From Deltaproteobacteria bacterium (GTDB taxonomy: Bacteria > Bdellovibrionota_B > Oligoflexia > Oligoflexales > Bog-1112): DNA of 32,839 nucleotides. The position numbers and the translations under genes were made by a program. Below, in pieces: positions 1 to 32,839 of this stretch. Under the pieces are notes generated by a model. That model saw only the letters and a list, made by a program, of their open reading frames with translations. It searched no databases and had not been told where the DNA came from. The DNA is taken from NCBI GenBank assembly GCA_023250635.1, contig JAHFAI010000024.1:1-32839 (forward strand), read 5' to 3'. The number at the start of each line of letters is the position of its first letter. Position 1 is the first letter of the stretch.

Positions 1-532
1 AATGCCAATAATCCATAAAAACTTCGGCTTGGCTTTGGGATGGGGCGGAGAGAGTGCCCGAGGAGCAATAGGTGAAATTAGGCAGGTCTGCAATGGGCTC
101 ACCGGTAAAATTACTAACGATAAATTTTCTTTCATCTCCCGCAGCGGAGTAGTCGCTAACCTGAGCTATGGTAAAACATGCAGGAAGAACAGGAGGATTA
201 ATCCCTGCCACCCGGTAAAGGGTGGAATCTTCACCAAAGTCTACGATGGCCAGGCCTTCAGCAGCATAGCTGTCAATCTCTTGGGTGGTAACTACCGCCA
301 AGGGCGAAGTGGGGGTGAAGGTGGAAGTGATTCCAGAGCTGATGAGCTGCCATGAGCTGCCTTGCGCCTCCAAGGTGAGCGCGTGAGTTGCTGGTTCGAG
401 CTGATTTCTGGCGCTGAGCGTCTGCTGCGCGTCGAGGGCATTTGTTGGCAAACGAGCCTTACAGGCTTGGACAAGGGATCCTGAGACCGCAAGCGCGCAG
501 AAGAGTTGTAGCAACCGAGAAAAGAGTCTCAT
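1..532 (-). CDS. putative lipoprotein, 3' end cut by window edge
   Basis: An uninterrupted minus-strand frame runs from ATG at 532 to the left edge (177 codons, no stop seen). An AAGGAAA ribosome binding site lies about 6 nt before the ATG. The N-terminus is a basic, then hydrophobic export signal ending SLVQAC, so Cys24 is a plausible lipidation site with Ala at -1, although Gln at -2 is not ideal. The mature part is Thr/Ser/Ala-rich with two further Cys (about 119 and 156). I recognise no domain. It is likely an exported envelope protein. It is transcribed away from the ATP-grasp gene at 774, so the spacer 533-773 serves divergent genes. The plus-strand frame at 2-355 is a shadow of this gene. 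Confidence 0.72.
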   Translation of the reverse strand, partial: MRLFSRLLQLFCALAVSGSLVQACKARLPTNALDAQQTLSARNQLEPATHALTLEAQGSSWQLISSGITSTFTPTSPLAVVTTQEIDSYAAEGLAIVDFGEDSTLYRVAGINPPVLPACFTIAQVSDYSAAGDERKFIVSNFTGEPIADLPNFTYCSSGTLSAPSQSQAEVFMDYWH

Positions 533-600
533 AGCCGATTTCCTTTTGCAGAGCAGGAGAGAGAAAGACAGTAAAATTAGGAGTTACATCGATTGTACAG

Positions 601-630
601 TATTTCGGGTATTTCGAGGGTATTTCGAGG
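601..630. repeat. three imperfect tandem copies of TATTTCGaGGG
   Basis: Units start at 601, 610 and 621; the first lacks the internal AG. They lie in the divergent spacer between the left-edge lipoprotein and the ATP-grasp gene and look like replication-slippage products. Confidence 0.7.
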
Positions 631-659
631 ACACACACCGTAATCGAAATTATGCTTCT

Positions 660-706
660 TCCAACGGAAAAATTACCAATAAAGGTTTCGGTGAGTGTCC
701 CCAAAA
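660..706 (+). repeat. dispersed 47-bp repeat, copy A
   Basis: The segment from TCCAACGG to CCCCAAAAT matches 31351-31396 with one 1-nt indel and about five substitutions, including the block ATAAAGGTTTCGG. Two such matches more than 30 kb apart in non-coding DNA point to a dispersed repeat family or the ends of an inactive small element. No transposase is nearby. Confidence 0.75.
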
Positions 707-726
707 TAAGAGTGTCCCCAAAATAA
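693..726. repeat. exact 17-bp tandem duplication (GAGTGTCCCCAAAATAA x2)
   Basis: Positions 693-709 and 710-726 are identical. The first copy overlaps the end of dispersed repeat A. A third, nearly identical copy lies at 1651-1665, just after the ATP-grasp gene, so that gene is bracketed by the motif. Confidence 0.85.
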
Positions 727-735
727 ATGGCACTC

Positions 736-763
736 TTGGTAAGCAACAGTTGGTAAGCAACAG
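736..763. repeat. exact 14-bp tandem duplication (TTGGTAAGCAACAG x2)
   Basis: Positions 736-749 and 750-763 are identical and end 10 nt before the ATG at 774, so a change in copy number would alter the 5' leader of the ATP-grasp gene. Confidence 0.85.
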
Positions 764-773
764 GCGGGATAAT

Positions 774-1646
774 ATGCAAGTAAAATACCTTATCTTTGGA
801 GTCTTATTCGCTGGAATTATTTCTTGTCAGTCAGCGAGTATTCGTAAAACAAGTGGCGACAAACCACCCCTTACCGAGGTTTTTAATATTTGTTCCTCTT
901 GGAAAGAGAATATAAACTGGAAGGATTTCCAAGAAATCCGCACCACCTGGCAACGACCGGAACTCTTTAAATATGTCAATAAACTGCAGGCTAACAGCTG
1001 GATGAAATCCCTGGGAATTCCGGTAATCCCTATCTATTTCGCCAGGGAACAAAAAGGCGATATTTCTGCTGAACTCGCCCACTTAAGTACCTATGTGGCT
1101 AAGCCCACCCATATGTCGGCAAATCACGGATTAATTATCGTCAAAAATGGCATCAATATCCGCACGGGCATGGCCATCACCCCCCAAAAAGTAAGCGAGC
1201 AAATGAACGCAGTACTCGACACGCCTTCGAATAGCAATGAATGGCTGCTGCAAAACATGCCTCGGGGTTTTGTAATTCAGGAATATATTGAAGGGTCGCA
1301 AGAAATAAAAATTCAGACCATTTGGGGACAAGCAGCCGAAATAAGTTGGTTCGAAGGAGGACATACCTATTATTATTATACGGTGGAAGGCAAGCAGATT
1401 GGCGATGCCCCCCCCTTTCCCTATATGAATATTTGGCAGGAGGCGATCAAGCTAGCAGAAAAAGTAGCAATTGGCAGCGATGCCCTACGGGTGGATATTA
1501 TGCTGCGGGTTAATCAGGACAATAAAGCAGAACAACTCATGGTCAACGAAATTGAATTGCGCTCGCAAATGTATTGGCCCAATAACCATTCCTTCACCAA
1601 ACTCTTAAATTTTGGCTATCGCCAGCACTGCCCGCAACCAAGCTAG
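774..1646 (+). CDS. TupA-like ATP-grasp protein with predicted lipoprotein signal
   Basis: The 290-residue protein resembles the TupA-like ATP-grasp family, whose members ligate amino acids or peptides to surface polymers. Visible family features in order are VAKPTHMSANHG near 108-119 (Lys110 as nucleotide-binding candidate), FVIQEYIEG at 166-174, a central beta region with WGQAAEISWF, then LRVDIML and VNEIELRSQMYWPN (Asp241, Glu259 as metal-binding candidates). The start is placed at ATG 774, where the N-terminus becomes a short hydrophobic signal ending GIISC (Cys18). The frame is open back to 546, but that upstream part is repeat-rich leader and looks non-coding. A lipobox on an ATP-dependent fold is odd, since there is no ATP outside the cytoplasm. 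Either the signal only anchors the protein, or the enzyme has changed function. It is bracketed by GAGTGTCCCC repeats. Confidence 0.75.
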   Translation: MQVKYLIFGVLFAGIISCQSASIRKTSGDKPPLTEVFNICSSWKENINWKDFQEIRTTWQRPELFKYVNKLQANSWMKSLGIPVIPIYFAREQKGDISAELAHLSTYVAKPTHMSANHGLIIVKNGINIRTGMAITPQKVSEQMNAVLDTPSNSNEWLLQNMPRGFVIQEYIEGSQEIKIQTIWGQAAEISWFEGGHTYYYYTVEGKQIGDAPPFPYMNIWQEAIKLAEKVAIGSDALRVDIMLRVNQDNKAEQLMVNEIELRSQMYWPNNHSFTKLLNFGYRQHCPQPS

Positions 1647-1650
1647 AAAA

Positions 1651-1665
1651 GAGTGTCCCCGAAAT
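1651..1665 (+). repeat. third copy of the GAGTGTCCCC motif
   Basis: This copy (GAGTGTCCCCGAAAT) differs at one base from the paired copies at 693-726. It lies 4 nt after the ATP-grasp stop and directly before the murA stop codon on the opposite strand. Confidence 0.75.
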
Positions 1666-1666
1666 G

Positions 1667-2944
1667 TTATTCTCGTAAGCTGATATCGACCCCAAGGGCC
1701 CGGAGCTTTTCTTCTATTTGATAATAGCCGCGGTTGATTTGATAAATATTGTGAATTTCACTGGTTCCATGGGCCACCGCAGCTGCCATAAGCAAGGCCA
1801 TGCCGGCACGGACGTCCGGAGAACTGAGTCTCGTACCAGTGAGCTGACTTGGACCGGTGACCACTACGCGATGAGGATCGCAGAGAACGATATTCGCGCC
1901 CATAGCCATAAGCTTATCGGTAAAGAACATCCGCCCTTCGAACATTTTTTCGTGAAAGACGATGGTGCCAGTGGCTTGCGTCGCCGCCACAATAGCTACC
2001 GACATCAGGTCGGTGGGAAAGGCCGGCCAAGGGCCGCTATAGATACTGCCAATTCGCCCGCTCAAATCAGAGGTGATGCGCATGGGTTTACGCCCATCGA
2101 TGCTCAAGGAATTCTCGCCGATCTCGGGATGAATGCCGATGCGATTCAGCATTTTTAGAATAAAGCGTAGATCATGCACCCGCACCTTATTGATCGTCAC
2201 CTTGCCCCCACCGATGGCACCGAGACAAAGAAAACTACCAATCTCCATAAAATCTGGACCGATTTCATAGGTCGTGCCGTGCAGATCCTTAACCCCATCG
2301 ATGGTAAGCAGATTGCTGCCAATACCACTAATTTTGGCACCCATATTATTAAGCAGACGACAGAGGCCATTCACGTGAGGTTCGGAAGCGGCGTTATGAA
2401 TTACCGTACGCCCCTGACAGCGAACTGCTAACAAGACGATATTTTCAGTGGCGGTTACCGAAGGTTCATCTAAGTATATTTCGGTGCCTTTAATCTGCTC
2501 GATTTTTGCCTTGATCGGCATACCGAACTGCAGGGAGCCACCAAGGGCAGTAATCCCTTCAAAATGCGTATCAAGACGGCGAGCGCCGATTACATCGCCC
2601 CCAGGAGGAGCTAACTCTACCCGTCCTAAACGAGAAAGCAGCGGACCAAGCAGCAGAATAGAAGCGCGCACTTGAATGCACAGATCTGGATCTGGTTGAT
2701 AACTATGGAGATTTTTAGCGTTAAGGACGACGCTGCTTTCATTCTGCCAGCTTACCGCTACCCCCAGGTTTTCGAGGATGGTGCAAACCGTCAGTACATC
2801 AGCGATGCGAGGAACATTGGTAAGGGTAATATCTTGATCGGTAAGCAGGCAGGCCATAAGTGCTGGCAAGGCCTCGTTTTTATTGCCTGAAGGGGTAATC
2901 GAGCCCGAAATTTGCTTGCCACCATTGATAATAAATTTAGCCAT
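1667..2944 (-). CDS. murA: UDP-N-acetylglucosamine 1-carboxyvinyltransferase (Cys-to-Asp form)
   Basis: MurA transfers enolpyruvate from PEP to UDP-GlcNAc, the first committed step of peptidoglycan precursor synthesis, in the cytoplasm. The 425-residue length is normal. Landmarks are SGNKNEALP with Lys22, the QVRAS Arg93, the active-site loop PPGGDVIGARRLD, the catalytic Asp312 in AFPTDL, the MFEGR Arg338, and the C-terminal YQINRGYYQIEEKLRALG. The residue equal to E. coli Cys115 is Asp117. In mycobacterial and chlamydial MurA this same replacement keeps activity and blocks fosfomycin alkylation, so intrinsic fosfomycin resistance of this target is expected. The start has AAGGA about 10 nt upstream. 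It stands alone on the minus strand and is convergent with the ATP-grasp gene. Confidence 0.97.
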   Translation of the reverse strand: MAKFIINGGKQISGSITPSGNKNEALPALMACLLTDQDITLTNVPRIADVLTVCTILENLGVAVSWQNESSVVLNAKNLHSYQPDPDLCIQVRASILLLGPLLSRLGRVELAPPGGDVIGARRLDTHFEGITALGGSLQFGMPIKAKIEQIKGTEIYLDEPSVTATENIVLLAVRCQGRTVIHNAASEPHVNGLCRLLNNMGAKISGIGSNLLTIDGVKDLHGTTYEIGPDFMEIGSFLCLGAIGGGKVTINKVRVHDLRFILKMLNRIGIHPEIGENSLSIDGRKPMRITSDLSGRIGSIYSGPWPAFPTDLMSVAIVAATQATGTIVFHEKMFEGRMFFTDKLMAMGANIVLCDPHRVVVTGPSQLTGTRLSSPDVRAGMALLMAAAVAHGTSEIHNIYQINRGYYQIEEKLRALGVDISLRE

Positions 2945-2966
2945 TACGCCAGATCCTTGTGTAATC

Positions 2967-2986
2967 GTAGAGGCTTACCCCTCTAC
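2967..2986 (-). promoter_or_regulatory. hairpin in the murA leader
   Basis: GTAGAGG and CCTCTAC form a perfect 7-bp stem around a 6-nt loop, ending 22 nt upstream of the murA ATG and about 10 nt before its Shine-Dalgarno. No T-run follows, so it is not a standard terminator. It could affect mRNA stability or translation. Apart from this I see nothing definite in 2945-3101. Confidence 0.4.
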
Positions 2987-3101
2987 CTACCCCACTGTTT
3001 TTTCTGCTGATACCGGACATGGCAATACACTAAGATCCCGCCCTAAGCAAGGAGGGATAAGCTGGCGACTGTACCCCTGGTATTTTGCTCTGCAATCACC
3101 C

Positions 3102-3593
3102 CTACATGCCATTAACCCACCCCACTAAGCTCTGATACTCACTCGCTGATAAAGTCTTCGAAGTCCGCGGCATATCCCCGCCGCTATTTTTCAAGCGGCT
3201 GATAATATTGCTACTGGTCGCCTTACCGGCAACCACCAGGCCCGCATCGATCCAATCACTATCCGCTTCGAGGGCCGACCAATCATGGCATTCTTCGCAG
3301 TAGCTGGAAATAATCGCAATTGCTGCATTACGGCGGGTGGTCTTCGCAGCCACAACGCTATCACTGCTGATTCCGCTGCTTGCAGTACTAGCGGTACTAG
3401 CGGTACTAGCGGTACTAGCGGTACTAGCGGTACTAGCGGTACTAGCGGTACTAGCCGTGCTGGCAGAACTCCCTCCGACCGCAGAGCTCGAATCCGCAGG
3501 AGGAGTCGCGCTCGACGTCGGCGTTGCCGCTGGCTGGCTGCACGCAGAAAGTGCGAGCACAAAACTCACGCGCTTCAGCATTACTCGCTTCAT
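3102..3593 (-). CDS. small c-type cytochrome-like lipoprotein with repeat linker
   Basis: The 163-residue protein starts with a basic/hydrophobic signal ending ALSAC (Cys18, lipobox). A Ser/Thr/Ala/Pro linker with nine consecutive Ala-Ser-Thr units (44-70) follows, then a compact domain with CEECH at 99-103 (the CxxCH haem c attachment motif) and GGDMP with Met141 as likely sixth haem ligand. The final helix is SASEYQSLVGWVNGM, typical of class I cytochromes and the planctomycete-type cytochrome c domain. It would be an outer-membrane or periplasm-facing lipoprotein holding one haem on a flexible tether. Electron partners are not visible. The start has GGAG 8 nt upstream, lying inside the end of the preceding gene, which stops only 3 nt away, so the two are probably co-transcribed and coupled. 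Confidence 0.82.
   Translation of the reverse strand: MKRVMLKRVSFVLALSACSQPAATPTSSATPPADSSSAVGGSSASTASTASTASTASTASTASTASTASTASSGISSDSVVAAKTTRRNAAIAIISSYCEECHDWSALEADSDWIDAGLVVAGKATSSNIISRLKNSGGDMPRTSKTLSASEYQSLVGWVNGM
3384..3464. repeat. 9-bp tandem repeat inside the cytochrome lipoprotein gene
   Basis: Seven perfect copies of GGTACTAGC (3393-3455) are preceded by one variant unit and followed by one degenerate unit. On the minus strand each unit reads Ala-Ser-Thr. The unit is a multiple of three, so loss or gain would change linker length without breaking the frame. The repeat leaves several other frames open, which creates false ORFs on both strands here. Confidence 0.95.
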
Positions 3594-3596
3594 GGT

Positions 3597-4397
3597 TTAC
3601 TCCACGGTGACGGTGACTATGTCCATAGAAAAGCTCTGGTGTTTGCGATCCCGAGCCGTAAAAATAAGATTCTCTCTTCCCGGGCCCTTGGTCTTCCAAC
3701 TGGTTGAGGCCACACGACGATTTTTGATTTCACCTCCACTGACAAACCAGGCCAATTGTAGCTCCTCCTCAGGAGGCTCCTTAAAAACTGCATTGATCTC
3801 CACTTCGCTATTTGCCGCAACCACTTTATTGCTATTCGGCGAGCTGATGGCAACACCCGGATTTACTAGCCCAAGTTCAGGAGAGCCCGGAGGGGACACC
3901 AGGAAAACACCCCAAAATTTTTCTTCTTCAGCTGCGGTTTTAATACTCAAACCATAGCGGACCTGAGCACTTCCTGCAGAAAACGACAACGCCGAATTTT
4001 CGGGAACAGCTAAATCCACTTTAAAACTGAGCAACTGAAAACCTACGTAGCTTTGATAGCTGTACGAATCTTTTTTCACCTTGATTTGCTGAGCCGAAAG
4101 GCTAACAAAATCCACTGCGCTGCCATCCACCAGGGGTTCGATACTCGTTACTTCTATCGCCGGGGGAAGGGCAACGTACGCAGTAAGTTCGAGCACTTGT
4201 GGGGCTTCACCAGGCCGACTTGCCAGACTTACCAGGGGGAGGGTTGAAGCACCGATAACATGCAGTTGGCTAAGATGCTCCTGACTATCTTCGGCGCTAC
4301 CACAGGCAGAGAGACTGAGCAGAAGCCCCCAGAGGGCAACTAGCCAAGACCAAGAAGCATTATGGTCATGAATTTTTAAAACCACCAAAGAGCACAT
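3597..4397 (-). CDS. lipoprotein with Ig/PKD-like C-terminal domain
   Basis: A hydrophobic signal ending LLLSLSAC marks this as a lipoprotein. The mature part is rich in beta-strand-forming sequence. The last 90 residues (from about GVAISSPNSNKVV to DIVTVTVE) have the look of an Ig- or PKD-like domain, including an LAWFVSGGEI strand and the terminal VTVT strand. No enzyme motif is visible, so a structural, adhesive or binding role at the cell surface is likely (inference). The frame extends to a TTG at 4415, but ATG 4397 has AAAGGA 9 nt upstream and is preferred. It is upstream of, and 3 nt from, the haem lipoprotein gene, which suggests joint expression and perhaps a shared envelope complex. 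Confidence 0.7.
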   Translation of the reverse strand: MCSLVVLKIHDHNASWSWLVALWGLLLSLSACGSAEDSQEHLSQLHVIGASTLPLVSLASRPGEAPQVLELTAYVALPPAIEVTSIEPLVDGSAVDFVSLSAQQIKVKKDSYSYQSYVGFQLLSFKVDLAVPENSALSFSAGSAQVRYGLSIKTAAEEEKFWGVFLVSPPGSPELGLVNPGVAISSPNSNKVVAANSEVEINAVFKEPPEEELQLAWFVSGGEIKNRRVASTSWKTKGPGRENLIFTARDRKHQSFSMDIVTVTVE

Positions 4398-4465
4398 CCC
4401 CAGCAATCCTTTCAAACAGGGGCGTTCCCTAGGAGAGATCGGTGGGAGCAGGGAAAAACTTGATC

Positions 4466-4987
4466 TTATAAATTTTTGAGCTCATCTTCCAAACGAGTAA
4501 TTTTGCCCTCAGCCTCCTGCAGTCGCCCACTCCACATACTCAGGGATTGGGCAGCTGCGCCACCCACTGCTGAGGATTGATGGGAGAGGCCTTGATAATA
4601 GCTTACCTGTTGGGCGGCGGCACTGCGTTCATTGCGGGCTTGGCTCAGATCGTTTTCTACTTGTTTTTTGTGTTCGACGCGGCCACGGAGCTGCACGCAT
4701 GATTCGCTGGCGAATTTATTCCCTTGCCACACATAGCCTACTTCATCTGTAGTGCAGTTCTTAACGAGTTCGGCCAAATTATCAACCAAGCCAACCGCAT
4801 GGGAGCAAGACTCCTGAGAATCAGCTGGCAAAGCATAAGAAGTTCCCCCCAGCAGCCCGGCACAGGGAGGAGAAGATAATCTGCTTCTAGAGTGACAGCC
4901 GTTATGCAGGAAAATACCCGTAAGTACCATCAGCAGGCCTTGCAGACGAGTTCCTGTTACTTTAGGTAGTATAGGGCAAAGCAACAA
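4466..4987 (-). CDS. putative coiled-coil envelope protein, TTG start
   Basis: The 173-residue product has a basic N-region (Lys9, Arg14), a hydrophobic stretch and a weak lipobox-like LHNGC (Cys31). The middle contains several Cys (42, 61, 78, 97). The C-terminal half is charged and heptad-like (VEHKKQVENDLSQARNERS, then GRLQEAEGKITRLEDELKNL), so a coiled coil is predicted. The start is the TTG at 4987, because AGGAG sits 7 nt before it; the next ATG (4930) would leave an export signal that is too short. I do not recognise the family. It precedes the Ig-like and haem lipoproteins on the same strand with a 68-nt gap, so the three probably form one envelope operon. Confidence 0.65.
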   Translation of the reverse strand: MLLCPILPKVTGTRLQGLLMVLTGIFLHNGCHSRSRLSSPPCAGLLGGTSYALPADSQESCSHAVGLVDNLAELVKNCTTDEVGYVWQGNKFASESCVQLRGRVEHKKQVENDLSQARNERSAAAQQVSYYQGLSHQSSAVGGAAAQSLSMWSGRLQEAEGKITRLEDELKNL

Positions 4988-5040
4988 ACAGTATCTCCTG
5001 ATTCTTGTGATCGCTGATGCCTAGATACAAGGTGCTGAGC

Positions 5041-5208
5041 TTAAGCTCGGCGGGATTGGAGTCCTTCGTTGCGCAGTCCATAAATCCGGGTTGACCAGTT
5101 GCGTTGACTGGCAAAGATCTGCACGGCGAAGCCCAGGAATACGCTGAGAATAAAAGCGTTGCACAGCAAGGAATTTCTCACAGAAAGGGCCCTCCACCCA
5201 TGAATCAT
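5041..5208 (-). CDS. small single-span membrane protein, 55 aa
   Basis: ATG at 5208 is preceded by AGGAG with a 4-nt spacer, and the frame runs 55 codons to a TAA at 5041-5043. The product has a short basic start, one hydrophobic segment at about 14-33 (LLCNAFILSVFLGFAVQIFA) and a basic soluble tail ending QSRRA. This fits a one-pass inner-membrane peptide with a positively charged side. The gene ends in the 12-bp palindrome GAGCTTAAGCTC. It lies 54 nt upstream of the coiled-coil protein gene on the same strand and could be the first gene of that operon. No homologue is recognised. The good binding site and the sharply amphipathic layout favour a real gene. Confidence 0.55.
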   Translation of the reverse strand: MIHGWRALSVRNSLLCNAFILSVFLGFAVQIFASQRNWSTRIYGLRNEGLQSRRA

Positions 5209-5338
5209 AGTACTCCTATACTGGTGAATGGTCGATGAGGAAGAGATAAGTTGTTTGGCACGGTGGATTTTATAGTATTATGCAATAATGCTATTATTGC
5301 TCCAATCGTCCGTAAAAAACGCCCTCATGAGGATTTCT

Positions 5339-5896
5339 ATGAAAGTGCCGGCAAAATATTTGCTATTTTGTTCTCTACTCAATACAACAATAGCTGCAAG
5401 TGCAAGAGCTGAAATTGAACCCCTGGTCAAGTGTCCAAATTTTGCGGGATCTTGGCAAGGCAGCTGTACCACGATCAACTCCAGCGGAGAGCACAGCGAA
5501 GAAAAAAAAGTAGTTATTAAGCAAAAAAACTGTGAACAGATCACCTTTGATGAGGAAACTCTTACCCTAGGTATTCATCAATATCGATCGCAAAAAAATC
5601 TTCCCGATGCCCATAAGAACTTTGAAAGTCATCATACGTATTTTGGTTATTGGGTTCAAAACAGCCTGCATCTCTTGCATAGTTTGTCTAATTCAACCTT
5701 AAACAGCCCAGCTAACGCCAGCTTTTTTTTGATGCAAGCAGAGGAGTTGTTTCAACTGCAAGACGGTAAACTTATATCCCAGTCCGATTTGGATGCACGC
5801 TATAAGCTTGATGACAGCGACTCCCTACTCAGCCAACGCCTTAGCCAACGAGAAACCTGCACGTACCTAAAGAGCACAACGGAGCCCCTACCGTGA
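5339..5896 (+). CDS. secreted protein of unknown function
   Basis: The frame is open from 5288, but ATG 5339 (MKVPAKYLLFC...) gives a proper Sec signal peptide with likely cleavage after ASARA and has GAGG 7 nt upstream. The mature protein of about 160 residues begins EIEPLVKCPNFAGSWQGSC. Two Cys around a GSWxG motif suggest a small disulfide-bonded beta domain, and further Cys occur in KNCEQ and near the end (ETCTY). No catalytic motif is evident. It overlaps the convergent metalloprotease gene by 9 nt at the 3' ends. A periplasmic or secreted role is inferred from the signal only. Confidence 0.7.
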   Translation: MKVPAKYLLFCSLLNTTIAASARAEIEPLVKCPNFAGSWQGSCTTINSSGEHSEEKKVVIKQKNCEQITFDEETLTLGIHQYRSQKNLPDAHKNFESHHTYFGYWVQNSLHLLHSLSNSTLNSPANASFFLMQAEELFQLQDGKLISQSDLDARYKLDDSDSLLSQRLSQRETCTYLKSTTEPLP

Positions 5897-7738
5897 CCTC
5901 TGCCTTCGAGCCAGCAGGAGAGCCACGAGCAACAGAGGGGAAAAAACTAGCATCGCCCCCCCAGCCGCTGTGCCGCTTCCCCCACCAGCTCCATGCCCCA
6001 CGGGCAAACTGCCACAAAGGGACTTGCTCTTCTTTGCAGGCGTACTCGCAGGAGGCTTAGGTTCGCTGCTATCGCTTACGCCGACGCTTCGCTCAGCAGG
6101 GAAAGTCGTAGGGTCTGAGCAGTTAATATTGCCGAGCTTTGCTTGAAAGGCACGACTATTCAGTTCATCGACGATGGCACAGGCATCCGCTCCTTGGTAC
6201 AGATCACGATTAGCAAGCAAGAGAGCGGTAAAAAAATCGGAAAATCCTGCATCCTGAGGCAGGTAGTTGATACTTCCATAGGTAGTTTTAAGTATTTTAT
6301 CTTGGCCAAGTTTGCTGCGCAGATTCCATAATAAGCCGGAAATAACTTGCCCCTGTTGGTGGGCACCGAGGGTTCGGTAGACATCACTTAGATAGCTCAG
6401 GGTGTTTTCGCCGCTCCGTAGGCAATGTTTCGGGACGACGCAAATTGGCGAATTATCGGGGCAAATAGACTCACCCAAACAGGCATTGCCACCACGTTCA
6501 AAGGCAAAATAATCAGCCAGTCCCTCATGCAGTACCAGGGACTCACCAGAGGTGCTGGTTACTTTGGAGAAAATTACATGGTGGGTAAATTCATGCGAGA
6601 CCACATCGCGATCGAGTTCGAGATTGCGGAGGACAGTCCCATCGCCTTCACCAATGGATATACTGGGAAGCCCACCGCGGCTTGGTTCGTAAAGAGCGTT
6701 ATTGAGGTTGCCGCTGATTACCGCATGAACGCGCAGTACCAAAGGATTATTACCAAGCCATGAATAGCCCAAACCCTGAAAAAAAGCATACATGGTGGAA
6801 GCGTTGCGAAACACCGCAGATTCGCCTAAGCGTTTATCCCCAGGATCAAAAATAAAACTATAGGTCTCAGAGGTAGCTCGATTCAGGCTAGTATCAAAGG
6901 AATTGGTATTGGTCTGAAAATAGAGACTGCTCAGCTTGTTATCACTCCCCGAAAACTCCGCATCATAAATAGTCAAGACACTATCAAGCGGATTACTGGC
7001 GTAGGATTGGATTTTACCCATAACTGGATCTGCAAGGTCAAAGTAACGGGGCATCTGGGAGAATATTTCATTGTCATCAACAATCATCCGGTACAATAAG
7101 CCTGCTTGTTCGAGGTCGAGACGCCAACTAGGCAGGGCGTTACCATCGCGCACCCAATAACAACGTTCTTTGCCCAGCAGCTGATAAGCTTTGCGCAAAT
7201 CGAGCCTTGCAAGGGTGCTGATTTGAGAGCTGAGAGCTCCTTGACCTGGCCAATCTTCACGAGGGGTGGCTAACTCGTCCCTGTCTATCTGGGGTATTGT
7301 CCCTAAAAACGCCAAAACCCCATCAGCCAAGCGATGAGCTTCTAGGGCTATATCGCAGAGCGGGACCATGCCAAAAGCAAAGCTATAACTTTGTTGACTG
7401 CTCTGCTTTAATCCCCACGAACGGGGGCTCACGCCTAGCTCTAGCTTAAAAGTCAGCAAGGGGTTTTCTCGGTGGAGGTAAAGCAGCGCTTCTGCCTTTG
7501 CCAAAAACTCCTTATGATCCTTAGCGTAAAGCTCGTCGCTGGGCTCAGCAGCTAGCCCAGAGCTCGGAACTAAGCCTAAGCCGCCGTGATCAGCAAAGGG
7601 ATGCAGCCTGATGCTCAAGTTACCGCGCTGGTCTCTCTCGCCGTGCTCAGCTTGGGCCTGGCTGGGATTGACGCTACTTACCAGCTGAAGAAGCGCCAAG
7701 AGAGCAAAAACAGGCCATTTTCTGCTTAGCTTATCCAT
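5888..7738 (-). CDS. secreted gluzincin-type metalloprotease with C-terminal sorting tail
   Basis: The 616-residue protein has a Sec signal (about 1-28, ending SQAQA), a long N-terminal region and a zinc protease core. DVVSHEFTHHVIF supplies His382-Glu383-x-x-His386 and LHEGLADYF supplies Glu405 as third ligand, as in the M4/M36 (thermolysin/fungalysin) type gluzincins. Paired Cys follow the active site (AC, SIC, PIC, KHC), suggesting disulfides outside the cytoplasm. The tail is a Ser/Pro/Lys spacer, a Gly-rich stretch (about 581-595), a short hydrophobic helix and RRQRSR. This tripartite layout resembles GlyGly-CTERM or MYXO-CTERM anchors processed by a rhombosortase-like enzyme. The start has GAGG 8 nt upstream. 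Expected role: export and surface display of a protease; substrate unknown. Confidence 0.87.
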   Translation of the reverse strand: MDKLSRKWPVFALLALLQLVSSVNPSQAQAEHGERDQRGNLSIRLHPFADHGGLGLVPSSGLAAEPSDELYAKDHKEFLAKAEALLYLHRENPLLTFKLELGVSPRSWGLKQSSQQSYSFAFGMVPLCDIALEAHRLADGVLAFLGTIPQIDRDELATPREDWPGQGALSSQISTLARLDLRKAYQLLGKERCYWVRDGNALPSWRLDLEQAGLLYRMIVDDNEIFSQMPRYFDLADPVMGKIQSYASNPLDSVLTIYDAEFSGSDNKLSSLYFQTNTNSFDTSLNRATSETYSFIFDPGDKRLGESAVFRNASTMYAFFQGLGYSWLGNNPLVLRVHAVISGNLNNALYEPSRGGLPSISIGEGDGTVLRNLELDRDVVSHEFTHHVIFSKVTSTSGESLVLHEGLADYFAFERGGNACLGESICPDNSPICVVPKHCLRSGENTLSYLSDVYRTLGAHQQGQVISGLLWNLRSKLGQDKILKTTYGSINYLPQDAGFSDFFTALLLANRDLYQGADACAIVDELNSRAFQAKLGNINCSDPTTFPAERSVGVSDSSEPKPPASTPAKKSKSLCGSLPVGHGAGGGSGTAAGGAMLVFSPLLLVALLLARRQRSR

Positions 7739-7834
7739 TTAACCGACCTCAAACCAATCTGCAGTGGATTTACCTTGAGAATCGGTGAAAAATCGAAAGA
7801 CCTTAACCAAGTAGTGGCGGGAAGCGAGGATGGT

Positions 7835-8731
7835 ATGCGCGTAAAAATCTCAGCAGTTGAAGGCAATCGGCAACGCCTAGATGGGGGAGCAATGTTTGGC
7901 AATGCTCCTCGGCTTGTATGGCAAAAATGGTTCAGCCCCGATCCCTATCATCGCATCGAATTGGCTTGTCGGGCCCTACTCGTAGAATACCATGGGCTGA
8001 AGGTGCTCTGCGAAACGGGCATCGGGGCTTTTTTTCCGCCAACCCTGGCGGAACGCTATGGGGTACAGACCCCTGAAACTCCTCAACTCTTAGTGAGTCT
8101 TGCAAAGCTCGGCATTTCTCCCGATGACATCACCCATGTGGTGCTCTCTCACTTGCATTTTGACCATGCCGGCGGTTTGCTACCCACCTACGCCGAACAG
8201 CAACAGGGTATAACCGCGCTGAACTTCCCTCGTGCACGTTATATGGTCAGCCAAGGCGCTTGGGATCGCGCCCTACATCCCCACCAACGGGACCGCGCCT
8301 CGTTTATCCCCGGATTAACGGAACAGCTGCTCGCCTCGGGGCGCCTTGAAATAATTGCTCCGGATGAGAAGCACTTGCCCTGTGCTCCCGAGGTTTTTTC
8401 CTTGCACTACTCCAGCGGGCACACCCCTGAACAGATGCATGTACTCGTCCGCGGCCGAGAAGAGCAGGTGTTTTTTTGTGGTGATTTGATCCCCGGCTTA
8501 GCCTGGTTGCATACCCCTATAACCATGGGCTATGACCGCTTTCCGGAACAACTTATCGATGAAAAAGCAGCGCTTACCAGCCGCGCCGCCCACGAGAATT
8601 GGTTTTTGTTTTTTACTCACGACCCTTCGGTGGTAATGAGTCGCTGTCATCTCGCACTTAACGCCGGTAAAGAAGACAAAATTCTTCCCCTCGATCCTCA
8701 ACCCACCGTGATACGCTATACTTTGTCGTGA
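7835..8731 (+). CDS. MBL-fold metallo-hydrolase
   Basis: A 298-residue metallo-beta-lactamase-fold enzyme. The zinc site is visible as HLHFDH at 106-111, His196 in SSGHTPEQ, Asp217 in FFCGDLIP and His262 in FFTHDP. The N-terminus (GGAMFGNAPRLVW... then RIELACRALLVE and TGIG) is typical of lactonase/hydrolase-like members that act on soluble small molecules. There is no export signal, so it is cytoplasmic. The open frame reaches a TTG at 7775, but ATG 7835 follows a GAGG and gives the usual family start. It is divergent from the protease gene, about 100 nt away. The true substrate (lactone, thioester, phosphodiester) cannot be read from the sequence. Confidence 0.9.
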   Translation: MRVKISAVEGNRQRLDGGAMFGNAPRLVWQKWFSPDPYHRIELACRALLVEYHGLKVLCETGIGAFFPPTLAERYGVQTPETPQLLVSLAKLGISPDDITHVVLSHLHFDHAGGLLPTYAEQQQGITALNFPRARYMVSQGAWDRALHPHQRDRASFIPGLTEQLLASGRLEIIAPDEKHLPCAPEVFSLHYSSGHTPEQMHVLVRGREEQVFFCGDLIPGLAWLHTPITMGYDRFPEQLIDEKAALTSRAAHENWFLFFTHDPSVVMSRCHLALNAGKEDKILPLDPQPTVIRYTLS

Positions 8732-8771
8732 GCATGCTTCGCGCCCACCTACCAAGATGAGAAAGTGAGCA

Positions 8772-8996
8772 ATGCAGCCTTTTCGAATTTTTGATAAAAA
8801 AACTAAAAAGACCTGGTTAATTATTAATTTCCAAGGATATAGCAGCGACGAAAAAAACTCTGGGACTTTCTTAGCTGCACGAGAAGATGACAGCCCCCAA
8901 GACGGGGAGCTCAGTCTACTGACTACGGATGAACTGGTCGGCTGTCGGATGCTAGAATTTGTGGTGAAAAATCCAGATGAAGGGGGGAATTATTGA
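8772..8996 (+). CDS. small cytoplasmic protein of unknown function, 74 aa
   Basis: The ATG at 8772 has GAAAGTGAG close upstream, and the frame ends 6 nt inside the convergent HU gene. The product is acidic, with a basic start (FDKKTKKTWLIINF) and an even, soluble composition (TTDELVGCRMLEFVVKNPDEGG). There is no export signal and no recognised domain. It follows the MBL hydrolase by 40 nt and may be co-transcribed with it. The regular alternation of hydrophobic and charged residues and the binding site favour a real gene. Confidence 0.6.
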   Translation: MQPFRIFDKKTKKTWLIINFQGYSSDEKNSGTFLAAREDDSPQDGELSLLTTDELVGCRMLEFVVKNPDEGGNY

Positions 8997-9265
8997 TTAA
9001 TCAGCGATTTTAACTCTTTGCCAGGACGAAAAACAGGAATAGTACGGGCAGGAATTTTAATTTCATCGCCAGTACGGGGATTACGCCCAACCCGCGCCTT
9101 GCGCTGGGAAGTGGTGAAGGTACCGAAGCCGACGAGCTTGATTCCTTCTTTCGAGTTGATATTCGAAGCGACAACGTCGATAAATGCATCCAAATGTTTT
9201 TCGACGACGGCTTTTGTTTGTTTGGTCTTTTGAGCAATAGCATCAACCAATTCAGCTTTATTCAT
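8990..9265 (-). CDS. hup: DNA-binding protein HU
   Basis: A 91-residue HU/IHF family nucleoid protein. It starts MNKAELVDAIAQKTKQTKAVVEKHLDAF, has the GFGTFTTSQRKAR segment and the DNA-intercalating arm GRNPRTGDEIKIPA with its conserved Pro, and ends VPFRPGKELK-like (IPVFRPGKELKSLIN). It bends and compacts DNA as a dimer. The start is certain: AGGAGGT lies just upstream. A TTGACA-type promoter is seen at 9310-9337. HU rather than IHF is favoured by sequence and length. It is convergent with, and overlaps by 7 nt, the small gene at 8772, and is divergent from the gene at 9380. Confidence 0.97.
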   Translation of the reverse strand: MNKAELVDAIAQKTKQTKAVVEKHLDAFIDVVASNINSKEGIKLVGFGTFTTSQRKARVGRNPRTGDEIKIPARTIPVFRPGKELKSLINQ

Positions 9266-9309
9266 TGTGAGGACCTCCTAACAGGCAAAGTATCAATCTG
9301 AGTGATTCA

Positions 9310-9337
9310 GGTTTACAAGCTCAGCAGTTATTGTCAA
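9310..9337 (-). promoter_or_regulatory. candidate sigma-70 promoter of the HU gene
   Basis: On the minus strand a perfect TTGACA (9337-9332) is followed by a 16-nt spacer and TAAACC (9315-9310), a fair -10 element. This leaves a leader of about 35-40 nt ahead of the strong HU ribosome binding site. Confidence 0.5.
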
Positions 9338-9379
9338 GAATAGTCTCATAAAAACTACCTGCACGAGGAGAGTGGGGCG

Positions 9380-9967
9380 ATGGTAGCTGGCAAACTTAAA
9401 TGGCAACATCTTTTATTTATTCAGGTATTATGTTTTGTCGGAGGGGGCTTCGCCCAGGACAAGTCAACTCATGCCACGCGTCAACTCGGTGACCGCTTGC
9501 TGATGAAGCTTGACTTTAAGGTATTTACGCAACGACAAATGGAGCTCTATCTTGGACTTAGGGAAGTGTTGCTTAACTCCAGCGGAGAATTTATCGGCGT
9601 GCAGGCAGAAAATTGGCAGGAGAGCTTAGAGCAATTTCGCCAGGAGATGGCTATCGCCGCAGAGATCAGTAAGCAAGACCTTGAGGAGAGTCCAGCGGCT
9701 GGGCAGGCATCCCTTTCCCAGGGACTTGCCAAGCTTGAGGCCTATGCCACTCAGTCCCTGCCCTTTCGGCACTTTCGCGAAGCTCTAGCGATTTCGCCCA
9801 CAGAAGAGCGTCTCCTGCTTGCTGAGATTCTTAAAGCAGCGCAATTTCGTGAAAAGAAAAAGCTTGATCAGTCCTGGAATAAAGAAATAAGCAATCATCA
9901 CCAGCTGTATTGGTTTCAAGCCAGCGAAACGTACCAAGCAATTATTCCGCCGCGAGCCAGCGAATGA
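9380..9967 (+). CDS. secreted alpha-helical protein of unknown function
   Basis: The 195-residue product has a Sec signal (KLKWQHLLFIQVLCFVGGGFAQ, cleavage near Ala25). The mature part is charged and mostly helical, with no Cys and no catalytic motif visible. GAGGAG lies about 10 nt before the ATG. The stop overlaps the start of the GT9 glycosyltransferase (ATGA, 9964-9967), so translation of the two is coupled. That suggests a function linked to LPS or another surface glycan, for example an exported accessory factor (inference). I do not recognise the family. Confidence 0.72.
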   Translation: MVAGKLKWQHLLFIQVLCFVGGGFAQDKSTHATRQLGDRLLMKLDFKVFTQRQMELYLGLREVLLNSSGEFIGVQAENWQESLEQFRQEMAIAAEISKQDLEESPAAGQASLSQGLAKLEAYATQSLPFRHFREALAISPTEERLLLAEILKAAQFREKKKLDQSWNKEISNHHQLYWFQASETYQAIIPPRASE

Positions 9968-11022
9968 TCTCTACCATAGTCTGGCTACAAACAGCCTTTA
10001 TTGGTGATATCGTCCTGACCAGTGCAGCAATAAATCTTGTTCACCAGCAGCGTCCTGGCATTAAGCAGTGGCTGATAACCACGAGCCTTGGCAAGGAAGT
10101 GCTGGGGGACTGTCCGGGGCTGAGCGGAGTGCTGGTCTGGGAAAAACGCGGCGGAAACCCCCTCACTGGTTTTGCTGAGGTCAAGAGCCAACTCAGCGGG
10201 ATCTCCAACTCAGCGACGGTGTTATTGCAAGTCCATCCGAGTTTTCGCTCGAGTTTATTAGCACGCTATCTCGGTTTTCCTTGTATCGCCTACAAAGAAA
10301 GTAGCGGCTCATGGCTAGCAGGTACGCGTGTCAAAAAAATTGCTGTTTTTCACGAGGCCCAGCGGATTGCCCTATTACTTGAACCCCTCGGCTTTAATCG
10401 CCAACAAATTGCCACCTGTCGACCCAGCTTGACTCGTCCCCCTGGCAACCAAGAAGCCGGCTCAGTCTATACCCGTCTCCGGCAGCTTAAAAGTCAGGGG
10501 AAGCGCCTGGTGGCTCTGGCTCCCGGCAGTGTTTGGGGAACTAAACGCTGGTTACCGGCTTATTTTAGTGCCCTGGCGAGCAAGCTTGGTAGCGATCCTC
10601 AGCTCATCGTCGTCTTTCTTGGCAGTAAACAAGAAGGGGCCTTGGTTGATGAAATTATCGGCGGAATTCCTCCCTCAGCCGCAAGCAGCGAGACCTGGCT
10701 CAATCTTGCGGGCAAAACCACTATTGGCGAACTTAAAAGCATTTTCAACGAATTTTCGTTGGTGGTTAGTGGCGATAGCTCTCCCGTGCACTTTGCTTCG
10801 GCCTATAACGTACCAACGGTGGCGATCTTTGGAGCCACCGTTGCCCCTATGGGTTTTGGCCCCTTAGCAGCGCACCAGCAAGTGCTCGAACACCCTTCAC
10901 TGCCCTGTCGTCCCTGCAGCGATCATGGCCCCCAACGCTGCCCCCGCCGTCATTTTCGCTGCATGACAGAGGTGAGTGTTGCTCAGGTGTATACAGCCTG
11001 TTTAGCCCTACTCAAAAAGTAA
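9964..11022 (+). CDS. glycosyltransferase family 9 (LPS heptosyltransferase-like)
   Basis: A 352-residue GT9 enzyme resembling WaaF/WaaC heptosyltransferases, which add ADP-heptose to the LPS inner core on the cytoplasmic side. Landmarks are TAFIGDIVLTSAAI at the N-terminus (Asp15 region, acceptor side), the donor-side VALAPGSVWGTKRWLPAYF near 178-196, VVSGDSSPVHFASA and AIFGATVAPMGFGP. The C-terminus carries CRPCSDHGPQRCPRRHFRCM, a Cys/His set seen in many GT9 proteins of this group. The ATG at 9964 is preferred over the longer frame from 9910 because it overlaps the previous stop as ATGA and starts the conserved fold directly. Sugar specificity is not decided by sequence alone. Confidence 0.9.
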   Translation: MISTIVWLQTAFIGDIVLTSAAINLVHQQRPGIKQWLITTSLGKEVLGDCPGLSGVLVWEKRGGNPLTGFAEVKSQLSGISNSATVLLQVHPSFRSSLLARYLGFPCIAYKESSGSWLAGTRVKKIAVFHEAQRIALLLEPLGFNRQQIATCRPSLTRPPGNQEAGSVYTRLRQLKSQGKRLVALAPGSVWGTKRWLPAYFSALASKLGSDPQLIVVFLGSKQEGALVDEIIGGIPPSAASSETWLNLAGKTTIGELKSIFNEFSLVVSGDSSPVHFASAYNVPTVAIFGATVAPMGFGPLAAHQQVLEHPSLPCRPCSDHGPQRCPRRHFRCMTEVSVAQVYTACLALLKK

Positions 11023-11183
11023 CTAGTCGCTGGCGCGAAATAGCATATTTCGTGCCGCGACGTGTCCTGAGGAGCAAAGCGACGAAGGATCTGTCACGTG
11101 ATATCCTGATGTTATGTGAAAGATCCTTCCTCACTGCGTTCGTCAGGACACGGCGCTGGCGCTTTCGCGCCAGCGCCTAGTTA
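11020..11183. repeat. 164-bp palindromic element between convergent genes
   Basis: The outer arms 11020-11040 and 11163-11183 are inverted repeats with 20 of 21 matches, and the GT9 stop codon TAA forms the left end. An inner imperfect inverted pair joins CGTGTCCTGAGGAGCAAAGC at 11061 with the segment ending GTCAGGACACG near 11152. The right end also folds as a perfect 11-bp GC stem with a TTTC loop (11152-11177). It looks like a mobile palindromic repeat of the kind that accumulates between convergent genes, and it may also stop transcription, although no T-run is present. Confidence 0.8.
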
Positions 11184-11196
11184 CCTCAAAAAATGA

Positions 11197-13056
11197 TTAG
11201 CCTTTGGCGATTCTATTGCTCAGCGTTTTAATATTGATGTCGATCCACTCCCTGCCAGGGAGAATTGCTTTAAGCTTATTAAAATAGCTTATTCCTGCAG
11301 GGGCAGAAGAATCTGCGTTAAAAAACGGGGTGGATATACCGACGATGGAATACTCAGCCTCAAGGGGTGCTATCTCGTGTAATAGATTTGTATAGGCGAA
11401 TGTTTGTTGCCAATTATCCAGACCCGCATATGCCGTAGCAATACCGCGATAGGCACGTATTTTGTTGCTTTGGGTGGGGACTGCAGCGAGAAAATCATCT
11501 AAGGCCGCCTGGTAGTTTTTCTCCTCGAGGTAAAAATCTCCGCGCCAGAGGTGGGAATCACTGGTAAAAACATCGTACTGCACTGCTAGATTATAGTGCT
11601 CGATGGCCTTATTTTTTTCGCCTTTAAATTTATACCACAAGGCTACGTTGGTATGGACCACATGCCAATAAGGCGCTTCTTTTAAAGCTTGAAATAAATG
11701 CTCACCCGCTTCTTCGCGGCGTCCCGCAGCGAGCAAAGTCAGGTAGAAGTTAATATGAGAACGAGATGACGGAGCCTTTTTTACGACATCTTCCCAATAT
11801 TGCAAATCAGTAAGATAGACCTTGTTGCGCTCCCAGGTTAAAGTGCCCAGAATCGCCAGGAGCGAAACGACTGCAAGAGCGGATAGCACTCGCAGATTAA
11901 AGGAGATTTGCAGTCGTTGACTCAGTCCCCCGAGGGGAACTAACCAAATAAGAGAGGCCATTGCCACCGGCAAGTAAGGACGGTGCTCATTGACCATTTC
12001 TGAAAGGGGTAGAATAGAAGAAGATGGCGAAAGTAACGCTATATAGGCGAGGGCTAAATAAAAATAGCCGGGAAAGCGCCGATAGATGCCGATTAAAACC
12101 GCAAAAACGGCCAGCCATGCCCACAGGGCAAATAAAACCTCGGGCTGCCACCAATGCTCGAACACTGGGTAGGTTAAGTCATCGGCGATGAGCTTAAAGG
12201 GAGCAAACCACTTCCCCAAATAAAACCACCAGGCGGTAACTTGGGTAAATAAATAAGATAAGGCGCTAAGATTGGAACGGCTAGCCGTATTGTAATCTCG
12301 CAACACCAGCAAACGCACGACGCTATAGATAAGACTAATGAGAAAAAAGGAGGAAAATCGCCGATAGAAGCTTTTTTGCTGCAAGGGTTCAAGCAAATTA
12401 CGCCAGGGGGAGGAGATTTTTTGATATTTAAGAATATCGAGAAAATAAAAAACCGCGAGAGCCGCTATCGCTTCAACTTTGGTAAAGAGCGCCAGAGCGT
12501 AGAGCAGTGGCACCAAATACCCCCGCCAAGCTCCTGGTTTGCTCAGGTAATAGTAGAATCCCATAATGAGAAATGATCCACACAACAGACTCGTCCGTGC
12601 ACAGAGATAATTAACCACCCCGGAAGTGGTGGGATGGACCACATAGATTAAAGCCGGCATAAGCATCCACCAGGCCGAAGCGTTACCGCTATAGCCACTA
12701 GCCGGCAGCTGACACCAGGCGCGGGTAAAGAGAAAAAAATAAGAGGCAAACAGCCCTTGTAGAAGAATCTGCAGCAGATGCCAGGACCAGGTATCTAAGC
12801 CAGAAATCGCGTAATTAAGAGCATAAGTGATGAGATTGATCGGTCTATAGTCGATATTGGAAGCTAAAGCGGAGCTCGCATGGGGATCATAAAAAAATTG
12901 CCCAATATTAGCCAGAGAACGAATCGCCAAATTGTCGACGATAGCATGACCACAATCAAGGTGATACGCATGGTGATAGGTATTTGCAAAAACTAAAAAT
13001 GCCAGCGAAAAAACAACAAAAACACCGACGAAGGTGTGCCACTGTGGTTTGTTCAT
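11197..13056 (-). CDS. TMTC/GT-C-like membrane protein with C-terminal TPRs
   Basis: The first part (about residues 1-420 of 619) contains many membrane helices in the arrangement of GT-C glycosyltransferases, which use polyprenyl-phosphate sugars on the outer side of the inner membrane. The first loop (YHLDCGHAIVDN) and DYRPINLITYALNYAISGLDTWSWHLLQ resemble bacterial TMTC-type proteins. The last 180 residues hold TPR-like helices (PYWHVVHTNVALWYKFKGE, AIEHYNLAV, YQAALDDFLAAV) and a distal module ending DINIKTLSNR that is shared with the protein at 19322-21256. ATG 13056 is chosen (GGGAG about 10 nt upstream) over ATG 13095, which lacks a binding site. It is divergent from the GT2 gene. Transferase activity is inferred, not shown. 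Confidence 0.8.
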   Translation of the reverse strand: MNKPQWHTFVGVFVVFSLAFLVFANTYHHAYHLDCGHAIVDNLAIRSLANIGQFFYDPHASSALASNIDYRPINLITYALNYAISGLDTWSWHLLQILLQGLFASYFFLFTRAWCQLPASGYSGNASAWWMLMPALIYVVHPTTSGVVNYLCARTSLLCGSFLIMGFYYYLSKPGAWRGYLVPLLYALALFTKVEAIAALAVFYFLDILKYQKISSPWRNLLEPLQQKSFYRRFSSFFLISLIYSVVRLLVLRDYNTASRSNLSALSYLFTQVTAWWFYLGKWFAPFKLIADDLTYPVFEHWWQPEVLFALWAWLAVFAVLIGIYRRFPGYFYLALAYIALLSPSSSILPLSEMVNEHRPYLPVAMASLIWLVPLGGLSQRLQISFNLRVLSALAVVSLLAILGTLTWERNKVYLTDLQYWEDVVKKAPSSRSHINFYLTLLAAGRREEAGEHLFQALKEAPYWHVVHTNVALWYKFKGEKNKAIEHYNLAVQYDVFTSDSHLWRGDFYLEEKNYQAALDDFLAAVPTQSNKIRAYRGIATAYAGLDNWQQTFAYTNLLHEIAPLEAEYSIVGISTPFFNADSSAPAGISYFNKLKAILPGREWIDINIKTLSNRIAKG

Positions 13057-13197
13057 GGTTTTTTTTCTCCCGTAAATAACACCTATCTTATGCATTCATA
13101 TTTTAGCGTGAAAATTCTTGTTTCCCACGCAGCAATTATTGCCCGCTACCGCAGTTCCAAGCTGTGTTATTCCTTGAGTAATACAGGAGAACAGTGC

Positions 13198-14067
13198 ATG
13201 TCGTTAACCATGGTTATTCCCGCCTATAATGAAGAAAAATCCCTTGAGGGTTTTTTGCCCAAGCTGCTTAACTATGCCGCTGAGCAGCAATTTTCTGTGA
13301 TAATCGTCAACGATGGCTCCCGCGATCAAACCCAGAGGGTTCTCGAACGCTTTAGCGGGCAGGCGCAGCTTACGGTTATCCACCACAAAGTAAATAACGG
13401 TTATGGCGGGGCCTTGAAGAGTGGCATTCGCGCTGCCTCCACTGCCTATACCATCACCATCGATGCTGATGGTCAGCACCAACTAGAAGATGTAGAAAAG
13501 CTTTATAGCAAAATCAAAGAAACTCAAGCGGATATGATAGTCGGCAAGCGCCCAGGGAGCTCATCCAATCTTTACCGGCGCTTAGGAAAATTCTTAATTC
13601 GTAGTCTTGCCCGGGTTCTCCTCCCCATGCCGATCAGCGATTTAAATAGCGGGATGAAAATTTTCAAAACCGAGATCGCTCAGAAGTATCTTGAACTCTG
13701 CCCTAATTCCATGGCTTTTAGCGACACTATTACCTTAATCTATATCAATGAAAAATTTTTGGTAAGCGAAGAACAAATAACTATTTCACCACGCATATCA
13801 GGTAAAAGCACCATCAATCTAGCTACAGCTATTGATACAGTCGTGGAGATATTGAATCTGGTGACGCTCTTTAATCCCATGCGAATATTCCTTCCCATTT
13901 CTTTGCTTTTTATCGTTGCTGGCATCCTCTGGAATATTCCTATTTTTCTCAAGGGTAATGGGCTAAGTGTCGGTACTTTGCTGCTGATGATCTCGGGGAT
14001 TTTGTTTTTTTGTCTCGGTTTGATCGCCGAGCAACTGTCCTTAATTCGCAAGGGTAGGTATCGTTAA
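13198..14067 (+). CDS. family 2 glycosyltransferase, polyprenyl-phosphate sugar synthase-like
   Basis: A 289-residue GT-A enzyme of the DPM1/GtrB/ArnC group. It shows VIPAYNEE at 6-13, VNDGSRD at 37-43, the DADGQHQ metal/nucleotide motif at 89-95, and a SDLNSGMKIFK segment. It ends with two membrane helices (about 226-246 and 254-275) typical of enzymes that load a sugar from a nucleotide onto undecaprenyl phosphate. The open frame extends back to 13036, but ATG 13198 starts the fold and has GGAG upstream. It is the first gene of a six-gene operon and probably supplies the lipid-linked sugar used by the GT-C proteins nearby. A TTCCAA/TAATAC promoter is possible just before the start, but weak. 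Confidence 0.92.
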   Translation: MSLTMVIPAYNEEKSLEGFLPKLLNYAAEQQFSVIIVNDGSRDQTQRVLERFSGQAQLTVIHHKVNNGYGGALKSGIRAASTAYTITIDADGQHQLEDVEKLYSKIKETQADMIVGKRPGSSSNLYRRLGKFLIRSLARVLLPMPISDLNSGMKIFKTEIAQKYLELCPNSMAFSDTITLIYINEKFLVSEEQITISPRISGKSTINLATAIDTVVEILNLVTLFNPMRIFLPISLLFIVAGILWNIPIFLKGNGLSVGTLLLMISGILFFCLGLIAEQLSLIRKGRYR

Positions 14068-14120
14068 GCAGGATGAACTGCTATACTGGCTAGAAATCCT
14101 CACAGCGGACAGAACTCACC

Positions 14121-15302
14121 TTGAAATCTATAAAACATTTCTCTGCCTTGTTAGCTATCGTGGTCACCGCAATTTTGGTGATGTTTTCCAGTGTAAATTT
14201 TTCCGGCCATTATATCTGGGACGGGGAAATCTATAGTGCGCTGGTAAAAAAATATCTCGTTACGGGAGAGCTCTCCTCCCTTGGTCCAGGAGACCTGCCT
14301 CTCTGGGCTAAGGACATTCCTCAGCAGTCCTATTTTAATCGCATCGCCTATTATTGGGCTGCACAAGTAGTTATGCTGATCTACCCTCTGCACGAGAAAT
14401 TTTTATTTCCCTTACTCGATTTTTTACCGTTTACGGTTGCTGCTATTTTTTTGTATTTAAGCTGCTATCGCTATCTTTCCTTAAGCATTCTTGCAAGCTT
14501 TTTTGCCGCTATCTGGTTGTTGGTGCTGCCAGCGGCTAAAGTCATCTATCAGGTGGTAGCTCACCCCGAGGCACTCTGCTTAATGCTGATGAGCGTTGGT
14601 TTTTACCTCTCCCTGGGTCGTCACCATCTAGCGGCTGCTCTCGTACTCTTATTCGCCATGCTCAGCCGTGAATCAGCAGCGATGATGAGCGTTTATCTGC
14701 TGCTCCATCATTACTGGCAGCAACCTCGCGAGCCCGGCTTACTGCGGCGCTATCGCCCCCAAATGCTCTATGCGGGCAGTGTTTTCGCCGGACTCGCCAT
14801 TCCTTTGTGCATACAGCAACGCTCAAGTCTTTCAAGTTTCTCTTTTTTTAATCTGGTGATAGAAACAAATCGCCTCCACCCTTTACCGTATCTGCTCTTC
14901 AATTTTAATATACTGATCATTCCTTATGTCCTGGGTTTTTGGCGACTCAAACGACAGGAACAGCTCAATCATCTCGCTCTTTGGCTGCTGAGTATTCTCC
15001 TGCTCAGCGCTGCCTTAGATTGGTGGCGAGTACTGTATGGTAATCTTCACTTTGCTGTTTTGCCCCTTGCTGCTATAACGATTTATCGCGTATTCCGCCA
15101 CCAGAGCATCTATGTTTTCGTGCTTATCACTCTCTATCTCGCCAGTTTCCCTGGCAAGCTCAATTGGACCCAGCTAAAAATAGTAACTATTTGGCCCTAC
15201 TGTGTGCTTTTGCTACTTTTTATTGCCCAGAGCTATAGGGAAAAACGATGTACTATATTGTCGGATCAGGTCCCGCAGGAGTCGCCGCAGCTATTCCCTT
15301 AG
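14121..15302 (+). CDS. GT-C-like multi-pass membrane protein
   Basis: A 393-residue hydrophobic protein with about ten predicted helices. After the first helix comes HYIWDGEIYSALVKKYL, with Asp/Glu placed as in the catalytic first loop of GT-C glycosyltransferases (PMT/ArnT-like). Another loop has HPEALCLMLM and MLSRESAAMM. The TTG at 14121 is the first possible start after an in-frame stop at 14091 and begins a normal signal-anchor (MKSIKHFSALLAIV...), but there is no strong ribosome binding site, so the start is uncertain. It lies 53 nt after the GT2 gene and overlaps the next gene by 55 nt. It is likely the transferase that uses the GT2 product; acceptor unknown. Confidence 0.75.
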   Translation: MKSIKHFSALLAIVVTAILVMFSSVNFSGHYIWDGEIYSALVKKYLVTGELSSLGPGDLPLWAKDIPQQSYFNRIAYYWAAQVVMLIYPLHEKFLFPLLDFLPFTVAAIFLYLSCYRYLSLSILASFFAAIWLLVLPAAKVIYQVVAHPEALCLMLMSVGFYLSLGRHHLAAALVLLFAMLSRESAAMMSVYLLLHHYWQQPREPGLLRRYRPQMLYAGSVFAGLAIPLCIQQRSSLSSFSFFNLVIETNRLHPLPYLLFNFNILIIPYVLGFWRLKRQEQLNHLALWLLSILLLSAALDWWRVLYGNLHFAVLPLAAITIYRVFRHQSIYVFVLITLYLASFPGKLNWTQLKIVTIWPYCVLLLLFIAQSYREKRCTILSDQVPQESPQLFP

Positions 15303-16822
15303 TCGAAGCTGGCTTAGCAGTAACGATACTCGACAGTGGTCTGCAGCTTGAGGACTCCGTAAAACAAAAAGTAGCAGATCTTCGCCAGTATTCTCCCGAG
15401 CATTGGTCAACAAGTGATCGGGCTTTTCTGCGAGGAAAAGCTGCTCTCGTCAATGGCAAGCTTCCTCGAAAAACAGTGTTTGGTTCAGATTTTTCCTATC
15501 GGCAACTTCCTCAATTCTTAGTGCAAGGCGATGCCTTCAACCAGAGCGAAAGCTCCTTTGCTGCGGGCGGCTTCTCCACCACCTGGGGAGCTGGGCTCCT
15601 TTCCTATAGCGCCGCGGATACCAGCGATTGGCCTCTACACCTTACGGAGCTATACCCCTATTATCAGGCCGTTCAACGCTGGATACCTCTCGCTGCTGAT
15701 CGTGATGCTTTAGAAAAACAGCATCCTCTCTTTAGTGATTCCTTTAGCAGCTTAACGCGAGGACGCCATATAAGCGCCTGGCTGCAGAGCATCGCTGGAC
15801 GCCGCCGTTCACTAGAACAAGCTGGTTTCACCTATGGGGCGGGGCGATTGGCTCTCAGTGACTGTCGTTACTGTGGCCTCTGTTTAAGCGGCTGCCCCTA
15901 CGATTTTATTTACCGCAGCAGCCACACCCTCGCGTTGCTCCGCCAACGCAGCCCCCAACTGAGCTATCGCCGTGGCCTCGAGGTACAAGAAATTCGCGAA
16001 GAGGCGGGGAGCGTTGCCATTCTTACCCGAGATCTCAACAGCCAAGAGACCATTGTTTTTCATGGAAAACGGGTTTTTTTGGCAGCCGGGGTGCTTAGTA
16101 GTGCTAAGATTTTACTCCATTCCCAACGCTGTTATGGTGAAGAAGTAGAGATAAAAGACAGTCAATACTTTGTTTTCCCCCTGCTAACCCGGGTTCGCTG
16201 TAAATCCCCTCGCCAAGAAGAAACTTTTACGATTGCCCAACAGGTTCTCCATATTGCTCACCCCACCCTTGCTTCTCCAGAAATAAGACTCTCGTTGTAT
16301 CCCTATAACGATTTTCTCTCTCTTACCGTGCAGCAAAAATTAGGAGCCCTGTATCCACTATTTCGTCCCTTTGAGGATTATTTCCTCGGACATTTATTAC
16401 TAGCCCAAGGCTGTTTACCCTCCAAGGTCTCGGGAAGCATCCGCCTAAGCCTGGAGAAACAGCCGAGTGATGGTAGCCTAAGCCTCCACTGTCGCTCTCG
16501 GCTCAATCCCACCAGCACCATCGTTTTTAAAAAACTATTTCGCCACCTTCTTAAAAACACCAGTAACCTCCAGGCGCTTGCCCTCGCCCCTTTGCTGCAA
16601 CGAGGGAAAATTGGTCAGGGTTTTCATATGGGAGCATCCTGGCCAATGGCACTCAATCCCCAAGGGAAATTTTCCAGCGATCTTCTCGGTCGCCCCCAAG
16701 GCTGGCAACGTCTGCATCTGGTCGATGCCTCGGTGCTCCCTTCCCTTGCCAGTGGTTCCATCACCTTTACGATTATGGCAAACGCCTACCGGATTGCCGA
16801 ACAAAGTAGAAATTTAGCTTAG
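15248..16822 (+). CDS. GMC-type FAD oxidoreductase with four-Cys cluster motif
   Basis: The 524-residue protein begins directly with the FAD motif MYYIVGSGPAG (Gly6, 8, 11), so ATG 15248 is the start even though it overlaps the previous gene by 55 nt. RGKAALVNG, GGFSTTWGAG and a C-terminal block (GFHMGASWP with His460, then LHLVDASVLP and FTIMANAYRIAE) fit GMC oxidoreductases, which oxidise alcohol groups. CRYCGLCLSGCPYDF at 206-220 is CxxCxxCxxxCP, found in a cholesterol-oxidase/choline-dehydrogenase-like branch and resembling a [4Fe-4S] ligand set. There is no export signal, so it is probably cytoplasmic or membrane-associated. In this operon a sugar or lipid-linked sugar hydroxyl is the likely substrate (inference). 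Confidence 0.85.
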   Translation: MYYIVGSGPAGVAAAIPLVEAGLAVTILDSGLQLEDSVKQKVADLRQYSPEHWSTSDRAFLRGKAALVNGKLPRKTVFGSDFSYRQLPQFLVQGDAFNQSESSFAAGGFSTTWGAGLLSYSAADTSDWPLHLTELYPYYQAVQRWIPLAADRDALEKQHPLFSDSFSSLTRGRHISAWLQSIAGRRRSLEQAGFTYGAGRLALSDCRYCGLCLSGCPYDFIYRSSHTLALLRQRSPQLSYRRGLEVQEIREEAGSVAILTRDLNSQETIVFHGKRVFLAAGVLSSAKILLHSQRCYGEEVEIKDSQYFVFPLLTRVRCKSPRQEETFTIAQQVLHIAHPTLASPEIRLSLYPYNDFLSLTVQQKLGALYPLFRPFEDYFLGHLLLAQGCLPSKVSGSIRLSLEKQPSDGSLSLHCRSRLNPTSTIVFKKLFRHLLKNTSNLQALALAPLLQRGKIGQGFHMGASWPMALNPQGKFSSDLLGRPQGWQRLHLVDASVLPSLASGSITFTIMANAYRIAEQSRNLA

Positions 16823-16835
16823 CTGGGGAGTTTTT

Positions 16836-17642
16836 GTGAAAATTGCTATTAGTGGTGCTCATGGTTACTTGGGTAAGGCTCTCAGCGATCATTTTGCCCA
16901 GCAGGGACACACGCTGGTCAGGCTTCAGCGTAACGATTGCCCTCTGCAACAGCCAACTATCGAAAAAATTGGCGAAAACTGTCAGACTTTTATTCATTGC
17001 GCTTACGATATGTCCTTAAGCACATGGGAGGATATTTGCCGAGTAAATATCCAAGGCACTACTAAACTTTTTGCTCTTTTAGCAGAAAAAAAAATTCCCC
17101 AGGTTATTTTTATTTCAACCCTGAGTGCCTACCCCGCTTGTCATTCAAACTATGGGCGGGCAAAATACCAGCTTGAGCAAGAAGCCCTCGCTCGGGGCTT
17201 TTTGGTGCTTCGTCCCGGCTTGATCTACGGGGGAGAGCAACGCGGACTAATCGGTAAATTAAAAAAAATCTGTGGCGGACGCTCTCTGCTCCCCCTGATT
17301 GGCAGTGGCCGGCAGGTGCAATACACTACTTTTCTCCCTGATCTGCTTGCCTTTATAAGCGAAGCCGTGGCGAGTGAACTGGGTTCTCCCCAGGCCATAA
17401 GCGCTGCTCACCCTCGCGGTCTAACTTTTCGCACCATCCTTGCCTCATTATCTGGACGGAAGCAAATCCTGTTTATTCCCATCCCCTGGCCACTGGTATG
17501 GTTTGCTTTGTTTCTGCTCGAACGTATGGGGCTACGCCCTCCCTTTGCCAGCGATAGCGTTTTAGGTTTGGTTTATCCCACTACCTCAGCAGATTTTAGC
17601 TCGCCGTTTTGCCTCGAAAAATTTCGTCCTTGGTCAGCATAA
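16836..17642 (+). CDS. NAD-dependent epimerase/dehydratase (extended SDR-like)
   Basis: A 268-residue Rossmann protein starting at a GTG with GGGAG 6 nt upstream. The nucleotide-binding GAHGYLG is at 7-13, STLSAYP near 94-100, and the catalytic pair is Tyr106-x-x-x-Lys110 (NYGRAK). RPGLIYG follows, as in nucleotide-sugar epimerases and reductases. A hydrophobic stretch near the C-terminus (WPLVWFALFLLERM) could bring it to the membrane or bind a lipid substrate. It lies 13 nt after the GMC gene. An FAD oxidase plus SDR pair next to a GT2 enzyme resembles in logic the DprE1/DprE2 two-step epimerase, although GMC and DprE1 folds differ, so this is only an analogy. Confidence 0.85.
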   Translation: MKIAISGAHGYLGKALSDHFAQQGHTLVRLQRNDCPLQQPTIEKIGENCQTFIHCAYDMSLSTWEDICRVNIQGTTKLFALLAEKKIPQVIFISTLSAYPACHSNYGRAKYQLEQEALARGFLVLRPGLIYGGEQRGLIGKLKKICGGRSLLPLIGSGRQVQYTTFLPDLLAFISEAVASELGSPQAISAAHPRGLTFRTILASLSGRKQILFIPIPWPLVWFALFLLERMGLRPPFASDSVLGLVYPTTSADFSSPFCLEKFRPWSA

Positions 17643-17652
17643 GGAGGGCGCT

Positions 17653-18423
17653 TTGGGAAAAAACATCGTACTTATTATGGCTCACTGTGATGACGAAGTT
17701 TTTTTTTCAGCACGAATTCTCCAGGAAATTGCTCTTGGTAATGAGCTTTTTTGTGTTTACATTACTAATTGCCATCATAAATTTACTGATCCCAAAATTC
17801 GCCTTAAAGAATCTTACAACGCCTTGGCGTATCTTGGCGTAGCGAGAGCAAATATTTTCCCGATCGGCATCCATAATAATTTTCCCGATGGGCAGTCATT
17901 TCGCTATATCGACTCCATCTTTAGTACGGTGCAAGCGGCACTCACCAAGATTCGTATGGATGAGATTCTTACCCTCGCCTGGGAGGGTGGTCATGTGGAC
18001 CACGATGTCGCCCATTTAATTGCCCGAGCCTTGGCTAACTCTTCTTCAAGAAATATTAAGCTCTGGGAATTCTCTGCTTATCACGCGTATAGATGCAAAA
18101 AACCTTGGTATCATACCATGGCGCTGCTGAGTTCTCCACCAGCAAGTTCACCCATACGGGAACGAAGACTAACTCTTTGGCAAGGCATACACTGCTTTGC
18201 CGTAGTGCGTTTTTTTAAATCGCAGTGGCAAACCTGGTTGGGATTGGGATTGGGCTGCCTCGTTGAACTTGTTCTCTTTCGCCGAGAACGTTCTCGACTT
18301 CTCCCTAAGGAGTTTAGCCTGAAGCCACCCCATCCCGGCTCCTTGCTCTACGAGCAGCGCTTTAAAAAAAGCTATGAGGAATTCTTCGAGGGCGTGAGCC
18401 TATTTTGCCAAACGAGGCTATAA
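17653..18423 (+). CDS. PIG-L/LmbE family N-deacetylase
   Basis: A 256-residue protein whose TTG start is fixed by AAGGAGG 5 nt upstream. The zinc motif is AHCDDE at 10-15 (family usual AHPDDE) with Asp13 as general base and His11/Asp14 as ligands. GGHVDHD supplies His114 and His117. PIG-L enzymes remove an N-acetyl group from GlcNAc-containing substrates (GlcNAc-PI, mycothiol and bacillithiol precursors, aminoglycosides). The Pro-to-Cys change inside the motif is unusual but leaves all ligands in place. It sits 10 nt after the SDR and 4 nt before a GNAT gene, suggesting deacetylation followed by a different N-acylation of the same amino sugar. Confidence 0.88.
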   Translation: MGKNIVLIMAHCDDEVFFSARILQEIALGNELFCVYITNCHHKFTDPKIRLKESYNALAYLGVARANIFPIGIHNNFPDGQSFRYIDSIFSTVQAALTKIRMDEILTLAWEGGHVDHDVAHLIARALANSSSRNIKLWEFSAYHAYRCKKPWYHTMALLSSPPASSPIRERRLTLWQGIHCFAVVRFFKSQWQTWLGLGLGCLVELVLFRRERSRLLPKEFSLKPPHPGSLLYEQRFKKSYEEFFEGVSLFCQTRL

Positions 18424-18427
18424 TTTC

Positions 18428-19297
18428 ATGCAAAACTATACCTTTAAACCCTTGGATCTCAGCGCTGCTGGCCTTGTTCAGCTGCAACAATTAATGGCCA
18501 TGGTCTGGCCTCAGGCGAGACACCTCGATTATTCCTATCTTCACTGGTTGTACAACGAAAATCCGGCGGGAGCTGCCCTTGGTATAAATGCCTGGGAGGG
18601 TGAAGAACTAGCAGGCCACTATGCGCTTCTTCCTCTTAATGCCTTGCGCTTTGCTCAACCCACTCGTGGCGCTTTATCACTTAATACTGCTGTCCACCCC
18701 CATCATCAGGGTAAGGGGCTTTTTCTTTGTCTTGCTCAGCAAAGCTATGATTTAGCAATAACCCGGGGAATAACCCATGTGCTAGGCGTTGCTAACGCCA
18801 ACAGTACCCCCGGCTTTACCCGCAAACTTGGTTTTTCGCTTATTGGACCTCTCGACGTCCGGATTAGCTTTAGCCTCCCTCAGCTTCGCACCACCCCCTT
18901 AGGGCCTATCCCTTCCTGGCAACGTAGCTGGTCTAATCACGAGCTTGCCTGGCGGCTCGCCAATCCCCATGGAAGATATAGTAGCGTGGCTGAAGGGGCC
19001 ACCCGCTGGGTGTTAGCCTCCGTAGCCCAAGCAGGTACGGGCTCGATTTTAAAGATCGAGCAGCGAGCCGAGGGCATCGCCAGTATCGATGCTGCTATTC
19101 CTCGTAAAAATCCTCCGTTATGTAAAGTCTGGCTGGGCCTTAGTCCACAGATACATCCTTCTATTTTTTCCTTTCCCCTGCCCCAGCGTTTGCGGCCTTC
19201 GCCGCTAAATCTGATCTATCGTTCCCTCAGTCCTGGCGACGAATCTCCCGGGCGCGCAAGTATTCAGATTGAGGGAATCGATTTTGATGCATTTTAA
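18428..19297 (+). CDS. GNAT-family N-acyltransferase
   Basis: A 289-residue protein with an N-terminal GNAT domain. AVHPHHQGKGLFLCL near 91-105 is the acyl-CoA pyrophosphate loop (QGKG), followed by GITHVLGVANANSTPGFTRKLGFSLIG, the beta5 bulge/helix region. The C-terminal half (about 150-289) is less clear and may be a second, degenerate domain. It is the last gene of the operon, 4 nt after the PIG-L deacetylase, with GAGG about 10 nt before ATG. It probably acylates the amine freed by the deacetylase; donor and substrate are unknown. It is convergent with the membrane protein at 19322, 24 nt away. Confidence 0.82.
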   Translation: MQNYTFKPLDLSAAGLVQLQQLMAMVWPQARHLDYSYLHWLYNENPAGAALGINAWEGEELAGHYALLPLNALRFAQPTRGALSLNTAVHPHHQGKGLFLCLAQQSYDLAITRGITHVLGVANANSTPGFTRKLGFSLIGPLDVRISFSLPQLRTTPLGPIPSWQRSWSNHELAWRLANPHGRYSSVAEGATRWVLASVAQAGTGSILKIEQRAEGIASIDAAIPRKNPPLCKVWLGLSPQIHPSIFSFPLPQRLRPSPLNLIYRSLSPGDESPGRASIQIEGIDFDAF

Positions 19298-19321
19298 GGG
19301 GTTGGCGAAGCTCGGCACAGC

Positions 19322-21256
19322 CTACTTAAGTCTATTGTTTAGAGTAGTTATATTGATATCGGCAAAGGTATCTTCCGGATACAGCAGCTTAATTTGTTGA
19401 TAAAAGCTAATAGCTGCACGAGTAAAATCAGCACGCGACCAAAAAGGTCCCGCTATGTCTAATAAGGAAAAATAGGTGTTTTGGCGATCAAGCTCAGCAG
19501 CCTGTTTGGTGAAATTAAAGGCTTTTTGCCAATCTCCACAACCTGCATAGGCTGTAGCTAAACTACGATATAAGGCGAAAGAGGCAAGGTTTTCACCCTT
19601 GGCATATTCCAAGTACTCCAGCGCTCGTTGATAGTCGTGAGTGGCGATAAAACCCTCACCAAAACGCAAGGCGAGCTCCCTGCTCGGCATTCTCTTACTT
19701 GCTCGTTCGAGGTTGAGAAAAAGGCCAAGCTGCACATTCCCATTGAGCAAATTATTCTGATACCCTTGCAAATTATTCGAAACGATAAAATCAGCTTCTT
19801 TACGTACCACGGTCTGAACAAAACCTCCCAAGTAAAAATCCGCCGCAAAAAGAGCCTGGCTGCCCAGCTGTTCCCTCAGTTGATCATCGATATAGATCAC
19901 TGCCGCCGCAGGCAACTGATCTCGTACTCGTTGCATTTCAGCAGTTTGCGAAATATACGCCGCATGTTCTGCTTGCTTATGCTTGGTAACGTCGATCTGC
20001 GCCGCGAGCAAAACGCTACAGCAGCCTAGGGCCAGAAGCCCTGCACTCGGCAGGGCAAAAACCCTGAGCAGGGAAGCAGTGCGTGGAAAATAACGCCTGA
20101 CTAACTGGGCAAAACCCTGGGGGATCTGCAGAAAAACCGCCCAAAAAACCAGAGCCGAGGCCGTCGCATATATAAACTGAAATCCGTGAAAAACAACAAA
20201 ATGAAGCAGGGGAAAGATCCAGAAAAAAAGCGAAAAAAACAAGCTCAGCAGCAGTATCCGCTGCCTACTCAAACAGCTGCCAAGCATTGCAAGCCCTAAA
20301 ACAAAGCCAACCCAGAGATTGGGGGGCGGCAGGTAGGCGAGGATTCGTGAAGGGCTGAAAACATCACTGAGCAAGGCTAGATAGAGGTTATAAATATAAG
20401 ACAGCTCGAAATAGCTCTTAAAACCTTGATTTAACGCAGCATTCATACCAAAACGATTAGCTGCCGAGCTTAGCGCCTCACTCGCGAGTATAGGCTGAGC
20501 GGTGAGGAGATGCTCACCATAGAGTTGCCCAGCTAAAATACCGCTTGCGAGCACGATAGCAAAGCCCCATAGAGCAGCGAGAAATGCAAGCTGCCGACGT
20601 TGCGCTGGCAGCCACAAGCAGGCTATGCTGTGGACTACGGTAAAGGAAGCCAGCAAGGCAAAAGGCTGCCAGCCAAGCATCAGGGCAGAGAATAACTTGA
20701 GAAAAAGCTGCCCCCGCCTGCCTTCTTGCAGCCAACAAACCAAACCGTGAAACAGCAAAAACAAACCACATAACGCGGGGCTGTCGTTAAAAGTCATATC
20801 TGCATAATAAAGTGGAGTAAAGCCAGCAAAGGCGAGAGCCGTCGCTGCGAGAGCAAGCAGGGGATTGCTCATTAAGCGAGACATGCTGAGAAAGGCACCG
20901 TACATTGCCAGTAAATAAAAAAGCAGCATAAGTTTACGAGCAACATTGATCTCCAAAGAAAGCTGGGGAGCGACGGGCAGCATAGCTGCTTTCATCAAAA
21001 TAAACGTGGTAAGGGGGAAACGGACATAGGTGAGATAGCTGGTTTTTTCCTCAGCATCAATGCTTGCCCGTGCATAGGGAATCAACTTGTTTGTCCAAGA
21101 AATGTTTTTTGCCAGACTAAGACCGTGGGCGGAAACAAAACCATGATGACCAGGGGGAAAAGCGGGTAGCTCAGCATCTAAGCACAGAAAAAACACGGCG
21201 AGGATAAAAAAGAGAGAGCGAGCTAAACTAAACTCCTTAGCGGTAAAGCCAACCAT
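19322..21256 (-). CDS. GT-C (family 39-like) membrane protein with shared TPR tail
   Basis: The 645-residue product has a signal-anchor, a first outer loop (LPAFPPGHHGFVSAHGLSLAKN) as in GT-C sugar transferases, roughly ten to twelve membrane helices, and a soluble C-terminal third with TPR-like helices. The last part (LYRSLATAYAGCGDWQKAF... to DINITTLNNRLK) closely matches the tail of the protein at 11197-13056. ATG 21256 has AGGAG 5 nt upstream. The longer frame to 21382 lies inside the penicillin-binding protein gene and is not used. It starts 10 nt after that gene, so the two are likely co-transcribed. Role: probable periplasmic transfer of lipid-linked sugar (inference). Confidence 0.82.
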   Translation of the reverse strand: MVGFTAKEFSLARSLFFILAVFFLCLDAELPAFPPGHHGFVSAHGLSLAKNISWTNKLIPYARASIDAEEKTSYLTYVRFPLTTFILMKAAMLPVAPQLSLEINVARKLMLLFYLLAMYGAFLSMSRLMSNPLLALAATALAFAGFTPLYYADMTFNDSPALCGLFLLFHGLVCWLQEGRRGQLFLKLFSALMLGWQPFALLASFTVVHSIACLWLPAQRRQLAFLAALWGFAIVLASGILAGQLYGEHLLTAQPILASEALSSAANRFGMNAALNQGFKSYFELSYIYNLYLALLSDVFSPSRILAYLPPPNLWVGFVLGLAMLGSCLSRQRILLLSLFFSLFFWIFPLLHFVVFHGFQFIYATASALVFWAVFLQIPQGFAQLVRRYFPRTASLLRVFALPSAGLLALGCCSVLLAAQIDVTKHKQAEHAAYISQTAEMQRVRDQLPAAAVIYIDDQLREQLGSQALFAADFYLGGFVQTVVRKEADFIVSNNLQGYQNNLLNGNVQLGLFLNLERASKRMPSRELALRFGEGFIATHDYQRALEYLEYAKGENLASFALYRSLATAYAGCGDWQKAFNFTKQAAELDRQNTYFSLLDIAGPFWSRADFTRAAISFYQQIKLLYPEDTFADINITTLNNRLK

Positions 21257-21266
21257 GAGATCTCCT

Positions 21267-22472
21267 CTACTGGGCTGCAACTCGTGGCATCGACGGAACA
21301 ATGCGATTATCCGCCCAATGCTCCTGGTACCAGAGCCACAGGGCCTCAGCGGCAAGCTGACTCCCCCGTATTTGCCAGGCACCGCTATTGACCACCACGG
21401 CGCTGACCACTACTTGGGGTTTATCGTAGGGCATCAAGCCGCTAAACCAGGTAATGCGTCCCTTCGGGGATTTGCCGGTAAGGGATCCGGTTTTACCACC
21501 AGCTAACTCCCTAATTTTAAGGTATTTTTTTGAACGAAAGCCACCACGAGCTGATCCCTTGATCACGGTCTGGTGCATGAGGGTTCGCAACTGTTGGCTA
21601 TGCTCATTGCTCAGGAGACGCCGTTCGCTGGCAGCGCTATTCAATAGAGCATGTTTATCACTGCCATCTTGAACCCGCAGGGGTAAACTCACCCCATCGC
21701 GAGCAATGGCAAGATTAATCCAAGCCGCGTGCATGGGGCTTATTCCTACGCGACCAAAACCTGCTGCGTACTTTCCCACGCTCCCCACACTGGATGAATT
21801 TGGCTGCGGCGGAACATGAGGGCTTTGTTTGAGGAAAAAATCGGTGGCAATGCCGCCATCCCAGCCAAATTTGCTGGCATAGAGCGACAGCACATTGAGA
21901 CCCAGATATTTTACCGCCATCTGTGCGAAAAATCCATTGCATGATATGGCGAAGGCCTGCTCTAGGGTGAAATTTCGTCCCTCCTTGCCAGCCTTGTCTC
22001 GTAACCAACTTCCCTGAGGATTAACCTCAGCACATCCGCCCGTGAGATTGCGCACCTTATCAGCAGCGGTTGCCCCTACCTCCAACAAAGCGGCGGTGGT
22101 CACGGTTTTAAAAAGAGAAGCTGCTGGAAAATCGCTGTACAATGCCGTATGGGTGCTGGCACCATTGGGATCATGGCTCCACTGCTCAGGCTCCTTGCCC
22201 TGGGCCATAGCGATGATGGTACCGCTGGCCACATCTACCATAACTACCGCGGCAATCGGTTGACCGCGTTTTGAGATAAATGCTTCAAGTTGCTGCTGAA
22301 TTTTGCCATCGATGGTCAGCCGTTGTGCTTTTCCCTCAGAGGACTTAACTACCACGACATTGTTTTTGTCGGGCGAGGGAAGATGCCTTGGTAATTTTAT
22401 CGGTGACTGACCGACGCCAGCAGGACTATAACAAGTAAGAATGATCAGCGTTAATCGGCTTAGGATTTTCAC
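21267..22472 (-). CDS. penicillin-binding transpeptidase, compact form
   Basis: A 401-residue exported protein with the three transpeptidase motifs: SLFK (Ser119 nucleophile, Lys122), SCN (Ser177, Asn179) and KTG (Lys327). Surrounding FPAASLFKTVTTAALLEVG and FGRVGISPMHAAWINLAIARDG match class B PBP transpeptidase domains, but the usual long N-terminal dimerisation domain is missing. Only about 90 residues precede the core. It would cross-link or remodel peptidoglycan in the periplasm. The GTG at 22472 (AGGAAG 6 nt upstream) gives a signal peptide VKILSRLTLIILTC; the GTG at 22520 is less likely. It is divergent from lptF, with 5' ends touching. Confidence 0.88.
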   Translation of the reverse strand: MKILSRLTLIILTCYSPAGVGQSPIKLPRHLPSPDKNNVVVVKSSEGKAQRLTIDGKIQQQLEAFISKRGQPIAAVVMVDVASGTIIAMAQGKEPEQWSHDPNGASTHTALYSDFPAASLFKTVTTAALLEVGATAADKVRNLTGGCAEVNPQGSWLRDKAGKEGRNFTLEQAFAISCNGFFAQMAVKYLGLNVLSLYASKFGWDGGIATDFFLKQSPHVPPQPNSSSVGSVGKYAAGFGRVGISPMHAAWINLAIARDGVSLPLRVQDGSDKHALLNSAASERRLLSNEHSQQLRTLMHQTVIKGSARGGFRSKKYLKIRELAGGKTGSLTGKSPKGRITWFSGLMPYDKPQVVVSAVVVNSGAWQIRGSQLAAEALWLWYQEHWADNRIVPSMPRVAAQ

Positions 22473-23763
22473 AGGGCGCTTCCTTGAGCTGATTGGTAAC
22501 GAGAAATCATGGGAGGCCACTATTTTCTATCGTTTGTATTTCTATCGTTTGTACCGTCTCTATTTCAGTCTTTATTTTCGTTTTTTATGTAAAGATATCG
22601 TACCACAATTTATTGCAAATACGATTATCTTTTGTGCCATCGTTGTGGTCTCTCAGTTGGTGCGTCTATCTAATGTCTTGATGGCTTTCGGTTTATCTGC
22701 CGAGAATATCTTGCTGCCTTTTCTTTATATCATCCTGCCTTTTCTGCCGGTGATTCTCACCGTAGCTTTTTTGTTTGCGCTGGTGAGTATTATAGCTCGC
22801 CTCAGTCTTGATGGGGAAATTATTGCAATCCAAGCACGGGGCATGAGCCTGCTCCGTTTCAGTCTTGCCCCCCTGGCTATTGGTATGGTGCTATCAGCGG
22901 TGGCGAGTGTGACGGCTCATTACGGTGAAGCCTGGGGACGCCGTGAATTTGTCCAATTTGTGTATCGAAAAACCCATGTCGAAATAGACAATGTTTTGCA
23001 TACCAAGCTCCAGCCTGCAGTCTTTCTTCATGATTTTCTTGATTATGTCTTATATGCAGAAAAAATTTCTCCCGATCACACGACTCTCAGTCGGGTGCTA
23101 GTGGCTAACAGTCAAGGGAGTAAAAACAAATTTATACTGCTCGCCAAAAAAGCCAAGCTCCACGGTTCGATCAATGAAGGCAATCTCAAGGTACATTTTT
23201 TTGAGGGCTTTTCCTATACCCTAGAGGCGGGGGACGAGCAGATAAAAACCACAAGTTTTGACGAGGGTGAAATCGATTTATTACAAATTTTTCATGAACG
23301 CATTCTCGGTCAACCTGGATCGGAAGATGACTTTCGCAGTTACCCCCCCCAAGAGCTGTCGACCTATATCGACTCTCTAAAACAGCAAGGGACTCACCGC
23401 GAAATTCTCGCTAAGGCTCAGTATTTGTGGCACGCACGCTTTGCCAATGCGCTGCTGCTGATAAGTTTTTCCCTCCTCGGAGTCCTGCTTGGTTTGCACG
23501 ATCCCCGTTCGCTAAAAGCCCCGATTTTTTTAAAAACTATCGCCACGGTAATTTTTTGTTTTTCGTTTATTTCGGTTTTTCGCTGGTGCTCAGAAAACAA
23601 CTATTGTAATCCGTTTATCAACGCCTGGCTTCCCCAGCTGCTGCTCTTCGCTTTTTCTCTGTGGGCTCTGCTGCGCCGTAACCGCTTACCCGCCGCGGAG
23701 CCCCTGTTTAAGAACTTAGCGACGAAGCTTAATCCACGCCTGATTATTAAAGGTATGAAATAG
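22441..23763 (+). CDS. lptF: LptF/LptG-family LPS export permease (start uncertain)
   Basis: The protein has the YjgP/YjgQ layout: N-terminal helices (IVPQFIANTIIFCAIVVVSQLVRLS..., LPFLPVILTVAFLFALVSIIARLSLDGEIIAIQARGMS), a periplasmic beta-jellyroll middle, and C-terminal helices. With LptB and LptC such permeases extract LPS from the inner membrane. The Asp/Glu-Ile-x-Ala-x-x-Ala-x-Gly pattern (GEIIAIQARGMS) is characteristic. The given ATG has no good ribosome binding site and would overlap the divergent PBP gene by 32 nt. A better GGGAGG at 22511-22516 precedes an ATT (22522, 5 nt) and a TTG (22534, 17 nt). The N-terminus also contains an exact 15-bp tandem duplication. The 3' end overlaps leucine dehydrogenase by 48 nt. 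Confidence 0.87.
   Translation: MISVNRLRIFTGRFLELIGNEKSWEATIFYRLYFYRLYRLYFSLYFRFLCKDIVPQFIANTIIFCAIVVVSQLVRLSNVLMAFGLSAENILLPFLYIILPFLPVILTVAFLFALVSIIARLSLDGEIIAIQARGMSLLRFSLAPLAIGMVLSAVASVTAHYGEAWGRREFVQFVYRKTHVEIDNVLHTKLQPAVFLHDFLDYVLYAEKISPDHTTLSRVLVANSQGSKNKFILLAKKAKLHGSINEGNLKVHFFEGFSYTLEAGDEQIKTTSFDEGEIDLLQIFHERILGQPGSEDDFRSYPPQELSTYIDSLKQQGTHREILAKAQYLWHARFANALLLISFSLLGVLLGLHDPRSLKAPIFLKTIATVIFCFSFISVFRWCSENNYCNPFINAWLPQLLLFAFSLWALLRRNRLPAAEPLFKNLATKLNPRLIIKGMK
22524..22553 (+). repeat. exact 15-bp tandem duplication at the lptF 5' end
   Basis: TTTCTATCGTTTGTA occurs at 22524-22538 and 22539-22553. In the lptF frame it duplicates five residues (FYRLY-like), close to the probable true start codon. 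Confidence 0.9.
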
Positions 23764-24825
23764 GCGTTGGCCACCCCGCTCCATGGTGAGCTGAATCTTG
23801 CTTTCTGCCATGGCATTGCTCGCCGCTAAAGTGCTTGTGCCTCGGTTTTCTGCCTTTATAAAAATTTCCATCAAGGTGTGATAAATTTTGCGCGCATCAT
23901 CGAGGGAATTTTCAGCATGATATCCGCGTAACTCGTGGCAGACATTTATTAAGCCCCCCGCATTGATGACGTAATCAGGCGCATAGAGAATACCCAATCC
24001 GCGTAAGCGTTCGCTGTCTTTTTCTTCGTCAAGCAATTGGTTATTGGCAGCTCCCGCAATGATGGAGGTACGAAGCTCAGCAATGGTACGTGCATTGAGA
24101 ATTCCCCCGAGCGCACAGGGACTATAGACATCGACCTGCTGACGGTGAATATCGTTGATCGAAACTATTTCTGCATGATATTTTTCGCGCAAATGAGCGG
24201 TGGCGTGCGCATTAATATCCGCCACAACTAAATGCACGCCGTTTTCTGCCAGCAATTGACAGAGGTGGGAACCCACCGCTCCGCAGCCCTGCACCGCAAC
24301 CCGCAGCCCCGCCAGACTATCCCGATGTAAACGATATTTTACCGCAGCTTTGATCCCCGAAAATACCCCGAGAGCAGTGACCGGAGAGGGATCACCTGAG
24401 CCCCCACTTACCGAGGTAGAACCGGTAACGTAGGGGGTTTCTTTGGCGACAACATTCATATCATCGACCCGCACATTGACGTCTTCTGCGGTGATATAGC
24501 GCCCCCCCATGCTATTAACAAAGCGACCAAAAACACTGAAAAGTTCCTTGGTTTTTAGGCGCTGAGGGTCACCGATAATCACCGATTTGCCTCCTCCTAG
24601 GGGGAGATTTGCTACTGCCGCTTTATAGGTCATTCCCCGAGAAAGGCGGAGCACATCGGCTACGGCTTCTGCCTCGCTGTTGTAGTTCCAAAACCTACAT
24701 CCACCGAGGGCCGGGCCTAATACAGTACTATGGATTGCGATGATTGCTTGTAAGCCCGTTGCATTATCCTGACAAAACACCACTTGCTCATGGCCGAATT
24801 TATGAATTTCTTTAGTAATATCCAT
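23716..24825 (-). CDS. leucine dehydrogenase (Glu/Leu/Phe/Val dehydrogenase family)
   Basis: A 369-residue NAD-dependent amino acid dehydrogenase that interconverts branched-chain amino acids and their 2-oxo acids. The substrate site GPALGGCRFW is at 37-46, and Lys68 (MTYKAA) and Lys80 (LPLGGGKS) are at the same positions as in characterised leucine dehydrogenase. The catalytic Asp115 is in TAEDVN. The Rossmann motif GCGAVG is at 180-185. It may also feed branched-chain fatty acid synthesis. GGAG lies 8 nt before the ATG. Its 3' end overlaps the convergent lptF gene by 48 nt, so both C-termini are encoded by the same DNA. It is divergent from mnmG. Confidence 0.95.
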   Translation of the reverse strand: MDITKEIHKFGHEQVVFCQDNATGLQAIIAIHSTVLGPALGGCRFWNYNSEAEAVADVLRLSRGMTYKAAVANLPLGGGKSVIIGDPQRLKTKELFSVFGRFVNSMGGRYITAEDVNVRVDDMNVVAKETPYVTGSTSVSGGSGDPSPVTALGVFSGIKAAVKYRLHRDSLAGLRVAVQGCGAVGSHLCQLLAENGVHLVVADINAHATAHLREKYHAEIVSINDIHRQQVDVYSPCALGGILNARTIAELRTSIIAGAANNQLLDEEKDSERLRGLGILYAPDYVINAGGLINVCHELRGYHAENSLDDARKIYHTLMEIFIKAENRGTSTLAASNAMAESKIQLTMERGGQRLFHTFNNQAWIKLRR

Positions 24826-24880
24826 TTGTTACTCCAATTCAGTGCTCTACGGAGTTGGCGCTAGCATTCTCTTAAAGCAG

Positions 24881-24910
24881 TTGCTGCTGTTTGAAAAAAC
24901 GTAGTATAAC
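24881..24910 (+). promoter_or_regulatory. possible sigma-70 promoter for mnmG
   Basis: TTGCTG (24881-24886), an 18-nt spacer and TATAAC (24905-24910) form a fair promoter in the spacer between leucine dehydrogenase and mnmG. The resulting leader would be about 100 nt. Confidence 0.35.
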
Positions 24911-25013
24911 CCTCGCAGTTGCCGCTCAGCAGAACGCTCCCTAAAAGCTAACATGGGTAGATGTTGGTTAATAGTTTAAAGTAGCCCGATTATGGGGCTC
25001 CCCCAAGGTATGT

Positions 25014-26891
25014 ATGAAAAATTTTGCAGTGATAATCGTTGGTGGCGGTCACGCCGGATGCGAAGCAGCCCTAGCAGCTGCTCGCTTGGGATGTAAAACC
25101 TTGCTGATCACCCACGCTGTTGATCGCATTGGGGCGATGAGCTGCAATCCAGCGATCGGTGGTACGGCAAAGGGGCATCTGGTTAAGGAAATCGATGCCC
25201 TGGGTGGGCAGATGGCAAAAGCCATCGACGCTACCGGCATTCAATTTCGTATTCTTAACCGCAAAAAAGGCCCCGCTATTTGGTCATCACGGGCCCAGGC
25301 CGATATGGGCCTCTATAGCCGTTATATGAAGCATACTCTAGAGCAGTGTCCCGGTTTATCGATTATTCAAGATAGTGTGGAAGAGTTGCTGGTCAGTGGC
25401 GGGGAAACCAAGCTTGTCACCGGGGTAGTGGGCAAACTATGGGGACGGATCACCGCACAAAAGGTGGTCTTAACCACCGGGACTTTTCTCAATGGTCTGA
25501 TTCATATCGGTAGCACCCAGACAGGCGCAGGTCGTTTTGGTGATGCCCCCTCCCTTGGGCTTGCCGAATTTATTCGCACTTTTGGGCTGCGCCTCGGCCG
25601 TTTAAAAACCGGTACGACCCCGAGGTTAGACGGCAAAACCATCGCCTGGGAAAAGCTGGAAGTACAGCATTCCGATGCCACAATTATTCCTTTTAGCTTT
25701 GACACGGTGGCCATCACCAACAAGCTTATTCCCTGTGCCCTTACCACCACCAACAGCCGTACCCATCAGGTGATCAAAGATCATCTCCATGAGTCCCCGC
25801 TCTATAGCGGAACTATAACTGGTATTGGCCCACGCTATTGCCCTTCCATCGAAGACAAAGTTGTCAAATTTGCTGATCGTCTTTCTCACCAAATTTTTCT
25901 TGAGCCCCAGGGATACGACACCTGTGAGGTCTATCCCAACGGCATTTCCACCTCCCTGCCTCTGGCAGTACAAGAGAAGATGATCCGCACCATAGCTGGT
26001 CTTGAAAACGCCGAGATTATTCGCGCCGGTTACGCGGTTGAATATGACTTTGTTGATCCCACTGAGCTTACTGCCAGTCTTGAAACTAAAAAAGTCCCCA
26101 ATCTCTATTTAGCAGGGCAAATAAATGGTACCACCGGCTACGAAGAAGCCGCAGCCCAGGGGCTTATTGCGGGTATCAATGCTGCGCTAGCTGCTCAAGG
26201 TAAAGAACCTTTTGTTCTCTCGCGCGCCCAGGCCTATATTGGGGTCCTGATTGATGATCTGGTTACCAAGGGTACGCAAGAGCCCTATCGGATGTTTACC
26301 TCACGAGCAGAATATCGCTTATTTTTGCGGGAAGATAATGCGGATACCCGCCTGACGGAACTAGGGGCAAGCCTAGGCTTGGTTTCTCCCCACAGCTACC
26401 AGTTATTCCAAGAACGCCAAGCTCAACTGGCGTATGGGCTTAAGTTCCTCCATGAAACCAAGCTTGGCAGCATTACCTTGCCGGAGCACTTGCGTGAGCC
26501 CCACGATAACTCCGGGGTTAAGCTTGCCGCCTTGCTTAAGCGCCCTGAAGTCAGTATTGAAGAGCTCCCTGTGCTTAAGGAGCTTCCCCCTCTACTCCGT
26601 CTGCGCTGTGAGATTGAAATTAAATACGAGGGTTATATAACCCGTCAACACCGCGCCCTCAAAGACACCGAGACCCTCGATCGTATTTACTTACCCCGCC
26701 CTCTCGCCTATGCTGGCATTATTGGCCTCAGCAATGAGGTTATCCAAAAACTCAACCAGCACCAACCCGATAACCTCGGTCAGGCTTCTCGACTCAGCGG
26801 CATCACCCCCGCAGCAATCCAAGTGCTACGAATTTGGCTGCAAGGAGGGAAGAAGAAGAAGATTGCCGCTGACGGGGTAGCGCGCTTATAA
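25014..26891 (+). CDS. mnmG: tRNA uridine-5-carboxymethylaminomethyl modification enzyme MnmG (GidA)
   Basis: A 625-residue FAD protein that works with MnmE to install the 5-carboxymethylaminomethyl group on wobble U34 of certain tRNAs. Signatures are [11 protein letters not shown] at 9-19, [23 protein letters not shown], the MnmG block [23 protein letters not shown] with [12 protein letters not shown], and [20 protein letters not shown] for FAD. The C-terminal helical domain (from about [20 protein letters not shown]) binds tRNA and MnmE. AAGG lies 6 nt before ATG. MnmG is often next to rsmG or mnmE; neither is in this window. It is followed 38 nt later by the helicase. Confidence 0.97.
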
Positions 26892-26929
26892 CTTGTTTAA
26901 CTTAGTTTTTTTACCACGAGGTCCCCCAG

Positions 26930-29293
26930 TTGAAACAAACCCGACCCTCCCGCGGAAGATCCCGATTTGCTCCTTCCACCCCTGGAGCGAAACGCTCCAG
27001 CCCCCCCCTGCGCCGTGCCCCCGCGAGCGGGGAAAGAGGAATGCGGCGGCGACCTGGTGGGGGAGAGAGGGAGAGGGAGAGGGCCCAAGGCAGTGGGATT
27101 CCCCCCCAGGAATTAGCGCGCTATGTGGAGCAGAGTGCAAGAGATCTAGCCCTGCTGCATAAACAAAGCGAGGCCTTGCAGGCAAAAACTCGCCCGAAAA
27201 ATGCTGATGAGCTCCGTCTCGATAGCTGGCAAGAAGAGGCCATCGCCTACCTCTCCCAGGGCACTAATGTGGTAATCGATGCGCCGACCACAGCCGGAAA
27301 AACCCGGGTGGTTGAGTCTTTTTTTGCCCAGCATATCGACGATGCGACCTTTCGTGCCTGTTATACCTGCCCGGTAAAAAGTCTCTCTAATGATAAATTC
27401 AAAGAATTTCGCCAGCAATTTGGCCTTAACAAGGTCGGTATTTCCACCGGTGATTACCGCGAAAACTTGAGTGCCCCCCTGGTGGTGGCAACCCTCGAGA
27501 CCTATCGCAATTCCTTGCTGGGGGTGGAACCTGATTTCGGTCGCCGCTTGGTGGTATTTGACGAATATCATTTTTTGCAGGATGCGAGCCGGGGAAGCTC
27601 CTGGGAAGAAGCCATTATTCTTACCCCTCCAGATTGTCAAATGCTCTTATTGTCTGCTTCGATCGGCAATGCACGAGATTTCGTACGATGGATTGAAGAA
27701 ATTACTAAGCGACCAACCATTCTGATTACGGTTAGCGATCGTCCCGTCCCCCTGGTCAATTTGGTATGGGAAGGCAATTCCTGGCTAATGGCTGATCTGC
27801 TGCCCAAGCCGCAGGTTAACCTGCGGCGTTCCGGTCATCCGCCAGCTGTGGGGGGGGATGAGTTAACTGAACGCGTGGCTGCCTTAATTCCCCAAGGACT
27901 CACCCCCTGCCTGGTCTACGCTGGTAAGCGACGCAGCTGCGAGAATATTGCCGAGGCTCTGGTGGCAGCCCTGCCTCCCCTAAGCAGCGAGCGTCGGCGA
28001 CACTTGCAGCTCCTGGTGACTGAGCTCGATCGCGAGCTTAAAGCCTTAGAATTAAGCAATCCTGAACTGACAGGAATGATTTTCAGTCACGGTATTGCCT
28101 ACCACCATTCGGGCTTGATGCCCCCCGTTCGCCTGCTCATCGAACGCCTGCTCAAAGAAGGTGAACTGGCGGTTTGCGTAGCCACCATGGGCCTCAGTCT
28201 GGGGATTAATTTTGCGGTAAAATCCACGGTAATCAGTGATTTTGTCCGCCCCGGAGAATTCGGTTTTGTTTCCTACGGTACTTCAGAAGTGTTGCAAATG
28301 ACTGGTCGCGCAGGGCGGCGAGGCCGAGATGTGGTTGGCTTTTCCTGCTGGTTAAACCTGGCAGCTTATCGCAAATTATTGCCACGAGAACGCGAGAACT
28401 GCTATTCCAATTTACGTAACGATCCCAGTACGATTTTGGGCTTGTATAGCCGTGGCTTTCGGGTGCAGCAGATCGAGCATTTTTATCATCAGAGCTTTCT
28501 TAAATTTATAAAACCAGGCGTGCATCTCTCCCTGATTTACTTGGCCTGGCTCAAAAAACAACTGGGCCCGAATGCGAAGCCACCCTGCCAGTCCCCTGGC
28601 CATGAATTTGCAAAATACTATGCTGAAGAAAATGCTTCATGCTACGATTGCCCGCTTATCAAAAACTGCCACCAGGTGATTCGTAAGAAAGAAAAAGAAA
28701 GCAGCCTCGCCGCAATGCACCTCCATCTCCATCGTATCGGTGCCCTCACCGGCGAGGAGCAGCTCAGTGAGCGCGGAGATTGGGCGCGATTTTTCCCGCA
28801 AAACGGGGGGATTTTGGTGGCGATCATGCTCGCCCAGGGGGAGATAAGCAGCGAAACCCTCCAGAGCAGCCTCGAATTGATGGCAGCCTTATCTTTGGCC
28901 CATTTTAAGACCAGCAAATCTGCAAATATTATTTATAAGTTCCCCTACTCAGTCTCGCGAGTGCGTCGCGATCTTGAAGTACTCTATCCGCGCGAATTGT
29001 TCCCCGATTACTACGAGCAGCCCAAGGGGTTTCGCAAAGAAGTGTATATCTTTAAGGATTTTAATCCCGCCGCCGGTTTTGTTATTAAACTCTGGTGTGA
29101 GGGCTTACGCTGGGATGAGTTGTTGAAGAAAACCACCCTGCTTGATCTGGGTGAAGGAGATATTTCCGGGCTTATTTATCGCTGTGCTTCTTACTTACAG
29201 TCCTTAGCACAAGCGCAAAAAGGCGATATCTCCCAAGCCGCGAGAGAGTTACGTAAGCATATCTTGCGTGAACCGGTCTTACCCACCTTCTAG
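26930..29293 (+). CDS. Ski2-like DExH helicase with four-Cys insert
   Basis: Superfamily 2 motifs are clear: Walker A APTTAGKT (118-125), DEYH (211-214), SAS (242-244), SHGIAYHHSGL, and QMTGRAGRRGRD (456-467), the arrangement of Ski2-like RNA/DNA helicases. A C-terminal extension of about 300 residues carries Cys553, Cys571, Cys574 and Cys580, that is C-x17-C-x2-C-x5-C; the last three have the spacing of AddB/Cas4 iron-sulfur staples, though a zinc site is equally possible. No nuclease motif is seen. The TTG at 26930 follows GAGG by 8 nt. ATG 27041 or GTG 27125 are alternatives, because residues 1-57 are Arg/Pro-rich and come from palindromic, GC-rich repeat DNA. Substrate is unknown; RNA turnover or DNA repair are the main options. 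Confidence 0.85.
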   Translation: MKQTRPSRGRSRFAPSTPGAKRSSPPLRRAPASGERGMRRRPGGGERERERAQGSGIPPQELARYVEQSARDLALLHKQSEALQAKTRPKNADELRLDSWQEEAIAYLSQGTNVVIDAPTTAGKTRVVESFFAQHIDDATFRACYTCPVKSLSNDKFKEFRQQFGLNKVGISTGDYRENLSAPLVVATLETYRNSLLGVEPDFGRRLVVFDEYHFLQDASRGSSWEEAIILTPPDCQMLLLSASIGNARDFVRWIEEITKRPTILITVSDRPVPLVNLVWEGNSWLMADLLPKPQVNLRRSGHPPAVGGDELTERVAALIPQGLTPCLVYAGKRRSCENIAEALVAALPPLSSERRRHLQLLVTELDRELKALELSNPELTGMIFSHGIAYHHSGLMPPVRLLIERLLKEGELAVCVATMGLSLGINFAVKSTVISDFVRPGEFGFVSYGTSEVLQMTGRAGRRGRDVVGFSCWLNLAAYRKLLPRERENCYSNLRNDPSTILGLYSRGFRVQQIEHFYHQSFLKFIKPGVHLSLIYLAWLKKQLGPNAKPPCQSPGHEFAKYYAEENASCYDCPLIKNCHQVIRKKEKESSLAAMHLHLHRIGALTGEEQLSERGDWARFFPQNGGILVAIMLAQGEISSETLQSSLELMAALSLAHFKTSKSANIIYKFPYSVSRVRRDLEVLYPRELFPDYYEQPKGFRKEVYIFKDFNPAAGFVIKLWCEGLRWDELLKKTTLLDLGEGDISGLIYRCASYLQSLAQAQKGDISQAARELRKHILREPVLPTF
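26982..27084. repeat. palindromic GC-rich element inside the helicase 5' end
   Basis: It contains a perfect 8-bp stem (CTGGAGCG/CGCTCCAG, 26982-27000), a 6-bp CCCCGC/GCGGGG stem (27019-27032), homopolymer C runs, and a purine tract of GGGAGA-type units (about 27056-27084). Composition differs sharply from the flanking coding DNA. Such GGGAGAGGG/CCCCTC palindromes are typical of dispersed intergenic repeats. Confidence 0.65.
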
Positions 29294-29343
29294 AGCTCCC
29301 GCTGGTTTCACCATTCCCTTAGCAAAGCTCCTCTATAAATGAG

Positions 29344-29360
29344 GCTCGTTTTTGACGAGC
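29344..29360. terminator. hairpin after the helicase gene, possible terminator
   Basis: GCTCGT and ACGAGC form a 6-bp stem around TTTTG, 50 nt after the helicase stop. A weaker CCTC/GAGG pair lies just before it. There is no downstream T-run, so termination is uncertain. Confidence 0.35.
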
Positions 29361-29415
29361 AACACCGTTGCAGACCAAAACACGATGGATATAAGAAACG
29401 CTAGAGGTTTATCGT

Positions 29416-29676
29416 ATGACTTATTCAGTAGGAAAACTGCTTATCTTAGCAAGTTTTTTGGGCAGTAATTTGTCAGCAACAGAAAAATTCACCGTTAAAA
29501 AACAGCCCCGCTTCCCCTTGGCAAGCAGCATATTCTCACCTGATTATCCCACCAGGCTTCTTTTTTCACTGTTATGGGTTCACTATTTTTATCTGCCCCC
29601 CCCTGCCCCTCCTAAGCCTTCAGGCCAACACCTCAAAAGAGTCCCCCCGTGCGATGATTTGTTTGCTCTAAACTGA
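29416..29676 (+). CDS. small putative secreted protein, 86 aa
   Basis: ATG at 29416 with AGAGG 8 nt upstream starts a frame with a short signal-like N-terminus (MTYSVGKLLILASFLGSNLSA). The rest is basic, with a second hydrophobic patch (RLLFSLLWVHYFYL) and a Pro-rich run (PPPAPPKP). No domain is recognised and composition is not strongly protein-like, so it may be a decayed or spurious gene. It lies alone between the helicase and the large unknown protein. Confidence 0.4.
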   Translation: MTYSVGKLLILASFLGSNLSATEKFTVKKQPRFPLASSIFSPDYPTRLLFSLLWVHYFYLPPPAPPKPSGQHLKRVPPCDDLFALN

Positions 29677-29745
29677 GAAGCTGTTTTGACTCTCCTCAAC
29701 ACCGCTAAAATTGTATGGAGGAATAATAATAAAGCCGAGTTATTT

Positions 29746-29769
29746 GTCTTTAAAAGACTTTTTAAGTCT
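29746..29769 (+). promoter_or_regulatory. overlapping hairpins, attenuator-like
   Basis: GTCTT-TAA-AAGAC (29746-29758) and AGACTT-TTT-AAGTCT (29755-29769) share AGAC and cannot form together. The second is followed by ATTTTT, as in an intrinsic terminator. They lie 85 nt upstream of the gene at 29854. Confidence 0.35.
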
Positions 29770-29853
29770 ATTTTTACTCGCTCGAAAATGCCCTGAGAGT
29801 TACAAAAGAAAAAACAACATCCGCTTTCTTTAAGAATTCTCACGAGGTAAAAA

Positions 29854-31143
29854 ATGTTTCCTATTGTCCTGACAAAAAGTTTGCTTAAAAAATCTATGGT
29901 TTATCGAGCAAGCATTTTTTCCTTCGCCCTTTTGTTTGCCGTTCCCCTCGCCAGTTACGGCGCAAGTAACTTTGAAAGCCGCGAAGCCTACCCCCAAAAT
30001 ATAGCAGCTCTGCCAGCAAGCGTAGAGCAAGCGCAGCCTGAGTTAGCTGAGATCTCAGGCGACTTAAGCAGACTCCCGCCCGACGAACAAAAAACCGGCA
30101 AAAAAAAGCTCGGCCCCAAGGGGCTGTTAGATCCCCACTATCCCGGAGCAATTCACATTAAACCAGAAAGCGTCGATTTTCCGGCTGCTCTCAACATTAC
30201 CGCACCTCCAGGCCTGGCTGCAGGTGAAGTCAAACTACTTACCCTGAGTCACCACTACCTGAAGGGACTCTCGCATCTAGAACTAAAGACGCTGCTTGAC
30301 CACCTCAATAACATTCCCCTAAAAATTAAATGGCAAGATAAAGCGGGGCATGTACAAACGGGCAGCAAGCATTTGGGACTCTTTCGCAGCAAAACCTGGG
30401 TCAAAACCACCGCTGCTGCTGCTCTGACCTTTGAGATCGGCAGACAAAAGCACCATGAACTTTTTGCACGCATGGTGGCGCTCTCCCCCCATAGTGTAAG
30501 TGCCCTCCTCCAGGGAAGAGCAGGAGCGGTGATGGACGCCAAAACTGCCGCCCAAGCCCTGGTACTTACCCTGTCGCAAATGGACAGCCAAAGTCCGAGC
30601 TTCCTCGCCCAGGCAGCACGAAAAATAGCCCACACCTATATAGCCTATTGGGCCGAAGACCATGCCAATCATCTAATTCTAGCACTGACCACCTTAATTC
30701 TCGAAACCTCAAACCAGATGAATCAAGCTCCCCTACCATTTACCCTCAAGCAAAAAGGAATTTTATTAGGGTCTCTGCTGGCCGCTTGCATGGAACAAGC
30801 CAAAAAAATCACTTCTCATGATGAACGACGCTTATGGGTGGTCAATTCTATTTCCAACCTAGTATGGGCATCGACCACTTTTCTCGGGGCTGTTCCCATT
30901 GCCGGAGCGGTTGCCGCTTCAGTTGCCGCAATTATTTCTATTGGTGTGGTTGTCTGGGCGGTGGTCCACAATAAAATCGGCAAACGCGATTATATACCGA
31001 AAATTCATGAGATAGAGGGCCATATTGAATTCTCTGCTCTTGATACCGCGGAGCATAACCAGAAGCCAGGAATGATGGTAGACATGCTGAGTCTTCTCGC
31101 CTGGATGCGCGCCTCTGTTCATGTGAACGGCTATGCGGATTAA
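29854..31143 (+). CDS. exported protein of unknown function with hydrophobic hairpin
   Basis: The 429-residue product begins with a basic N-region and a Sec signal (about 16-36, ending LASYGA). The next 100 residues are polar and Pro-rich. The centre (130-330) is helical, with AAAALTFEIGRQKHHELFARMVAL and KIAHTYIAYWAEDHANHLILAL. A long Gly/Ala-rich hydrophobic segment at 334-371 (AVPIAGAVAASVAAIISIG, then VVVWAVVHNK) could make one long or two short membrane passes, like a glycine-zipper hairpin. A polar C-terminus follows. GAGG lies 7 nt before the ATG. There is no enzyme motif and no recognised family. Membrane insertion is likely; a pore-forming or channel role is only a guess from the hairpin. 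Confidence 0.72.
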   Translation: MFPIVLTKSLLKKSMVYRASIFSFALLFAVPLASYGASNFESREAYPQNIAALPASVEQAQPELAEISGDLSRLPPDEQKTGKKKLGPKGLLDPHYPGAIHIKPESVDFPAALNITAPPGLAAGEVKLLTLSHHYLKGLSHLELKTLLDHLNNIPLKIKWQDKAGHVQTGSKHLGLFRSKTWVKTTAAAALTFEIGRQKHHELFARMVALSPHSVSALLQGRAGAVMDAKTAAQALVLTLSQMDSQSPSFLAQAARKIAHTYIAYWAEDHANHLILALTTLILETSNQMNQAPLPFTLKQKGILLGSLLAACMEQAKKITSHDERRLWVVNSISNLVWASTTFLGAVPIAGAVAASVAAIISIGVVVWAVVHNKIGKRDYIPKIHEIEGHIEFSALDTAEHNQKPGMMVDMLSLLAWMRASVHVNGYAD

Positions 31144-31262
31144 GCCTAGATGTTTGGCTCTTCCTCAGTTTTTTGGGTAAATTGTTGAGAAAGACCGGAC
31201 TGCTACCGCGCTGACCAGCTAATTTCCCCGATTACGCATTTTATCCAGCTTGGTTCCTCCGA

Positions 31263-31283
31263 CGCGATAGGATCGCTGTCGCG
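31263..31283. terminator. 8-bp hairpin, possible terminator
   Basis: CGCGATAG pairs with GCTGTCGCG-type sequence (one G-T wobble) around a 5-nt loop, 120 nt after the stop at 31143. A TTTTTT run follows only 17 nt later, so it is not a textbook terminator. Confidence 0.3.
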
Positions 31284-31350
31284 AGGGAAGGCACAGCAGG
31301 TTTTTTACTAGGTATTTTTCCTGCCCGAGGTTGACGAGCCCCTGACTTTT

Positions 31351-31396
31351 TCCAACGAAAAATTACCCATAAAGGTTTCGGCAGGTATCCCCAAAA
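31351..31396 (+). repeat. dispersed 47-bp repeat, copy B
   Basis: It matches 660-706 in the same orientation, with shared TCCAACG, AAAAATTACC, ATAAAGGTTTCGG and TCCCCAAAAT blocks and a single 1-nt indel. Confidence 0.75.
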
Positions 31397-31732
31397 TGCC
31401 CTGACACGATAACCTCTTTATATTTCTGCTTTTTTAGCAGTTATTAGTTCTGCGTGTCCACTAAATTAGGCTATGGTCAACCGAAATGAGAAATGAGCCC
31501 TGAAATGAAATGCGATTGTCGAATTTTCAACAAAATGCTAGCATCCATAATGAAAGCTCTTTGAGTCGTTTTCTTTTGTTTGTACTTTAGAAAACTACCA
31601 CTCTTGCGAGCTTTCACAATATTTTTAATGAGTTATGCTTCCGCGATAAAATACCGATCACTTATGAATAATATTATTTTAAAAAGTTTCTCAAAGGCTT
31701 GGTTGGATCTAGAGCCTTAGTGAAGGAGAATG

Positions 31733-31945
31733 ATGCTGGTTACCATAAAAATATTTTACCATTTACCTGAAGCTGAAATAGCTCATAGCCTTCTCGAAAG
31801 CTACGCAATCCCATCGTTTTTGTTTGGAAAAGAACTAGTTGCTTTAAACTATCTCAAACATACGACCATGGGAGAAATACGCTTGCAAGTACCTGAGGAA
31901 ATGGTTGAAGAAAGTTTAAAAATTCTGGGAAAAAATAGTGGGTAA
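31733..31945 (+). CDS. DUF2007-type small protein
   Basis: The 70-residue protein (MLVTIKIFYHLPEAEIAHSLLESYAIPSF... GEIRLQVPEEMVEESLKIL) has the pattern of DUF2007, a small ferredoxin-like-fold domain described as a putative signal-transducing protein. The family start is V(T/K)-hydrophobic, then PxEAExxxxxLExxGI, and a V-P-x-(E/D) strand near the end. Two ATGs lie in tandem; the second (31733) has AAGGAG at a workable distance and is preferred over 31730. The next gene starts at or within 5 nt of its stop, so both are probably one operon with the barrel-like protein. Confidence 0.82.
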   Translation: MLVTIKIFYHLPEAEIAHSLLESYAIPSFLFGKELVALNYLKHTTMGEIRLQVPEEMVEESLKILGKNSG

Positions 31946-31949
31946 ATTC

Positions 31950-32492
31950 ATGATAAAATTTCGTTGGATCGCTGGAATTATTAGTTTTACGTTACTCGTG
32001 TTTGGTGCTGTCACCAATGCTAAGGAATTAACTCTTTGGGGCGTCTCCTACCACTTAGGTGGATCATATCCCGAAGCGCCTCGAGGACTGGATAGCAAGG
32101 GGGTGGTGGTTATTAATCCTGGACTTGGATTTATATTCGATAGCCGTGAATTTCTTCATCAGGATGGGTTCTCTGCGATTTTTCAGCTCGGTTATTTTCA
32201 AGATTGTGACAAACGTGATTTTTTTTATTCGGGACCAGGGCTGCGTTATAGACAATTGTTGATTGGAAACTTCTCCCTTGGTGGAAGTACCACCTTAGCT
32301 GTTGCTAATGGGGAACAATGGGCTACGGGTAAGCGGGGGTGGTTGCTGATTCCTTTTCCGCTACTCGAGGGAACATTTCATTTTGAAGCCTATACCATCG
32401 GCTTTTTTTCAGGGTATTCTCCAAAGAATATCAGCGCTTCTGCAACTTCTGGAGGCGGTTTGATTTTTTCGGGAATGAATTTGGGATTCTAG
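31950..32492 (+). CDS. small outer-membrane barrel-like protein
   Basis: The 180-residue product has a Sec signal (MIKFRWIAGIISFTLLVFGAVTNA) and a mature part of alternating hydrophobic/polar strands: GVVVINPGLGFIF, GFSAIFQLGYF, SGPGLRYRQLLIG, LGGSTTLAVA, GWLLIPFPLLEGTFHFE, YTIGFFSGYS. It ends GMNLGF with a terminal Phe, as in outer-membrane barrels recognised by BamA. Length fits an eight-strand barrel. Enzymatic barrels of similar size modify lipid A (PagP, PagL), but I cannot confirm their catalytic residues here. ATG 31950 gives a normal signal; a GTG at 31938 overlapping the previous gene is an alternative. It closely follows the DUF2007 gene. Confidence 0.68.
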   Translation: MIKFRWIAGIISFTLLVFGAVTNAKELTLWGVSYHLGGSYPEAPRGLDSKGVVVINPGLGFIFDSREFLHQDGFSAIFQLGYFQDCDKRDFFYSGPGLRYRQLLIGNFSLGGSTTLAVANGEQWATGKRGWLLIPFPLLEGTFHFEAYTIGFFSGYSPKNISASATSGGGLIFSGMNLGF

Positions 32493-32505
32493 GGCTTATC
32501 AATTT

Positions 32506-32613
32506 TGACGTTACCCCGAAAAAGTGGACACCCAGTTACATGTAGGCGCTGTCGATTATGAATCACGAACGCTTGTTGCGTAACTGGGTGTCCACTTTTT
32601 CGGGGTAACGTCA
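32506..32613. mobile_element. 108-bp MITE-like element with perfect 34-bp inverted repeats
   Basis: Arms 32506-32539 and 32580-32613 are perfect inverted repeats (TGACGTTACCCCGAAAAAGT... and its complement) around a 40-nt centre with no ORF. The arm sequence (GTGTCCACTTTTTCGGGG) looks like an insertion-sequence end. ACGT at each outer edge could be a 4-bp target duplication, or just part of the palindrome. It lies 14 nt after the barrel gene, so it may also act as a bidirectional hairpin terminator. Confidence 0.7.
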
Positions 32614-32696
32614 GACCTTCGAAGGCAGGATACTGAAGATTGTAGGAATCCCTCTAAAGGAAACCAAAGAATTTATGTAACTACTCAGCATAATCT

Positions 32697-32724
32697 GGGG
32701 GAACTTTGTGAACAAAGTTCCCCC
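32697..32724. repeat. perfect 12-13-bp hairpin (GGGGGAACTTTG/CAAAGTTCCCCC)
   Basis: The stem closes a TGAA tetraloop and is followed by CACACCCCCCTC, without a T-run. Such GGGGGAACTTTG hairpins occur as dispersed palindromes in bacteria. Between 32614 and the right edge (32839) no gene is seen; the end is A/T-rich. Confidence 0.75.
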
Positions 32725-32839
32725 ACACCCCCCTCTACCTAAAGACTTTACATAAAAATAGGTATATTTATTTCGCCGCACCAAGTTATTTTTGCAAAAT
32801 AAAAAAAACAGCTAACCTTTTGTTGACTAAAACTAAAGG

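Follow-up and report, generated by a model that had tools for sequence, protein, structure and literature searches.

Six tightly spaced genes on one strand of a 32,839-nucleotide contig from a fragmented draft genome (the window, i.e., the entire stretch of DNA analyzed) raise the question of whether they encode a route to an unusual cell surface sugar and whether they do so as one pathway. The six ORFs, their order on one strand, and the intergenic gaps of 53, −55, 13, 10, and 4 nt proposed in the initial annotation were reproduced exactly by our ORF calls (Table 1). Five of the six family assignments also held; the exception is the GT-C glycosyltransferase, which was called from topology and position and has no match in Pfam or NCBIfam. 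Our preferred answer, to which we assign a probability of roughly 0.45, is that an accessory operon directs, by a Gtr/Arn-like lipid-linked route, the synthesis of an unusual sugar and its transfer to a surface glycan, be it the LPS core/O-chain or a different glycolipid.

Table 1. Positions of the six genes and of sequence motifs in the window
Feature	Position	Strand	Remark
GT2 gene	13198..14067	+	ATG 13198 (likely start)
Multi-spanning membrane protein gene (probable GT-C)	14121..15302	+	TTG start
GMC gene	15248..16822	+	ORF call
CRYCGLCLSGCP motif, GMC residues 206-217, putative Fe-S cluster site	15863..15898	+	CxxCxxCxxxCP
SDR gene	16836..17642	+	GTG start
SDR NAD-binding GxxGxxG	16854-16874	+	motif
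SDR catalytic YGRAK	17151-17165	+	motif
PIG-L gene	17653..18423	+	TTG start
PIG-L metal motif AHCDDE (AHPDDE-like)	17680-17697	+	motif
PIG-L metal motif HVDH (HxDH)	17992-18003	+	motif
GNAT gene	18428..19297	+	ORF call

Gene layout and distribution

The GT2 ORF begins upstream at GTG 13036, and the ATG listed in Table 1 is its likely start codon. Shine-Dalgarno-like sequences are present upstream of the genes for GT2 (AGGAG), GMC (AGGGA), SDR (GGGGAG), and PIG-L (AGGAGG), and promoter and terminator scans gave results close to chance level. The GC3 of the six genes (0.45 to 0.51) is the same as that of the remaining window, and because their GC3 and GC resemble those of their neighbors, recent transfer as judged by composition was rejected. 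An LptF/LptG protein is encoded elsewhere in the window, and an LPS-type envelope is therefore likely.

Searching 53 to 58 genomes of the host phylum, 369 Gammaproteobacteria, and ~400 Pseudomonadota, we found the full six-gene set in no other genome. The idea that the six genes represent one conserved pathway thus failed in the co-occurrence check that the initial annotation had set for it, and we rejected them as a conserved unit; that the full set was seen here alone also counts against single-pathway logic. GMC, GT-C, and PIG-L were not found in the 53 to 58 genomes of the host phylum, based on which we consider the operon accessory. This outcome leaves the GMC-SDR and PIG-L-GNAT pairs intact. 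Each is conserved separately, and the two were never met together outside the window: PIG-L of the operon's type was not found in the GMC-SDR loci, and GMC was not found in the PIG-L-GNAT loci.

GT2 (289 aa; PF00535, 2.4e-30) appears from its sequence to be a polyprenyl-phosphate sugar synthase-like protein of the ArnC/GtrB/Dpm1 type. It has two C-terminal TM segments (at 221 and 253), a feature of GtrB/ArnC-type synthases, is similar over its full length to the AglJ and ArnC models with scores far under their cut-offs, and shares 30% identity (E 1e-28) with the GT2 in the GMC locus of genome G472. The membrane protein (393 aa) has seven hydropathy segments and an acidic first loop (IWDGEIY), and its AlphaFold model (pLDDT 48) was too poor for use. 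Based on the hydropathy segments and its position, it is probably a GT-C glycosyltransferase; that this call comes from topology counts against our best explanation. Plasmid tblastn searches with the GT-C and PIG-L queries gave no match.

The GMC flavoenzyme and its SDR partner

The GMC protein (524 aa) matches Pfam GMC_oxred_N and GMC_oxred_C under the curated cut-off. A profile of this protein and its relatives finds FAD glucose dehydrogenase (6a2u/8hdd) at 1.8e-22 and, more weakly, pyranose oxidases, 6'''-hydroxyparomomycin C oxidase, and other GMC structures, such that the PDB relatives are mostly sugar oxidases/dehydrogenases. The GxGxxG motif from residue 6 as well as His460 and Asn512 at the GMC His/Asn positions are invariant in 8 of 8 aligned sequences, and the homologue in G535, which is outside this alignment, has retained the His and lost the Asn. 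An AlphaFold model (pLDDT 31) was set aside, and a scan of viral contigs with the GMC profile found nothing. Mycofactocin MftG was rejected as the identity of the GMC protein, as the match was weak and far under cut-off, and no other mycofactocin gene was seen.

A cysteine motif in the GMC protein had been overlooked in the initial annotation. C206, C212, and C216 have a 6+4 spacing equal to that of Cys212, Cys218, and Cys222, the [3Fe-4S] ligands of Burkholderia cepacia FAD-GDH (BcGDH) (PMC6719666). The triad is kept in all GMC homologues checked except that of G475; a Fer4 Pfam match falls under cut-off. The operon GMC thus has in common with BcGDH the GMC scaffold, the His/Asn pair, and the equally spaced triad but differs in having no visible signal peptide, and most members here have a fourth cysteine in a ferredoxin-like pattern. 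BcGDH/FDH complexes of the DET type contain small hitchhiker and multihaem c subunits, for which the operon has no gene. Because the three cysteines are spaced like [3Fe-4S] ligands, the GMC protein, with its putative Fe-S cluster, probably donates its electrons to a carrier of the respiratory chain.

The SDR protein (268 aa; PF01370 [Epimerase/SDR], 8.5e-11) is an extended reductase/epimerase. Five further lineages (six counting the window) have GMC beside this SDR subtype, in glycan or LPS loci, in support of the proposed redox pair. In the gammaproteobacterial MAG L005, GMC-SDR lies beside a Kdo kinase and a GT9 gene and is followed by a multi-TM protein; in Azospirillum, GT9-GMC and SDR are convergent; on Rhizobium plasmids, SDR-GMC is accompanied by genes for a GHMP kinase, a HAD phosphatase/nucleotidyltransferase, and an epimerase; and G535 and G475 have GMC-SDR adjacency (GT2-x-GMC-SDR in a polysaccharide locus). 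In each of these loci, the sole ORF similar to the operon SDR (E<1e-3) is the immediate neighbor of GMC, whether or not other SDRs are present; the chance of such placement is ~1.6e-4, a crude figure that assumes a random position among the locus ORFs. In both G472 and G484, a DegT sugar aminotransferase is encoded near GMC, as expected if GMC makes a ketosugar; the two aminotransferases share 48% identity.

Several GMC-SDR loci hold GT9 or heptose-type genes, with which a nucleotide- or core-linked substrate fits equally well. The substrate of GMC and SDR might instead be a nucleotide sugar or a soluble phosphorylated sugar (e.g., a heptose), and GT2 and GT-C would then use the product. The window, L005, and L002 contain genes of the GT9 heptosyltransferase type, which, like the genes accompanying SDR-GMC in Rhizobium, favor this possibility; nevertheless, we consider it distinctly unlikely, as the loci in the window, G472, and G475 contain GT2 and multi-TM genes, and published redox epimerization in such systems targets undP/decP-pentoses (PMC11127046).

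The match to 6'''-hydroxyparomomycin C oxidase raises the alternative that the product is a secreted small metabolite, either a pseudo-oligosaccharide or a glycolipid, assembled as aminoglycosides are by a glycosyltransferase, a deacetylase, and an FAD-dependent 6'-dehydrogenase. Aminoglycoside assembly includes a deacetylase step, parallel to PIG-L. Aminoglycoside FAD-dependent 6'-dehydrogenases (e.g., AprQ) oxidize a sugar hydroxyl, and amination follows in related pathways, which is comparable to GMC with DegT in G472 and G484. In the kanamycin and apramycin pathways, an FAD-dependent or other dehydrogenase acts after glycosyl transfer (PMC5461906). However, AprQ-type pathways make small molecules, and such a product is not evidenced for the operon; neither cyclitol nor aminotransferase genes were found among the window ORFs scanned, the TM-bearing GT2 and its multi-TM partner suggest membrane-bound donors, and the homologues sit in polysaccharide/LPS loci. 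A metabolite of this kind is therefore highly improbable.

The PIG-L and GNAT pair

The PIG-L protein (256 aa; PF02585, 2.1e-12) is, as predicted from its sequence, a Zn-dependent de-N-acetylase of the PIG-L superfamily. The metal-site residues H11, D13, D14, E15, H114, D116, and H117 and a C-terminal PHxGxLxYExR are invariant across four family members. Two relatives (in G098 and G292) are near ketoacyl-synthase genes rather than sugar genes, which counts against our best explanation. The GNAT N-acyltransferase (289 aa; PF00583, 9.3e-6) is 40% identical over nearly its full length to the PIG-L-adjacent GNAT of G691.

GNAT directly adjoins PIG-L in two other genomes, G691 and G078, with GT2 just upstream in both, and in G691, an EamA half-transporter and a PMT-type GT-C are nearby. 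Together with the PIG-L-GNAT adjacency described for Pseudomonas LPS-core loci (PMC8005017), this corroborates that the two form a pair, and the location of homologues of both pairs in glycan/LPS loci supports the suggested role in surface-glycan metabolism. By gene adjacency alone, PA5002 (dnpA, PIG-L) and PA5003 (GNAT) in a Pseudomonas LPS locus are like the operon pair; unlike in the window, no GMC/SDR/GT-C operon is listed there. In the Pseudomonas core, de-N-acetylation of GalNAc followed by alanylation has been proposed, with re-acylation of the galactosamine ascribed to an unnamed ligase or transferase (PMC10579960). The recurrent PIG-L/GNAT pair bears on which enzyme carries out this re-acylation. 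In the operon, PIG-L and GNAT probably swap the N-acyl group of a sugar.

The two pairs could also be independent modules in one operon, in which GMC/SDR, with GT2/GT-C, alter one sugar and PIG-L/GNAT de-N-acetylate and re-acylate another hexosamine, e.g., in the assembled LPS core, as partly proposed for Pseudomonas DnpA. The conservation of the pairs apart, and never together outside the window, is consistent with this alternative, as are the Pseudomonas core loci, which list PIG-L and GNAT without GMC/SDR (PMC8005017, PMC10579960). Conversely, the close packing of the whole operon and the GT2 beside GNAT-PIG-L in G691 and G078 favor a shared substrate route, and we regard independent modules as somewhat unlikely.

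A possible lipid-linked route

In the lipid-linked route that we infer, GT2 would load a hexosamine or similar sugar, possibly GlcNAc, onto undecaprenyl phosphate at the inner membrane face, and the substrate of the following steps would be undecaprenyl-linked rather than nucleotide-linked. GMC would oxidize one sugar hydroxyl to a keto group, with electrons passing via FAD and the Fe-S cluster to a respiratory carrier, and SDR would use NAD(P)H to reduce the ketone from the opposite face, resulting in net epimerization. On the same sugar, PIG-L would then take off the N-acetyl group and GNAT would put on a different acyl (or aminoacyl) group; after flipping, GT-C would transfer the sugar at the periplasmic face. 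Neither the six genes nor the scanned window ORFs include a flippase (GtrA, SMR/EamA, or MATE), and the lack of one in the operon counts against this explanation.

The Gtr, GT136 undP-pentofuranose, and Arn systems combine in one cluster, as the operon probably does, a polyprenyl-P sugar synthase, a multi-TM transferase, and sugar-altering enzymes; the operon differs in having GT2 in place of a PRPP-using synthase and no flippase, in the extra PIG-L and GNAT, and in redox enzymes of other families. The Arn (Ara4N) pathway depends on the ArnA/ArnB decarboxylase and aminotransferase, the latter being absent from the window ORFs scanned.

The analogy to DprE1/E2 drawn in the initial annotation is apt in logic, given that the flavoenzyme is paired with an SDR in six lineages counting the window. 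DprE1 is a flavoenzyme with a VAO-type fold, whereas the Pfam and PDB profile matches of the operon flavoenzyme are to GMC, and it carries an Fe-S cysteine motif; the operon SDR belongs to the extended epimerase type. The logic that we propose to be common with the conversion of decaprenyl-P-ribose to decaprenyl-P-arabinose by DprE1/DprE2 is oxidation by a flavoenzyme and reduction by an SDR of a lipid-linked sugar. By this analogy, our best reading is that GMC and SDR may play a DprE1/E2-like role by unrelated enzymes.

DprE1/E2 and a few O-antigen pentofuranose systems are the documented cases of redox epimerization acting on polyprenyl-linked sugars. Auxiliary epimerases, DprE1/E2 homologues among them, occur in three-component undP-sugar systems, and a 2024 study of the pentofuranose systems states that its authors were aware of no further epimerases in O-antigen side-chain systems (PMC11127046). 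We found no relevant paper on GMC in polysaccharide loci in the open-licence literature. More broadly, the Fe-S-containing GMC and its dedicated extended SDR might constitute a widely scattered, undescribed redox epimerization pair for lipid-linked sugars that is sequence-unrelated to DprE1/E2 and here is joined to PIG-L/GNAT N-acyl exchange to give a new amino sugar, with DegT seeming to replace SDR elsewhere; we consider this generalization unlikely as a whole. If true, one GMC flavoenzyme family could supply epimerization or amination depending on an SDR or DegT partner, and this second, unrelated redox-epimerization pair would make GMC-SDR adjacency a search handle for undiscovered glycans.

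Gene content and distribution of the operon

Our analysis supports that the six-gene operon is real, accessory, surface-glycan related, and modular. The six ORFs and the spacing between them match their description in the initial annotation. Of its family assignments, those of GT2, SDR, PIG-L, and GNAT (four of the six products) were confirmed by scores above the Pfam cut-offs. The GMC protein alone scored below the GMC cut-offs in Pfam, and its assignment is supported by a profile of this protein and its relatives, which matched the structures of FAD glucose dehydrogenase, pyranose oxidase, fructose dehydrogenase, and aminoglycoside oxidase; the GT-C assignment is based on topology only.

The operon is present in a genome of 2.63 Mb. 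Because GMC, PIG-L, and the putative GT-C each had zero matches in the other genomes of the phylum that were searched (phylum set, 58 species), we consider the operon to be accessory. The GMC profile matched 1 of 369 gammaproteobacterial genomes, which was the metagenome-assembled genome (MAG) with locus L005, and 6 of 399 pseudomonadotal genomes, including the same MAG. The PIG-L protein matched 5 of the 369 Gammaproteobacteria at 1e-5, 3 of these at full length, while the PIG-L and GNAT profiles matched 1 of 289 and 3 of 288 Pseudomonadota, respectively. The six families had been taken to form a single pathway, for which co-occurrence in other genomes was the suggested check; all six together were found in none of the loci read.

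Pairing of GMC with SDR, and an Fe-S-type motif in GMC

The main interest of the operon lies in the GMC-SDR pair and in an Fe-S-type motif in GMC. In the gammaproteobacterial MAG, genes for a Kdo kinase and a GT9 protein are located upstream of GMC, which is separated by 14 nt from SDR; SDR is followed by a multi-TM ORF that continues past the contig end. In Azospirillum, GMC follows a GT9 gene, and the adjoining SDR gene is convergent. On Rhizobium plasmids, SDR and GMC overlap by 4 nt in a cluster that also encodes a GHMP kinase, a HAD/nucleotidyltransferase protein, an epimerase, and an LPG_synthase_TM protein. GMC also adjoins SDR in the genomes G535 and G475. At each GMC-SDR locus, the SDR next to GMC is the sole gene with similarity to the window SDR at E<1e-3, and this is also the case at two loci that encode further SDRs (L003 and L028). 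Moreover, a search with the window SDR, independent of GMC, matched the Rhizobium plasmids at the GMC-adjacent gene.

In two other genomes, an SDR of the window type was not found near GMC (G472) or downstream of GMC, which is located at the start of the contig (G484). In both, a DegT aminotransferase is encoded near GMC, with 48% identity between the two. Based on these neighborhoods, we infer that the GMC product would be a keto-sugar open to reduction or amination; the DegT neighborhoods are as expected from such a product.

Residues 206 to 217 of GMC read CRYCGLCLSGCP, with the pattern CxxCxxCxxxCP. In the FAD-GDH of Burkholderia cepacia, the [3Fe-4S] cluster is liganded by Cys212, Cys218, and Cys222 (PMC6719666), and Cys206, Cys212, and Cys216 of GMC have the same spacing. 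In a HMMER alignment, the cysteine-rich stretches of GMC and FAD-GDH coincide. All four motif cysteines are present in five of eight GMC lineages, exactly the three ligand positions in two, and none in one (G475). Together, the cysteine spacing, the alignment, and the conservation make it likely, as judged from sequence, that the window GMC passes electrons to a respiratory carrier.

Features of the operon region and of GMC loci with DegT
Feature	Location	Remark
Six-gene operon, window	13198-19297 (+)	
Operon-flanking gene, multi-TM protein with C-terminal TPR repeats, window	11197-13095 (-)	
Operon-flanking gene, multi-TM protein with C-terminal TPR repeats, window	19322-21382 (-)	
GMC relative with nearby DegT in place of SDR, L025	81-3679	DegT pair 48% identical
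GMC relative with nearby DegT in place of SDR, L027	7724-10813	DegT pair 48% identical

The GNAT-PIG-L pair

Genes for GT2, GNAT, and PIG-L are found in this order in genome G691 and in succession in genome G078. The G691 locus also has an EamA half-transporter gene divergent to GT2, a PMT-type GT-C gene less than 5 kb away, and, as read from sequence, a WecB-like epimerase gene and export genes. The PIG-L-adjacent GNAT gene of G078 (L023, 6631-7050) appears frame-broken. More distant GNAT relatives are encoded near a polysaccharide deacetylase on a Pseudosulfitobacter plasmid and at a NeuB-type nonulosonic acid locus of genome G670 (L035, 6717-9513), where the gene for a PIG-L of a different subtype is two genes away. 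The nearest PIG-L relatives (L021, 8253-9071; L022, 7748-8506) have beta-ketoacyl synthase and exporter genes nearby and no sugar genes.

PIG-L and GNAT genes also adjoin in the LPS-core clusters of Pseudomonas (PMC8005017), and the window pair resembles these in adjacency, a likeness of gene order alone. Work on PaWaaG proposes that the PIG-L protein DnpA de-N-acetylates GalNAc, with alanylation by a further, unknown enzyme as the next step (PMC10579960).

Proposed pathway and flanking genes

The best-supported picture is that of a pathway that edits a lipid-linked sugar in two steps. For such a pathway, a frame consisting of an undP-sugar synthase, a flippase, a GT-C protein, and auxiliary epimerases has precedent (PMC11127046). 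The substrate would be lipid-linked and presumably an amino sugar, and the GMC-SDR and GNAT-PIG-L modules would share it. The redox pair is from families different from those of DprE1/E2, to which it had been likened, so DprE1/E2-like working is possible without family membership, and GMC-SDR may work in this way outside that family.

The two proteins encoded next to the operon are 32% identical over their C-terminal ~110 residues. Because both resemble GT-C/TPR (TMTC-like) membrane proteins, the glyco-locus may extend beyond the six genes. Elsewhere in the window, 546-1646 has a weak TupA-like ATP-grasp match below the cut-off, and the product of 3102-3593, predicted to be lipoprotein-like, contains a long STA repeat tract and matches cytochrome c weakly, below the cut-off.
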